Shown here one piece after another: positions 1 through 64,000 of a stretch of 64,000 nt of DNA. The notes under the pieces were generated by a model. That model had not been told where the DNA came from. It did no database searches and was given only the letters and a program-made list of their open reading frames with translations. The first letter of the stretch is position 1. Each line of letters starts with the position of its first letter. Source of the DNA: an uncultured Bacteroidales bacterium (GTDB taxonomy: Bacteria; Bacteroidota; Bacteroidia; Bacteroidales; P3); assembly GCA_905233475.1 (NCBI GenBank), contig CAJOEN010000002.1, forward strand, positions 27,311-91,310, in the 5' to 3' direction. Position numbers and translations under genes: made by a program.

Positions 1-819
1 TGTTATGTGATATGCGTCGGCAGTTAGGCCACAGCCTGTTATTTCGGCGTATATCTTTGCTCCGCGGTTTATGGCATGTTCGTATTCTTCCAAAATAAGT
101 GCTCCTGCACCTTCGCCCATAACAAAACCGTCGCGGTCCTTGTCGAAAGGGCGGGAGGCCGTTTGGGGCGAGTCGTTTCGTGTGGACAGTGCCTTCATAG
201 CGTTGAATCCGCCTATACCGCATATTGATATTGCCGCTTCGGAACCTCCAACAACAAAAACGGACGCTTTGTTCAGTCGGATAAGGTTGTATGCGTCAAC
301 AATGGCATTTGCCGACGACGCACATGCGGATACTGTACCGTAGTTGGGGCCGCACAGCCCGTGCCTTATAGAAATGCATCCGGCACAAATGTCGGAAATC
401 ATCTGTATGCAGAAAAAAGGACTGAAATGCGGAACTCTGTCCCCCATTTGAGCATAGGATATGCACCCGTCTTCGAAAGAGCTTATGCCACCGATGCCCG
501 ACGCCCATATTACACCTATACGGTCTTTGTCCTCGGTGGTTAAATCCAAGCCCGAGTTTTTTATTGCCTCGTCGGAGGCTGCAACCCCGTACTGGGTATA
601 TAAATCATATTTACGACTTTCTTTCTTGTCCATATAGGGCAGAAAGTCGAAATTCTTAACTTCGCAGGCAAAACGAGTTCTGAAGCCTTCGGCGTCAAAA
701 TGTGTAATGAAATCAGCACCACTTACTCCAGTCAGTAATGAGTTCCAATATTCAGGCACTGTGTTGCCGATTGGAGTAAGTGATCCTAATCCAGTAACAA
801 CTACTCGTTTAAGATTCAT
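1..819 (-). CDS. fabF: 3-oxoacyl-ACP synthase II (FabF), C-terminus truncated by window start
   Basis: Reverse-strand translation from CAT at 817-819: MNLKRVVVTGLGSLTPIGNTVPEYWNSLLTG..., with catalytic-Cys region VSACASSANAI; adjacent to acpP. Confidence 0.93.
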   Translation of the reverse strand, partial: MNLKRVVVTGLGSLTPIGNTVPEYWNSLLTGVSGADFITHFDAEGFRTRFACEVKNFDFLPYMDKKESRKYDLYTQYGVAASDEAIKNSGLDLTTEDKDRIGVIWASGIGGISSFEDGCISYAQMGDRVPHFSPFFCIQMISDICAGCISIRHGLCGPNYGTVSACASSANAIVDAYNLIRLNKASVFVVGGSEAAISICGIGGFNAMKALSTRNDSPQTASRPFDKDRDGFVMGEGAGALILEEYEHAINRGAKIYAEITGCGLTADAYHIT

Positions 820-843
820 ACAAATCAGAAAGTAGAAGTGTAC

Positions 844-1080
844 TTACTTGATTTCGTTTTCAATAAAGGCGATAGCGTCGCCCACTGTGGAAATTTGTTC
901 AGCAGCTTCGTCAGGGATTTGGATGTTGAATTCTTTTTCCAATTCCATGATAAGTTCAACTGTATCCAATGAATCAGCTCCCAAATCATTAGAGAAGCTT
1001 GCTTCTGGAGTTACTTCGTTTTCATCAACTCCTAGCTTATCAACGATGATAGCTTTTACTTTTTCTGTAATTTCAGACAT
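844..1080 (-). CDS. acpP: acyl carrier protein
   Basis: 78 aa, phosphopantetheine site [16 protein letters not shown]. Confidence 0.98.
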
Positions 1081-1110
1081 GTTTATAAAGTTTTTGAATT
1101 AAACAAGGTG

Positions 1111-1118
1111 CAAAGTAA
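1111..1118 (-). promoter_or_regulatory. Bacteroidetes -7 type motif (TACTTTG on minus strand) upstream of acpP
   Basis: caaagtaa on the plus strand, about 30 bp upstream of the acpP start. Confidence 0.45.
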
Positions 1119-1501
1119 CGAATAAAAATCCAATTTTCAATCATTTTTCCGATTTTTTTTTGAGGTTTGGAACGTAATTGTTGTGAAAATCAAGGAAATA
1201 TATTTTGTCTTTTTTGCCTTTTTTTTAACTGTCTTTTTGCTTGATATAAATATCTGATTTTTATTGCTTTATGTATGGTTGTTTTTATAAACAACTGATT
1301 TATAAAAATATACATTTTTTGTATTTTTTTGTATTTTTTTGGACTAAAATTATTATTTTTGCAGTGTTTTTTTACAGAAAAAGGCATTTTTAATGTTTTT
1401 TTCGACATAACATAATGATAATCAATTATATATAAAAAACAAACTCTGATTATTCGATTAATTAAGTTGTTGAAAATCAATGCTTTATATTTTGCTTCGA
1501 T

Positions 1502-2086
1502 ATGAATACTATTACACGAATTGCAATTTTCGGCTCGGGCAACGGCACAAACGCACAGCGCATAGCTGAGTATTTCGCCTCCGACAGCGGAGTGGAGATA
1601 ACAACCATAGTGTCGAACAAAAAGGACGCATATATCCTACAACGTGCCAAAAATCTGGGAATACCCTGCACATGTTTTTCCCGTAAGGATTTTCTTGAAA
1701 CAGACAACGTTTTGAACTATCTGAAAGAGAGGAATATAGACTATGTGGTTTTGGCAGGTTTCTTGTGGCTTGTACCTCAAAATTTGCTTGCCGCTTTTCC
1801 AAGCAGAATAATAAATATACACCCGGCACTGCTGCCAAAATACGGTGGTAAAGGAATGTACGGGGAGCATGTGCACGAGGCCGTTATTGCCAACGGCGAA
1901 ACCCAAAGCGGCATAACCATCCATTTTGTGGACGAACATTACGATAAGGGTACGAATATTTTTCAGGCCACATGTGAAGTTTTGCCCGACGACACGCCCG
2001 AATCGTTGGCACAAAAGATTCACAAGTTAGAGTACGAGCATTTCCCCAGGGTTATAGAACAGGTTGTGAAACAAAACAAACTATAG
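1502..2086 (+). CDS. purN: phosphoribosylglycinamide formyltransferase
   Basis: IAIFGSGNGTNAQ..., NIHPALLPKYGGKGMYGEHVHEAV...GITIHFVDEHYDKG motifs. Confidence 0.96.
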   Translation: MNTITRIAIFGSGNGTNAQRIAEYFASDSGVEITTIVSNKKDAYILQRAKNLGIPCTCFSRKDFLETDNVLNYLKERNIDYVVLAGFLWLVPQNLLAAFPSRIINIHPALLPKYGGKGMYGEHVHEAVIANGETQSGITIHFVDEHYDKGTNIFQATCEVLPDDTPESLAQKIHKLEYEHFPRVIEQVVKQNKL

Positions 2087-2091
2087 GCACA

Positions 2092-3222
2092 ATGCGCATA
2101 GCGGTAAACACACGTCTGCTTCTGAAAGACCGGCTCGACGGCATAGGGTGGTTCACCTTCGAAACGTTGAGGCGTATTACTGTGGCACACCCCGAACACG
2201 AGTTTATATTCTTTTTTGACCGCAAGCCCGCAAGAGAGTTTATATTTGCCGAAAACGTAACCCCTGTGGTGCTTTTCCCGCCCACCCGTCATCCGTTGCT
2301 TTGGTATCTTTTTTTCGAATTTAGTGTGCCATACGCCATACGCAAATACAGTGCCGATATTTTTCTTTCGCCCGACGGATGGATACCGCTTAAAACCACG
2401 GTGCCCACGCTTAACGTAATCCATGACTTGAATTTCGAACATTGCACCGATTTCCTGAAAGGCTCTCACCAAAGATATTTCAAGCACTTTTTCCCGAAAT
2501 ATGCCCGCAATGCCACACGTTTGGCTACGGTATCGGAGTTTTCCAAAAACGACATCGCCCGAACTTACGGTGTGCCGCAAAACAAAATTGAAGTGGTTTA
2601 CGACGGAGCGCATTCGCACTACCATCCTTATCCCGAAGATGTGAAAAAATCCGTAAGGGACAGATACACCTGCGGTTGCCCTTACTTTATTTTTGTGGGA
2701 ACCATACTGAAACGCAAGAACTTAGATACCCTTTTTTACGCTTTCGACATATTCAAGGATGGGGACAACGCCGGCACCAAGTTGCTTGTTGTTGGTAGCC
2801 GCAAATGGTGGAAAGGCGACATCGAGAATGCCTATCTTGCAATGCGCCACAAAACCGATGTGGTGTTTGTCGGCAGGGTGGACGCCGATGTGCTTGGAAA
2901 AATGGTGTCGGCAGCCACTGCATTAGCCTACGTGTCGTATTTCGAGGGCTTTGGAATACCCGTTTTGGAGGCATTTTATGCCGAAACTCCGGTTTTAACC
3001 TCCAATTTGACATCACTGCCCGAAATAGCAGGCGACGCGGCTATACTTGCCAACCCTTATTCAGCAACCGACATTGCCGATGCCCTGCACCGGCTATCAA
3101 CGGACAAGAAACTATGCGAAAGCCTTGTGGAGAAAGGGCGTGTGCAACGTCTTAAATTCAGTTGGGACAAAACCGCCAACCTGTTGTGGGACAGTTTAAT
3201 GAAAATCGCAAATAAGCAATGA
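2092..3222 (+). CDS. glycosyltransferase family 4 (GT-B)
   Basis: FVGTILKRKNLDTLFYAF..., SYFEGFGIPVLEAFYAETPVLTSNLTSLPEIAGDAA E-x7-E motif. Confidence 0.92.
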   Translation: MRIAVNTRLLLKDRLDGIGWFTFETLRRITVAHPEHEFIFFFDRKPAREFIFAENVTPVVLFPPTRHPLLWYLFFEFSVPYAIRKYSADIFLSPDGWIPLKTTVPTLNVIHDLNFEHCTDFLKGSHQRYFKHFFPKYARNATRLATVSEFSKNDIARTYGVPQNKIEVVYDGAHSHYHPYPEDVKKSVRDRYTCGCPYFIFVGTILKRKNLDTLFYAFDIFKDGDNAGTKLLVVGSRKWWKGDIENAYLAMRHKTDVVFVGRVDADVLGKMVSAATALAYVSYFEGFGIPVLEAFYAETPVLTSNLTSLPEIAGDAAILANPYSATDIADALHRLSTDKKLCESLVEKGRVQRLKFSWDKTANLLWDSLMKIANKQ

Positions 3223-4373
3223 GAAGTAGGAAATTAAATGTTTTAAATCTTGTTGCGGCTGTTGTTTTGGCAATGCCTTATGCCATGTCCCAATCCACAG
3301 GGAAAAACCTTATCAGCAACCCGAGTTTCGAAAAACACCGCCGCTGCCCCGACAAGATAGACCCCGTTGGAGTTCTGAAAATTGTAAACGCGTGGTTTCA
3401 GCCCACCTACGGCTCTGCCGACTACTACAACGTATGTGGTGAGAGGGAATGTTTTGTGCCGAACAACAAACTTGGTTTTCAGCAAGCGCGCACCGGCGAA
3501 GCCTATTGCGGAATATACTGTTCCAAAGATAATTACCGCGAGTACCTACAAACGCAGCTCAAACGTCCGCTTAAAAGAGGCCAAAAGTATCGTTTGTCTT
3601 TTTTTGTAAGCCTGTCGGAATATTCTACCGGTGCTGTAGCCACCATAGGCGGACTGCTTACAAGTGAGCGAATTCACGACACCACACGTTCCATTCTAAT
3701 GAAAAAAGAGGTTTTTAGGATAACGCCTCGCATTTCGCAGATTACCTCGGTGTATTATGAGCCGCAGGTCGTCAATGCAGTTGATAGAGTGCTTTTGGAA
3801 ACAGAGGCTTGGATGGAAGTTCGCGGGGAGTTTGTTGCCGAAGGAGGAGAGGAATACCTCACCATCGGCAATTTCTTTTCGGCGGCCAACTCCGGCATAG
3901 TGGACGACTCGGCACGTTTGGCATATATTTTGCCGGGCTCCTATTATTATGTTGATGATGTGGAGCTATACTGCCTTTCGTGCAATGACGACGAGTTGGA
4001 AACCAAAGACACCAACCACTATACCGTAGGCGCCACTTTTGTGCTGAACAATATTTTTTTCGATACCGACAAAAGCACACTCCTGCAACAGTCGTACCAC
4101 GAACTTCAGTATCTGATAAGCCTTTTGGAGTCGCACCCGGGAATGCGCATAGAAATATCGGGGCATACCGACAGCCAAGGTTCCGACTTGCACAACCAGC
4201 AACTATCCGAAAACAGGGCGAAAGAAGTGGTGGCATATCTTATAGAGAACGGGATAGAGGAAAAACGGCTGAAATTCAAAGGATACGGCAAAACTCGCCC
4301 AATAGCCACCAACACAACCGAAGCCGGACGCAAGAAGAACCGCAGGGTGGAATTCAAGATTTTGGACATGTAG
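3219..4373 (+). CDS. OmpA-family outer membrane protein (C-terminal peptidoglycan-binding domain)
   Basis: Signal peptide; C-terminal IEISGHTDSQGSDLHNQQLSENRAKEVVAYLIENGIEEKRLKFKGYGKTRPIATN...GRKKNRRVEF. Confidence 0.92.
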   Translation: MRSRKLNVLNLVAAVVLAMPYAMSQSTGKNLISNPSFEKHRRCPDKIDPVGVLKIVNAWFQPTYGSADYYNVCGERECFVPNNKLGFQQARTGEAYCGIYCSKDNYREYLQTQLKRPLKRGQKYRLSFFVSLSEYSTGAVATIGGLLTSERIHDTTRSILMKKEVFRITPRISQITSVYYEPQVVNAVDRVLLETEAWMEVRGEFVAEGGEEYLTIGNFFSAANSGIVDDSARLAYILPGSYYYVDDVELYCLSCNDDELETKDTNHYTVGATFVLNNIFFDTDKSTLLQQSYHELQYLISLLESHPGMRIEISGHTDSQGSDLHNQQLSENRAKEVVAYLIENGIEEKRLKFKGYGKTRPIATNTTEAGRKKNRRVEFKILDM

Positions 4374-4682
4374 CACATTGGTTTTACCGCCACGGGCGTG
4401 ATATACACACGGCAACATAGTTAAGCGGCTTGTCCTTTCCGATAAAAGATTTTCCACAGATGAAATCGCAGGAAGTGAAACGCATTGGAGAGGCAAGGTG
4501 TCTAATATTGTAAACCGTTTTGCGGAAAGACCATTTTGTCGAAATATGCAAAAAACTTGTACGTTTGAAAAAAAAAACGTATTTTTGCAGTCCGCGTTTT
4601 AGCGTTTTTTTCAGGGCTTTTATATGCCCGGAAAAGTGTAATTAAATGTAAAAAAAAACAAGAAAAATAAATATTTATAGTT

Positions 4683-7600
4683 ATGAGAAAGTATCTGACA
4701 AAAGCACTGCTTGCTATTGCATTATTTCCGTACTTTGCTTACTCTCAATGTCCCGCACCCACTGTTGTGGTTATGGGGGTAACATCCACGTCGGTGGACG
4801 TAGCGTGGGTTGCCGGAGGAAGTGAGACCCGATGGAAACTCGAATACTCGCTAAATTCAATGACTTGGACATCAGCAGGAACGGTTACAACAACATCGCA
4901 CACGTTCAGTGGCTTGCAACCCAACACACAATATTATTTCCGTGTTGGAGCTATCTGTCCCAACGATACGACTTATGCTATGGTGAGACAAGCAACGGAA
5001 TGTTTTTCGATGAGGTTCCCGTTCAGGGAAAATTTCGACCGCTGCCCAACAAGTTCCCCGGCCACACTACCGTCGTGCTGGACTTTGTCGAGCAATTACA
5101 GTAGCTACCCTTCCATTACGACATCCAATGCAACCTCATCTCCCAACTGTTTGTATATGAATAACTATACATACAACAGATCGAATTACGTTGGAATTGT
5201 AACGCCAAAGTCGCCGGAACCTTTGAACAGGCTTCAGGTATCTTTCACAATTTACAAGTCGAACACTTCATACAAGCATGCGGTGGTTGTAGGAGCCCTT
5301 ACCAACCCCAACGACTATTCGACTTTTGTGCCCATAGACACCGCCGAACCGGGTAATGCCACAGGATATTACAATTTCACTTTGCCTCTCAAAAAATACC
5401 GTGGCAACGCACAATATATAGGAATATATGCCTGCGGCCTCGGTGACAGCTACTCCTATCCTTATCTTGACGACATAGAAGTGGACTACTATACTACATG
5501 TTCACGCGTAACTAATCTGCAAACGCAGAGCAACTCCCCTACATCGGCTGTATCCACATGGCAGAACGGACGCGATGGAATACCCGAATTCTATATCGTT
5601 TCTTACACCCCGGCCAACTCGATAAACTGGATTACCGATACCACCCACTCCACATACAAAGTATTCAGCAACCTTGCAAGCGGCACCACTTATTATATAG
5701 CCATAACTCCTGTATGTTTGAACGGCGATACAAGCTATGCCACCTACGATACTATAACCACAACATCGTGCATAACACAGCCTATGACAGTGGGTTCTGG
5801 CGGCAGTGTATCTATCAATGTGCCCATAGAAACCGATGTGGACTACGGATATGCACAACAAATATACGACTCCGCCGATTTGGGAGGCCCCAAAAACTTA
5901 TCGGCCATAGCATTTAATTATCGTGGCTCAAGGGCAATGACGGTAAAATCGAACTGTACCATATATTTAGCCAATGTGTCGCAATCCACTTTTGTGCCGA
6001 ACCAAATCAGCACACTGCTGTCCGACACCCTGCTTACGCAGGTTTACGCGGGTCCGCTGAACTGTGTGCCGGGATGGAACATATTCCCATTCGACACCAC
6101 ATTCCACTACGATGGCCATAGCAACTTGCTTGTGGCTATCGACGACAACAGCGGCAACAATGTATCCGGGGCCAATTTCTCCACACACGCTACCACCGGC
6201 GACAAGTCGGCAGTGATAGGAACCTTTGTGGATATAGATCCGGCAGCCCCAATAATTCCTCCTACAGTTTATTCGTACAGAAACGACATAACACTTTATT
6301 ACTGTGATACAGCGGCAACGTGCGCTCCACCAACGGCAGTTGTTACAAACATCACAGACACAAAAATAAAAGTGGCTTGGGCTCCCGGATTGCACGAAAC
6401 ACGTTGGATTTTGGAACGTTCTACAAATGCCAATGGACCGTGGACATACGTTAATACCGTATCAACCACGGAGTATGATTTCACAGGTCTTAACCCGTCC
6501 ACACTCTACTATTTCAGAGTAGGGTCCATCTGTACCAACGATACAATGTATTGTGTGGTTTCGGATACCACAGACTGTGGATATATAACAACATTCCCTC
6601 TTACAGAAAGTTTCGAAAGTTATAGCGCCTCCAGTGCGAGAACATCTAGAATAGGACTTTGCTGGGGACGTTTGAACAATAACAACAGTCAGACCATTAT
6701 AAATCCCTATGTGTATCGTGGCATAGCTTCGCAGGGCAACCAATCGATGTATTTCAATTCGACCTCGTCGCAATATGCACTGTTGTCCACGCCGCCTATG
6801 GGAGTGAATGTGTCGAGACTTATGCTGACATTCGACATTTACAGGTCGAACTCTTCGTATTACGGCAAAATTGCCGTCGGTGTAATGACCGACCCCGGCG
6901 ACATCTCCACTTTTATAGGTATTGACACTGTTTGGGGAAATTACGGAGTGTGGGAGACTTTTATAGTACCGTTTGATCATTATGTTGGCACAGGAAAATA
7001 CATAGCTCTTGTGGCCGTTCAAAACGAATATACTTATGTGTATGTGGATAATTTGAGAATCGACACCATACCGGCGTGCCCCAAACCCACAGGATTACAA
7101 GTTGCCAATATCTCGTCCCGTTCGGCATTTGCAACATGGCTCGCAGGAACAATAGGCGACGGAATTGCAGACCATTTCATTGTTGAGATGAAACCATCGT
7201 CCCAAGCAGCGTGGGTAACAGTGGACACCACTTCGAATGCATATTATTTCTTCAGCAATCTTGCAGCAAGCACCACCTACGATGTAAGGATAAAAGGTGT
7301 GTGCACTTGCGGCGATACCTCGGAATACCTTGTAGGTTCGTTTAAAACGGCGGACTGCCTTATAGGCGGCAACTCCTCAAATTCAATAACCGGCTCTACC
7401 ACGACATCGTATTACCTGCCGGTGGTTGAAAACGCCAGCTATTCATACACACAGCAGATATTTACGCCAGCCGAAATTGGCGGACAGAAATTTATCGAGG
7501 CTGTAGAGTTCTACTACTCAGGTAGTTCCGCTATGACGGACAAGGATACTTGCGTAATATACCTTGGACACACCACCCGCTCGACCTTCGCTTCAAACAC

Positions 7601-10600
7601 CGACTATGTAGCATTCGCCGACCTTACTCCGGTTTACAGCGGAAGCATGAACAGCACTTTTGGTTGGAACAGGTTCACTTTCACAACCCCGTTCTTCTAT
7701 AACGGTGTTGATAATTTGGTTATAGCAATAGACGACAACTCAGGCTCTTATCCGGGAACAACTTCAAACTTCTATGTGCTTTCGGCAAATAGCAAATCGT
7801 TGTATTTCTCATCCACGTCAGATATAGATCCTATGTCGCCGTCTGTTACAGGAAACATATATAACTACCGCAACAGTGCAAAGTTTATTTCGCAGTGCGA
7901 TAACTCGGCACCTTGCGTACAACCCAACGTCAGGATTTTGAACAAGACATCGAATACTGTTGAAATGATGTGGGTTCCGGGTAGCACCGATTCTCTTTGG
8001 GTAGTTCTTTATAAACCCAGTGCGGACAGTATCTGGCGCGTAGCCGACACAACTGCCGACACCCTATACACCCTAAGAAATCTTTCGGCAATATCAAGAT
8101 ACGACATACGAGTAATGTCGTTATGCGGCGGAGATTCGGCATACGCCGACTTTAATATAAAAACGGACTGCGGTGCTGTAAGCATTTACCCCTACACGGA
8201 GAATTTTGAATCATACAGCGCTTCCTCGTCATACACTGCTTACGGTCCGAACGACCAGTTGCCGGACTGCTGGACTTTTTATTCGTCGGGTACAAACAGA
8301 CATGCACGTCGCAACGACTACTGCCCGCGCATATATGGAAGCTCCAACTCCTCATATTTGCCCAACAATTCCGGCAAGGCACTGCTCGTAACAGCAAGTA
8401 ACTACAGCTCACTGAGCTATGCGTATAATTATCAGACTGTTGGAGCGCACCACTACGCAGTATTGCCGGAGTTCGTCGACAGTCTGCCTCGTCTTACGGT
8501 GTCGTTCAAATACCGCATGAGTACTAATAACACCACAACAAACTACGGTATGCTTTGTTTTGGGTATGTTCTTGGCGACACCAATTTCACAACCATAGCC
8601 AGCTATCCAGCTACTACATCGTCGCGTACTGTGTTTATGGATTTATCGGCAGACACAACCATACATCATGTTCCGGGAGCGCGTTTGGCATTCCGGTTCG
8701 ATGCTGTTTACAGCTCTCAAAATTACGTTTATTTCTGCATTGATGATGTGGAGATAGGCTGGGCGCCAACATGTTGGAAACCTTACGACATAAAAGACGT
8801 GTCGATAGATTCTATCACCACAAAGTTATTATGGAAAGATGCCACCGTGCTTTCCACCACATTAGGTTATGAAGTGGTTTGGGGTAGTTACGGTTTCGAA
8901 CCCGACACCGCAACTGTGAATTATGCGTCGGTGGCCGATACATTTATCACTCTCACCAATCTGCAACCCAATACCATTTATCAGTGTTACGTAAGGGCTT
9001 TGTGCGGCATAGATGGCAACAGCGTATGGTCGATACCCCATACTTTCCGCACAGCACAGATACCGGCAAATATGCCTTACAATTGTAACTTCGAAAGTAC
9101 GGCCACACCGGACAACGGGTGGACATTTGTGAACCCGACTTACGGAAACAACGCATGGATTGTTGGCAATGCGGTGGGTAACAACAGCAACCGTAGCATG
9201 TACGTCTCCAACACCGGTGGAATACTTAACGACTACGCAACGACTACCGCCGCACTGTCGTGGGCATACAGAGACATTTATGTGCCGTTCAACAATGGCA
9301 ACAATTTCAACCTTAAATTCGATTGGCGCGCCGACGGAGAGAACAACCGCGACTATATGGCGGTGTATTTTGGCAGCGTATCTACTGCAGAATCAAACGA
9401 TGCAGGAACTCTTGTTCCACCGGCCAACTCTACTTTGGTAGGCAGATATAACGGCAACGGCAACACTTTCTCACGTGTCGTATATCAATTGCCACAATTG
9501 TCGGATACTGTGATACGTATATACTTCGCATGGGTGAACGATGCCAATTCGCAAGGAAGCAACCCGCCCGCCGCAGTGGACAATGTTTCGGTGAAACTCG
9601 ACTGTCCGGAGCCTACGGGAATACGAGTGACGAACATAACACAAACATCGGCAAGAGTGTCGTGGCGCCATACTACAGGTGCTTACCACTGGATGTTAGA
9701 ATATCGTCCCGACGGTTTGAACCAATGGACATCGGTTGACCTCAACGACACAACATACACCATTACGGGACTCACCTCCTCTATGTCGTACTATGTAAGG
9801 GTGCGTTGCATGTGTACATCGATAGACACCAGCGAATATTCCGACAGTGTGAGATTCAACACCTTGTGCGGACAGATAAGAAACTTCCCATACGTAGAGA
9901 CATTCGACAGCTACGGCACATCGCCATCGGCATACCCAACATGCTGGTCGTATGCCGGCTCGGCTACACGTCCCAACTGTTCGGCAACAACCTATAGCTC
10001 TGCACCGGCGTCGTTGTATTTCAATACCGCCGCCAACACTCAGGCTATAGCAATTACGCCAAGAATGAAAGTCTTCAACCCATACGAACTTGAGCTGTCG
10101 TTCAGGGCTTACTCTACATCAACCAGCAGCTACCTGATAGTAGGACTTATGTCTGATTCGACAAGCACACAGTCGTTCATAGGCGTGGATACGGTTAGGG
10201 TCAATAGTGCCAACAGATGGTTTACCCATGTAAGCGACCTTTCGTCGTACACCGGAGTTGGACAATTTGTGGGCTTCAAAGTGGGAGGCTCGGCAGCGTC
10301 CAATTTCAATATCGATGATATTATAATTGACTACCACGGTGCCGACTGCGCCGACCCGACAGGCATTGCAACCATGTTTGGAACCAACTACATGCACTGC
10401 ACATGGAATGAGGTGGCCAACTACGAATTCCAATACTGCATACTCGGAGACACTATATGGAGCAACACCTTGATACTCAATAACACCAACTACTACTACA
10501 AAACAGGACTTATCGACAGCACCACATATATATGGAGAATACGTACAATATGCCCCGACTCGGCAGGATACTCGCATTGGAACTACGACACCATCACCAC

Positions 10601-11432
10601 CTATGCACTGCCGTGCAACCCAATAGCAAATATTGTAATTTCCAATATAACCGATACCGAGATAACCCTCAAGTGGGATTCCGACTCCAATCAAAATGCT
10701 TGGGAGATTCATTGCTTTGACATTGAAAGTGGAGTGGACACCGTTTACACCGTTTACTCCAACCCATGCCGTCTTACGGGGCTTATCACCGGACTGACCT
10801 ACCATTTCTCTGTACGTAGCCTGTGCACATCGGGACTTAACGGAGGATGGTCGGATACCGTAGTAGCCATAGTTGCATACTGCAAACCGGTGAAAAACGT
10901 TCATATAATACCTGTTAGCGCAAGTTCCGTGAACATCACTTGGGACATTACCGACTCCGACCAGAACCTTTGGGAGATTGAATACGGATTGCGCGGATTC
11001 TACGAAGGCGACGGCACCGGAACAACGGTGATAACCGCCACAAACTCGTACACCCTAACAGGCCTGAACTTCACCACCACATACGATGTGTTTGTGCGTG
11101 CCCGCTGCAGCAACGGATTCTACAGCATTTGGACACAACGCAACCGTTTCGCTTTGGCGGACATAGACGTACCGCAAAACGAGGACAACGAAATGTTCCT
11201 CTATCCCAATCCGGCAACCGAAGAAGTGTATGTGCTGCTGAATACCGTAGCAGGCGAATACACCATGGATGTCGTTGATATGAAAGGCAGAATCGTTAAA
11301 ACAAAGATTTTGGCGGTGGGTGACGAACGCACGCCATTGGTTTTGGACATCAGCGATTTGGCAAGAGGCACATATTTCGTGAAAATATCCAACGGCGAAA
11401 CAAAGGCCGTGCGCAAACTGATAGCACAGTAA
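4683..11432 (+). CDS. giant multi-domain fibronectin type III / cleaved-adhesin-like surface protein with type IX secretion C-terminal sorting domain
   Basis: 2249 aa; signal peptide MRKYLTKALLAIALFPYFAYSQ; many FN3-like modules (e.g. TSVDVAWVAGGSETRWKLEYS...GLQPNTQYYFRVGAIC); C-terminus MFLYPNPATEEVYVLL...DISDLARGTYFVKISNGETKAVRKLIAQ. Confidence 0.9.
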   Translation: MRKYLTKALLAIALFPYFAYSQCPAPTVVVMGVTSTSVDVAWVAGGSETRWKLEYSLNSMTWTSAGTVTTTSHTFSGLQPNTQYYFRVGAICPNDTTYAMVRQATECFSMRFPFRENFDRCPTSSPATLPSCWTLSSNYSSYPSITTSNATSSPNCLYMNNYTYNRSNYVGIVTPKSPEPLNRLQVSFTIYKSNTSYKHAVVVGALTNPNDYSTFVPIDTAEPGNATGYYNFTLPLKKYRGNAQYIGIYACGLGDSYSYPYLDDIEVDYYTTCSRVTNLQTQSNSPTSAVSTWQNGRDGIPEFYIVSYTPANSINWITDTTHSTYKVFSNLASGTTYYIAITPVCLNGDTSYATYDTITTTSCITQPMTVGSGGSVSINVPIETDVDYGYAQQIYDSADLGGPKNLSAIAFNYRGSRAMTVKSNCTIYLANVSQSTFVPNQISTLLSDTLLTQVYAGPLNCVPGWNIFPFDTTFHYDGHSNLLVAIDDNSGNNVSGANFSTHATTGDKSAVIGTFVDIDPAAPIIPPTVYSYRNDITLYYCDTAATCAPPTAVVTNITDTKIKVAWAPGLHETRWILERSTNANGPWTYVNTVSTTEYDFTGLNPSTLYYFRVGSICTNDTMYCVVSDTTDCGYITTFPLTESFESYSASSARTSRIGLCWGRLNNNNSQTIINPYVYRGIASQGNQSMYFNSTSSQYALLSTPPMGVNVSRLMLTFDIYRSNSSYYGKIAVGVMTDPGDISTFIGIDTVWGNYGVWETFIVPFDHYVGTGKYIALVAVQNEYTYVYVDNLRIDTIPACPKPTGLQVANISSRSAFATWLAGTIGDGIADHFIVEMKPSSQAAWVTVDTTSNAYYFFSNLAASTTYDVRIKGVCTCGDTSEYLVGSFKTADCLIGGNSSNSITGSTTTSYYLPVVENASYSYTQQIFTPAEIGGQKFIEAVEFYYSGSSAMTDKDTCVIYLGHTTRSTFASNTDYVAFADLTPVYSGSMNSTFGWNRFTFTTPFFYNGVDNLVIAIDDNSGSYPGTTSNFYVLSANSKSLYFSSTSDIDPMSPSVTGNIYNYRNSAKFISQCDNSAPCVQPNVRILNKTSNTVEMMWVPGSTDSLWVVLYKPSADSIWRVADTTADTLYTLRNLSAISRYDIRVMSLCGGDSAYADFNIKTDCGAVSIYPYTENFESYSASSSYTAYGPNDQLPDCWTFYSSGTNRHARRNDYCPRIYGSSNSSYLPNNSGKALLVTASNYSSLSYAYNYQTVGAHHYAVLPEFVDSLPRLTVSFKYRMSTNNTTTNYGMLCFGYVLGDTNFTTIASYPATTSSRTVFMDLSADTTIHHVPGARLAFRFDAVYSSQNYVYFCIDDVEIGWAPTCWKPYDIKDVSIDSITTKLLWKDATVLSTTLGYEVVWGSYGFEPDTATVNYASVADTFITLTNLQPNTIYQCYVRALCGIDGNSVWSIPHTFRTAQIPANMPYNCNFESTATPDNGWTFVNPTYGNNAWIVGNAVGNNSNRSMYVSNTGGILNDYATTTAALSWAYRDIYVPFNNGNNFNLKFDWRADGENNRDYMAVYFGSVSTAESNDAGTLVPPANSTLVGRYNGNGNTFSRVVYQLPQLSDTVIRIYFAWVNDANSQGSNPPAAVDNVSVKLDCPEPTGIRVTNITQTSARVSWRHTTGAYHWMLEYRPDGLNQWTSVDLNDTTYTITGLTSSMSYYVRVRCMCTSIDTSEYSDSVRFNTLCGQIRNFPYVETFDSYGTSPSAYPTCWSYAGSATRPNCSATTYSSAPASLYFNTAANTQAIAITPRMKVFNPYELELSFRAYSTSTSSYLIVGLMSDSTSTQSFIGVDTVRVNSANRWFTHVSDLSSYTGVGQFVGFKVGGSAASNFNIDDIIIDYHGADCADPTGIATMFGTNYMHCTWNEVANYEFQYCILGDTIWSNTLILNNTNYYYKTGLIDSTTYIWRIRTICPDSAGYSHWNYDTITTYALPCNPIANIVISNITDTEITLKWDSDSNQNAWEIHCFDIESGVDTVYTVYSNPCRLTGLITGLTYHFSVRSLCTSGLNGGWSDTVVAIVAYCKPVKNVHIIPVSASSVNITWDITDSDQNLWEIEYGLRGFYEGDGTGTTVITATNSYTLTGLNFTTTYDVFVRARCSNGFYSIWTQRNRFALADIDVPQNEDNEMFLYPNPATEEVYVLLNTVAGEYTMDVVDMKGRIVKTKILAVGDERTPLVLDISDLARGTYFVKISNGETKAVRKLIAQ

Positions 11433-11446
11433 AAAACATTCCATTT

Positions 11447-11488
11447 AAAAAAAATGACGCGTCAATAACAGACGCGTCATTTTTTTTA
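11447..11488 (+). terminator. intrinsic terminator after the giant FN3 gene
   Basis: AAAAAAATGACGCGTC-AATAACA-GACGCGTCATTTTTTTT perfect stem with T-run. Confidence 0.9.
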
Positions 11489-11739
11489 TGCAAAAATCTT
11501 TTCCATTTCACTCTCCTTACAAAAAACTTATCAACATTTTTTTTTCATTGCAATCCGAAAACTGGTTGGTGGCATAACACCCGCACTCCGGATTAGGACA
11601 ACTCAATCCGTTTGTTTGTAGCACTTTCGGAAAATTGAAACCTTTTGCGGAAGAAGCTCGTTTACATAGATTGTTTGGAATAAAATGGTATTTTTAAACA
11701 TATAATGGTAAAAAAAGTTTTTTTTTGGAAAAATATTCG

Positions 11740-11747
11740 TACCTTTG
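11740..11747 (+). promoter_or_regulatory. -7 promoter motif TACCTTTG upstream of mraZ/dcw cluster
   Basis: TACCTTTGCAG, 26 bp before the mraZ ATG. Confidence 0.6.
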
Positions 11748-11772
11748 CAGAACGAAACAAAATAGATAAAGG

Positions 11773-12249
11773 ATGTCGTTAATACTTGGAAAAGAATATT
11801 GTAGGATAGACGGTAACGGTCGTTTCAAGTTTCCGGTGGCTTTGAAAAAGCAGTTGCAGCCGGAAGACGACGGTCGTTTTGTAATCCGACAAAGTATTTA
11901 TGCCGAGTGTTTGGAACTATGGACATACGCTTCGTTCTATGCTGAGGTGGAAAGACTCCAGAAAAACCTAAACCCCTACAAGCCGGAAGACCGTATGCTG
12001 TTGCGCAAACTTACCGAAGGCAACATCATTGAGCTCGACACCAACGACCGGCTTCTGATTCCTGCCGAACAAAAATCGAGAATCGGCAACGCCAAAGACA
12101 TAGTGCTTATCTCACTTGGCGGCAACTTTATCGAAATTTGGGACCACGACAAGTACAACCAGATGGAAGGCTCGGGCAGCGACACCGAATATGTGTCTAT
12201 GGCCAGCGATAAACTGGGCAACCTGTCGGACAGCAACAAAGTCGAATAA
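11773..12249 (+). CDS. mraZ: division/cell wall cluster transcriptional repressor MraZ
   Basis: First gene of dcw cluster; CRIDGNGRFKFPVALKKQL... ; 158 aa. Confidence 0.92.
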   Translation: MSLILGKEYCRIDGNGRFKFPVALKKQLQPEDDGRFVIRQSIYAECLELWTYASFYAEVERLQKNLNPYKPEDRMLLRKLTEGNIIELDTNDRLLIPAEQKSRIGNAKDIVLISLGGNFIEIWDHDKYNQMEGSGSDTEYVSMASDKLGNLSDSNKVE

Positions 12250-12271
12250 AGCAAGGAATTAGCAAACGAAT

Positions 12272-13186
12272 ATGGCACAGTACCATTTGCCGGTATTATT
12301 GAAACAGAGTGTGGAAGGATTGTCCATCAATCCCCAAGGTACGTATGTGGATGCGACTTTCGGGGGGGGCGGACATTCACGTTACATATTGAAGCACCTC
12401 GGCAGCAACGGACGTTTGTTCGCTTTCGACCACGACTCCGATGCATTGGCAAATGCCATAGACGATACGCGTTTTACACTCATTCATGAAAATTTCAGGT
12501 ACTTGAAGAATTTCTTGCGCATGAATGGTGTAAGTCATATCGACGGGGTGTTGGCCGATCTGGGCGTATCGTCGCACCAGTTCGACGAGGCGGGGAGAGG
12601 TTTCTCCACTCGTTTCGATGCCGAACTCGACTTGCGTATGGACCGTCGGCAAACGCTTACCGCAAAAGACATTGTTAATACCTATACAGAGCAGGAGCTC
12701 CGTAATATTTTTGCCAGCTACGGCGAACTGCCCAACGCTCAGCGTATGGCCAAGGCAATTGTATCGGCGCGAGACGAGAACCCTGTTCAAACCACTTTTG
12801 ACCTGAAAAAAGTACTTGAGAGGCATGTGCCAAAAAATCAGGAAAACAAGTATTTCGCTATGGTTTTCCAAGCTCTGCGCATAGAGGTGAACGGGGAACT
12901 CGAAGCCCTAAAAGCCATGCTGACACAAGCGGTGGACATGCTCAACGATGGGGGCAGGATGGTTATAATCTCCTACCATTCGCTTGAGGACCGTTTGGTG
13001 AAAAATATTATGAAAACAGGCAATTTCGAGGGTGAGGTGAAAAAAGATTTCTACGGCAACTTGCTTTCGCCTCTCAAGCCGATAACACGCAAGCCTGTGG
13101 TGCCAGATGATTGCGAGTTGGCCGAAAATCCGCGCTCGAGAAGTGCCAAACTACGAATAGCCGAAAAACAAACACAGAAAAATTGA
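12272..13186 (+). CDS. rsmH: 16S rRNA (cytosine(1402)-N(4))-methyltransferase RsmH
   Basis: HLPVLLKQSVEGL...YVDATFGGGGHSRYIL...GVLADLGVSSHQFDEAGRGFS. Confidence 0.97.
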   Translation: MAQYHLPVLLKQSVEGLSINPQGTYVDATFGGGGHSRYILKHLGSNGRLFAFDHDSDALANAIDDTRFTLIHENFRYLKNFLRMNGVSHIDGVLADLGVSSHQFDEAGRGFSTRFDAELDLRMDRRQTLTAKDIVNTYTEQELRNIFASYGELPNAQRMAKAIVSARDENPVQTTFDLKKVLERHVPKNQENKYFAMVFQALRIEVNGELEALKAMLTQAVDMLNDGGRMVIISYHSLEDRLVKNIMKTGNFEGEVKKDFYGNLLSPLKPITRKPVVPDDCELAENPRSRSAKLRIAEKQTQKN

Positions 13187-13190
13187 GACA

Positions 13191-13625
13191 ATGGATGAGG
13201 AAAACAAAATAGAAGTTGAATTTGCTGAGGAAGTCCCTTTGGCCGAAAGCCCCAACGAGAGCCTGAACGACGATGCCGCCGACAGTGCCGAAACAGCTGA
13301 CAAGGGTAAAAGGGTGCGTTTTTCGGATATTATCGCCGGACGCATACTTGGCACCAAAACCTTTACCGGACAGCTTAAACTTGCCATATTGGTGCTAATC
13401 TACAGTTTTGTGCTTATAGCCAACAGGTACAATATCGAAAGTCTGACCATAGAAAACAAGCGTCTCCAATACGAGATAGACGAACTGAGGGTGAGGCAGA
13501 TACAAAATCGTTGCGACTACATGAACGCCACCATGTTCACCGAAGTGGCCGCAAAACTGCGTCCCACAGGAATAAAAGAAGGTACTACGCCATCGCTGAA
13601 GATAACCATTAAAGACAAGCGTTAG
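13191..13625 (+). CDS. ftsL: FtsL-like cell division protein (single TM, coiled coil)
   Basis: Position between rsmH and ftsI; single TM segment LAILVLIYSFVLIANRYNIE followed by a coiled-coil region. Confidence 0.75.
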   Translation: MDEENKIEVEFAEEVPLAESPNESLNDDAADSAETADKGKRVRFSDIIAGRILGTKTFTGQLKLAILVLIYSFVLIANRYNIESLTIENKRLQYEIDELRVRQIQNRCDYMNATMFTEVAAKLRPTGIKEGTTPSLKITIKDKR

Positions 13626-13627
13626 AA

Positions 13628-15970
13628 ATGATGAAAGACGACACCGGAAAAATATCACGACGCCTGCTCCCGCTCTTTGTGGTACTATGTCTGTTCATGG
13701 TGCTGCCAATAGTGTGGAACCTTATTAAGTTGCAGCTGATTGACGGTGCCGAATGGCGTTCGAAAGCCAAGAATTCCACTATAGTACGCCGCAAAGTGGA
13801 GGCACAGCGCGGAACCATATATTCCTCCGACGGCAAAATTCTCGCCACATCGCTTCCTGTTTACGACATAATAATAGACTTTGGCCGGGAACAGGTGAAC
13901 AAAAAAGATAAATACGACGACAGCCTAAAAACATCTTCGGGCAAAGAGTATTACCGTTGGATAATCTCTAAAGAGACTTTTAAACGCTGTTTGCCAGCAC
14001 TTTGCGACAGTATGGCAAAACTGTTTCCCGAAAAACCATACGAATACTATTACGACTTTTTTACAAGGGAACGCAATCGTAAAAACCGTTATTGCTATGT
14101 AAAAAGGAACGTATCCTATTATCAGAAAAACCGTATGCAGACTTTTCCGATGCTTATGGTTGATACAGTTTTGCTGACAAAAAAACAGAAAAAGAATTTT
14201 AAGCCAAAATTCTGTAGGGCAGTAATATGCAAAACACGCGACATACGCATAAACCCCTATGGCAATATGGCACGCCACACCATAGGATTTCTGCGTAAAA
14301 GCAACGACACCTCCGAGTCATACAATGGCCTTGAAGGCTTCTACGACAATTATTTGCGCGGACAACAAGGCTTTCGGTGGGAACGCAAACTTGCACGCAA
14401 AGAGGGTGAGAATATGTGGATACCGATGGAAAGCTCCGACCAAAAACGTGCTGTGGACGGAATGGACATAATCTCTACCATAGACACCCGCCTGCAAGAC
14501 CTTGCCACCAACTCCCTGTACAAGTGCGTAAGCGAAAATCAGGCCGACTACGGGTGTGTAATTCTTATGGAGGTTGAAACCGGATATGTGCGTGCAATCA
14601 GCAGTTTGCAGTATATAGATTCTGTCCGAGGCTATGCCGAGATAAACAACCAAGCCTGCGTAAATTCCTACGAACCCGGCTCCACCTTCAAAACCGTTAC
14701 CAATATGGTGTTGCTCGAAAACGACAAGTGCGACACAGCAATGACGGTTCCAACAGGCGAAAAGTATTACTCCGAGGAGGCTACTGCCAAAAATCCTAAT
14801 CCCAAAGGCGTTAAGATTAAGGACAGCCATTCCGACGGCTCCACCGGTTCCACAACCATGAAACACGCTTTTGAAATATCGTCGAACGTAGGCACCTGCT
14901 ACCCGGTGTGGCAGAACTACCGCGACAACCGCAAAGAGTACCGCGATAAACTCATATCGGTGCTGCCTATGCAACGTCTCGGCCTCGACCTCGCATTGCA
15001 GGAACCCACTCCATACATGCACTCCGACCTATCGCAACCAATAGATTTCCTTAACCTCTGCTATGGCTACGTGTCGCGTTTCACCGCCCTGCAAATGCTA
15101 ACCTTCTACAACGCCATAGCCAACAAAGGCAAAATGGTTAAACCGCTGTTTTGTAGCGAGATACGTCAGGGTTCGGAATCGGTTAAGAAAATGGAGCCTA
15201 TTGTTATAAAAGATAAAATCTGTTCCGACAAAACGCTGGCAATACTCAACGACATGCTTATAGGTGTTGTGGAAAATGGCTCGGCGAAACGTCGTCTTTC
15301 CAGAACTCCATACGGAATTGCAGGAAAAACAGGAACTTCGCAGATAAACTACACCCAAAGGGATAATGCAGAAATGCGGTATTGTGCTTCGTTTGCCGGA
15401 TATTTTCCTGCCGAAAATCCGCAGTACTCCTGTATTGTGGTGATTTTCAATCCCAAGCAGGGACTTAATTATGGCGGCGAACTTGCGGCTCCTGTGTTTA
15501 AAGACCTTGCCGACCGCGTTTGTGGCACCATACTGAATATGGAACTGAAAATCCCCAAGGAGAAAACGGTGCGTCCTCCCTATGTAAAAAAAGGTAATGC
15601 CAAGGAAATATGCATGGCGTTTGAATATTTGGGCATGAAATACCGAAAATCCGACACCGTGGGCAATCCGCAATGGCTCGATGCCGAGCAGGACACAAAC
15701 GGCAACGCTATATATCATACCTATAATGTACCAAACGGCGTGGTGCCCAACTGCAAAGGCATGACGGCAAAAGACGCTGTGTTTATGCTTGAAAGAATGG
15801 GCTTGAAGGTCAGCATTGAAGGTCGCGGCAAGGTGGTGTCGCAGTCCCTGCAACAAAACCGTCCGTACAAACGTGGCGACAGGATAAAACTTATCCTTAG
15901 ACCCGAAGCACCGGCACTGCCGCAGCTGGAACAAAACAGTGAAACGTCAAAAAACGAAACAAAGCAATGA
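13628..15970 (+). CDS. ftsI: penicillin-binding protein / peptidoglycan D,D-transpeptidase FtsI with C-terminal PASTA domain
   Basis: YEPGSTFKTVT (SxxK), SSNVGT (SxN), AGKTGTSQ (KTGT) motifs; PASTA-like VPNCKGMTAKDAVFMLERMGLKV. Confidence 0.95.
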   Translation: MMKDDTGKISRRLLPLFVVLCLFMVLPIVWNLIKLQLIDGAEWRSKAKNSTIVRRKVEAQRGTIYSSDGKILATSLPVYDIIIDFGREQVNKKDKYDDSLKTSSGKEYYRWIISKETFKRCLPALCDSMAKLFPEKPYEYYYDFFTRERNRKNRYCYVKRNVSYYQKNRMQTFPMLMVDTVLLTKKQKKNFKPKFCRAVICKTRDIRINPYGNMARHTIGFLRKSNDTSESYNGLEGFYDNYLRGQQGFRWERKLARKEGENMWIPMESSDQKRAVDGMDIISTIDTRLQDLATNSLYKCVSENQADYGCVILMEVETGYVRAISSLQYIDSVRGYAEINNQACVNSYEPGSTFKTVTNMVLLENDKCDTAMTVPTGEKYYSEEATAKNPNPKGVKIKDSHSDGSTGSTTMKHAFEISSNVGTCYPVWQNYRDNRKEYRDKLISVLPMQRLGLDLALQEPTPYMHSDLSQPIDFLNLCYGYVSRFTALQMLTFYNAIANKGKMVKPLFCSEIRQGSESVKKMEPIVIKDKICSDKTLAILNDMLIGVVENGSAKRRLSRTPYGIAGKTGTSQINYTQRDNAEMRYCASFAGYFPAENPQYSCIVVIFNPKQGLNYGGELAAPVFKDLADRVCGTILNMELKIPKEKTVRPPYVKKGNAKEICMAFEYLGMKYRKSDTVGNPQWLDAEQDTNGNAIYHTYNVPNGVVPNCKGMTAKDAVFMLERMGLKVSIEGRGKVVSQSLQQNRPYKRGDRIKLILRPEAPALPQLEQNSETSKNETKQ

Positions 15971-17418
15971 AACATCTGTCCGAAATATTAAAAGGAATAG
16001 AACACAAGGCCGTAAACTACCGTGATGTTGAGGTGGCAAAAATAACCTTCGATTCGCGAGCTGTGGAGCCCGATACCGTGTTCGTGGCACAAGTGGGAGT
16101 GCATGTGGACGGCCACAAATTTATCGACAATGCCATAGATTCGGGAGCTACTGTGATACTTTGCCAAAACCTTCCTGACACATTGCGCGACGATGTTGTT
16201 TACATACAAACCTCCGACAGCAGCTATGCGCTTGGTGTGGCGGCGGCCAATTTCTTTGGAAATCCTTCGCACAGGCTCAAGCTGATAGGCATTACCGGCA
16301 CCAACGGCAAAACCACCACCGTAACACTGCTGCACCGTATGTTCCGCAACCTCGGCTACAGCGTAGGCCTGCTTTCCACAGTGGTGAATAAAATTGACGA
16401 GCAGGAAATACCCGCTACCCACACCACACCCGATGCCATAGAGCTGAACTCGCTGCTTCAACGCATGGCCGACAACGGTTGCGAATACTGTTTTATGGAA
16501 GTGAGTTCCCATTCCATTGTGCAACAGCGTATTGCAGGATTGCAGTTCTTTGGCGCTATTTTCAGCAACATAACCCACGACCATCTGGATTTCCATAAGA
16601 CTTTTGCCGGTTACATCGCCGCAAAAAAAGCATTCTTCGACAACCTGCCGGCAACCGCTTTCGCCCTCACCAACAAGGACGACCGCAACGGCATGGTAAT
16701 GCTCCAGAACACTAAAGCTCGCAAATATACTTACAGTCTGCAAAGCATGGCTGATTTCAACTGCCGTATTGTGGAAAATACTTTGCAGGGACTGCTCCTG
16801 TCCGTAGGCGGAAAGGAAGTGTGGACACAGCTTGTGGGCAAATTCAACGCTTACAACCTGCTTGCCATATATTCCACCGCACGGCTGTGCGGCATTGCCG
16901 AGGACGAGGCCCTTACAGCCCTTAGCCGCCTGCAGGCCGCCGAAGGCAGGTTCGAATACGTAAACGGTTCCGGCAAAATGGCAATAGTGGACTACGCCCA
17001 CACTCCCGACGCACTGAAAAACGTGCTGCAGACTGTAAACGACATTATGAACGACAACCAGCGGCTTATTGTGGTGGTGGGCTGTGGTGGCGACCGCGAC
17101 GCGCTGAAACGTCCCCTTATGGCACAAATAGCCGCCGATATGTGCCATACGCTGATACTCACCTCCGACAACCCACGTACCGAAGACCCCGAACGCATAC
17201 TCGACGACATGGAAGCCGGGCTTAACACAGCTCAAAAAAACACTACACTGCGTATCACCGACCGTAGGCAGGCAATAAAAACTGCCTGCACTACGGCACA
17301 AACGGGCGACATAATACTTGTGGCCGGCAAAGGTCATGAAAAATATCAGGAAATAAACGGAGTGCGTAATCATTTCGACGACAAGGAAGAACTTAGTAAT
17401 ATATTGAACCTTAAATAA
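15967..17418 (+). CDS. murE: UDP-N-acetylmuramoyl-L-alanyl-D-glutamate--2,6-diaminopimelate ligase
   Basis: GITGTNGKTTTVTLL; TSDNPRTEDPERILDDMEAGL (meso-DAP-type DNPR motif). Confidence 0.97.
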   Translation: MKHLSEILKGIEHKAVNYRDVEVAKITFDSRAVEPDTVFVAQVGVHVDGHKFIDNAIDSGATVILCQNLPDTLRDDVVYIQTSDSSYALGVAAANFFGNPSHRLKLIGITGTNGKTTTVTLLHRMFRNLGYSVGLLSTVVNKIDEQEIPATHTTPDAIELNSLLQRMADNGCEYCFMEVSSHSIVQQRIAGLQFFGAIFSNITHDHLDFHKTFAGYIAAKKAFFDNLPATAFALTNKDDRNGMVMLQNTKARKYTYSLQSMADFNCRIVENTLQGLLLSVGGKEVWTQLVGKFNAYNLLAIYSTARLCGIAEDEALTALSRLQAAEGRFEYVNGSGKMAIVDYAHTPDALKNVLQTVNDIMNDNQRLIVVVGCGGDRDALKRPLMAQIAADMCHTLILTSDNPRTEDPERILDDMEAGLNTAQKNTTLRITDRRQAIKTACTTAQTGDIILVAGKGHEKYQEINGVRNHFDDKEELSNILNLK

Positions 17419-17427
17419 TTATAAATC

Positions 17428-18699
17428 ATGTTATACTATCTTTTTGATTGGTTGGACAAGGCATTCGATTTCCCGGGAGCGGGACTGATACAGTACGTGT
17501 CGTTCCGTGCAATTGTGGTGCTTATCCTTTCCATCATAATATCGATATGGTTTGGCAAGATTTTCATAAACTATATGAAACGCCACAACATCTTCGAAGA
17601 ACAGCGCGACGAAAAGACCGACCCCTTCAACACCAAGAAAAAAGGAGTTCCTACAATGGGCGGAGTAGTGGTTATTGCGGCCATACTTATACCATGCCTA
17701 TTGGTTGGAAAACTTAATAATGTTTATTTCATCCTTATGGTTATAACAACTCTGCTGTTGGGTACGCTCGGCTTTGTGGACGACTATATCAAGACTTTCA
17801 AAAAACGCAAGGACGGACTCAACGGCTGGTACAAAATTGGCGGACAGGTGCTGTTGGGACTTATTGTGGGGCTGACCCTCCGCTATAGTCCCGATGCAGT
17901 GATGAACGAAAGGGTGAACATCCGCATAGAAAACAACATGGAAGTGGTGGAAAAAACTCCCGATGTAAAATCCACACGTACCACAATACCTTTTTTCAAG
18001 AATAACAACCTCAACTACGCCGACCTGTTCAGTTTTTTGGGTAACAAGTGGAAATACGGTGCAGGCTGGATATTCTTTGTGCTCCTTACCGTGTTCGTTG
18101 TGGCGGCGGTAAGCAATGGCTCCAACCTGAACGACGGTATGGACGGCTTGGCTGCGGGCAACTCGGCCATCATTGGGGTGGCACTGCTTGTGTTGGCATA
18201 CGTTTCGGGCAATACGATATTTGCCAACTACCTCAATGTTATGTACATACCCGGTAGCGAGGAGATAGTTATTTTTATGTGTGCCTTTGTGGGAGCCTTG
18301 GTGGGTTTCCTGTGGTACAACTCATATCCCGCGCAAATGTTCATGGGCGATACAGGTAGCCTTACAATAGGCGGTATAATAGCTGTTGCCGCTATAATAA
18401 TACACAAGGAACTGCTACTGCCGATAATATGTGGAGTGTTCCTTATCGAGAGCGTTTCGGTGATGGCACAGCGCATGTATTTCAAACACACAAAGAAAAG
18501 CGGCACTCCCAAACGCATTTGGAAACGCACACCCATACACGACCATTTCCGCACGTCAATGGAGCAGCTAAATCCACCTACGCCGGTAAAATTCCAAGGC
18601 TCCGGAGTGCTGCACCACGAAACAAAAATAACCGTTCGCATGTGGATTATAACACTCGGACTGGCGGCTTTGGCCATACTGACTTTGAAAATAAGATAG
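17428..18699 (+). CDS. mraY: phospho-N-acetylmuramoyl-pentapeptide-transferase
   Basis: KKGVPTMGGVVV, GFVDDYIK, NLNDGMDGLAAG, MGDTGSLTIGG motifs. Confidence 0.97.
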   Translation: MLYYLFDWLDKAFDFPGAGLIQYVSFRAIVVLILSIIISIWFGKIFINYMKRHNIFEEQRDEKTDPFNTKKKGVPTMGGVVVIAAILIPCLLVGKLNNVYFILMVITTLLLGTLGFVDDYIKTFKKRKDGLNGWYKIGGQVLLGLIVGLTLRYSPDAVMNERVNIRIENNMEVVEKTPDVKSTRTTIPFFKNNNLNYADLFSFLGNKWKYGAGWIFFVLLTVFVVAAVSNGSNLNDGMDGLAAGNSAIIGVALLVLAYVSGNTIFANYLNVMYIPGSEEIVIFMCAFVGALVGFLWYNSYPAQMFMGDTGSLTIGGIIAVAAIIIHKELLLPIICGVFLIESVSVMAQRMYFKHTKKSGTPKRIWKRTPIHDHFRTSMEQLNPPTPVKFQGSGVLHHETKITVRMWIITLGLAALAILTLKIR

Positions 18700-18724
18700 A
18701 ACAAACAATAAACATCAGCATATC

Positions 18725-19264
18725 ATGACATTAGAATTATTAGCAAAACAAGGAAGAGAAAAAATCCACACCACTTTGGCAGGCATAGACACCGCCAAGC
18801 TGAAAAAAATGCGCGACGATGCTATGCGCCGCAGTTTCGGCTCGTTCGACGAGATAAAATACAAGCTGGAGTTTGTAGCCCGCATAAACGGCATGGAGTT
18901 TATAAACGACGCGGCTTCGCGTACACCCAACGCCACATGGTACTCGCTCGACACAATGGAAAAGCCGGTGATATGGATTGCCAACGGCGATGTGAACGAT
19001 GTGAACTTCGACACCATAAAACCTTTGGCACTGCGCAAAGTACGCATGCTTATATGCGTTGGAGACGACAGCTCGCGCCTGCACGACACTTTTGCCGGAA
19101 GTGTACCGGTAATTGTTGATGCCCGCAACCTTGCCGTAGCTCTCGACAAAGCCCTCTACTCGGGTATCGAGAATGCAGTGACAATTTTTTCTCCGGCCTG
19201 CGAAAACGGCGTTCCCGTATCCGAACAGGGAGAGGAGTTTAAATATTTTGTAAACGAATTGTAA
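18725..19264 (+). CDS. MurD-like protein consisting only of the C-terminal ligase domain (N-terminal and ATPase domains absent)
   Basis: 179 aa, between mraY and ftsW where murD normally lies; KLEFVARINGMEFINDAASRTPNATWYSLDTMEKPVIWIANGDVNDVNF aligns by eye to the MurD C-terminal region (INGVEFINDSKATNVNSTWYALESM..PVIWIVGGVDKGNDY) but lacks the conserved SKATN lysine. Confidence 0.8.
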   Translation: MTLELLAKQGREKIHTTLAGIDTAKLKKMRDDAMRRSFGSFDEIKYKLEFVARINGMEFINDAASRTPNATWYSLDTMEKPVIWIANGDVNDVNFDTIKPLALRKVRMLICVGDDSSRLHDTFAGSVPVIVDARNLAVALDKALYSGIENAVTIFSPACENGVPVSEQGEEFKYFVNEL

Positions 19265-19284
19265 AGTTCATACAATCGACAGCG

Positions 19285-20508
19285 ATGGGGACAACCGCAA
19301 ATAAAATAATACGTGGCGACAAAATCATCTGGGTGGTGATAGTTTTCCTGAGCATCATTTCGCTTATCGAAGTGTATAGCTCCATAGGGAAAGCCGCCTA
19401 CGATCATGGCTGGAGCGTTACCGGAACGGTGTTCCGCCACATACGTATTGTGCTTATAAGCTATGTCATTATGATAGTTATATCGCACATGCGGTTCAAA
19501 CTGTTCTCAAGTCTGTCGCGCCCCGGGTATTACCTCTGCCTTGCGCTGATGGGAGCTATGTTCGCTCTATCCGTCTATGGAAAGATGTCGGGAGCCGGAG
19601 GGGGGCATGCCGCCAACCGCTGGCTTGACAATATCCCCATAATAGGGCAGTTCCAGCCGTCCGAAATTGCCAAATATGTGCTTCTGATATATCTCGCACG
19701 TCAAATTTCAAAATACCGCGATTCGCTCAAAGAGAAGGAGACTTTCAAAAAACTGATGATTCCGGTGGTGCTTATTTCGGCACTGATATTCCCCGAAAAC
19801 TTCTCCACAGCCGCCCTCGTTTTCCTTGCCTGCATGGTGCTGATGTATTTGGGTGGGGTAAATCGTAAATACCTTTTTGGTACACTGGCGGTGGTTGTTG
19901 GCGGTGTGGCGGTATTTTTGGTGGCATGTTTTGTGTTCGAGATAGATTTGTTCCGTTCCGAGACGTGGGTGAACCGTATCAACGACTGGCTCAATAACGA
20001 TAAGGACGCACTCACGCAAACGAACATGGCAAAGATTGCCATAGCCTCTGGCGGACTTACGGGATGTGGCATAGGCAACACCGTACAGGGACGGTTCCTC
20101 AACGAATCGCACACCGATTTCATATATTCGGTAATCACCGAGGAACTTGGCTTTTTGTGGGCACTGGTGATAATTTTGGCTTATGTTATATTTTTCATAC
20201 GTTGCATGAGCATATCTCAAAGCTGCCGTTCCATGTTCGGACAGTTGGTAACAGCAGGTCTTGGCGTGGTGATTTTCCTACAGGCACTGATAAACATGGG
20301 TGTGGCTACGGGCTATCTTCCCGTAACGGGACAAACCTTGCCCCTAATAAGCTACGGCGGCACTTCGTATGTGCTGACATGCTGTGCCATAGGCGTTATT
20401 TTGGCAGTGAGCCACAAAAACAAGATAGAAAGTCTCAAAGAGCAGAAAACAGAAATAGAAACAGAATCCGAACCAGAAAATATTACAGACGATGAAAGCA
20501 ATAATTAG
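19285..20508 (+). CDS. ftsW: cell division protein FtsW (SEDS family lipid II polymerase)
   Basis: ANRWLDNIPIIGQFQPSEIAKYVLL; ESHTDFIYSVITEELGF; GYLPVTGQTLPLISYGGTSYV. Confidence 0.95.
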   Translation: MGTTANKIIRGDKIIWVVIVFLSIISLIEVYSSIGKAAYDHGWSVTGTVFRHIRIVLISYVIMIVISHMRFKLFSSLSRPGYYLCLALMGAMFALSVYGKMSGAGGGHAANRWLDNIPIIGQFQPSEIAKYVLLIYLARQISKYRDSLKEKETFKKLMIPVVLISALIFPENFSTAALVFLACMVLMYLGGVNRKYLFGTLAVVVGGVAVFLVACFVFEIDLFRSETWVNRINDWLNNDKDALTQTNMAKIAIASGGLTGCGIGNTVQGRFLNESHTDFIYSVITEELGFLWALVIILAYVIFFIRCMSISQSCRSMFGQLVTAGLGVVIFLQALINMGVATGYLPVTGQTLPLISYGGTSYVLTCCAIGVILAVSHKNKIESLKEQKTEIETESEPENITDDESNN

Positions 20509-21586
20509 CGGAGGAGGAACAGGGGGACACATTTTCCCCGCTTTGGCCATTGCCAACGCAATAAAGGCACGCTACCCCGATGCCGATATACTGTTTATAG
20601 GTGCCGACGGACGTATGGAAATGGAAAAGGTTCCTGCGGCGGGCTATCCCATCGAAGGGCTGCCCATAGAGGGGCTTCAGCGGAAACTCACCCTGCACAA
20701 CTTTGTTGTACTTTTCAAACTGCTCAAAAGCCAGCGAATGGCAAAAAAAATCATCCGCAACTTCAATCCCGATATCGTGGTTGGCGTGGGTGGATACGCC
20801 AGCGCTCCAACACTTAAAGCCGCTTCTGGTATGGGATACCGCACTCTGTTGCAGGAGCAAAACTCGTATCCGGGACTTACAAACAAAATGCTCTCTGCCA
20901 AGGCCGATGTTATTTGTGTTGCCTACGATGGATTAGAGAAGTTCTTCACAAAAGAGAAAATAGTTTTTACGGGCAATCCTGTACGTAAAGTAATAGAAGA
21001 CATGGCTTTAACCAAAGCCGAAGGTTGCGCCGCTTTCCAACTCGACCCCGACAAACGCACAATACTCTCTGTGGGAGGCAGTTTGGGGGCACGCACTATA
21101 AACGAAACCATAAAAGCTAACTTGCAGTATTTCAAGGATAACGACATACAGCTGATATGGCAGACCGGCAAATGGTTCTACAAAGAGGCTGTGGAAGCTG
21201 TAAAAAACGCATCCGCCGACAATATCAAAGTGTGTGAGTTTATTTCGCAGATGGACAGCGCCTACGCCGCTGCCGACATCATTGTATCGCGTGCCGGAGC
21301 CATAGCCATTTCGGAGCTGTGTTTGGTGGGCAAGCCCGTAATACTGATACCTTCGCCAAATGTGGCCGAGGACCATCAAACGAAAAATGCTTTGGCTTTG
21401 GCAAACAACGGTGCTGCCATTATGGTACGCGACGCTGAGGCTTTAACCGCACTCCGCCCAAATTTGGATGAACTTTTGTCCAATAACGAAAAGCAAGCCG
21501 CTATGGCACAGGCTATTAAGGCTATGGGTGTGCGCAACGCCGCCGACAAAATTGTCGATCAGATTGAAAAAATAATAAAGAAATGA
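20492..21586 (+). CDS. murG: UDP-N-acetylglucosamine--N-acetylmuramyl-(pentapeptide) transferase
   Basis: ISGGGTGGHIFPALAIA; LQEQNSYPGLTNK; SRAGAIAISELCLVGKPVILIPSP. Confidence 0.97.
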   Translation: MKAIISGGGTGGHIFPALAIANAIKARYPDADILFIGADGRMEMEKVPAAGYPIEGLPIEGLQRKLTLHNFVVLFKLLKSQRMAKKIIRNFNPDIVVGVGGYASAPTLKAASGMGYRTLLQEQNSYPGLTNKMLSAKADVICVAYDGLEKFFTKEKIVFTGNPVRKVIEDMALTKAEGCAAFQLDPDKRTILSVGGSLGARTINETIKANLQYFKDNDIQLIWQTGKWFYKEAVEAVKNASADNIKVCEFISQMDSAYAAADIIVSRAGAIAISELCLVGKPVILIPSPNVAEDHQTKNALALANNGAAIMVRDAEALTALRPNLDELLSNNEKQAAMAQAIKAMGVRNAADKIVDQIEKIIKK

Positions 21587-22953
21587 CTACGGACGGAAAC
21601 AAGACATATTATTTTCTTGGAATAGGCGGCATAGGCATGAGCGCCCTGGCACGATATTTCAAATCCTTGGGCTATGACGTGTCGGGATACGACCGTACCT
21701 GCACTCCCCTTACCCAACAGCTTGAATCGGAGGGTATAAAGATTCACTACGCCGCCGATACCAGCCTTATTCCGAATAATCTCGACATGGTTGTGTACAC
21801 ACCGGCAATACCCGCCGACAACGAGGAATTTGTGTATCTGCAACAACAGGACGTACCAATGAAAAAACGTGCTGTAGTGTTGGGCGAAATTGCCAACGGC
21901 AAAAAATGTGTGGCTGTGGCCGGAAGTCACGGAAAAACAACTACTTCGGGACTTATAGCACACATACTCGATAGTAGCCGCGTGGGTTGCTCGGCTTTTT
22001 TGGGCGGCATTGCCAAGAATTTCGACAGCAACTTGGTTATCAACCACAACAGCGAATTTGTAGTGGTTGAGGCCGACGAGTACGACCGCTCTTTCCTCCA
22101 GCTCAACCCTTACTATTCGGTTATCACTTCCGCCGACGCCGACCATCTCGACATCTACGGCACACACAAGAATTTGCTCGACACCTTTGCTATTTACGCC
22201 AACAAAACCAATCCCGAGGGCGGACTTATCCTCAAAAGTAGCCTCGAATTTGAAATTGACGAAAAAATCAGCCTCTCGCGCTACTCTTTTGATGATTTGG
22301 AAGCCGATTACTACACTTGGAACGTGCGTAACTACAAGGGCAATTACTATTTCGATTTCCACACCCCCGAAAAAGTGTATTACGACATAGAGATGTGCGG
22401 CTCGCCGTTGTACAATATCGAAAATGCTGTGGCGGCAATGGCTGTGGCTCTCAAATGCGGCGTTACCGAAGAGGAAATGCGCTCCGCCGTAAAATCTTTT
22501 CAGGGTATAAAACGTCGTTTCGACTATCGTATCAAAACTCCCGACTTCGTGTTTATCGACGACTATGCCCATCATCCACACGAGATAGAAAGCTGCATAC
22601 AGTCGGTAAAGACCCTTTATCCCGACAAGCGTGTGGTGGGTGTTTTCCAGCCTCATCTGTATTCGCGCACAGCCAATTTTGCCGATGATTTTGCCAAAGC
22701 CCTTATGCCGCTCGACGAGATAGTGTTGCTCGACATCTACCCCGCCCGCGAAAAACCTATACCGGGCGTAAGCTCGCACCTTATCCTGCACAAAATCAAC
22801 AAAATGAACAAGTACCTCTGTAGCAAGGACGACCTTTGCGACATTTTGGTGGCTTTGTATCCCGAAGTGCTTGTTACAATGGGGGCCGGCGATATTGATG
22901 CCTTGTTGACCAAAATACAGAAAACTTTCGAAGAACAATTCGACATAAAATAA
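21583..22953 (+). CDS. murC: UDP-N-acetylmuramate--L-alanine ligase
   Basis: FLGIGGIGMSALARYF; AGSHGKTTTSGLIA; IDDYAHHPHEIES. Confidence 0.97.
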   Translation: MTTDGNKTYYFLGIGGIGMSALARYFKSLGYDVSGYDRTCTPLTQQLESEGIKIHYAADTSLIPNNLDMVVYTPAIPADNEEFVYLQQQDVPMKKRAVVLGEIANGKKCVAVAGSHGKTTTSGLIAHILDSSRVGCSAFLGGIAKNFDSNLVINHNSEFVVVEADEYDRSFLQLNPYYSVITSADADHLDIYGTHKNLLDTFAIYANKTNPEGGLILKSSLEFEIDEKISLSRYSFDDLEADYYTWNVRNYKGNYYFDFHTPEKVYYDIEMCGSPLYNIENAVAAMAVALKCGVTEEEMRSAVKSFQGIKRRFDYRIKTPDFVFIDDYAHHPHEIESCIQSVKTLYPDKRVVGVFQPHLYSRTANFADDFAKALMPLDEIVLLDIYPAREKPIPGVSSHLILHKINKMNKYLCSKDDLCDILVALYPEVLVTMGAGDIDALLTKIQKTFEEQFDIK

Positions 22954-22963
22954 AGCCCGAACG

Positions 22964-23761
22964 ATGAGATTCCGTTACTCGAAAATAGTGAAAATTCTGC
23001 TGCTTATCGCCGTTGTGGTGGTGGTTGTGGTGGCCAATGTGTCGCACAAAAACGCCGCTATAAAGGGCGTGGCGGTTACCGTCGATTATTCGGGCAACGA
23101 CACCCTTGTTACAGCGGAGCAGTTGCGAGGGGATATTTTGGGAAAATACCGCGACATAAGCACACAATCTGTCGGGAAAGCCGATTTGGATGGCATTGGC
23201 AATTTGGTAAGAGCCAATCCGTTTGTGGACGAAGCCGAAGTGTCGGTGGCAGTAAGTGCCGAAGTACTTGTGCATGTTACGCAACGGTCGCCGCTACTGC
23301 GCGTTTACACCAAGAACAGCCAGTTTTACCTCGACACAAAAGGCCGTTATATGCCCCTAAGCACGGTGAACAACCAACGTGTAATCATCGCCAACGGATA
23401 CATAAAGAAAGATTTCCCGGGCAATCCCAAGGATTTGGACTTGGAGGCACTTGTGGCTGGAAATCCGCAAGCCGAAAACTACGACATAGTAAGGATTTAC
23501 CGCTTGGCCAAATATATGGCCGCCGACAAAAAATCCCAAGTGATGTTCGACCAAATATATATGAACTCCGACGGCGACCTCGAGATAGTGCCCAAACTCG
23601 GCAACCACGTGGTGGTTTTGGGTGGCACCGACAATTTGGACGAAAAATTCGAGAACCTTTACGCCCTTTACGGGAAAGGATTTTCCAAAACGGGTTGGGA
23701 CAAATATTCCGTAGTAAATTTAAAATTCAATGGTCAAATAATTTGTACTAAAAAACAATAA
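22964..23761 (+). CDS. ftsQ: cell division protein FtsQ
   Basis: Single N-terminal TM, position between murC and ftsA, FtsQ-like GNLVRANPFVDEAEVSVAVSAEVLVHVTQRSPLLRVY. Confidence 0.85.
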   Translation: MRFRYSKIVKILLLIAVVVVVVVANVSHKNAAIKGVAVTVDYSGNDTLVTAEQLRGDILGKYRDISTQSVGKADLDGIGNLVRANPFVDEAEVSVAVSAEVLVHVTQRSPLLRVYTKNSQFYLDTKGRYMPLSTVNNQRVIIANGYIKKDFPGNPKDLDLEALVAGNPQAENYDIVRIYRLAKYMAADKKSQVMFDQIYMNSDGDLEIVPKLGNHVVVLGGTDNLDEKFENLYALYGKGFSKTGWDKYSVVNLKFNGQIICTKKQ

Positions 23762-23766
23762 CAGTT

Positions 23767-25125
23767 ATGGATAAACAACAAATAGTGGTAGGTTTGGACA
23801 TCGGAACAACAAAAATCGCCTGTCTGATAGGTGTAAAAGACGAGAACAAACCCGGAAAAATCAAAATCATCGGGCATGGCAAAGTGGCATCCGTAGGCGT
23901 GGTGCACGGCGTGGTGAAAAATATACTGCAAACAGCGGAAACCATAAAACATGCTGTGACTTTGGCCGCCGAAGAAGCCAAGTGCTCAGTTACCGAAGTT
24001 TATGTGGGCATTGCCGGACAGCATATCAAAAATATGAAAAACCGCGGTATGGTAGGCATTCCCGCCGGACAGGAGTACATTACCGAGGCCGACATAAAAC
24101 GTCTTATCGAAGAACAGCGCAATGTGTTGCTCGACCCGGGCGACGAGATAATACATATTTTTCCGCAAACCTTTTTGGTGGACAATGACGAACTCAAGAA
24201 TGTAGATCCCATAGGTGTGTCGGGCAAACAGTTAGCCGCTGATTTTCATATAGTTACTGGCAACCAAAGCAACATAAAGAACATAATCCAAAGCGTTAAA
24301 CTTGCGGGACTTGCGGTAAAGGACATCGTTTTGGAGCCTATAGCCTCCTCCATGGCTGTGCTCACACACGAAGACATTGAGGCTGGAGTGGCACTTGTTG
24401 ATATAGGAGGCGGCACCACCGACCTCGCCATATTTGCCAACGGAGTGATATGCCATACACACGTAATACCCGTAGCTGGACAGACCATAACCGACGACAT
24501 ACAAAAAGGCTGTACCGTACTCAGGGACACCGCAGAAAAACTCAAGGTGCAGTTCGGCTCATGTATGCCCGAATCCTTGAACAACGATGTGGTGAGTTTC
24601 CCCGGATACCACGGAATGCCGCCGCGCGAGATAGCCGTGCGTACCCTTGCAGGCATTATCAAAGCCCGTACCGAAGACATCATCGACCTTGTAAACTACG
24701 AAATAATACAATCACGTATGGAGAAACAGCTTGTGGGCGGTATAGTGCTTACAGGAGGAGGCTCCAAGCTGAAAGACATTGTGAACTACACTTCGTACAA
24801 AACCGGAATAAACGCACGTATAGGCACTCCCGACGAACATCTGTCGAGTTTTGGCGATAAAAAAGGCGAAGGCATTAGCGACCCCATCTACGCTACCGGC
24901 ATAGGTCTGGTGCTTTACGGATTTGAAAAACTTAAAGAGGAGGAGAAAAAAGAACAGCCCACACAAAAAACAAAGGAAGAAGACCCCATAGAGACCATAC
25001 TCGACGAAGAGAAAGATGAAGAAATCAAAACCAAAGTCGAAACAAAAGAGAATGGAAACAATGGCTGGCTCTCCTCTCTTAGAAAGAAATTCGATACATG
25101 GCTCACCGACGAAAGCATAGACTAA
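23767..25125 (+). CDS. ftsA: cell division protein FtsA
   Basis: VVGLDIGTTKIACLIG; VDIGGGTTDLAIF; GGIVLTGGGSKLKDI. Confidence 0.97.
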   Translation: MDKQQIVVGLDIGTTKIACLIGVKDENKPGKIKIIGHGKVASVGVVHGVVKNILQTAETIKHAVTLAAEEAKCSVTEVYVGIAGQHIKNMKNRGMVGIPAGQEYITEADIKRLIEEQRNVLLDPGDEIIHIFPQTFLVDNDELKNVDPIGVSGKQLAADFHIVTGNQSNIKNIIQSVKLAGLAVKDIVLEPIASSMAVLTHEDIEAGVALVDIGGGTTDLAIFANGVICHTHVIPVAGQTITDDIQKGCTVLRDTAEKLKVQFGSCMPESLNNDVVSFPGYHGMPPREIAVRTLAGIIKARTEDIIDLVNYEIIQSRMEKQLVGGIVLTGGGSKLKDIVNYTSYKTGINARIGTPDEHLSSFGDKKGEGISDPIYATGIGLVLYGFEKLKEEEKKEQPTQKTKEEDPIETILDEEKDEEIKTKVETKENGNNGWLSSLRKKFDTWLTDESID

Positions 25126-25268
25126 AAAACTTATCAACAAAACTAACAAAAAACTGTTGAAAACAAGATTGCCAAAACGCTATGCGACAGAAAAATTTTT
25201 TGTAACTTTACAAAGATTTTGCAACGGTCGGCGTTGTGTATAAATTATTGATAAATAAATAAATAACA

Positions 25269-26957
25269 ATGGAAGAACTTGAAGGAATGACAGCTCCTCT
25301 TATGAATTTTATAGCAACGAAGGGTGAATCTTCGTACATAAAAGTGATAGGCGTGGGTGGAGGCGGCACCAATGCCGTAAACCACATGTACCGCGAAGGT
25401 ATCACCGGCGTTGATTTTATTGTGTGCAACACCGACGCAAAATCGTTATCCATTAGTCCTGTAACCAACAAGATACAGCTTGGCGAGGGACTTGGTGCGG
25501 GCAACGACCCCGAGGTGGCAAAACGTTGCGCCCTCGAAAACACCGACACAATAAAGGCTGTATTGTCCGAAAATACAAAAATGCTGTTCATAACAGCAGG
25601 TATGGGTGGCGGTACAGGCACAGGAGCCTCTCCCATTATCGCACAGATAGCCAAAGAAATAGAACTCAACGACAAGGACGTTCCGAAAATACTTGTGGTG
25701 GCAATAGTTACCATGCCGTTCAGTTTCGAAGGCAAGGCACGTAAGCAACAGGCCGAAGATGGTGTTAAGGAACTGCGCAAGTATGTGGATTCCATACTCA
25801 TTATCGACAACGACAAAGTGCTTGGCGGTGAAAAACTGCCGTTCCGCAAGGCTTTCGCCAAAGCCGACGATGTGTTGCTGACAGCAGCCAAAAGCGTGGC
25901 CGAAATAATAACCGTAAACGCCTACATGACCATCGATTTCCGCGATGTGAACACCGTTATGAAAGACAGCGGCACAGCTCTTATGGGAGCGGGCGTAGCC
26001 GAAGGCGAAAATCGTGCCATCGAGGCTATGCAACAGGCCGTAACATCGCCTCTGCTTAACGACACCGACATATCCGACTCGCGAAACATATTGCTGCAGT
26101 TCACTTGTAGCGAAGACTACGAAATTACCACCGAAGAAATTGAGGAAACCACAGGATACCTCACCTCCATCTGCAAAAAGCAACCTACCATTATATGGGG
26201 TATCGGATACGACGAGGAACTCGGAGAAAAAGTGCGTATCATTGTGGTGGCTACAGGTTTTCAGACCTCCAACGCAAAACAGCTGCCTCCCATATCGGGA
26301 ACCGGTGGAATTATTGGAGACAACGGCCCCACAACACATGCCCTCGATATTGTAGAGGACACCAAAATTGTTGAAGATTCCGACAACGAAAAAAGTGAAT
26401 TTACTCTGACTTCCCCCAAAGAGGAACCCGTACAGCAGGAAAAAACATCTCCGCTTACAAATACTCAATCCGTAACCCAGGAAAGTAGTACACAAGTACA
26501 TATTCTGAAAATGGACGGTGATACGGAGGATTCCAGCAACGACAGAATAACGGAACTTTTAGAGGATAGCCTCTTCAGCGAATTTGAAGTCAAATCGGCA
26601 ACCGACGAATCTGACCAACGAATTGTAACACAGTCTGTTGTTGAAAAAAAAGAAGAGATTAGGCCTGTAGCCCCAAAATCCGTACAGGCATCAGTGCTGT
26701 CAGCACAACGCGATGCTTCCCAGATACATAGGGTTCAGGAGGTAGTTATGGACCGCATGGCCGCCATCCGGAATTTTAAAAAACAAATAAGCACGCCCGA
26801 AGGACTGTCAGTTTTCGAAAACGAGCCTTCGTACAAGCGTCAGGGATTGGTTTTTGAGAATATCCCTCAATCCAACGAGAGCGAGACTGAAAAGACAATT
26901 GTTGATAAAAACGGAAATATAGCGCAGAACACTTTTCTTTACACTTCGGTGGATTAA
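25269..26957 (+). CDS. ftsZ: cell division protein FtsZ (long C-terminal linker)
   Basis: IGVGGGGTNAVNHM; GMGGGTGTGASP; ITVNAYMTIDFRDV. Confidence 0.98.
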   Translation: MEELEGMTAPLMNFIATKGESSYIKVIGVGGGGTNAVNHMYREGITGVDFIVCNTDAKSLSISPVTNKIQLGEGLGAGNDPEVAKRCALENTDTIKAVLSENTKMLFITAGMGGGTGTGASPIIAQIAKEIELNDKDVPKILVVAIVTMPFSFEGKARKQQAEDGVKELRKYVDSILIIDNDKVLGGEKLPFRKAFAKADDVLLTAAKSVAEIITVNAYMTIDFRDVNTVMKDSGTALMGAGVAEGENRAIEAMQQAVTSPLLNDTDISDSRNILLQFTCSEDYEITTEEIEETTGYLTSICKKQPTIIWGIGYDEELGEKVRIIVVATGFQTSNAKQLPPISGTGGIIGDNGPTTHALDIVEDTKIVEDSDNEKSEFTLTSPKEEPVQQEKTSPLTNTQSVTQESSTQVHILKMDGDTEDSSNDRITELLEDSLFSEFEVKSATDESDQRIVTQSVVEKKEEIRPVAPKSVQASVLSAQRDASQIHRVQEVVMDRMAAIRNFKKQISTPEGLSVFENEPSYKRQGLVFENIPQSNESETEKTIVDKNGNIAQNTFLYTSVD

Positions 26958-27039
26958 GCATCGAGGAAAACATAATATTAAAAGCGTATGGATTATGATA
27001 TTTTCCATACGCTTTTCTTCTTGTATGGCCGGTTAATGG

Positions 27040-28086
27040 TTAATCCTCAGTCCGCCGCAACGTGGCTATTATTGGGTAATGGTCTGAAATATCGGTATTT
27101 ATGCGTTTGTACGACAGGGCATTGAAATGCTTGTCAAAAAGAATATAATCTATCCTAAAAGCGGGGAAATTGCCGTTGTAGGTGGTTCCCACTCCTCTAC
27201 CTTTTTTGCAGAAAGCGTCGTTGTAGTGCTGTATTATCCGGCTGTAGGCGTATGACGCCGGCGGGTCGTTGAAATCGCCGCAAAGTATCGATGGGTATCG
27301 ACACTGGCTAATTTCCTCCACAAGAACACCTGTCTCCTTTTCGTGGCTAAGCAGAGTGGATTTAAATTTGCGTATGGTACGCCTACTGTTTGCGGAGTCC
27401 ATCTTGCCGTGCGTGATATTGTCAATTTCCTCGCGGTCGGTGTTGTCCAAATGGTACGAGTTTAGGTGTACGTTGTATATGCGTATGGTGTCTCCGTTTG
27501 CTTCTATGTCGGTGTAGATAACTCGAGTGCCCTCCACAGTACCTTGGTTTACAATGGGATAGCGTGAGAAAGTGGTGTTGCCGTAAACACCTTTGGAGGA
27601 GTTAAAAAAATGGTGCATATACTTGTATCCGAGGGCGTTCATGGTGTCGGTGATGGAGTAGGAGAGTTTGGTAAAAAATTCCTGAAAACAGATGATGTCG
27701 GGCTTTTCGTTACGCAATATATCCAAAGTGCCGTGCGAGGCCGAGTCCGACCATTTGAAGATGTTTACGTTGAAACTCAGTATTTTTATGTCGCTCTCGG
27801 AAATTACCTCCGTGTCCTCAGTTCCTCCGAACTGTATGTATCGGTGTATAATGTTGAACCTGAGTAGTATTACGGCAAGCGATAGTAGGCACCACCGGCT
27901 TTTCAGGCAGAGCCAAAATACTACGAAAATCACATTTGCCACTAATAGGAGAAGGTATCCGTAACTGAAAAGCGACACGGCTATTGATGCCGACGGTTTT
28001 ATTATCCCTGCCACCGAAGATATTAGCAATGCTATGGCAAACAGTAGGTTGAGTGTGATAAACAGGACTTTCAGGATTTTTTTCAT
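27040..28086 (-). CDS. endonuclease/exonuclease/phosphatase family protein (membrane-anchored)
   Basis: ILSFNVNIFKW...PDIICFQEF...IYNVHLNSY...ILCGDFNDPP...SDHYPIIATL; N-terminal TM helices. Confidence 0.92.
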   Translation of the reverse strand: MKKILKVLFITLNLLFAIALLISSVAGIIKPSASIAVSLFSYGYLLLLVANVIFVVFWLCLKSRWCLLSLAVILLRFNIIHRYIQFGGTEDTEVISESDIKILSFNVNIFKWSDSASHGTLDILRNEKPDIICFQEFFTKLSYSITDTMNALGYKYMHHFFNSSKGVYGNTTFSRYPIVNQGTVEGTRVIYTDIEANGDTIRIYNVHLNSYHLDNTDREEIDNITHGKMDSANSRRTIRKFKSTLLSHEKETGVLVEEISQCRYPSILCGDFNDPPASYAYSRIIQHYNDAFCKKGRGVGTTYNGNFPAFRIDYILFDKHFNALSYKRINTDISDHYPIIATLRRTED

Positions 28087-28955
28087 TGGTTGCCGTTGTT
28101 TGATGATTTGAAAAGAAATTCCTTCTCCTCGGCCGTAAGTTTTTCGTATCCCGATTTGGATATTTTGTCGAGGATTTCGTCGATACGTCTTTCGTTTTCA
28201 GCGCGACGGCGGTTGTATTCCTCGTCGGTCATGGGTCGTCGGTGCGGTGGGTTCTTGCCTCTCGCCCTGTTCGATTGGGAAAAACGCAGTTTTAGGCCAC
28301 CGGTCTTTTTGGGAAGGAATATCATAAGAAATCCGCATAGCTCACCCCCGAGGTTGGCCGCATGGATAGCAGAGTTCGCCGAAAGTGCCGACAGCAGGTC
28401 GATAGCTACGAATATGTATGCGATGTATTTTAGTTTCAGACCTTTGCCTTGATTGCGGAAGAAAAACACGTTTTGGTCGGGTAAATATGTGGCCAAGGCC
28501 ATAAAAAGCCCCATCACCGCCGCCGAAGAACCCGACAGAATTTTACTGTCGGGGCTTTGCAGTAGCGATATCAGCAATGCGGTAAAGGCTCCGACTGCAC
28601 CGCAGGCAAGGTAGGTTACAACAAATTTCCGTCCGCCTAAGTATCTGTAAAACACTTTGCCCACTATTGCCAGAATGAGCATGTTGAGCAATAGCGACAA
28701 AAAACGTGTGTGTACGAAAAAGTACGAAATAATCGTCCACGGACGCATAACAAAGGCAGGGCAATCCGATACGCACAGCCAGTTTTCCGCCCATAGGGTT
28801 GCAAGTCCCCGACCCTTTAGGGTGAAATAGTTGGTCAAATAGTCGGCCAAAACCAACACCACCCACACAAGGCAGTTGAAAACAACAATTCTCGAAAGCC
28901 AAGTGCGACTTCTAAAAAAGCTAACTATTTGATTTTTAATATTTTGCCAAAACAT
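28083..28955 (-). CDS. rhomboid family intramembrane serine protease
   Basis: GAFTALLISLLQSPDSKILSGSSAAVMGLFMAL (GSSA catalytic Ser region), multiple TM helices, DUF6576-like C-terminal tail TDEEYNRRRAENERRIDEILDKISKSGYEKLTAEEKEFLF. Confidence 0.9.
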   Translation of the reverse strand: MFWQNIKNQIVSFFRSRTWLSRIVVFNCLVWVVLVLADYLTNYFTLKGRGLATLWAENWLCVSDCPAFVMRPWTIISYFFVHTRFLSLLLNMLILAIVGKVFYRYLGGRKFVVTYLACGAVGAFTALLISLLQSPDSKILSGSSAAVMGLFMALATYLPDQNVFFFRNQGKGLKLKYIAYIFVAIDLLSALSANSAIHAANLGGELCGFLMIFLPKKTGGLKLRFSQSNRARGKNPPHRRPMTDEEYNRRRAENERRIDEILDKISKSGYEKLTAEEKEFLFKSSNNGNQ

Positions 28956-29049
28956 ACATTTTTTTTTAGGTATGCAAATTTACGAAAAAAATCCGCTTCA
29001 TTGCCACCGATGGCTAAAAATATCGTCTTTTTGTCCGTTTTTCGCCGTA

Positions 29050-29188
29050 TTAAGGGGGCTTCTATAAATTGCCTCGGAGAGGCAAACTCTCAATAATCTC
29101 ACATGCTAATGTGAGGTATATCAGGCAAATAAAGAACAGGCGTGTCGGAGGCACGCGCTCTCAAACGAATAAATAGAAGTCCCCTTAA
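29050..29188. repeat. MITE-like intergenic element with ~21 bp imperfect terminal inverted repeats and internal hairpins
   Basis: TTAAGGGGGCTTCTATAAATT ... AATAAATAGAAGTCCCCTTAA; internal GCCTC-GGA-GAGGC and CTCACAT-GCTA-ATGTGAG hairpins. Confidence 0.65.
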
Positions 29189-29200
29189 GTATAAATTAGT

Positions 29201-29208
29201 TATCTTTG
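29201..29208 (+). promoter_or_regulatory. -7 promoter motif TATCTTTG
   Basis: TATCTTTGCA, 37 bp upstream of the likely GTG start at 29238. Confidence 0.5.
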
Positions 29209-29237
29209 CATAATTGTCCAAAACCATTGAAACAATT

Positions 29238-30110
29238 GTGAAACTGCTGATTTTCAATCCTGAACACGATTTGAGCCTTGCCAACGGAAGCCGTGATTTT
29301 GTGGCTCCCAAGTCGGTGGTGGAGTTTGCCCGTAGCAGAGCCTCGGCTATGCAATACCTGTATTCCGACGGACTTTGCCTTTCGGCATACGACGCATTTC
29401 CTGCGGAGGGCATTACCGAAGTTGTGGCGTGGGGTTGGAATGCGGCACTTAAAAAAAGTCTTGTTCGTGGCGGCGTAGCAGAAAGCCTTCTCCCCTCGGA
29501 CGAGGAACTTGCGCTTTGGCGTAGTTTGCAGCACCGAAAGACCTTGTTGCCCCTTCAGCACGATTCTATTGCTGTAGCATATATTGCTGATATGGAGCGT
29601 CTTATAGCTTCGGGTAATCCTCGTTGGGTGTTGAAAGCCCCTTGGTCGGGAGCGGGACGGGGATTGCACTGGATAAACGGCAGTTTGTGCGAAAACGACA
29701 GGGCTTGGTTGCGGAAAACCGTAGCCGCTCAGGGCTGTGTGGTGGCCGAACCTTGGCGCGACGTGGCAGCGGATTTTGCTTTGGAGTATATCTCGCGAAA
29801 TGGTGAGTTGGTTTTTGTCGGTTATTCATTGTTCAAAGCGCACAGAGGCGTGTATCGAAACAATGTGCTTGCCGCCGACGAGCAGATAGTAGAGATATTG
29901 GAACAAAAAACCTCCCATACGACCTTGGCTAATGCCAAACTTGTTGTAGAACAATGGCTTGTCGAAAATATAGTGCCGCACTACTATGGCCCCTTGGGCG
30001 TGGATATGATTGCCGACACAGCAGGCCGTATCCATGTATGCGAGATGAATTTGCGTCATACTATGGGAATGGTGGCACACGCCAAAGTTAATGGAATGCC
30101 ATTGCAATGA
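29238..30110 (+). CDS. conserved hypothetical protein (ATP-grasp-like, Bacteroidales)
   Basis: Likely GTG start: VKLLIFNPEHDLSLANGSRDFVAP...LKAPWSGAGRGLHW...YYGPLGVDMIAD...CEMNLRHTMGMVA; ORF track starts at an alternative TTG at 29214. Confidence 0.8.
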   Translation: MKLLIFNPEHDLSLANGSRDFVAPKSVVEFARSRASAMQYLYSDGLCLSAYDAFPAEGITEVVAWGWNAALKKSLVRGGVAESLLPSDEELALWRSLQHRKTLLPLQHDSIAVAYIADMERLIASGNPRWVLKAPWSGAGRGLHWINGSLCENDRAWLRKTVAAQGCVVAEPWRDVAADFALEYISRNGELVFVGYSLFKAHRGVYRNNVLAADEQIVEILEQKTSHTTLANAKLVVEQWLVENIVPHYYGPLGVDMIADTAGRIHVCEMNLRHTMGMVAHAKVNGMPLQ

Positions 30111-30198
30111 GGACAGGGTAACAAAAAAACAAAACAATTAAGACGGACAGCGGAGTGTTGGAACTTTTTAATGATAAATAATTGTATAATAGATAATT

Positions 30199-30708
30199 AT
30201 GGAATATATATGCCACTATAATTCACCACTCGGCGGCATAACCCTTGCTAACGACGGCGCAAGTCTAATTGGACTTTGGTTCGACGGACAGAAACATTTT
30301 GCCAACGGCCTGCACCAACAGTACGAGGAATGCGACGAAATGCCCGTGTTTGAAGAGACAAAGCGTTGGCTCGACGTATATTTCAGTGGCAAGGAGCCCG
30401 ATTTTACTCCTGCAATAGTCTTGAAAACCAGTGGTTTCCGTCGCCGTGTATGGGAAATTCTTCGCACAATTCCCTACGGACAAACCATCACTTATGGCGA
30501 CATTGCCCGTGTCATTGCCCGCGAAAAAGGTCTTAAAACCATGTCGGCACAAGCAGTGGGAGGTGCGGTGGGACATAACCCCATATCCCTTATTATTCCT
30601 TGCCATAGGGTGGTAGGCGCCAACGGCTCACTTACGGGCTATGCCGGCGGTATGGACAGAAAAGAGTGGCTGCTGCGCATGGAACAGAACAATAGGATTT
30701 TTCATTGA
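30199..30708 (+). CDS. ogt: methylated-DNA--[protein]-cysteine S-methyltransferase
   Basis: Active-site [25 protein letters not shown]. Confidence 0.95.
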
Positions 30709-30854
30709 CCGCGTATCGGTTTTGTTTCGCTTTCCAATGGATATTCTTTAGAATGCATTTTAATCTCCTGTGTAATAGCTCTTTATATTTTAATGAAAAA
30801 AATCATGTCAAATATAAATAAAAATTGTACCTTTGCTGCCAAAAAAATAACGAT

Positions 30855-31319
30855 ATGAATATAAATATTTCAAACAGAAACAGCAGTAAACCAGATGGTT
30901 ACAATTTTTTTACACAGACAATAATAATGACCCTGACACTGATGGTTGTAGGGTTGATATTGCCGGGAGTACATATTACAAACGTTTTTGTGGCAATTTT
31001 TGCCGCAGTGGTTATAGCTATGCTCAACAATTTTTTGCGGCCTGTTTTGTTGCTGCTTACACTGCCTTTCACAATAGTTACAATGGGGCTGTTTATTTTT
31101 GTTGTCAATGCCATAATAATATGGCTTGCTGCCAAAATAGTGCCAAGTTTTTCGATAGACGGTTTCGGAACCGCTTTTTTTGCGGCACTGCTTATAACCA
31201 TAATAAACTACCTGCTCGAAATTCCTGCCCGCTGGCGTAGCCGTGGAGAATACCGAAACAACGACGAAAACGACGATTTCGCTGAATATGAGGAAGTTAC
31301 CGACGAAAACAAAGACTGA
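30855..31319 (+). CDS. phage holin family (Phage_holin_4_2/DUF360-like) membrane protein
   Basis: NNFLRPVLLLLTLPFTIVTMGLFIFVVNAIIIWLAAKIVPSFSIDGFGTAFFAALLITIINYLLE; ATG downstream of a TACCTTTG promoter at ~30826. Confidence 0.85.
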   Translation: MNINISNRNSSKPDGYNFFTQTIIMTLTLMVVGLILPGVHITNVFVAIFAAVVIAMLNNFLRPVLLLLTLPFTIVTMGLFIFVVNAIIIWLAAKIVPSFSIDGFGTAFFAALLITIINYLLEIPARWRSRGEYRNNDENDDFAEYEEVTDENKD

Positions 31320-31350
31320 ATACAAAGAAGGACAAACAAAGCAATATAAA

Positions 31351-32196
31351 ATGAAAGTTTTATATACAATAAAAGATATTAAGGAAGAACTCGCCAAAGT
31401 CCGTTCAGAAAACAAAACCGTAGGTCTTGTACCCACAATGGGAGCCTTGCACAAAGGGCATATATCGTTGGTGGCCAAAGCCAAAACCCAATGCGATGTG
31501 GTTGTCGTGAGCGTTTTTGTAAATCCCATACAGTTCAACAATCAGCACGATTTGGAAACCTACCCACGCACCCTCGACGAAGATGTGGAAAAATTGCGCA
31601 ACGCCGACTGCGACATAGTGTTTGCACCCACTGTTGAGGAGATGTACCCAACCCAGCCAACCGAGAAATACTCTTTCGGAATATTGGAGGCAGTTATGGA
31701 AGGCATACGCCGTCCCGGACATTTCTCAGGTGTTGCAGTGGTTGTACGCCGCTTGTTTGATATTGTGGAACCCAACAAAGCCTTTTTCGGCGAAAAGGAC
31801 TTCCAGCAACTTGCCATAATCAAAAATCTTGTACAGCAGCTGAATTACGGCATTGAAATAGTGCCGTGCCCGATAATAAGAGCCGACGATGGACTTGCAC
31901 TCAGTTCGCGCAACACACGCCTTTCGTCCGAAAATCGTGCCAAAGCCCCCAAAATCCATGCTACACTTGCCAGAGCCGCCGAAGAACTTATGCGCACCAT
32001 GTCGGTTGCAGATGTAAAAAAATGGGTTATGGACGTGTTTGCCGAAGACCCGGCTTTCGAACCGGAATATTTTGAAATTGTGGAAGACCTAACCTTGCAA
32101 CCTGTCGCCGACTGGAACGCCGCCAACGGCATTGTGGGTTGCATAGCAGTTTGGATGGACGATGTGCGTCTGATAGATATTATACGTTTTAAATAG
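31351..32196 (+). CDS. panC: pantoate--beta-alanine ligase
   Basis: VPTMGALHKGHISLV; GEKDFQQLAIIKNLV; DGLALSSRNTRLSSE; likely ATG 31351 inside the longer tracked ORF. Confidence 0.95.
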   Translation: MKVLYTIKDIKEELAKVRSENKTVGLVPTMGALHKGHISLVAKAKTQCDVVVVSVFVNPIQFNNQHDLETYPRTLDEDVEKLRNADCDIVFAPTVEEMYPTQPTEKYSFGILEAVMEGIRRPGHFSGVAVVVRRLFDIVEPNKAFFGEKDFQQLAIIKNLVQQLNYGIEIVPCPIIRADDGLALSSRNTRLSSENRAKAPKIHATLARAAEELMRTMSVADVKKWVMDVFAEDPAFEPEYFEIVEDLTLQPVADWNAANGIVGCIAVWMDDVRLIDIIRFK

Positions 32197-32411
32197 TATA
32201 TATTACTGATTTTTAATTAGTTATATTATTTATTGAGCTTGTTTGGCAAGTTATTAACTTTTAAAGCTCATAAATATCCTATTTTTTGTTACCGGCAACA
32301 AAGTTTTTGTCGTACCTTTACATTGAGTTTTTGTATCTTTTATGAAGATATAAGATATTGAAGATTAAACACTTACTTGCGTTAATTATACCGATAAAAA
32401 AGCCACTAACA

Positions 32412-33527
32412 ATGGAGTTGCAGAACATTAGGACACGTCTTTCGGAGCATTTGGCCGAAATAACAGCTTGTTTGGAACGTATCAACAATACGGAAGAACC
32501 CCACCCTTTGGACACGGATATTTTGTTGAGCCAAATCAGGGAGATGTATTGCGATGCGCTTAAACTTGGTGCACCCGCAGAAAAAACCTCCGCAGAGCGG
32601 AAAACGCTTGCAGAAGAACAACCGGAAAATACCCCCGAACCAACACACGAAGATACACAAACTGAGGGAACCTTCGTCCCACAAGTCGAACCCCAAGTGG
32701 TGGAAGATGAGGTTGTTACCGAACAGAAAACCGTGATTGCCGAACAACAACCCGTAATAACTTACGAAATTGAAGACATTTTTTCCGAATTTTCGGAAAT
32801 GGAATACGGAGGACATAAAAAAGACAAGGCCGAAAATCCAACACCTCAAACGGAAGAGAAAGTTGTGGTGGAGGAAGAAGAGCCTTCCGCAGTTCAGACA
32901 ACTGAAGAATTCACGGAAACAGTACAGGAGCCTGAGGACGAAACTGCCAACGACATTGCCGAAAAGGTGATGAACCGCAAAACCGTAATTGAAAATATCG
33001 TAGCTCTGCAGCAGTCGTCGAATGCCGAAACTGCTGAGAACACACAAAAAACCTCTTCCAATGCACAGCAACATCACGAGCCTCACCCGCAGTTGTCGCT
33101 GCTCGACTATCTTCCGGGCGTAAGTCGTGTGGTGGAAAATGTGGACAAGCAAACCATCCCGCCGGCACCCAAAACCATAGCCGAAAAATTCGCCGAGAGG
33201 CAACATCAAACAAGCACGCTTAACACTCCTCCCACCGCCAATACCATAGCCAAAGCGCATCCCGACACCCCGTCGAAATTTGTTGATTTGCGTACCATAA
33301 TAGGAATCAACGACAAATTTACCTACATCAACGACCTTTTTGAAAAGGACATGCGTAGTTACAACGAGTTTATCAATACTCTTAACAAGATAGACGATGT
33401 GCCTGAAGCACAGAAGTTTGTACAAGGTGTTGCCGATAAATACAATTGGAAGAAAGAGTCTATGGCTGTACAATTGTTCATGTCGGCTTACAAACGCCGT
33501 TACTCCGCGCCATTAAATCTTGTGTGA
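32412..33527 (+). CDS. conserved hypothetical Bacteroidetes protein with acidic disordered middle and conserved C-terminal domain
   Basis: ATG at 32412; C-terminal KFVDLRTIIGINDKFTYINDLFEKDMRSYNEFINTLNKIDDVPEAQKFVQ...KYNW. Confidence 0.75.
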   Translation: MELQNIRTRLSEHLAEITACLERINNTEEPHPLDTDILLSQIREMYCDALKLGAPAEKTSAERKTLAEEQPENTPEPTHEDTQTEGTFVPQVEPQVVEDEVVTEQKTVIAEQQPVITYEIEDIFSEFSEMEYGGHKKDKAENPTPQTEEKVVVEEEEPSAVQTTEEFTETVQEPEDETANDIAEKVMNRKTVIENIVALQQSSNAETAENTQKTSSNAQQHHEPHPQLSLLDYLPGVSRVVENVDKQTIPPAPKTIAEKFAERQHQTSTLNTPPTANTIAKAHPDTPSKFVDLRTIIGINDKFTYINDLFEKDMRSYNEFINTLNKIDDVPEAQKFVQGVADKYNWKKESMAVQLFMSAYKRRYSAPLNLV

Positions 33528-33528
33528 T

Positions 33529-34104
33529 ATGGAAGAAAATCAAAAAGTTATAATATTTTCGGCACCGTCGGGAAGCGGCAAAAGCACCATTATAAGCCGT
33601 TTGCTGAAACGTGTCCCGAATTTGGAATTCTCCATATCGGCCACAAGCCGCAAACCGCGCGAGGGCGAACAAAACGGCAAGGATTACTACTTTCTCTCCC
33701 ATGACGAATTTAAACAGAAAGTAGCCGAAGGCCAGTTTGTGGAATGGGTGGAAGTGTACCAAGGCACCTGCTATGGCACACTGAAATCGGAGATAGAGCG
33801 CATTTGGCAAAAGGGTAGCACCGTCATTTTCGACGTGGACGTGCTGGGCGGCGTCAGCCTTAAAAAGATATTTGGCAACAAAGCCCTTTCGATATTCATA
33901 CAGCCGCCGTCGATGGAGGTTTTGGAACAGCGTCTGCGTGGCCGCAACACCGAAACCGAAGAGAGCCTTGGAAAACGCATAGAACGTGCAAAAATGGAAA
34001 TGCAATACAGCAACCAGCTTGACGTGGTGGTTGAAAATGACGACCTCGACACGGCAATAAACGAAACGGAAACCATAGTAAGAAACTTTTTGGGCAAACA
34101 ATGA
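33529..34104 (+). CDS. gmk: guanylate kinase
   Basis: IFSAPSGSGKSTIISRLL; SATSRKPREGEQNGKDYYF; FVEWVEVYQGTCYGT. Confidence 0.96.
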   Translation: MEENQKVIIFSAPSGSGKSTIISRLLKRVPNLEFSISATSRKPREGEQNGKDYYFLSHDEFKQKVAEGQFVEWVEVYQGTCYGTLKSEIERIWQKGSTVIFDVDVLGGVSLKKIFGNKALSIFIQPPSMEVLEQRLRGRNTETEESLGKRIERAKMEMQYSNQLDVVVENDDLDTAINETETIVRNFLGKQ

Positions 34105-34955
34105 ACAACCTGCTGATTTTTTTCAAAAGATACAGTCATATTTTCCTTTTTATAGCCCTCGAAGCTGTGGCTGTAATACTGATTGTGCAAAACAGCTACT
34201 ACCAAAGCTCCAAACTAATTTCGTGGTGCAACAGCATAGCAGGTAGTTGCTACAGTCAAGTGTCGTCGGTGTCGGGCTATTTCAAACTTGCCGAAACCAA
34301 CCGTCAGCTTATTAGCGAAAACGCCCGCCTGCGCGAACAGCTGGAAAGTTCGTATATACAATACAACAAGAAGGTTTTCGAGGTGAACGACACTGTTTAC
34401 AAACGGAAATACAGCTACATAGAGGCACAGATAATAAAAAACTCGTACAACAGAAGGTGCAACTACATAATGATTAACAAAGGCACTTTGCATGGGGTTA
34501 AAACCGACATGGCCGTAATGTCGCCGCAAGGTATTGTGGGCATTGTGGTGAACACCACCCGCAATTTTGCCACAGTAATGTCGGTGCTGCACCCCGACAG
34601 CCGCAACAGCGTAAAGGTTAAACGTACCAACATATCCGGCTCGCTTGTCTGGAATGGCAAGGATTTCCGCTACGGAACGCTTATCGACATACCGACCACA
34701 CACAAACTGCGGAAAAACGACACCATAATAACAAGCGGATTTTCGCAGGAGTTTCCCGAGGGCATAGTAGTGGGTTTTGTTGAAAGTGCCACACAGAACT
34801 CGGGCGACGGCTTCTACACCGTGAAAATACGACTGGCTACCGATTTCAACAAAATCAACTTCGTGTATGTAATCAACAATAGTTTCTATCAGGAACAACA
34901 AATTTTAAACCGACAAATGGAGGAGTGTGATGAACAGCAAACTGATAATCAATAA
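34101..34955 (+). CDS. mreC: rod shape-determining protein MreC
   Basis: N-terminal TM plus coiled coil; GVKTDMAVMSPQGIVGIVVNTTRNFATVMSVLHPDSRNSVKV. Confidence 0.93.
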   Translation: MNNLLIFFKRYSHIFLFIALEAVAVILIVQNSYYQSSKLISWCNSIAGSCYSQVSSVSGYFKLAETNRQLISENARLREQLESSYIQYNKKVFEVNDTVYKRKYSYIEAQIIKNSYNRRCNYIMINKGTLHGVKTDMAVMSPQGIVGIVVNTTRNFATVMSVLHPDSRNSVKVKRTNISGSLVWNGKDFRYGTLIDIPTTHKLRKNDTIITSGFSQEFPEGIVVGFVESATQNSGDGFYTVKIRLATDFNKINFVYVINNSFYQEQQILNRQMEECDEQQTDNQ

Positions 34956-35445
34956 TACACTACGTTTTGTACTACTTATAGCTTTCCAAGTGCTGGTACT
35001 CAACAACGTGTACTTGGGCGTGGATGTGTCGCCTGTGGTGTACATTTTGTTTATACTTATGCTACCCACAAACTGCAACAAAATGTTGCTTCTAATACTT
35101 TCGTTTGTAGCGGGGCTTTGTGTGGATATGTTTTCGAACTCTCTTGGTTTCCACACTTTTGCGGCAACATTTGTGGGACTGCTCCGGATAGTTTTTGCCA
35201 ACCGCATCATCACACAAGACGACAGGGAGATAGAAACGCCCTCGATACGCACCGCCGATATGAAACAGTTTTCTTTCTATACAATAATCCTTACGGCAAT
35301 ATATAATTTCATCTACCTTATGCTGGTGTCTTTCGACATGAGCGAGATTTTTCATGTGCTGTTTCTAACGCTGGTGAACACCTTGGTTACATACGTGATA
35401 ATACTTATGTTACAAGTGCTTTTTACAAGGAAGAGGGACCTATAG
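34930..35445 (+). CDS. mreD: rod shape-determining protein MreD
   Basis: Immediately follows mreC; polytopic membrane protein, LLILSFVAGLCVDMFSNSLGFHTFAATFVGLLR. Confidence 0.85.
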   Translation: MNSKLIINNTLRFVLLIAFQVLVLNNVYLGVDVSPVVYILFILMLPTNCNKMLLLILSFVAGLCVDMFSNSLGFHTFAATFVGLLRIVFANRIITQDDREIETPSIRTADMKQFSFYTIILTAIYNFIYLMLVSFDMSEIFHVLFLTLVNTLVTYVIILMLQVLFTRKRDL

Positions 35446-35542
35446 GGACTTATGTTTCTACAAAAAAAGTAAAAATGCGAAACTCGACAGGAACCTTGTT
35501 TTTATATAAAATACTGAATACGAATTAAATGTGCAGCAAACA

Positions 35543-36247
35543 ATGAAATACAACAGAATACTTTTGAAACTTAGTGGCGAATCGCTGATGGGCAAACAAA
35601 GTTACGGCATAGCTCCCGAAATGCTCGAACAATACTCGGAAGACATAAAAGTGGTGGTGGAAAAAGGCGTGGAAGTGGCCATAGTCATCGGCGGAGGCAA
35701 TATTTTCCGCGGACTAAGCGGTGCCGCCAAAGGTATGGACCGAGTGCAAGGCGATTACATGGGAATGCTTGCCACCCTTATAAACAGCATGGCACTGCAA
35801 GCCGAACTTGAAAAGCATGGCATGCGAACCGAACTCCTTTCGGGTTTGGCCATAGAGCCGATATGCCGCGAAATGAGCCGCAAAAGGGCTATAGAGGCCA
35901 TGCACGACGGCAAGGTGGTGATAATAGGCGGCGGTAGCGGCAATCCATTTTTCACAACAGACACCGCTTCGGCCTTGCGCGCCGTAGAAATACAGGCCGA
36001 TGCCATACTCAAAGGCACACGCGTTGATGGCGTTTATACCGCCGACCCCGAAAAAGACCCTTCAGCAACGAAGTTTACAACGCTATCTTTTGCCGAAGCC
36101 TTGTCGAAAAAACTGAAAATAATGGACTTGACGGCTTTTGCACTGTGCGAGGAAAACAACCTGCCAATATACGTGTTCGACATGAACAGGCAGGGCAACC
36201 TTTTAAAGGTTGTTGAAGGTGAACCCATAGGTACGGAAGTAAAATAA
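35543..36247 (+). CDS. pyrH: UMP kinase
   Basis: YNRILLKLSGESLMGKQSYGI; AIVIGGGNIFRG; LKGTRVDGVYTADPEKDPSATKF. Confidence 0.97.
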   Translation: MKYNRILLKLSGESLMGKQSYGIAPEMLEQYSEDIKVVVEKGVEVAIVIGGGNIFRGLSGAAKGMDRVQGDYMGMLATLINSMALQAELEKHGMRTELLSGLAIEPICREMSRKRAIEAMHDGKVVIIGGGSGNPFFTTDTASALRAVEIQADAILKGTRVDGVYTADPEKDPSATKFTTLSFAEALSKKLKIMDLTAFALCEENNLPIYVFDMNRQGNLLKVVEGEPIGTEVK

Positions 36248-36292
36248 TAGTTTAAAGCTATTTGGCGGGTTGTGGCATGTTGGCAAAGTCCG

Positions 36293-37645
36293 CTAAAACG
36301 ACCATATCAGCAGTCCGCCACAGATGATCATGCCTGTAACTATCAGGTCTATAATGCAATAGCCCATAATGTCTTTGGCGTTGAGTTTTGCTATGGCCAA
36401 TGCCGGTATTGCCCAAAAAGGCTGTATAAGATTTGTCCATGCGTCGCCCCAAGCAATGGCGGTTCCGGTAAGTCCGGCATCCACGCCAAGATTTGCGCCT
36501 GCGGCAAACATTATTGGAGCTTGGATAGCCCAGTGTCCGCCTCCCGAAGGCACGAACATATTGAGAACGGCGGCACAAAGGAAAGTGAGCAGGGGATATG
36601 TATGTGGGTTGGAAATGGCTATGCAGGCGTTGCTTATCACCGTCCCAAGGCAAATTCCGGACTCTCCCACGCCTGTTATTATGCCCATAATTCCGGCGTA
36701 GAACGGGAACTGTAGCAGTATGCCCGCCGCACCTTTCGAGGCATTGCCAAAAGCCCTTACGTAGGCCATAGGTGTTTTGTGCAAAATAATGCCCATAAAA
36801 AGGAACAGCATTATCACCGAATTGAGGTCCAATGTGCCTCCACGTACAAACAGGTGTATGGCAAGGTAGGCAAGACCCAGGGTGGCTACGACAATGCTCA
36901 AAACAGGGCTGTTCTCCACCTTTTCGGCTGGGGTGGAAAGAACCTTGTGGCTTTCGGGTTCGTCATCGGCAAGCAATTGGGGCTCAACGGTTACCACATT
37001 TCCGTTTTTGGGGTGCATAAGGGTGTTTACCACTACCAGCGCCACCACTACCAGCGCCACCATCACAAGGTTATGCGGGTCGAGTATGGTGTGTGAAATA
37101 GGCACAGGCTCGGTAAGTATTCCGCTTGTGGCTTCTTTTAGAGCGGTGCCCGGGGTGGCCATGGTAAGTGGTATGGAACCCGAAAGTCCGGCGTGCCACA
37201 CCACAAAACCGCTGTAGGCCGAAGCTATCAGCAAACGGTAGTCCACGCCGCGCATGGTGCGGGCAATCTCCTTGGCAAAGATAACGCCCACTATAAGTCC
37301 GAAACCCCAGTTTATCCAGCAGGCTATGGCCGAAATTCCCGACACAAGGGCTATTGCCGCCGCAGGTGTTTTGGGTAGCGACGCAAGATATCGTATGCCC
37401 TTTTTTACCGCCGGTGCCGACGCCAAAGCCGAGCCGCACACCAGAACCAAAGCCATCTGCATGGCAAACGCCAGCAACGACCACACACCGCCACCCCAGT
37501 GCTCAACCACTTCCAGCGGGGTTTGATGGCATATCGGCATGGCAATAACAATGGCCAAAAACGTGAGTATTATGGCAAAAATAAAAGGTTCGGGCAGATA
37601 ACGCTGCACCACCTTTACACATATTCTTATCAGTCGTTGAAACAT
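36293..37645 (-). CDS. atoE: short-chain fatty acid transporter (AtoE family)
   Basis: 450 aa polytopic; YLPEPFIFAIILTFLAIV...WINWGFGLIVGVIFAKEIAR...FVPSGGGHWAIQAPI. Confidence 0.88.
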   Translation of the reverse strand: MFQRLIRICVKVVQRYLPEPFIFAIILTFLAIVIAMPICHQTPLEVVEHWGGGVWSLLAFAMQMALVLVCGSALASAPAVKKGIRYLASLPKTPAAAIALVSGISAIACWINWGFGLIVGVIFAKEIARTMRGVDYRLLIASAYSGFVVWHAGLSGSIPLTMATPGTALKEATSGILTEPVPISHTILDPHNLVMVALVVVALVVVNTLMHPKNGNVVTVEPQLLADDEPESHKVLSTPAEKVENSPVLSIVVATLGLAYLAIHLFVRGGTLDLNSVIMLFLFMGIILHKTPMAYVRAFGNASKGAAGILLQFPFYAGIMGIITGVGESGICLGTVISNACIAISNPHTYPLLTFLCAAVLNMFVPSGGGHWAIQAPIMFAAGANLGVDAGLTGTAIAWGDAWTNLIQPFWAIPALAIAKLNAKDIMGYCIIDLIVTGMIICGGLLIWSF

Positions 37646-37841
37646 TTTGTATCTCTTTTTTTTTGAAAGTGCAAAAGTACTGATTTTTTAGCAAAAAACG
37701 GCATGCGGAAATATTATTTTTTTCTCTAAAGACAAAAAATCGTATCTTTGCAAACTGTACCGATATTGACAGAAGTGTTTTTGTTTTGGGGTCAATATGC
37801 TGAAAATCAACAATTAACAAAATGGATAATAAACATCGACA

Positions 37842-38291
37842 ATGAGAAAAATAATTGTTTTGGCTTTTACTGCCATGCTTTTTATGACCTGCTGTAAATC
37901 CTCCAAAAATACTGCCAACGGCGTTCAGGAAAATCTTGACGTAAATACTGTGTGGGTTCTTAAAACCTTGAAAAACAAAACGATGGCTTTTGGCGAAAAC
38001 GACCGTATTGTTACCATCAATTTCAATCCTGAAGCCAGGCAGATAAGCGGCTGTTCGGGTTGCAACACCTATTTCGGGACGTACAACGAGCCCAAAAAAG
38101 GCAAACTGGTTTTCGAACCCATCGTCGCTACAAAGATGGCCTGCCCGCAATCCATGATGGACACCGAACGTTCCTACCTTTCGACATTGCGCAAGGTGAA
38201 CGGCTACAACATCACCGACGGACTGCTCAACCTGCTGCAGGACGAGACAGTTGTCCTCTCGTTCGAAAAACAGACCTACACCGAGGAATAA
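37842..38291 (+). CDS. META domain-containing lipoprotein
   Basis: Lipobox-like FMTCCKSSK; FNPEARQISGCSGCNTYFGTY...FEPIVATKMACPQSMMDTERSYL. Confidence 0.88.
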   Translation: MRKIIVLAFTAMLFMTCCKSSKNTANGVQENLDVNTVWVLKTLKNKTMAFGENDRIVTINFNPEARQISGCSGCNTYFGTYNEPKKGKLVFEPIVATKMACPQSMMDTERSYLSTLRKVNGYNITDGLLNLLQDETVVLSFEKQTYTEE

Positions 38292-38297
38292 ACCGCA

Positions 38298-40784
38298 ATG
38301 GGTGAGCGAATAACATACTTTGTGGATGTAATTCTGCCACTGCATTTGCCGCAGTACTATACCTACCGCGTGCCTTTCGAGTACAACGACGACATACGTG
38401 TAGGCCAAAGGGTTGTGGTTCAGTTCGGGGGCAAAAAAGTGTATTCCGCCTTGGTGCGACGTATACATCAAAAAATGCCTGAATATCAGAACGTTAAATA
38501 TATACTTGCCATTTTGGACAACGAACCCGTGGTTACGGAGCTACAGCTACTTTTTTGGGAATGGATAGCACGGTATTATATGTGCTGTGTGGGTGATGTT
38601 ATGGCTGTGGCACTGCCGTCGGCGTACCGCCTGCAAAGCGAGTCGTTCATCGAAATACATCCCGATTTTTCCGGCGAAATTGGCAATCTTTCCGAAAACG
38701 AGATTAAAATACTCGAGGCGCTTTCGGCAAAAAAAACCGTCAAAGTGTCCGATATATCCAAATTGGTTGGTTTTCAGAAGACTATGCCTCTGCTAAAAAC
38801 CATGATAGAGAATAAAATCATCATCATGGACGAGGAGATACGCCAGCGGTACATACCCAAAACGGAGACTTACCTCAAACTCAGTCCCGAATACCTTGTC
38901 CCCGACAAAGGCAAGGAACTTTTCGACAGCCTCGAAAAAAAGGCCTCCACACAGAAACAGCTGGAACTCATGATTAAATTCTTCCAGCAGACCAATTTCG
39001 GACAAATGCCCATACGCAAAGCCGTTTTCACCCAAGACAAGGAAATTTCGCCATCGGCGTTGAAAACCCTTGTAAAGAACGGAGTACTAATATCTTACAC
39101 TCAGGAAGAAAGCCGTTTGATTGATGTGGAGAAAACTCAAAGTGCTTCGTCGATAAAACTTACTGAGCAGCAGCAACTTGCGTTCGATACTATAGACGTG
39201 ACAAATGCCGAAAGTGCGCAAACTACACTTATTCACGGAGTTACATCGAGCGGAAAAACCGAGGTGTACATAAAACTAATCAACGAGGTGGTGAAACAGG
39301 GCGGACAGGTGCTGTACCTGCTTCCCGAAATATCCCTTACTGCTCAGATAATAAATCGTTTACGTAAATATTTCGGCAAAAAGGTCGGTGTATATCACAG
39401 CAAATTTTCGCCCAACGAACGTGCCGAGGTTTGGACAAAGACCCTGAATCCGCAAAACGGAGGCTATCAGGTACTTATCGGGGCTCGCTCCGCTATGTTC
39501 CTACCTTTCAAGAACTTGGCTTTGGTGATAATTGACGAGGAACACGACACCTCGTATAAGCAGTATGAGCCCGCACCGCGCTACAACGCCCGCGATGCCT
39601 CCTTGTACCTTGCGCAGATAAGCGGTGCCAAAGCGGTTTTGGGTACTGCCACGCCGTCGATAGAAAGCTATTTCAACGCCTTGTCGGGCAAATACAGGCT
39701 TGTGGAGATGAACAAACGTTACGGCGACGCGCTTATGCCCGAAATACATATTGCCGACATGCGTGCCTCGGAAAATGGCAAAACAAACCGTTCGCATTTC
39801 TCTAAACCTTTGCTCGACGCCGTTGGCACATCCCTGCAAAACAAAGAGCAGGTGATAATTTTTCAGAACCGCCGTGGTTTTTCGCTACACCTCGAATGTC
39901 CCACCTGCAACTGGATTCCCACCTGCACCCATTGCGATGTGTCGTTGGTTTACCACAAACAAACCAACAGCCTGCGGTGCCACTACTGCGGTTACTCAAT
40001 CCCCGTACCGGCCGAATGTCCGCAATGCCACAATACTTTCCTCAAAATGAGGGGGGTCGGTACCGAAAAGATAGAAGACGAACTGTCAATAATATTCCCC
40101 GACGCCCGCATTGAACGCATGGACCTTGACTCCGTGTCGGGAGGGAAAACCAAATACCTCGACATTATCAATAGTTTCGAAGACCGCAATATAGATATAC
40201 TTGTTGGTACTCAGATGGTTACCAAAGGCTTGGATTTCGAAAACGTAAGTGTGGTGGGCATAATAAGTGCCGACAATATGATTTCTTTCCCCGATTTCAG
40301 GGCTTTTGAGCGCAGTTTCCAGCAGATGACACAGGTTAGCGGACGCGCCGGACGGCACAACAAACGCGGACTGGTGATAATACAGACCTACAATCCCACC
40401 CATCAGGTGATAGACTATGTGGTGCGTAACGATTATAAAAGTCTGTACAACAATCAAATAAACGACAGGCGCGTTTTCGGATACCCTCCCTTTCGCAAAC
40501 TGATATACATATCGCTGAAACATCCCGACGCAAAGGTTCTCGACCAAGCCGCAGCAGAGTTCTCCTTCGCCATGAGGCAAATGTTCGGCATACGTGTGGT
40601 GGGGCCGGAATATCCAATGGTTTCGCGCATACGCAATATGTACATAAAAAATATCATGCTCCGTATGGAGAAAGATTTTCCTATTGCCGCGGCCAAGCAG
40701 CGTCTGCAACAGCTTATTGATGAATATCTCAACAAAAAGGAGTACAGCAGGTTGCGTATTATACCCGACGTTGATCCAATATAG
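38298..40784 (+). CDS. priA: replication restart helicase PriA
   Basis: LIHGVTSSGKTEVYIKLI; IIDEEHDTSYKQYEPAPRYNARD; zinc-binding CPTCNWIPTCTHCDVSLVYH...CHYCGYSIPVPAECPQC. Confidence 0.97.
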   Translation: MGERITYFVDVILPLHLPQYYTYRVPFEYNDDIRVGQRVVVQFGGKKVYSALVRRIHQKMPEYQNVKYILAILDNEPVVTELQLLFWEWIARYYMCCVGDVMAVALPSAYRLQSESFIEIHPDFSGEIGNLSENEIKILEALSAKKTVKVSDISKLVGFQKTMPLLKTMIENKIIIMDEEIRQRYIPKTETYLKLSPEYLVPDKGKELFDSLEKKASTQKQLELMIKFFQQTNFGQMPIRKAVFTQDKEISPSALKTLVKNGVLISYTQEESRLIDVEKTQSASSIKLTEQQQLAFDTIDVTNAESAQTTLIHGVTSSGKTEVYIKLINEVVKQGGQVLYLLPEISLTAQIINRLRKYFGKKVGVYHSKFSPNERAEVWTKTLNPQNGGYQVLIGARSAMFLPFKNLALVIIDEEHDTSYKQYEPAPRYNARDASLYLAQISGAKAVLGTATPSIESYFNALSGKYRLVEMNKRYGDALMPEIHIADMRASENGKTNRSHFSKPLLDAVGTSLQNKEQVIIFQNRRGFSLHLECPTCNWIPTCTHCDVSLVYHKQTNSLRCHYCGYSIPVPAECPQCHNTFLKMRGVGTEKIEDELSIIFPDARIERMDLDSVSGGKTKYLDIINSFEDRNIDILVGTQMVTKGLDFENVSVVGIISADNMISFPDFRAFERSFQQMTQVSGRAGRHNKRGLVIIQTYNPTHQVIDYVVRNDYKSLYNNQINDRRVFGYPPFRKLIYISLKHPDAKVLDQAAAEFSFAMRQMFGIRVVGPEYPMVSRIRNMYIKNIMLRMEKDFPIAAAKQRLQQLIDEYLNKKEYSRLRIIPDVDPI

Positions 40785-40806
40785 CTCAAACTCATTGTCG
40801 AAAACT

Positions 40807-41127
40807 ATGCCCTCAACCAAAGAATACACGGATTTTATTCTCGAACAGCTAGCGGAACTGCATGAAGTCACCTCCTTGCGAATGATGGGCGAGTACATCG
40901 TTTATTACCGGGGGAAAGTTATTGGAGGCGTGTACGACGACCGTTTTTTGGTGAAAGCAACCCCATCGGCACGCGATAAAATGCCCGACGCACCGCTGCA
41001 GAAACCATACGAGGGTGCAAAGGAAATGCTTTTGGTGGACAATGTGGACAACCGCGATTTCCTTGCGGAATTGCTTAGGGCGATGTACGACGAATTGCCG
41101 GAACCAAAAAAGAAAGTCAAGAAATAG
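40807..41127 (+). CDS. TfoX/Sxy N-terminal domain-containing protein
   Basis: VTSLRMMGEYIVYYRGKVIGGVYDDRFLVKATPS...; likely ATG 40807 (tracked ORF overlaps priA). Confidence 0.82.
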   Translation: MPSTKEYTDFILEQLAELHEVTSLRMMGEYIVYYRGKVIGGVYDDRFLVKATPSARDKMPDAPLQKPYEGAKEMLLVDNVDNRDFLAELLRAMYDELPEPKKKVKK

Positions 41128-41158
41128 ATGCTTGTTTTAATCTCTGGTAATCAGCATA

Positions 41159-42328
41159 TTATCGAAATGCTTCGGCAGTTCGGCCGAGAGCCTCGTATAG
41201 CACGCTCCTCGGACAGCCGATATTGAGACGGAAAAATCCCTTATAACGTTCTCCACCGAAGTTATAGCCGTCGTTTAGGGCTACCTTGGCTTTGTCCAAC
41301 AGCCGCGATTTCATCTCTTCGTAAGTAAGTCCGGTGCCGTTGAAATCCATCCAGACAAGAAATGAGGCTTCCGGTGCCATTGCCGCCACCGCAGGCATAT
41401 TTTGGTGCAGGAAATTCATTGTAAACTCTACATTTTCAGCAATGTAGCTTCTGACTTGCCTCAGCCATTCCTCGCCGTGGCGGTAGGCGGCTTCGGCGGC
41501 GGTATAAGCGAACACGTTGCCGTTGGCCACCTCGTATCCGTCGAGGTACCCAAAGTAACGCTTGCGCAACGTGTCATTGGGAATGTAGGCTATGCTACTC
41601 CCCATTCCGGCTATGTTGAAAGTCTTGCTTGGAGCTATGAAAGTAATGCTGTTGCCGTATGCTTCGGGGGATATGGTAGAGAACGACGTGTGATGGAATC
41701 CGGGCAGTGTGAGGTCGGCGTGTATCTCGTCGGAGATGACCAAGGTGCTGGATTTGTGGCAGATGTCGGAAATGCGTTTCAGGTCGTCCTTGCTCCACAC
41801 CGTACCACCCGGATTGTGTGGATTGGACAAAAGAAGCATTTTACAGCCTTTGGACTTGCGCTCCATATCGTCGAAATCAATAGCGAAACGTCTGTCCGCT
41901 GTCTTTAGATGGCAACACACAAGTTCCCTTTCCGCAAAGGTGGGCAGGTCTATGAAAGGTGGATAGACGGGAGGCATTATCATTATGCGTTCGCCCTTTT
42001 CGGTAAATGCCTGTATTGCAAAGGCTATGGCCGCCACTATGCCGGGAACAAAATGCAGTTCCTCTTTTCGTGCGGTTACAGCGTAATGAGCTTTCAGCCA
42101 ATTTATTACGGCCTCAAAATAAGAGTCGGAGCCAAAAGTGTAGGCCAGCACCTCGTGATTGCAGCGTTGCTTAATGGCTTCCATCACGAAATCTGGCGAA
42201 CGGAAATCCATATCCGCCACCCACATGGGCATAAGGTCGTTGGTGCCGTATATGCGGTCCATCATGTCGTGCTTTACACACGAAGTCCCGCGACGTTCTA
42301 TTATCTCATCGAAATCGTATTTTTTCAT
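41159..42328 (-). CDS. PLP-dependent aminotransferase, MalY/PatB family (cystathionine beta-lyase-like)
   Basis: PMWVADMDFRSP; LSNPHNPGGTVW; SDEIHADLTLPG; APSKTFNIAGMGSSIAYIP; start CAT at 42326-42328. Confidence 0.93.
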   Translation of the reverse strand: MKKYDFDEIIERRGTSCVKHDMMDRIYGTNDLMPMWVADMDFRSPDFVMEAIKQRCNHEVLAYTFGSDSYFEAVINWLKAHYAVTARKEELHFVPGIVAAIAFAIQAFTEKGERIMIMPPVYPPFIDLPTFAERELVCCHLKTADRRFAIDFDDMERKSKGCKMLLLSNPHNPGGTVWSKDDLKRISDICHKSSTLVISDEIHADLTLPGFHHTSFSTISPEAYGNSITFIAPSKTFNIAGMGSSIAYIPNDTLRKRYFGYLDGYEVANGNVFAYTAAEAAYRHGEEWLRQVRSYIAENVEFTMNFLHQNMPAVAAMAPEASFLVWMDFNGTGLTYEEMKSRLLDKAKVALNDGYNFGGERYKGFFRLNIGCPRSVLYEALGRTAEAFR

Positions 42329-42630
42329 GGAGTTATGTTTTTTCAAATTTGGATACAAACGCAAAAACTGCGGTATTTATTGCCGATGGGTGCGGATATT
42401 GTGAGCAATCAGGAGAAAAACTCCTAGCCGCAATCAGGAGAATAGAATATAGGTATGATAAAGTGAGTGAAAAATGCTTTTATGGGGAAGTATAAGGTGC
42501 TGTAAAAACAGTTTTTAGCGATGTGGATATAAAAAAACTTATGTGCTGAAATGCCTTTTAATCAATGTGTTAAGTGTATAAAAATAAAAAAAGAAAGATT
42601 TTTCTTTGCCAATTCGAAAAAAAGTTGTAC

Positions 42631-42639
42631 CTTTGCACC
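42631..42639 (+). promoter_or_regulatory. -7 promoter motif TACCTTTGC upstream of tRNA-Val
   Basis: gttgtacctttgcaccc, about 30 bp upstream of the tRNA. Confidence 0.5.
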
Positions 42640-42661
42640 CACAAAAAGAGATAGTTTGCAC

Positions 42662-42736
42662 GGGAGCATAGCTCAGCTGGTTCAGAGCATCTGCCTTACA
42701 AGCAGAGGGTCATAGGTTCGAATCCTATTGCTCCCA
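42662..42736 (+). tRNA. tRNA-Val (anticodon TAC)
   Basis: Acceptor GGGAGCA/TGCTCCC; anticodon arm TCTGC-CTTACAA-GCAGA; T-loop GGTTCGAATCC; no encoded CCA. Confidence 0.95.
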
Positions 42737-42745
42737 CAAGGAAAA

Positions 42746-42777
42746 AGGACTTCAATTTTTTTTGAAGTCTTTTTTTT
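42746..42777 (+). terminator. intrinsic terminator after tRNA-Val
   Basis: GACTTCAA-TTTTTT-TTGAAGTC followed by T8. Confidence 0.85.
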
Positions 42778-42791
42778 GTTTGAAAAACGTC

Positions 42792-43070
42792 TTAATTGGA
42801 ATATGCTTTTTCCTTGACCGCAATTTTTGTAATTCCGCCTTTTTTCCCTGCCTCGTGGAGCGACGGGGGCTGCCCTTCGGCAAGGATGTCGAGGGTGCTT
42901 TCGCGCAAGGCGTTTTCGCCACCGATATAGCCCCAAATACGTTTCAGCGTGGTGGTTCCGACTGCTGTTCCGGTGTTGTCGAGCATTTTTGTGTGCAACT
43001 CTTCGAAATCTTTGCTTGTTTTCAGCGGATGACCGACCGATTGCTCTATAAGCTCTTATAATGCAAATAT
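42792..43070 (-). pseudogene. decayed N-terminal fragment of a Bacteroidales hypothetical protein (SxxTLKRxWGY family)
   Basis: Minus-strand frame reads ELIEQSVGHPLKTSKDFEELHTKMLDNTGTAVGTTTLKRIWGYIGGENALRESTLDILAEG... then ends in unrelated sequence; no complete downstream domain. Confidence 0.45.
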
Positions 43071-43223
43071 AGCCATTCCCCAACCCTATGGCAAATGCCT
43101 AACAACAACCTTGTGAACTTTTACAACTTGTTATAATATTGATTTTCAAATATATAATATTTTTTTTATGGAAGTAAATATATTTACTGTCTTTAATAAC
43201 TTGTAGGCTAATTTGTTTGTTTT

Positions 43224-43335
43224 TGGAAAAAGTTGTAAAAATCGCCCCCCCCAAAAATGGAAAAAGTTGTAAAATTCACCTCGAAAAAATGGAAAAAGTT
43301 GTAAAAAATAGTGTTTATTTTTGGAAAAAGTTGTA
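43224..43335 (+). repeat. four tandem copies of TGGAAAAAGTTGTA (32-34 bp period) ending in a TATCTTTGC promoter
   Basis: Copies start at 43224, 43258, 43290 and 43322; the last copy runs into TTGTATCTTTGCATTTTG. Confidence 0.9.
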
Positions 43336-43363
43336 TCTTTGCATTTTGTAAACATAAAGGAAT

Positions 43364-44680
43364 ATGCTTGATAGGAGAATACAAACCACATTAAAAGAGC
43401 AATTTAGCTCGCCAACGGATAAAATTTTAATCATTGACGGAGCACGTCAGATTGGTAAATCGTTCATTGTACGCCATGAGGGCAAGGCTTTTTTCCGGAA
43501 TTTTGTAGAAGTCAATATGATTGAGGACCGCGACGGGGCACGTGTCTTTGCAGATGTAAAAGGGGTGGAGGACTTTTATGTACGGCTCAGTTCCTTTGCG
43601 GGACGTCGCTTGGGGACAAAAAAGGACACCCTTGTGTTTTTGGACGAGATACAGGCTTATCCGCAGATGCTGACATTGTTGAAATTCCTGTGCGACGACG
43701 GTCGCTTCAGCTATATTGCCAGCGGTTCGTTGTTGGGAGTTACTCTGCACAAAACACTCTCTGTCCCCGGTGGTAGAATCGAGGTTAAGCACATGCACCC
43801 GTTGGATTTCGAGGAGTTCCTTTGGGCCAACGGAGTGGGGGATGATGTCGTGGCACACATGCGTAGCCAATTTGAGAAAGGCGAGGGGCTTGGCGAAGGT
43901 CTGCACCGTCGAATCTTGGAGTTATACAAAACTTTTCTGCTTGTCGGAGGACTGCCGCAGTCCGTAAATGCCTATATAGAAACCCAAAACATACATCGTG
44001 TGCGCAAAGTCCACGAAGAGGTGTACAACCTCTACAAAGAGGATGCCTCGCAATACAGCATGGCCGAGAAACTGAAAATCCGGCGTATCTACGACCTTAT
44101 ACCCTCTAATATGGAAAATCGAAAAAAACGACTGCATTTCAACGACATCGAGGACAAAAAAGGCAAGGCCGCCCGCGACTACGAGGACGAAATCGAGTAT
44201 CTCATCAGTGCAGGCGTCGCTCTCGACGTGCGGGCTATTTCTAATCCCGTGTTCCCGCTTATAGCGTCGGTACACAAAAATCTGCTCAAACTATATATGA
44301 ACGATGTTGGGCTGCTTTCGCACATCCTTTTCCGCAACAATGTAACAGCCGTTAAGGACGACCACCTTAGTGTGAACCTTGGAGCTCTGTACGAAACGGC
44401 GGTAGCCACCGAACTTTTGGCTCACGAGCATCCGCTCTTTTACTACGACAACAAGAAAAAAGGGGAGGTGGATTTTATGATAGACGACTACGACTCACTC
44501 TCGATTCTTCCCATTGAAGTGAAGTCGGGCAAAGATTACACTATCCACAGGTCTCTCGATCGTTTTGTTAGCAATCCGGAATATCATGTCAAACGCGCAG
44601 TTGTGCTGTCCAACGATGCCGCCGTAGCGCAACGCGGTTCCACATCATATTTACCTATTTATTATAGCATGTTTTTGTAA
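43364..44680 (+). CDS. AAA_14 / DUF4143 ATPase
   Basis: IIDGARQIGKSFIVRHEG (Walker A-like), LVFLDEIQAYPQML (Walker B), ASGSLLGV, KKGEVDFMIDD...LPIEVKSGK (DUF4143 nuclease-like). Confidence 0.92.
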   Translation: MLDRRIQTTLKEQFSSPTDKILIIDGARQIGKSFIVRHEGKAFFRNFVEVNMIEDRDGARVFADVKGVEDFYVRLSSFAGRRLGTKKDTLVFLDEIQAYPQMLTLLKFLCDDGRFSYIASGSLLGVTLHKTLSVPGGRIEVKHMHPLDFEEFLWANGVGDDVVAHMRSQFEKGEGLGEGLHRRILELYKTFLLVGGLPQSVNAYIETQNIHRVRKVHEEVYNLYKEDASQYSMAEKLKIRRIYDLIPSNMENRKKRLHFNDIEDKKGKAARDYEDEIEYLISAGVALDVRAISNPVFPLIASVHKNLLKLYMNDVGLLSHILFRNNVTAVKDDHLSVNLGALYETAVATELLAHEHPLFYYDNKKKGEVDFMIDDYDSLSILPIEVKSGKDYTIHRSLDRFVSNPEYHVKRAVVLSNDAAVAQRGSTSYLPIYYSMFL

Positions 44681-44784
44681 GACCATTATTAGCGTCATCA
44701 ATATTTTTATACGTATGCTTTTAATTCAAAAAAATTATGTACTTTTGCAAACTCAAATAGAACCCATTAAACCCTATTCAAACA

Positions 44785-46428
44785 ATGAAAAAAACAGCAT
44801 TATTGTTAGTTACCGTTGCCACCGTAATTATGAGCGGTTGCGGAAATAAAAACACAGAACCTGCCACCGACGAGAAATCGGACATGCAGAAAAAAGTAGA
44901 GGAATTTGCCGAGGTTACCCTCACCACCGACCTCAGCGTGCTCAGCGAGAAGGAACGCCAGATGATTCCTATCTTCATCCAGATTGCCGAAGTTATGGAC
45001 GACCTTTTCTGGCAACAGACTTTCGGCGACAAGACCGTCCTCGACACTATCAGCGACACATGGATGAAAGAGTTCGCCATGATTAACTATGGTCCTTGGG
45101 AACGCCTGAACAGCAACAAACCTTTCGTTCCCGGCTATGGCGAGAAACCGCAGGGCGCCTGCTTCTATCCCACCGACATGACCAAAGAGGAGTTCGAAGG
45201 TCTTGCTGACAACAAGAAGACGAGTCTCTACACTATCCTTCGCCGCAACGACAAAGACCAACTGGAAGTGATTCCCTACCACGAGGCATACAAGGAACAG
45301 CTTGCCAAGGTTGATTCCCTTATGGGCGAAGCTATAGCCCTGGCCGAAAATGCCGGACTCAAAAAATACCTCACCGAACGTCGCAAGGCTTTCCAAACCG
45401 ACGAATACTACAACAGCGACATCGCTTGGATGGACATGAAAGACGGTCTTATCGACTTTGTTGTCGGTCCTATCGAAAACTACGAGGACGAGCTTTTCGG
45501 CTACAAAGCCGCCTACGAAGCTTTCATCCTTGTTAAGGACAAGAAATGGAGCGACGACCTTGCCAAATTCACCAAAATGTTGCCTGAATTGCAGAAAGAT
45601 CTGCCCTGCGACCCCAAATACAAAAAAGAACTCCCGGGCACCGACTCCGACCTCAACGTTTACGACGTTATCTACTACGCCGGCGACTGCAACTCGGCAA
45701 GCAAGACTATCGCTATCAACCTGCCCAACGACGAGAAAGTGCACGTGAAAAAAGGCACCCGTCGCCTGCAGCTGAAAAACGCCATGAAAGCCAAATTCGA
45801 CAACATTCTGCTGCCCATCTCCAACCTGCTTATCGACGAGTCGCAGATTGACAACGTTACCTTCGACGCTTTCTTCAGCAACGTTACTTTCCACGAAGTT
45901 GCCCACGGTCTCGGCGTTAAAAACACCGTCACCAAAAATGAAGGACTCCGCGTGGCTCTGAAAGAACAGTACAGCGCTTGGGAAGAAGGCAAAGCCGACA
46001 TCCTCGGCCTTTACATGGTGCAAAGCCTCATCGAAAAAGGCGAAATTACCAACATCACTGTTGAGGACGCTTACGTAACCTTCATAGCCGGACTGCTCCG
46101 CTCCGTGCGTTTTGGTGCAGGCGAAGCTCATGGTCAAGCCAACATGATGTGTTTCAACTATTTCGAAGATAACGGTGCTTTCGAACGCACAATAGAAGGC
46201 AAGTACAAAGTAAATATGGAGAAAGCCCGGGAAGCCCTAAAAGGCTGGGCAGCCAAGATACTGCAAGTGGAAGGCGACGGCGATTACGAAGGTGCCAAAG
46301 CCTATCGTGCCGAACACGGTGTGGTTCGTCCCGCCCTGCAGGAAAGCCTCGACAAAATCTCCGAAGCCAACATACCCGTTGATATCCGTTACAACCAAGG
46401 CATGAAAGCCCTTGGTTTGGAAAAATAA
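44785..46428 (+). CDS. M49-like dipeptidyl-peptidase III family lipoprotein (zinc peptidase)
   Basis: Lipobox VIMSGCGNK; FHEVAHGLGVKN...QYSAWEEGKADILGLYMV (HExxH + EExKAD). Confidence 0.82.
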   Translation: MKKTALLLVTVATVIMSGCGNKNTEPATDEKSDMQKKVEEFAEVTLTTDLSVLSEKERQMIPIFIQIAEVMDDLFWQQTFGDKTVLDTISDTWMKEFAMINYGPWERLNSNKPFVPGYGEKPQGACFYPTDMTKEEFEGLADNKKTSLYTILRRNDKDQLEVIPYHEAYKEQLAKVDSLMGEAIALAENAGLKKYLTERRKAFQTDEYYNSDIAWMDMKDGLIDFVVGPIENYEDELFGYKAAYEAFILVKDKKWSDDLAKFTKMLPELQKDLPCDPKYKKELPGTDSDLNVYDVIYYAGDCNSASKTIAINLPNDEKVHVKKGTRRLQLKNAMKAKFDNILLPISNLLIDESQIDNVTFDAFFSNVTFHEVAHGLGVKNTVTKNEGLRVALKEQYSAWEEGKADILGLYMVQSLIEKGEITNITVEDAYVTFIAGLLRSVRFGAGEAHGQANMMCFNYFEDNGAFERTIEGKYKVNMEKAREALKGWAAKILQVEGDGDYEGAKAYRAEHGVVRPALQESLDKISEANIPVDIRYNQGMKALGLEK

Positions 46429-46456
46429 ATCGTTCAGCTTTTTGTTATCTGATATT

Positions 46457-46486
46457 AGAGAGCCACTTTTGTGGCTCTCTTTTTTG
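46457..46486 (+). terminator. intrinsic terminator after the M49-like peptidase gene
   Basis: AGAGAGCCAC-TTTT-GTGGCTCTCT + T-run. Confidence 0.88.
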
Positions 46487-46502
46487 TTGCTTGCGTGAGA
46501 AC

Positions 46503-46585
46503 AAGTCCCTCCTTTTAAGGAAGTGAAGAAAAGTCCGGTGGACTTTTCGATAGCGAAGCGTAGAACAACTTCTGTGGAGGGACTT
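46503..46585. repeat. palindromic intergenic element (nested hairpins)
   Basis: Perfect terminal inverted repeat AAGTCCCTCC / GGAGGGACTT; internal AAAAGTCC-GGT-GGACTTTT and CCTTTTAAGG. Confidence 0.65.
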
Positions 46586-46631
46586 CCAACCGGCACCTCC
46601 CAATTCCGCTCTCCTAATTCCGAACCAAATC

Positions 46632-47042
46632 CTAATTCCGGTTCGTTTTTTTCTGTTGTAGCTTGGCTTCAACCGACATGGTGGTGTGAGGCACAATGCG
46701 CAAACGCTCTTTAGGTATCAGTTTACCGGTAACCCTGCAAATACCGTAGGTCTTATTTTCGATTCGCACGAGGGCGGCCTCGAGGTCTTTCACAAATTTC
46801 TGCTGGCGTACGGCTTGCCTTGCGTTCTCCTCTTTGGAGCGAACTTCGCCACTGTCTTCCAGTAGTTTGAACGTGGGCGAGGTGTCGCTAACGTCATCGG
46901 CGGAATTTGCCACAGCCTCATTCAGTAGTTCGAGATTTTTTCTGGCTTTTTCGAGTTTCTTCTCGATTATCTCGCGAAATTCGGCCAACTCCTCGTCCGA
47001 GTAGCGGGTCTTGGTGTTTCTGGTATCTTCTGTTTCTGCCAT
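46632..47042 (-). CDS. TraR/DksA family transcriptional regulator (Bacteroidetes type)
   Basis: RYSDEELAEFREIIEKKLEKARKNLELL...ALVRIENKTYGICRVTGKLIPKERLRIVPHTT. Confidence 0.88.
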   Translation of the reverse strand: MAETEDTRNTKTRYSDEELAEFREIIEKKLEKARKNLELLNEAVANSADDVSDTSPTFKLLEDSGEVRSKEENARQAVRQQKFVKDLEAALVRIENKTYGICRVTGKLIPKERLRIVPHTTMSVEAKLQQKKTNRN

Positions 47043-47184
47043 AGGAATGATGATTATGGTTTGATTATCAATATGTTAGTTTTGCATGCGGGATAAAATG
47101 TCATCCTGCTTGCTTTTTGCAAAAGTACGTTATTTTTTGAAAAAATTATATATTTATTGTGACGTATTATTTGTTTTTTATCAA

Positions 47185-47709
47185 CTAATTTTTCAGATAT
47201 ATGTCGATAAGGCCGTTGGGAGCGGTAACGGAAATGGTTTTGTTTGCCCTGTCCACATCGTCTATAAGCTGGTCGATTATCGGTAGCAGAATTTCCGTTC
47301 CATTGTTGGTAATTTGGAAGAGCGGTTGTGCCGGGAAGTCTATAACCGAGGCTACGGTGCCTATGTCCCCCTTTTGGCTGTCCACCACGCGGAAGCCTAT
47401 TATTTCGTGAAAATAGAATTTCTTTCCGGTGAGTTTTGGTAACAGTTCCAAAGGAAGGTACAGTTCGCAACCGATAAGGGCGAGGGATTCTTCGCGGTTT
47501 ATGCCTTCGAACCTGACGGTGGCCTTGTTGCCGTTTATGCGTATGCTTTCGATGAAATATGGCACAAGATGGTTTTTCACCTCGACGAATACGGAGTCGA
47601 GCGAGGCGTAGTAGGAGGGTTCGTCCACATCGAGGAAAAACACCACCTCGCCTTTCAGTCCTACTGGTTTGGTTATTTTGCCGAGGTTGAAACAGTCTTT
47701 TTTGTCCAT
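47185..47709 (-). CDS. rimM: ribosome maturation factor RimM
   Basis: LGKITKPVGLKGEVVFFLD...HEIIGFRVVDSQKGDIGTVASVID...LLPIIDQLIDDVD. Confidence 0.95.
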   Translation of the reverse strand: MDKKDCFNLGKITKPVGLKGEVVFFLDVDEPSYYASLDSVFVEVKNHLVPYFIESIRINGNKATVRFEGINREESLALIGCELYLPLELLPKLTGKKFYFHEIIGFRVVDSQKGDIGTVASVIDFPAQPLFQITNNGTEILLPIIDQLIDDVDRANKTISVTAPNGLIDIYLKN

Positions 47710-47884
47710 CGTTCTTACATATTATACAATTTCTATTTTTTTATTCCCCCTTTTCGCCTTCGGCGAACGAAATACAAATTTATTAGTGAACGCCTTTGAG
47801 TTTTTATCTAATGCTGTGAATAAATCTTGTAAATCCGGTGGATTTTTTCCTGCCTAAGGCAGAAAGCTATTTGCCGTAACCATA

Positions 47885-47922
47885 AAAAATAGCGGATAAA
47901 ACGTTTTTATCCGCTATTTTAT
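47885..47922. terminator. probable terminator downstream of rpsP (near-symmetric, AT-rich)
   Basis: AAAATAGCGGATAAAA-CG-TTTTTATCCGCTATTTT. Confidence 0.75.
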
Positions 47923-47939
47923 GTTTGCCGTTTATAAGT

Positions 47940-48506
47940 TTATTCTTGTGCCGGAGTTTCTTCGGCCGGTTGTTCTGTAGCGGCTTCGGTTTCGGCGTCA
48001 GCCTCTGCTTCGGCTGCTGCTTTGGCCTGAGCTTCGGCTTCAGCGGCGGCGGCTTTCTTGGCGGCTACTGCTGCTGCTTTGGCTTCGTTGGCTTTGGCTT
48101 CGGCTTCTAAACGTGTCTTTTTGGCGTTGCGAGCTTCGGTTTCCAAGCTATTGCGTTTGCTGTTTATCTTGGCTTCTTTTTCCTCAAGCCATTTGTTGAA
48201 TTTCGCGTCGGCCTGTTCTTGGCTGATAGCTCCTTTTTCCACACCTATCTGGAGGTGGCGTTTCAGAAGCGCACCTTTGTACGACATAATGCGGCGAACA
48301 GTGTCGCTGGGCTGGGCTCCGTTTTTGAGCCAATTTACGGCGCTGTCGATGTTGAGAGTTATCTCAGCTGGGTTTTTCATGGGATTGTAGGTTCCCAGTT
48401 TCTCGATGAATTTTCCGTCTCGTGGTGCACGACCATCCGCAACTACTATGTGATAAAAAGGTTGATTCTTTTTACCATGACGTTGCAATCTTATTCTTGC
48501 TGGCAT
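47940..48506 (-). CDS. rpsP: 30S ribosomal protein S16 with long Ala/Glu-rich C-terminal extension
   Basis: [39 protein letters not shown]. Confidence 0.97.
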
Positions 48507-48618
48507 AATTTATTATGTTTTAATTGTTTAAGTTATTTTCTGTTTTAAACTTGCAGTTTGCAAAGATAGTGATTTTTTCTTGTTCTACCAAATTTTCCTC
48601 GAAAATTGGATGATTTTT

Positions 48619-49041
48619 TTATTTTTTTTCCATAAAACTTTCCACAGCCAAACGGTATCCCTGCAGTCCTAATCCGGTTATGCAACCACGGCATACTGGA
48701 GCGAGGAGCAAGGTTTGGCGGAAATCCTCGCGGGCGAACACATTGCTTATATGTACTTCTACGGCGGGTGCGGATACTGCCGACAAAGCGTCGCGAATGG
48801 CCACCGAGGTGTGGGAGTAGCCGCCGGCGTTTATTATTATGCCGTCGCAGGAAAAGCCCACAGAATGGATTTTGTCCACAATCTCGCCTTCGATATTGCT
48901 TTGGAAATAAGATAGTTCCACCTCGGGGAAATCGGCTTTCAGTGTCTCGAAAAAGCTTTCGAAACTCTCGTTGCCGTAGATGTGGGGCTCGCGTTTGCCC
49001 AACATGTTTAGGTTGGGACCGTTGATAACGGTTAGTTTCAT
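48619..49041 (-). CDS. aroQ: type II 3-dehydroquinate dehydratase
   Basis: VINGPNLNMLGKREPHIYG; IINAGGYSHTSVAIRDAL; VEVHISNVFAREDFR. Confidence 0.97.
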   Translation of the reverse strand: MKLTVINGPNLNMLGKREPHIYGNESFESFFETLKADFPEVELSYFQSNIEGEIVDKIHSVGFSCDGIIINAGGYSHTSVAIRDALSAVSAPAVEVHISNVFAREDFRQTLLLAPVCRGCITGLGLQGYRLAVESFMEKK

Positions 49042-49086
49042 TTTTTGTTGGGTACTTTTTACTGCTGTTTGGTTTGCGAAAAACCT

Positions 49087-50112
49087 TTATTTGTCGTTGA
49101 TTTTTTTCTCTAAATCGGCTATACGCTTGGCCATTTCCTCCAATTTGCGTTCGTAAACGTAAATTTTGCGCATTTTGTCGATGGGCAGTGCCGGCGAGCC
49201 AAGCATTATGCTGTTGGATTGTACTGCTTTTGTTACTCCCGACTGTGCGGCTATGGTAACGTTGTCGCCAACTTCGATGTGTCCCACAATGCCCACTTGT
49301 CCGGCCATTATGCAGTTTTTTCCTATTTTCGACGAGCCGGCCACACCGCTTTGTGAGGCCATGGCGGTGTTTTCTCCTACCACCACGTTGTGTGCTATCT
49401 GGCAAAGGTTGTCTAGTTTTACCCCTTTGTGGACGATGGTGGAGCCTAATGTGGCACGGTCGATACAGGTGTTGGCACCAATTTCCACATTGTCTTCGAT
49501 AATTACGTTACCGATTTGAGCTATTTTGTCGTAGCCACCCTCGGCTTTCGGCGCAAAACCGAATCCGTCGGCACCTATCACGGCTCCCGAGTGCAGAATG
49601 CAGTTGTTGCCTATCATGTTGTTGCAATACACTTTGACCCCGGCAAAAAGTGTCGTGTTTTTGCCAATCTGTGCATTGTCGCCCAAGTAGGTTTGGGGAT
49701 ATATCTTTGAGTTGTCGCCTATTACAACGTTTTCGCCTATATATGCAAATTCACCAATGTAGCAGTTCTCGCCGATCCTTGCCGAAGGGTGTATGAACGC
49801 CAATTGCGAAATCCCGCCCTTATTCTGTTGAATATCGTTGTACATGCTAAGTAGTTGTGCGAAAGCCATATATGCATTGTTTACGCGTATCAGGGTGGTG
49901 TGCACTGGTTGTTCGGCCACAAAATCTTTGTTTACTATAACTATTGAGGCTTGTGTCTGGTAGATATAGTGGGTGTATTTGGGGTTGGCCAGAAACGAAA
50001 GTCCGCCTTTCTCGCCCTCTTCAATCTTACATAGTTTATAAACTTCGGCTTTGGGGTCTCCTTCCACCACTCCGCCAAGTTTTTGTGCTATTTGTTGTGC
50101 TTCGAATTTCAT
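49087..50112 (-). CDS. lpxD: UDP-3-O-(3-hydroxymyristoyl)glucosamine N-acyltransferase
   Basis: Left-handed beta-helix hexapeptide repeats; [44 protein letters not shown]. Confidence 0.97.
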
Positions 50113-50183
50113 TGATGCGTTGTTTTTCAGATACTTGCACTTGCAAAATGTTAAACATTACGATTTGCAAATATACTTATTAT

Positions 50184-51116
50184 TTATTGAACAACCAAAT
50201 AAGGTTTTATTTTTTCGAAAGTTTCCGGGTAAATAAGCTTGGTTTTGAGCAGGTCGTTTACGGTGGCGAACTTGGCAGTTCTTTCGCGGTAGTTTACAAT
50301 GGCTTTGGCTTGATAGTAGTCGAGATAGGGGTGCCGTTTTAGTTGGTCTATTGTGGCGGTGTTGAGGTTTATTTTTCGTATCTCGTCGCTGTCGATGATG
50401 ATGTGTGGTGCCACTTTTTCGTACAACTCCTGTGTAAAGCCGTAAACTTCGAGCAGCTGTTCGGGTTTGCAGAAACCGCCCAGACGTTCGCGGTATTTCA
50501 CAATGCGTTTGGCGTATCCGCTACCTATGCCGCGAAGTTCTTTTAAGTCGTTGGTGTCGGCGGTGTTAAGCTCCATCTTCTTTGTGTCGGTAGTGCGGGC
50601 TGTGCTCGAGGTGGTGCATTCGTATGTACGCTCCCTTTCGGGTAGTTTTTCTATAACAATATATGGTTCAAGTATTTGGAAGTCGTCTTCATCGATGAAG
50701 AAAATCTTTTTCAAGTCTTCTTTTTTACGGAACACTCCGCCCTTATTGCGATAATTTTCAATGGCTTGCGCCTGTTTTTGGCTGTAGCCCATCTTTACCC
50801 AACCTTCCGCCGTTAGGGTGTTGGGGTCGAAATTGAAAGGTGTCAATTTCCTGCCGAAAGAGCGGTTTTGGGTATTATTGTTGAAATAACGGAAATCATT
50901 GGAATCAAAGCCGTTCGATATGCTGTCTTTGTATTGTACTATAGTTTTTTCGAAATCGCTGAAATCCGCCGTCCCGCTCTTGTGTTTCATCACCATAGGC
51001 CGTAATATAAAAAAGACGATTGCTACGGTGAGCATGGATAGAAGTATGAAGAACCCACGTTTTTCGGATTGCGAGAAATGCATGAATGCCGGATTGCGAG
51101 GGTCGTCCTTGCTCAT
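50184..51116 (-). CDS. helix-hairpin-helix domain-containing (ComEA-like) membrane-anchored protein
   Basis: N-terminal TM; repeated HhH: ELNTADTNDLKELRGIGSGYAKRIVKYRERLGGF, NLNTATIDQLKRHPYLDYYQAKAIVNYRE. Confidence 0.88.
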   Translation of the reverse strand: MSKDDPRNPAFMHFSQSEKRGFFILLSMLTVAIVFFILRPMVMKHKSGTADFSDFEKTIVQYKDSISNGFDSNDFRYFNNNTQNRSFGRKLTPFNFDPNTLTAEGWVKMGYSQKQAQAIENYRNKGGVFRKKEDLKKIFFIDEDDFQILEPYIVIEKLPERERTYECTTSSTARTTDTKKMELNTADTNDLKELRGIGSGYAKRIVKYRERLGGFCKPEQLLEVYGFTQELYEKVAPHIIIDSDEIRKINLNTATIDQLKRHPYLDYYQAKAIVNYRERTAKFATVNDLLKTKLIYPETFEKIKPYLVVQ

Positions 51117-51127
51117 GATGGTTGGGT

Positions 51128-51730
51128 TTAGTCGGTTGCCTCTTGTTCGTTTTCTGTTTCCTCGTCGTCCCATTCTATGGTTCCGCGTTGGCGCAGAATT
51201 ATGGGGTTTTCAAGTTTTTCGTCGGACACAAAGCCGTCGCCGTAGGTTACACGCTGGCCGTTTACCGACATAAGTGGGTGGTTGGAGAATATTTTTTTGT
51301 TGTTGCGGTCCCACACAAGGGTTTCCATATATGTGGTGTCGCCCGATTGGTAGTCTATTACAACAACGTTGTTGCGGGCTATTATTTGTTTGTTGCGTTC
51401 CCAGTCTATTGCGTATTTTGCCGAGAGCGAGGATTTTATCTTTTTGTCGGTGTCGTAGAAATCGAGGCGAATGCCTTTCGGATATTCGGTGCGGGCTTTT
51501 TCGCCATCGAATTTGTGTATTTCGGGAGCTGTAATCCTCACCTGCACATCGCCGCTTTTGCTACGCAGTATCTCTGTGTTACTGAGGGTTTGTAGCGGTA
51601 TTTCTTTTTTGTCGAAGAACTTTATGTGGTTTATGTCGTTGCTGCACGACAGGGATAGCGATAAAAGCGACACAACCCCTGCCATTTGGAGGAGTTGTGC
51701 CACGTTGTGTATGTTTTTGTTGTGTGTCAC
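51128..51730 (-). CDS. lptC: LPS export ABC transporter periplasmic protein LptC
   Basis: Lipobox LSLSCSND; QVRITAPEIHKFDGEKARTEYPKGIRLDFYD...SLSAKYAIDWERNKQIIARNNVVVI. Confidence 0.85.
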   Translation of the reverse strand: MTHNKNIHNVAQLLQMAGVVSLLSLSLSCSNDINHIKFFDKKEIPLQTLSNTEILRSKSGDVQVRITAPEIHKFDGEKARTEYPKGIRLDFYDTDKKIKSSLSAKYAIDWERNKQIIARNNVVVIDYQSGDTTYMETLVWDRNNKKIFSNHPLMSVNGQRVTYGDGFVSDEKLENPIILRQRGTIEWDDEETENEQEATD

Positions 51731-51733
51731 GGT

Positions 51734-53062
51734 TTAGTTGCGTGTTCTTACGGTGGTTGTCTCGCCTATCCATCCGCCCACGTAGAACGATTGTCCATCT
51801 ATTATGTTTTCCATGAAGGCGTCGGTTTTCTTTGGGAAATGTGCTGAGTATGTGCCTATAAATTTGCTGGCACGTTCCTGTATTTCAGGCGAATTATCAA
51901 CGTTGCGAGCTTTTACGGCTTTATCAACAGCCGCCCAGTATGCCACACGTTTCATTACGGGGCTGTCGCCGCAACACGAACCTGCCGACGCTGCGTAGAG
52001 GTTGGCTATTATCATATAAGGTTCGCCCGATGTGGGGTCGAGGTTGGCGGCTTTGTATGCGGCGCTGCGCGAGGCGGCGTAGCTGTGTGCTGCAGAGTAG
52101 GCGTTGGCCAGACGTATGTAGGCTTTGTATTTGTCCTTGTCCTCGGTAAGGTTGTTTGCGGCTTCTTGGAAGTATTCAGCGGCTTTGGAGTATTGCTTTT
52201 TAGCAAAGTTGAGGTTGCCCATAAGATAGGCTGTTTGTGGGCTGGGGGCAAGTTTGTGCAGCTGCTCGGTGGCGTTGAAATAGAGTTGGGACTCCATGCA
52301 TTTTTTGGATTCGAGCAGGTTGCATATCTTTCTAAGTAACAGTGTGTCTTCGGGATTTGCCTCGAATTTCTTGGTGAAAATCTCATCTAATTTGTCGCAA
52401 GTGGCGTAGGGTGCGAACAGGGCTTCTATGTTGGCTATACATGGGTTGATTTTTTCGGCGTTGTTGGGATTGTCGGCCAACTGTTTGTCCAACAGGGTGC
52501 TTGCGGTGTTGTAGTTGTCCACGATAAGGTCTATGTCGGCTTTTTTTGCCACTGTAACGTATGTTATTGTAGCTTCGAAATATTTCAGTATGTAGTTGGC
52601 AGGAACTTTTTCCTTACCTGCTGCTATTGCTTCGGCATAGATGGGGTAGTAGGTTTCCACGGCCTTTTTGCCTCTGTAGGTCTCTATGTCGGCGGCTTTA
52701 CGTGCTTTGTTTGTGCCTTCGTCGCCAAAATACTGTATGCGAATGTCGTAAAGTGCGAACAACTCTTCTATCAGAGTGTCGCGGCGTGCGGGGGTGATGT
52801 CCTTTTTGGCTATAAGGTTTTTAAGGATTGTTACTCCGCGTATATAGGCGTTTTCGCTGCTTTGCGGACAGTTGGTTATTATCTCCTTCCAAGGAGAATA
52901 GGCACTTTCGTAATCTTTTTGTTTGTAAAAGTCGCCGTACACCGATATGTTTTGTATGCATTTGATACTATCTTCGGGGGTTGCGCCGTATTTTTGGGCG
53001 TTGGCGTTGATCGGGAGCAGTGAAGCGGCGAATGCCAGTCCTATGAATGATAATTTTTTCAT
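51734..53062 (-). CDS. tetratricopeptide repeat protein
   Basis: Signal peptide; TPR-like repeats AYLMGNLNFAKKQYSKAAEYFQEAANN...AYIRLANAYSAAHSYAASRSAAYKAANLDP. Confidence 0.85.
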   Translation of the reverse strand: MKKLSFIGLAFAASLLPINANAQKYGATPEDSIKCIQNISVYGDFYKQKDYESAYSPWKEIITNCPQSSENAYIRGVTILKNLIAKKDITPARRDTLIEELFALYDIRIQYFGDEGTNKARKAADIETYRGKKAVETYYPIYAEAIAAGKEKVPANYILKYFEATITYVTVAKKADIDLIVDNYNTASTLLDKQLADNPNNAEKINPCIANIEALFAPYATCDKLDEIFTKKFEANPEDTLLLRKICNLLESKKCMESQLYFNATEQLHKLAPSPQTAYLMGNLNFAKKQYSKAAEYFQEAANNLTEDKDKYKAYIRLANAYSAAHSYAASRSAAYKAANLDPTSGEPYMIIANLYAASAGSCCGDSPVMKRVAYWAAVDKAVKARNVDNSPEIQERASKFIGTYSAHFPKKTDAFMENIIDGQSFYVGGWIGETTTVRTRN

Positions 53063-53106
53063 TTTATTTATGCGTTATAATATTATTTTTTTGTTTGTAA
53101 CTGTTT

Positions 53107-54405
53107 TTATTCATACTTACGTTTTTTGAACCAAGTGTCGCTTGTGGAAAGCGATAGTCCGAGTTGCAGATACTGTTTGCGCACGAGGTCGGTGGTGCCG
53201 TAGCTGCCGTACTGTATGCTGAAGTTTATGAAAGATTTCATTTTCCTTACAGGGAACGACATTCCGGCGTGTATGCCGTAGTCGTTGATACGTGTGCTGA
53301 GGATTTCGGTTTTGCCGCTTTCGTAGTGTATTCCGGCGCGATACGACATTCGTTGGTAGTATTTGGATGCGTTGCGGTCGCTTTTGCGTTCAAAGCCTAT
53401 GGCCATGCGGTAGTTGTCCACATATTCTATGGCGTTCCAATCGCCGAAAATGTTTTTTGTAGTGTTTTCGATGTATTTTGCACCGCTCCATTGTGAGTAG
53501 GTTAGGTCGAGGCCGATTGTCCATCTGTTGTTTTTGGTGAAAGCCACCCCCAATCCCACTACCGACGGCAGTTGCAGGGTACTTGTATAATTCTCTGTTG
53601 GGAACACTGTGTCGGCAACATATTCGGTTATGCCTTTGGTGGAGAAAGTGTATATGGTAGCTTTGTCGTCCACATTGAGTTTGAAAGGGCAGGAGTAGGT
53701 GAGGCCGAAACTCAGGGAGTTGTCGTTGCCTAAAGGCATAACGTATTGCAAACCAAAGTCGAGTGAGAAATTTTTGACAACCGTCTCTTTTTGTTTGCGT
53801 GAATTGAGGGCGTAAGTGGAATCAAAGGAGTAGGTTATTGCACGCGAAATGTTCCCGAAAAGGAAGTTGGCGTTGAAACCTGCCGAAAGTGCTGGAGTTA
53901 TGCTGAAAGCGTGTCCCCAGTATATTTTATTGATTCCGCCGCTGCCGTCGAAAACGGTTGTCGTGTTGCCGAGATTGCTGTCGGGGGCTACAATGGTTGT
54001 TTTGTAGTTCAAATCTGACCACGGCACAAGTCCGAGGCTGGTTTTCCACCAACGTGTTATAGGTAGTCCGATGGCCAAGTGCGATAGGTTACCGTTGGCG
54101 TCGCTGTAGTTTTGACTGTTGGTGGAAAGGTGTTCGAAATCGAATACCATGCCGAAGTCGAAGACAAACGAGTTGGTGTCGATGGCAGAGTACGATGCCG
54201 GATTGTTGCTGTTTATTGAGAAATTGTTGCGCACTGTGTACGACAATCCGCCCAAGGCATTGGTAATAGGGTTGGTGTAGGGGCTTTTTATCTCGCCTAT
54301 GCCAAATTGCGAATAGGGCGAATTGAGGCCGTTTTGGGCTTTTGCGCCCCAACTTGCGGCGGCGATAAACGCCACTGCCATTATACTATATATTTTGTTT
54401 CTCAT
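53107..54405 (-). CDS. outer membrane beta-barrel protein (conserved Bacteroidetes)
   Basis: Signal peptide; LNSPYSQFGIGEI...LGGLSYTVRN...; beta-rich amphipathic repeats; adjacent to coaX. Confidence 0.75.
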   Translation of the reverse strand: MRNKIYSIMAVAFIAAASWGAKAQNGLNSPYSQFGIGEIKSPYTNPITNALGGLSYTVRNNFSINSNNPASYSAIDTNSFVFDFGMVFDFEHLSTNSQNYSDANGNLSHLAIGLPITRWWKTSLGLVPWSDLNYKTTIVAPDSNLGNTTTVFDGSGGINKIYWGHAFSITPALSAGFNANFLFGNISRAITYSFDSTYALNSRKQKETVVKNFSLDFGLQYVMPLGNDNSLSFGLTYSCPFKLNVDDKATIYTFSTKGITEYVADTVFPTENYTSTLQLPSVVGLGVAFTKNNRWTIGLDLTYSQWSGAKYIENTTKNIFGDWNAIEYVDNYRMAIGFERKSDRNASKYYQRMSYRAGIHYESGKTEILSTRINDYGIHAGMSFPVRKMKSFINFSIQYGSYGTTDLVRKQYLQLGLSLSTSDTWFKKRKYE

Positions 54406-55117
54406 TGTATTCCAATATTTTGTTTAATCCAATAAGTGTCAAGTCCTTTATGTGCGAATGGCTGTGAACGGTAAATTCCGACACTTTTGCGGCATCGCCT
54501 CCGGTTATCAATATTCGCAGGTCGTCGAAAGTGGACTTATAAGCGTTTACGAAACCGTTTATCTCGAATGCCGTGCCGTTTGCAACGCCCGACAATATGG
54601 ACTGTTCCGTGCTTTTTCCGTTTTTATCGGGCAGTCCGCAAATGTCCGACAAGTGCAATAACGGCAATTTTTCTGTAAAAGTATGTAGTGCCTCAAATTT
54701 CATGGAAAGTCCCGGCATAATGGCACCGCCCCTGTAGGTACCTTTGCTGTCGATAAAGTCGATGGTTATGCAGGTTCCGGCGTCGATTACGAGACAGTTC
54801 CGCGATGGAAAAATCGCGGCGGCTCCCACACAGGCGGCAATGCGGTCGGCACCGAGGGTTGTCGGGGGTTGGTAGTCGATGGATACGGGCAAAGGCAAGG
54901 ATGGAGTTAGGCTGTGAAAATGTATGTTTTTTGGAGTTTGTAGCTGAAAATCAGTGTTTTGACCTACCGAAGAGGTTATGACGGCGGTAATGGGGTGTTT
55001 CTTTAATAGTTGGGTGTAGTGTTCGAGGTTTTCCAATATGCCCGAAACAACTATAGAATCTCCGTCGAAAACGGCGTATTTGGTGCGGGTGTTGCCTATG
55101 TCGATGGTCAGGTTCAC
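54386..55117 (-). CDS. coaX: type III pantothenate kinase
   Basis: LTIDIGNTRTKYAVFDGD; LGADRIAACVGA; VIDAGTCITIDFID; GGAIMPGLSM. Confidence 0.95.
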   Translation of the reverse strand: MNLTIDIGNTRTKYAVFDGDSIVVSGILENLEHYTQLLKKHPITAVITSSVGQNTDFQLQTPKNIHFHSLTPSLPLPVSIDYQPPTTLGADRIAACVGAAAIFPSRNCLVIDAGTCITIDFIDSKGTYRGGAIMPGLSMKFEALHTFTEKLPLLHLSDICGLPDKNGKSTEQSILSGVANGTAFEINGFVNAYKSTFDDLRILITGGDAAKVSEFTVHSHSHIKDLTLIGLNKILEYNEKQNI

Positions 55118-55123
55118 GGGATT

Positions 55124-55687
55124 TTATTTTTTGTTGAAGTAGTTCATTGTGCGTTCTATGCCTATGGTAGTGAAAGATTTGACAATTTCGCAGGCGGTGT
55201 CGGCTTTTTCGTTGATGGTGGCGAGGTCGGAGTCGGAAAATTTCCCCAACACGAAATCCACTTGTCGCCCTTTCGGGAAATTGTCGCCTATGCCCACACG
55301 AAGCCGTGCGTATTCCTGTGTGCCGAGGCACTGTTCAATGTCGGTTAGACCGTTGTGTCCACCGGCACTGCCTTTGCCTTTTAGCCTTAATGTGCCTACT
55401 GGCAGGGCGAGGTCATCAACGATTACAAGTATGTTCTCTTTCGGTATTTTTTCTACAGACATCCAGTGCTTTACGGCTTTACCGCTGAGGTTCATGTAGG
55501 TAGTGGGTTTTATGATTACCAGCGGGCGGCCTTTGTATTTTGCCTCGGCACGGTAGGCGTGTCGCGATAGGACGAAGTTGCACCCGAGGTCGTCGGCAAG
55601 CCTGTCGGCGACTATAAAGCCAGCGTTGTGGCGTGTGCCTTCGTATTCGCTACCGATGTTGCCAAGCCCAACTATAAGGTATTTCAT
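55124..55687 (-). CDS. pth: peptidyl-tRNA hydrolase
   Basis: MKYLIVGLGNIGSEYEGTRHNAGFIVAD; KPTTYMNLSGKAV; GSAGGHNGLTDIE; tracked ORF extends to an upstream ATG at 55747. Confidence 0.95.
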   Translation of the reverse strand: MKYLIVGLGNIGSEYEGTRHNAGFIVADRLADDLGCNFVLSRHAYRAEAKYKGRPLVIIKPTTYMNLSGKAVKHWMSVEKIPKENILVIVDDLALPVGTLRLKGKGSAGGHNGLTDIEQCLGTQEYARLRVGIGDNFPKGRQVDFVLGKFSDSDLATINEKADTACEIVKSFTTIGIERTMNYFNKK

Positions 55688-55748
55688 TGTATTGTCGGTG
55701 TTTGCAGCGGATTCGCCTTTACAGAAAAGCCTTTTTAGCCAGTTCATA

Positions 55749-56639
55749 TCAATAAATGCCTTGTTGGTGAAGCTCCTGTAGGCGGCGCACCACCATCGGA
55801 CGGTCTTCCTTGTAGGTTACGCCGAACCAGCGTGCCGTGGTTGTCAGCACCTGCATTGTGGCACTACCGTTGTTGATAAAGGTGTTTACTGCAAAGGGTA
55901 TGTAATATTCCGATTTTAGCTCCTGTCCCGAGGTTTTGAGAAATTCCACAAACAGTTTCTCCGATTTTTCGAAATAATCGGGTGTAAAACCAAATAGGTT
56001 CATGGATACTATGGCGTCGTTGGGCAGGGGGTGTGTGGAACTGTCGCTGTCCGTGTATTCTATGCCGTTGGCGGTACGCGATATGGCTGTGCGTTCGGTC
56101 ATGGACACGAGGTTTCCGTTGCTATCGATATTGCACACGCCGCGCGACACGGAACCGTTTTCCGACAGGGTGTTTTCGAGGCGGTAGCCCACCATGCAGT
56201 ATTTTCCACTGCTGTTGGCGAGGGTACGAAGGTGGTCGCCCATTACTTTAAAGGCATCCTGACCGTAGAAGTCGTCGGCGTTGATGATGGCGAAAGGCTC
56301 ATGAATAGCGTCTTTGGCCATGAGTATGGCGTGGTTGGTGCCCCAGGGTTTTTCGCGGCCTTCGGGTACGGAAAATCCGGCGGGAAGTTTGTCGAGTTCC
56401 TGAAATACGTACTGTATCTCGATTTTGTTGTCGAAACGTTGTTCGGTAAAAATCTGACGGAATTCGTTTTCGAAACTGTGGCGTATCACAAACACCGCTT
56501 TGCCGAATCCGGCGCGTATGGCGTCGCGTATGGAGTAGTCCATGATGGTTTCGCCGTTCGGGCCAACTTTGTCGAGTTGTTTAAGCCCTCCGTAGCGGCT
56601 ACCCATGCCTGCGGCAAGAACTAATAGTGTCGGTTTCAT
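55749..56639 (-). CDS. nucleotidyltransferase family protein (sugar-phosphate NTP-transferase)
   Basis: LVLAAGMGSRYGGLKQLDKVGPNGETIMDYS; INADDFYGQDAF. Confidence 0.9.
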   Translation of the reverse strand: MKPTLLVLAAGMGSRYGGLKQLDKVGPNGETIMDYSIRDAIRAGFGKAVFVIRHSFENEFRQIFTEQRFDNKIEIQYVFQELDKLPAGFSVPEGREKPWGTNHAILMAKDAIHEPFAIINADDFYGQDAFKVMGDHLRTLANSSGKYCMVGYRLENTLSENGSVSRGVCNIDSNGNLVSMTERTAISRTANGIEYTDSDSSTHPLPNDAIVSMNLFGFTPDYFEKSEKLFVEFLKTSGQELKSEYYIPFAVNTFINNGSATMQVLTTTARWFGVTYKEDRPMVVRRLQELHQQGIY

Positions 56640-56774
56640 GTTTTTTTTATTATATATTGTTGATATTCAGATTAAAATATAAAACACGCGTTTTTGCAAA
56701 TTTACATAAAATTATTGAATTAAACACATTTGCAGAGAAATAAAAAACTGCTGCGGTGTAAATTAGGCAAAAAC

Positions 56775-59033
56775 TCAGATTCTTTTCACGTTTTCTATGC
56801 CGTCCACGTTTTGTAGTTTCTGTATCAGGTTGTTGAGGTCGTCGAGGTTCGACACATAGACCATTATAAGCCCTTTGCCCACGCCTTCGCTTCCTTCTAT
56901 GGTTATGCCCCGGATGTTGAGGTACATTTCCTCGGAAATTACTCGTGTTAGGTCTTGAAGTAGGCCTCGGCGGTCGATGGCGGTTATCTCAATTGCCGCA
57001 AGGAACGACACATCTTCGCCCTTGCGCCATTTGGCTTTCACTATACGGTTTTTGTGGGTGGCCATTTCTTCAATGGCGGCACGGCAATTGGTGCGGTGTA
57101 CCACAATTCTGTCGTTTTCCACAAACCCAATCACGTCATCTCCCGGTACGGGGTTGCAGCATTTTGCAGGTTCGGGTTTCAGGCTGCCGTATTTCGCGTC
57201 GAGCAGAATGTTGCCGAAATCGTATTGGTATTGCTCCTTGAGCAAGGTATTGGAGAAAGTATTGTCTGTGTTGCTTTTGCGGGTGTCGTCCTTTCCGCCG
57301 AGCAGCGACTTGAATGGCGAGAGCAACATAAGCCAAGGCGATTTGGAGTCCTCCAAACTGCGTTCCACATCGTTCTTGGTAATTTCGTTGCTGGCCACTT
57401 TGTAATACAGGTCGAGGTCGTCTTCTATATGGAAGTATTTCTTTATTTTCTCTATATTTGCCGCACTGTCCTTTTGTGGCAGGGACGACAATATGTTGTG
57501 GAGTTTTTTCTCCCCTTCGTCGCGGAAGGTCTTTTTTTGCTCCCGCAGATATTTCTTAATCTCGATTTTTGCGTGGGTGGTTTTTACAAACGACAGCCAT
57601 TCCTCGGATGGTTGTACTTTTTTCGACGAAAGTATCTGCACTTGTTCTCCGCTACGCAGTATGTAGCCGTTGGGCACAACTTTGGAATTTACCTTGGCAC
57701 CCATGCTGCTGAGCCCCAGTTCGGTATGTATGGCAAAGGCAAAGTCCAACACCGACGAACCTGCAGGCAGGGTTATCATATATCCCTTAGGTGTGAAAAG
57801 GTATATCTCTTTGGTGTAGAGGCTTTGTTTGAAATCTTCAACAAAGTCGAGGGCATTTTTGTCGGAATTGTCGAGGTTCTCACGTATCTGGCGCAGCCAG
57901 TTTTCCACAATGTCGTTGTGGATTTCCTCTTCGGGGTGGTTTTCCTTATAAAGGAAATGCGCCGCCATGCCTTTTTCGGCAATTTCGTCCATGCGTTTGC
58001 TTCGTATCTGCACTTCGAGCCATTTTCCCCCGTGTCCCATAACGGTGGTGTGTAGCGATTCGTAGCCGTTGGCCTTGGGTGTTGTTATCCAGTCGCGGAA
58101 ACGCTCTGGATTTGGACGGAACATCGACGCTATTATGGAATAGACACGGAAGCACTCCTCTTTTTCCACTTCGGTGGGGACATTAAGTATTATACGTATT
58201 GCAAAAACGTCATATACTTCGTTGAAAGGCACTCCTTTGCGCACCATCTTGCTCCAGATGGAGTAGATGGATTTTACTCGTCCGCTCATGGTGTATTTGT
58301 ATCCGCGTGCATCGAGTACTTCGCGTATAGGGAGGCTCACCTCGTCGATATAGCGGTCGCGATCCACTTTGGAGTCGTCAATCAGTGCTTTTATGCGGAA
58401 ATATTCCTGTGGATTGGTGTATTTCATGCACAGGTCTTCGAGCTCGCTTTTTATTGAATAAAGTCCCAAACGGTGAGCCAGCGGTATGTACAGAAACTGT
58501 GTTTCCGACGATATTGCCAGCTGTTTGGTGTTTTCCATGGAGTCGAGGGTGCGCATGTTGTGCAGACGGTCGCAGAGTTTGAGCAGAATAACGTACACGT
58601 CGTCGGCCATGGCAAGCAGTATCTTTTTGAAATTCTCGGCTTGCACGGACTGTATCTGCATGTCGAACACGTCGGAAATCTTGGTCAGTCCGTCGATGAT
58701 TTTTGCTACGCGGTCCCCGAATACGGAGCGGAGTTCGTCGAGGGTTATGTCGGTGTCCTCAACTACATCGTGGAGCAGGGCGCACACCACGCCAACGGGA
58801 CCTATGCCTATGTCCTTGACGGCTATTGTTGCCACCTCTAATGGGTGCAGAATGTAAGGTTCGCCGGATTTTCGACGCACGTTGGAATGTGCTTTCCGGG
58901 CTATGGAGAAAGCCCTGAAGATACTGTCCGCCTCATCGGTGGTGAGTTTGTGGACATTGTTGCACAAGGCTATAAGTTGCTGGTATTTTTCTTCAATTAC
59001 TTTTGCTTCGTGTATTTCGTCAATCTCGTACAT
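56775..59033 (-). CDS. RelA/SpoT family bifunctional (p)ppGpp synthetase/hydrolase
   Basis: HPLEVATIAVKDIGIGPVGVVCALLHDVVEDTD; TTPKANGYESLHTTVMG; TGS domain; ACT domain. Confidence 0.96.
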   Translation of the reverse strand: MYEIDEIHEAKVIEEKYQQLIALCNNVHKLTTDEADSIFRAFSIARKAHSNVRRKSGEPYILHPLEVATIAVKDIGIGPVGVVCALLHDVVEDTDITLDELRSVFGDRVAKIIDGLTKISDVFDMQIQSVQAENFKKILLAMADDVYVILLKLCDRLHNMRTLDSMENTKQLAISSETQFLYIPLAHRLGLYSIKSELEDLCMKYTNPQEYFRIKALIDDSKVDRDRYIDEVSLPIREVLDARGYKYTMSGRVKSIYSIWSKMVRKGVPFNEVYDVFAIRIILNVPTEVEKEECFRVYSIIASMFRPNPERFRDWITTPKANGYESLHTTVMGHGGKWLEVQIRSKRMDEIAEKGMAAHFLYKENHPEEEIHNDIVENWLRQIRENLDNSDKNALDFVEDFKQSLYTKEIYLFTPKGYMITLPAGSSVLDFAFAIHTELGLSSMGAKVNSKVVPNGYILRSGEQVQILSSKKVQPSEEWLSFVKTTHAKIEIKKYLREQKKTFRDEGEKKLHNILSSLPQKDSAANIEKIKKYFHIEDDLDLYYKVASNEITKNDVERSLEDSKSPWLMLLSPFKSLLGGKDDTRKSNTDNTFSNTLLKEQYQYDFGNILLDAKYGSLKPEPAKCCNPVPGDDVIGFVENDRIVVHRTNCRAAIEEMATHKNRIVKAKWRKGEDVSFLAAIEITAIDRRGLLQDLTRVISEEMYLNIRGITIEGSEGVGKGLIMVYVSNLDDLNNLIQKLQNVDGIENVKRI

Positions 59034-59081
59034 GGCAGAGGGTGTTTTGTTCGGGTGTTGGGAGGTTGCGGCAGTATGGGC

Positions 59082-59525
59082 TTATTGTTCCAAGTCGTCT
59101 TCGGGTATGAAGTCTTCGGGGTTCCAGCGTATCGGATAAACGTTGTCCTTTATTATGGTGGAACTGGTGTAAGTGTTTTTTATCTTCTGCATAAATACGT
59201 ATGCGTCCAGACGTGTTACGAAATCGCCCACCTTTACTTTGAAATTAGGTTCGTCGAAAATAATGTAGGCGGTCATTTCGGGGTATTCCTCCAGAAACTG
59301 CTGTTTTTGGGCAAAAGCCTGGGACTTGGAGTTTACGCCCGACAGTTTGGCTATTTGTATGCGGTAGCCGGGCACGGTTTTCACTTTTTCGTTGAACTCT
59401 ATGTGTTTTTCTACTAATTCGCTGACTTTGGTGTCGCCAGAAATTTGCACCGAGCCGCGCGATTGCGCCAATAGCGATGTGCTACAGGCCAACAGAACGG
59501 CAAATGGTAATAATAGATTTCTCAT
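59082..59525 (-). CDS. SPOR domain-containing protein
   Basis: Signal peptide; GYRIQIAKLSGVNSKSQAFAQKQQFLEEYPEMTAYIIFDEPNFKVKVGDFVTRLDA. Confidence 0.85.
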   Translation of the reverse strand: MRNLLLPFAVLLACSTSLLAQSRGSVQISGDTKVSELVEKHIEFNEKVKTVPGYRIQIAKLSGVNSKSQAFAQKQQFLEEYPEMTAYIIFDEPNFKVKVGDFVTRLDAYVFMQKIKNTYTSSTIIKDNVYPIRWNPEDFIPEDDLEQ

Positions 59526-59753
59526 AATTCGATAAATAACAACGTCTTTTGTAGTGGATTTTCCACGTTATCAATCTGCAAAGATACAAAATCTTTTCCA
59601 AACGCCGCAAAAAATGTGATTTAACATCGTATATTTAATCTTTAGGGAATGGAAATCTTGATTATTATACAGAAGCAGAATGATTATGCAATAATTGTTT
59701 TTTTTTGAAAGTTTTTTCAACAAGAGAATTTTGTAAAATGAAAAAAGAAATGT

Positions 59754-59761
59754 ATCTTTGC
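59754..59761 (+). promoter_or_regulatory. -7 promoter motif TATCTTTG of the DUF3791/DUF3990 operon
   Basis: gtatctttgcaattttg, ~20 bp upstream of the ATG at 59780; shows the tracked 59705 start is too far upstream. Confidence 0.6.
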
Positions 59762-59779
59762 AATTTTGAATTATGCGTT

Positions 59780-60019
59780 ATGAAGAATATTGTAGAAATA
59801 TCAAAGACACAGGTGGTGATGACATTCGTGGCCACATGTATTGAAACCACCGCCAGACGACTCAACACTTCCTATAAGGAAGTATATCAGCGGATGAAGC
59901 GCGTGGCCCTGATAGAACGATTTATACTCCCTCACTACGAGACGCTTCACAGTGAGAGCAGAGAAAATATTGCCGATGTATTGGTCGAATGTATGAACAA
60001 TTGGGAGAATGGAAAATGA
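59780..60019 (+). CDS. DUF3791-like small helical protein
   Basis: MKNIVEISKTQVVMTFVATCIETTARRLNTSYKEVYQRMKRVALIERFILPHYETLHSESRENIADVLVECMNNW; overlaps next gene by ATGA. Confidence 0.7.
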   Translation: MKNIVEISKTQVVMTFVATCIETTARRLNTSYKEVYQRMKRVALIERFILPHYETLHSESRENIADVLVECMNNWENGK

Positions 60020-60507
60020 GTGAAATAATTGTATATCACGGAGGAACCGAAAAGGTAGAGCACCCTACCTGCAAATACGGCCGTCGTAATTTGGATTTTG
60101 GCCAAGGCTTTTATGTTACAGACATACGCCAACAGGCTGTCGAATGGGCCACTCAAGTATCTGACCGCAGAAATGCAGTCCCCATTATAAATAGATATCG
60201 TCTAAATCGCGATGCTATTTTGGATGGGGCGCGCTGTAAGGTTTTCAAGGCATACGATAGGGATTGGTTGCAATTTATTGTGGCCAGCCGTCGTGGTGAG
60301 CCTGTGGCCGACAACTACGATTATATTGAAGGCGGAGTGGCCAACGACAGAGTGGTTGACACCGTTAACCTCTATATGGCAGGTCTGATGGACGAGGACA
60401 CCGCTCTGATGCGTCTTTCGCAGCACCAGCCTAACAACCAAATGTGCCTGCTTTCGCAGGTATTTACAGACAAATATTTGATTTTCGATGGAACAGAAAC
60501 AGTCTGA
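60016..60507 (+). CDS. DUF3990-like (ADP-ribosyltransferase-fold) protein
   Basis: MSEIIVYHGGTEKVEHPTCKYGRRNLDFGQGFYVTDIRQQAVEWA...NNQMCLLSQVFTDKYLIF. Confidence 0.78.
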   Translation: MSEIIVYHGGTEKVEHPTCKYGRRNLDFGQGFYVTDIRQQAVEWATQVSDRRNAVPIINRYRLNRDAILDGARCKVFKAYDRDWLQFIVASRRGEPVADNYDYIEGGVANDRVVDTVNLYMAGLMDEDTALMRLSQHQPNNQMCLLSQVFTDKYLIFDGTETV

Positions 60508-60757
60508 AGACCCTGTAAAATCGCCTGTAGTACAGGAGATTATCATGAGCAACCGCATTGGCGCCATCTCGGTGGAGTTAGCCAAACGACTGAATATTGA
60601 ACCTGTGAAAGCCCTGCAACTGTTTTACGAAAGCCAGACTTGCGCCGATCTGCATGACAAGTCCACGGGCCTTTACCTTTATGGAGACTTGTATGTGGCC
60701 GATGAATTCATGAGGGAGATGGAGTATGGGACGCAAGGTATTTGGCAGATGAGGTGA
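60488..60757 (+). CDS. small protein co-encoded with DUF3990-like gene (DUF3791-related family?)
   Basis: Overlaps the DUF3990-like gene by 20 bp; ISVELAKRLNIEPVKALQLFYESQTCADLHDKSTGLYLYGDLYVADEFMREM. Confidence 0.65.
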   Translation: MEQKQSEDPVKSPVVQEIIMSNRIGAISVELAKRLNIEPVKALQLFYESQTCADLHDKSTGLYLYGDLYVADEFMREMEYGTQGIWQMR

Positions 60758-60867
60758 AGAGGAAGAATGATGGTTTTGACGGCTTTAGAAGGCCCAAATT
60801 GTCTAATGGATTTTACCGAATAAGAAAAGTACATTATTTGCCGTAATGATTGAAAAAAGAAGGAACA

Positions 60868-62682
60868 ATGATTACCAATATTACGATAAAGAACATTAAG
60901 GGTTATGGTGATCCTGCTACAAGTATTGATCTTGAATTAAAAACGAACAAAGTCAACATTCTCTATGCCCCAAATGGCAGTGGCAAATCCTCATTAGCAA
61001 CAGCATTTGCTTCATTGTTACCACGTTCTCTCAAAGTTGAAAAAGAGAACATGTATCATAAAGATGATACACTTGAGGCTGAACTATGCATTACCCTTGA
61101 TACAGATGTTTTAGTTGCCACGAAAGAAAAGAACGAAATAGCCTCAAGGTTAAGTGTATATGTAATAAATGCAGGTTTAACCCCAGGAACCACTCAACAT
61201 AATATGGGGAAGTTTACGTCCGTTTCCGGTTATTTGGACATATCTGATGTTGAATTGGTTTCGAGCATACCTCCCGAAGTTCAACCAATTTATAGGATTA
61301 CTGAAATACGCCGTACGTTTGGCATAAATGGTAAAATTTTGCCAAATATGGCAGTTTTTCAAGATAGAGAATTTTGGAGAGTTATCGAAGCGAACGGCAG
61401 ATTGTTGACTTCTTTTTATCAAGCCAAAGGGAGGAAACAGTTGGTAGATGAAGTAATTGCCCATATTGCTACGCTAAAAGGACGGGAGGATATTGTGGTA
61501 GGGCAGATTGACGAAGGTTGGTTTGATTCTTTAGAGAACAATGATGTTTATTGTAATATTAAGTCAGTCTTTTCAAAATATGCAGATGACAATACTTCTT
61601 TGGCAAGTTTTATCCTAATCTTTCAACTACTCTTTTTCTGGGATAATAATAAAGATGCCATAAGAAAAGCTAATAAACGAACAGAATACGAGAAATACCG
61701 AGAGCATGTGGATCGGAATCTCTTGTTATTGGATTTAACATGGAAACAGATACACACAGAGGAAACGAACGGAAAACTAATAGTTCATTTCCCACAAGCT
61801 GATGAAATATCAAATGGTCAAAGAGATATTGTGACTTTTGTTGCTAAGATGCTAAGGTTTCAGACCTCTATAAATAATGGGAAAAAACATATGCTTATCA
61901 TTGATGAAGTTTTCGATTATCTTGATGACGCAAATGTTATCGCGGCCCAATGTTTCTTGACCAATTTCCTGAAATTTGACACCAATAAATTATATCTTTG
62001 TATTTTGACACATTTGAATCCATATACTTTTAAGAATTATATTTTTACCGATAAAAAGATTAACCATGTGTATTTGTTCAATACCCAGCCTACTGCAAGC
62101 CCAGAAATGAAGGCTTTCATTTCATTTCGGCAGTGCCTTGATCGTAAAGATGCAGTGCAATCTGCTTTATATAATAAGTTGTCTCATGACTTATTTCATT
62201 ACAATCCAGTAATAGTAGATTATTGTACTGACATTAATGCTTTAAAGCAAAATCATCATCTAAAACCGACATGGGGTAGGACTGTAGTATTACATAGTAT
62301 TTTGATTGATGAAATAAACAAGTATCTGAGTGGAGTGGCTGTCTATGACCCTTATGCGGTGGCATTAGCTGTTAGATTGCGGGTCGAGAAGATTATGTAT
62401 GAAAAGTTGCCGTCACAAGAGTTGAAGGACGGAATGGTAGATGAATGCATGACAAAGAATAAGATGAAATATTGTGCTGACAATGGATATGAAATGCCTG
62501 AAGTGTTTAATATTGTCAATGCTATTCATAATGAGGCTGATCATCTATCGTATAATGCCACTGAGGATAAGTATATAGAGAAACCCATGGTATATAAACT
62601 TCAGAACCGTTCGATACAAGCTATTGTCGCTCGTTTGTTCGAATGGAGAGGCAATCCGCTAACTACAGAAGTAATAGACTAA
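60868..62682 (+). CDS. AAA/ABC-type (SMC-like) ATPase with uncharacterised C-terminal domain
   Basis: MITNITIKNIKGYGDPATSIDLEL..LYAPNGSGKSSLATAF (Walker A); ISNGQRDIVTFVAKML (signature); HMLIIDEVFDYLDD (Walker B); ATG 60868 preceded by AAGAAGG; tracked start at 60850 is TTG. Confidence 0.85.
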   Translation: MITNITIKNIKGYGDPATSIDLELKTNKVNILYAPNGSGKSSLATAFASLLPRSLKVEKENMYHKDDTLEAELCITLDTDVLVATKEKNEIASRLSVYVINAGLTPGTTQHNMGKFTSVSGYLDISDVELVSSIPPEVQPIYRITEIRRTFGINGKILPNMAVFQDREFWRVIEANGRLLTSFYQAKGRKQLVDEVIAHIATLKGREDIVVGQIDEGWFDSLENNDVYCNIKSVFSKYADDNTSLASFILIFQLLFFWDNNKDAIRKANKRTEYEKYREHVDRNLLLLDLTWKQIHTEETNGKLIVHFPQADEISNGQRDIVTFVAKMLRFQTSINNGKKHMLIIDEVFDYLDDANVIAAQCFLTNFLKFDTNKLYLCILTHLNPYTFKNYIFTDKKINHVYLFNTQPTASPEMKAFISFRQCLDRKDAVQSALYNKLSHDLFHYNPVIVDYCTDINALKQNHHLKPTWGRTVVLHSILIDEINKYLSGVAVYDPYAVALAVRLRVEKIMYEKLPSQELKDGMVDECMTKNKMKYCADNGYEMPEVFNIVNAIHNEADHLSYNATEDKYIEKPMVYKLQNRSIQAIVARLFEWRGNPLTTEVID

Positions 62683-62755
62683 AACTGTTTTTGGAAGTAA
62701 TAGAAAGAAATGTGTTGACAAGTAATAGAATTATGGATCAATAAATTATGAATAA

Positions 62756-63883
62756 ATGAAAAAGTCGGATATTTTTTGGCAGACATACTTGAATCTTGAA
62801 AAAGAGGTCATAAATGTCTCCAAATACATTTTTGTAACGGATGAGATCACCACTAATCAAGGAGGGAAGGAATCCGTTATGCCCTGCGAATCGCAATTAA
62901 TGACATTTTCACCTTATATTTCAGATTTGTTGGTTCGTTGTTGTGTACAAATAGAAGCCATTTCCAAAGAGTTATATTATGAAAATGGTGGAACTAAACC
63001 CAGAGGGGATAATTCAATTTTCTTTGATGAAGATTGTCTAAAGCTGATTGATATAAAATGGGAAACTCATGATAAACGGGTGCTTGTTGTGGCTCCGTTT
63101 TTTAATCTAACAAAAGAAGAAAACCGAGAGTTGCGTCCATTGAAAGAAGCTCACAAAAGAAGAGGGACCTATTGGGAAAGAGCGTATCAGGCTGTTAAGC
63201 ATGATCGATACGGATCACTATCGATGGGAAATATCAAGGCGTTTTTACAAGCCTTGGCAGCACTTTATTTGTTGAATTTATATTATCGAAAAGACTCTTG
63301 GGTGACGACATATAAAGATTTGAGCAAGCAAGATTATAGTATGGGCTCTGCTTTGTTTGCCGTAAAACCTCCAAAACCAGGACTTTTGTGGTATGGGAAT
63401 CAACCGCAGAAAAGTGAAAGTCCTTTTGTCGTTACATACCAAGATGCTGATTATAAACGTATAGAGAAAATACAACAAGCCGAAAATGAAGCTTTGAATA
63501 ATTATTGGCAACAGCAGCCAGAATTAAATGAGCCTGAATTTATTTCTTTGTTAGCAGCTGCATTTGAAAGACAAAAACAGGATCCAGCTCAACGAGTTAT
63601 GTTGATATGGGAACTTGCGAAATACCGTTTGAATAAAATATTGCCAAATACTTTGCCATTTGAAGAGAGGAAAAAACGATTTATTGAAAGCGAAGCATGG
63701 AATTGTTGGGTTAACCAACACAACGCTCACCTTTTACCTGATGAAATAACGGAGGAAAACATTCAAAAAGAAATAAATTCAGTAGGTATTTGTTGGGGTA
63801 TTACGATAGAAAAAAGATTCCAAAAATATGAATGGATTCCTATTGCATTGAATAGTGGGATGTGCAAAGTATATATACCATAA
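62756..63883 (+). CDS. uncharacterised protein, HEPN-like N-terminal half, probable partner of the upstream ATPase
   Basis: 375 aa, same strand, 73 bp downstream; helical N-half containing RRGTYWERAYQAVKHDRYGSLSMGNIKAFLQALAALYLLNLYY. Confidence 0.6.
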   Translation: MKKSDIFWQTYLNLEKEVINVSKYIFVTDEITTNQGGKESVMPCESQLMTFSPYISDLLVRCCVQIEAISKELYYENGGTKPRGDNSIFFDEDCLKLIDIKWETHDKRVLVVAPFFNLTKEENRELRPLKEAHKRRGTYWERAYQAVKHDRYGSLSMGNIKAFLQALAALYLLNLYYRKDSWVTTYKDLSKQDYSMGSALFAVKPPKPGLLWYGNQPQKSESPFVVTYQDADYKRIEKIQQAENEALNNYWQQQPELNEPEFISLLAAAFERQKQDPAQRVMLIWELAKYRLNKILPNTLPFEERKKRFIESEAWNCWVNQHNAHLLPDEITEENIQKEINSVGICWGITIEKRFQKYEWIPIALNSGMCKVYIP

Positions 63884-64000
63884 CAATTTGAGTATTTTTT
63901 TTTATTGGTGTCCGAGAAAACTTTTGAAAAACCTCATAAAAGTATATGTAGTAAGCAAATAAATAGACGGTCTTATCTGAGGGGCTTGCTTTTTCAAAGA

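Follow-up and report, generated by a model that had tools for sequence, protein, structure and literature searches.

The stretch of DNA considered here (the window: 64,000 nucleotides from the genome of an uncultured Bacteroidales bacterium) ends with two neighbouring open reading frames, gene 1 and gene 2, which lie between a small gene module and a repeat. The features of this part of the window are:

59780-60757, + strand: three-gene module of DUF3791, DUF3990 (ADP-ribosyltransferase-like) and DUF3791-like genes, directly preceding gene 1
60868-62682, + strand: gene 1, an open frame of 604 amino acids
62756-63883, + strand: gene 2, an open frame of 375 amino acids
63884-64000: dispersed repeat of some 108 bases at the very end of the window, present about ten more times in the same genome at 95% identity or higher

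The two frames are separated by 73 bases, and a TTG start at 60850 would lengthen gene 1 to 610 amino acids. An earlier note, made from the sequence alone, had described an AT-rich, same-strand pair at 60868-63883; both frames do lie there, and the GC content of their region is 35-36%, compared with about 46-48% in the housekeeping genes upstream. The module in front of gene 1 matches the candidate defence models PDC-M13 A, B and C of PADLOC. The end of the window is the exact end of the 91,310-base contig (part of a 2.3-Mb draft genome), so the sequence following gene 2 cannot be read. The contig probably breaks at this point because of the dispersed repeat, which is probably the end of a mobile element where the assembly broke; several of its further copies sit at contig ends. 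A continuation of the island beyond the contig end, sought in the genome by way of the helicase of a related locus (L009), was not found, and a scan of the locus for promoters and terminators gave nothing better than shuffled sequences did.

The protein encoded by gene 1 consists of an N-terminal ATPase and a C-terminal helical domain, with the following features (invariance refers to 13 near-complete members of its family, most of which are 26-30% identical to the window protein):

60967-60993, + strand: Walker A, APNGSGKSS (residues 34-42; A34, P35, N36, G37 and K40 invariant)
61810-61827, + strand: ABC signature, SNGQRD (residues 315-320; S315, N316, G317, R319 and D320 invariant)
61891-61929, + strand: Walker B and D-loop, MLIIDEVFDYLDD (residues 342-354; I345, D346, E347, F349, D350, Y351 and D353 invariant)
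62008-62013, + strand: H-switch, T381-H382 (both invariant)
62155-62679, + strand: C-terminal helical domain of about 175 residues (about 430-604), a putative HEPN/anticodon-nuclease-like RNase
62374-62388, + strand: R503-x3-E507 of a putative catalytic triad, within RLRVEK (503-508; both invariant)
62542-62544, + strand: H559 of the same putative triad, within NAIHNEADH (551-559; invariant)

The N-terminal part is an ABC ATPase of the SMC/PtuA type. Its Pfam matches are SMC_N (2.4e-07), AAA_23 (1.4e-06) and related models, and in an AlphaFold model of gene 1 (mean pLDDT 77, from an alignment of six sequences) the nearest folds are PtuA of retron Ec78/Eco7 (Septu), AriA, SbcC/Rad50, and the heads of SMC proteins and cohesin, which agrees with the earlier description of gene 1 as an SMC/ABC-type ATPase of the anti-phage kind. 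The insert between the two halves of the ATPase is mostly helical in the model, with a single long helix at residues 244-289, and no CXXC zinc hook is present in gene 1. Only the ATPase head was matched when the PDB and BFVD were searched by fold (Foldseek).

The C-terminal domain is helical in the model, with low confidence at residues 556-571 (including H559) and 597-604. Ten of its residues are invariant in 13 of 13 members (H444, R503, E507, T529, K532, P544, H559, K577, L578 and N580), three of which form the putative triad; the pattern R-x3-E-x50-52-H is kept in every one of these members, with x51 in the window protein. The catalytic pattern of RloC is R-x3-E-x36-52-H and that of PrrC is R320/E324/H356, and mutation of any one of the three residues in the RloC of G. 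kaustophilus abolishes its anticodon-nuclease activity (PMC2610378). The R503-x3-E507-x51-H559 of gene 1 fits the RloC pattern, the spacing between glutamate and histidine being within 36-52. Random placement of ten invariant residues would give R-x3-E-x36-52-H with a P of about 0.0008, under a simple null that takes no account of composition or of the pattern having been chosen after it was seen. The surroundings of the histidine (NAIHNEADHL) resemble, at the level of a motif, RINNEFSHL of an RloC-type protein at another locus (L048). When the C-terminal region was compared by profile (hhalign) with 12 PrrC and seven RloC-type proteins, the similarity was not significant (E 0.34), with R, E and H in register in the low-confidence alignment, whereas the positive control in the same test, RloC against PrrC, gave an E of 1.5e-11 and spanned the region from the signature to R-x3-E. 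No significant profile match of the C-terminal domain to any nuclease was found. Judged by its invariant residues, this domain is probably the protein's own RNA-cutting end. The motifs that had been quoted earlier for gene 1 and gene 2 are all present, the ABC motifs and the triad of gene 1 being invariant in the 13 members, and conservation in the relatives of each gene indicates that these motifs exceed chance.

PrrC (EcoPrrC, the tRNA-Lys anticodon nuclease linked to the type I restriction-modification (R-M) system EcoprrI) has in common with gene 1 an N-terminal ABC ATPase, a C-terminal R-x3-E...H, the absence of a zinc hook, and relatives that are linked to R-M genes and to RhuM. It differs in size (341-416 amino acids, compared with 604), in spacing (E-x31-H in E. 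coli PrrC, compared with E-x51-H), and in the Walker B/D-loop (IDDPxSSLD, compared with IDEVFDYLD in gene 1 and IDE-x-FDY-x-D in the gene 1 family). In addition, gene 1 has no R-M gene next door in the window and does not match the PrrC model: this model of PADLOC (PDLC02360) gave no match for three gene 1 relatives at E 0.001, and is not among the best 25 of the 28 families listed for the gene 1 of the window. RloC (the wobble-nucleotide-excising anticodon nuclease; AAA_13; PADLOC PDC-S06) shares with gene 1 an SMC/Rad50-like head, R-x3-E-x36-52-H, and an I-x-N-E-x-x-H-L-type surround of the histidine. However, the CXXC zinc hook seen in seven of seven AAA_13 comparison proteins is missing from gene 1, gene 1 is smaller, its C-terminal profile similarity to RloC is not significant, and the PDC-S06 (RloC-type) models match it at the P-loop region only (about 50 residues). 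Direct membership of gene 1 in PrrC or RloC was rejected, since both the profile models and the profile-profile tests failed; it is the mismatch of the models, the different Walker B/D-loop and the non-significant C-terminal comparison that keep gene 1 from being filed under either name. By its sequence, gene 1 would be a PrrC/RloC-like single-protein ATPase-RNase, which most likely works like PrrC and RloC, rather than a proven member of either. The analogy with RloC and PrrC, drawn in the earlier note for both genes together, is apt for gene 1 alone, with its own R-x3-E-x51-H, and not for the pair.

The search for relatives of gene 1 covered 190 family genomes, about 390 from the order and 396 from the phylum, as well as plasmid and phage records; IMG/VR was searched with a profile. 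Occurrence is patchy (two of the 190 genomes of the family), and relatives were found on a plasmid and, by profile search only, in IMG/VR. PrrC/RloC-type ABC-HEPN proteins typically occur with R-M operons, RhuM-like genes and Fic/Doc-like genes (PMC3710099), and suicidal nucleases serve as back-up effectors beside BREX (PMC12839542). To judge by the genes around them, the relatives of gene 1 keep the same kind of company as PrrC/RloC proteins. Operon-like order is seen at L034 (type III Mod and Res, two short genes, then the gene 1 relative), at L024 (a C5 methylase, an 89-amino-acid ORF and the gene 1 relative, with overlaps) and at L038, an IMG/VR contig (GmrSD, PglZ, BrxL, a HARE-HTH-Mrr nuclease and the gene 1 relative, with overlapping ends). 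The last of these (L038:34-9092) has the appearance of a BREX-type locus with a candidate ABC ATPase-RNase as its last gene. Elsewhere, the gene 1 relative has beside it an N4/N6 methylase (L042), RhuM (L031), or Fic, Bro-N and GmrSD (L030), or has a methylase and a helicase about 3 kb away (L026). In roughly half of the gene 1 loci, among them the window, gene 1 has no R-M gene beside it; two HsdR-type genes (type I R subunits) are present on other contigs of the window's genome. Two proteins without a Pfam match, encoded beside gene 1 relatives, contain RN-x3-H-like stretches (L030:6108-7355, KRNMVDHEYPF; L036:5380-5934, AARNKFAHF) and are possible HEPN proteins.

A mechanism for gene 1 can be proposed as follows. 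The ATPase would dimerise on ATP and, possibly by contact with DNA or with an R-M complex, would silence the helical C-terminal RNase domain attached to it, whose active site would be a PrrC/RloC-like R-E-H triad. Any R-M partner would act in trans here, which is possible because the two HsdR-type genes lie on other contigs of the same genome. Blocked restriction, or the sensing of phage DNA, would then lead to an ATP-driven rearrangement that releases the RNase domain; the released domain would cut RNA, most likely the anticodon loops of tRNAs, and translation would stop. We infer each element of this scheme, i.e., the RNase activity, the tRNA target, the silencing and the trigger. Should gene 1 cut tRNA, the few RNase toxins that are gated by an ATPase would gain a compact, hook-free member, and the idea of a guard of restriction would reach beyond type I R-M to include type III R-M, BREX and orphan methylases.

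Alternatively, the C-terminal domain could be a docking or sensor domain instead of a nuclease, and the effector could be another protein (a linked methylase, HNH protein or restriction enzyme), as in Septu and PARIS. The solved structures whose folds come nearest to the ATPase head, i.e., PtuA (Septu, retron Ec78/Eco7) and AriA (PARIS), do work with separate nucleases (PtuB, an HNH protein, and AriB, a Toprim protein, respectively), but gene 1 is without such a partner here and has a C-terminal domain of its own. One gene 1 relative is preceded by an AAA ATPase and HNH pair (L029), and others by methylase or BREX genes; yet no single partner is conserved, and at four loci (L025, L035, L037 and L041) no recognisable partner was found beside the gene 1 relative. 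The lack of a significant nuclease profile match speaks for this alternative; the invariant R, E and H with the spacing of RloC would be unexpected in a docking domain. Such a division of labour is considered unlikely, without being far-fetched.

The possibility that gene 1 acts together with gene 2 was raised by the earlier note, which had read the two as an ATPase-plus-effector system and had named missing conservation of the gene pair as a finding that would speak against it. The two genes do lie close together on the same strand, both are AT-rich, and both are in accessory DNA. Gene 2 was sought in 190 genomes of the family and 346 of the phylum, in GTDB contigs, plasmids, phages and IMG/VR, and co-occurrence was tested by tblastn of both proteins against every retrieved locus. 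Gene 2 is absent from all 14 other gene 1 loci, as is gene 1 from all of the roughly 20 independent loci with gene 2, and among all the loci compared, the only genome with both is that of the window. Neither gene was found in phage records or in a search of IMG/VR for close relatives. Furthermore, the relatives of gene 2 adjoin different genes at each locus, and those of gene 1 carry R-M or BREX contexts of their own. The pair being absent from every other locus found, the co-occurrence test led to rejection of the pair hypothesis, and a two-gene defence system must now be regarded as very improbable.

Related islands offer an explanation for the arrangement in the window. At L009, an ART-type module (DUF3791/DUF3990) immediately precedes gene 2; at L008, a remnant of the DUF3791/DUF3990 module is followed by an unrelated gene and then by gene 2; and in the window, the slot before gene 2 is occupied by gene 1. 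L008 and L009 have in common gene 2 and a downstream methylase/helicase block. These differences in gene order look like the exchange of cassettes within a defence island, and gene 1 and gene 2 would be adjacent in the window because the slot before gene 2 holds varying material in related islands. The unrelated gene in this slot at L008 (L008:6251-7939) encodes a protein of 562 amino acids without a Pfam match. On balance, it is fairly probable that gene 1 and gene 2 are two independent defence-type mobile cargo genes that are adjacent by chance, and that gene 1 combines toxin and sensor in one complete protein with a PrrC/RloC-like triad. The case exemplifies how weakly adjacency at a contig end supports a system. 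Least credible of all is that gene 1 is a RecF/SbcC-type DNA repair ATPase and not a defence protein, for although SMC_N, RecF-like and SbcC-like profiles match its N-terminus, no curated repair family was matched above its cut-off, and the presence in only 2/190 family genomes, the plasmid and IMG/VR locations, and the R-M and BREX neighbours all speak against it.

Gene 2 had no reliable family match in Pfam, NCBIfam, PADLOC or PHROG, and the earlier statement that no named defence system could be matched holds for both genes. The conserved core of gene 2 is the first 200 residues or so, and includes two motifs:

62954-62968, + strand: E67-x3-K71, invariant across 17 sequences
63197-63208, + strand: K148-H149-x-R151 (KHxR), with K148 and H149 invariant and R151 nearly so across 17 sequences

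W140 and Y144 are also invariant, and residues 140-151 read WERAYQAVKHDR. The suggestion that gene 2 is HEPN-like found no support. The helical core, E-x3-K and the histidine motif are features shared with the HEPN superfamily, and the acidic Ex3[KR] motif is present as E67-x3-K71, a motif that is not specific when taken alone. However, at residue 142, where the arginine of Rx4-6H would be expected (two after W140), close relatives have R or K and distant ones have N, C, Q or D, and gene 2 falls outside the HEPN definition because this arginine is not conserved. In the model, in which the N-terminal half of gene 2 has a pLDDT of 50-86, Foldseek gave no significant match, and the best HEPN match (4nqf) was at rank 36 with an E of 4.6 and a probability of 0.13. 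A HEPN assignment was not adopted, since neither the sequence profiles nor the fold search gave anything reliable and the motif is variable.

Thirteen near-full-length relatives of gene 2, 62-83% identical, were found in Bacteroidota, Bacillota and Spirochaetota (a spirochaete MAG). In a tree, the Flavonifractor and spirochaete copies are grouped with full support, which suggests horizontal transfer, with the proviso that MAG contigs can be misbinned. The neighbours vary and include a SMODS nucleotide synthase (L017), AbiEii and HipA (L027), a reverse transcriptase (L013), AAA and DUF4276 genes (L008; similar in L018), DUF3990 and R-M genes (L009), and integrases. From this distribution, gene 2 appears as a mobile solitary family, unnamed so far, in varied defence neighbourhoods. 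Our guess is that it acts on its own as an abortive effector, with the E67/K71/KHxR core as its basis. Since gene 2 travels between phyla by itself and is located in defence islands, it makes a clear target for defence screens. A bolder proposal, which covers both genes and is offered as speculation that may well prove wrong, is that gene 1 stands for a lineage, so far undescribed, of single-protein ABC ATPase-RNases, in which the PrrC/RloC triad was reached from a different ABC clade and which serves as a suicide back-up to DNA-modification defences of several kinds (type III R-M, BREX and orphan methylases), and that gene 2 founds a new family of single-gene defence effectors with a KHxR active site, found across phyla.

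The KHxR motif is retained in short, core-only relatives of gene 2 (L045, L046 and L047). Two of these core-like proteins, L045:1399-1983 (194 amino acids) and L047:1189-1725 (178 amino acids), match the phage family phrog_19461; the former adjoins a HEPN-looking protein and the latter a small protein resembling an ADP-ribosyltransferase.
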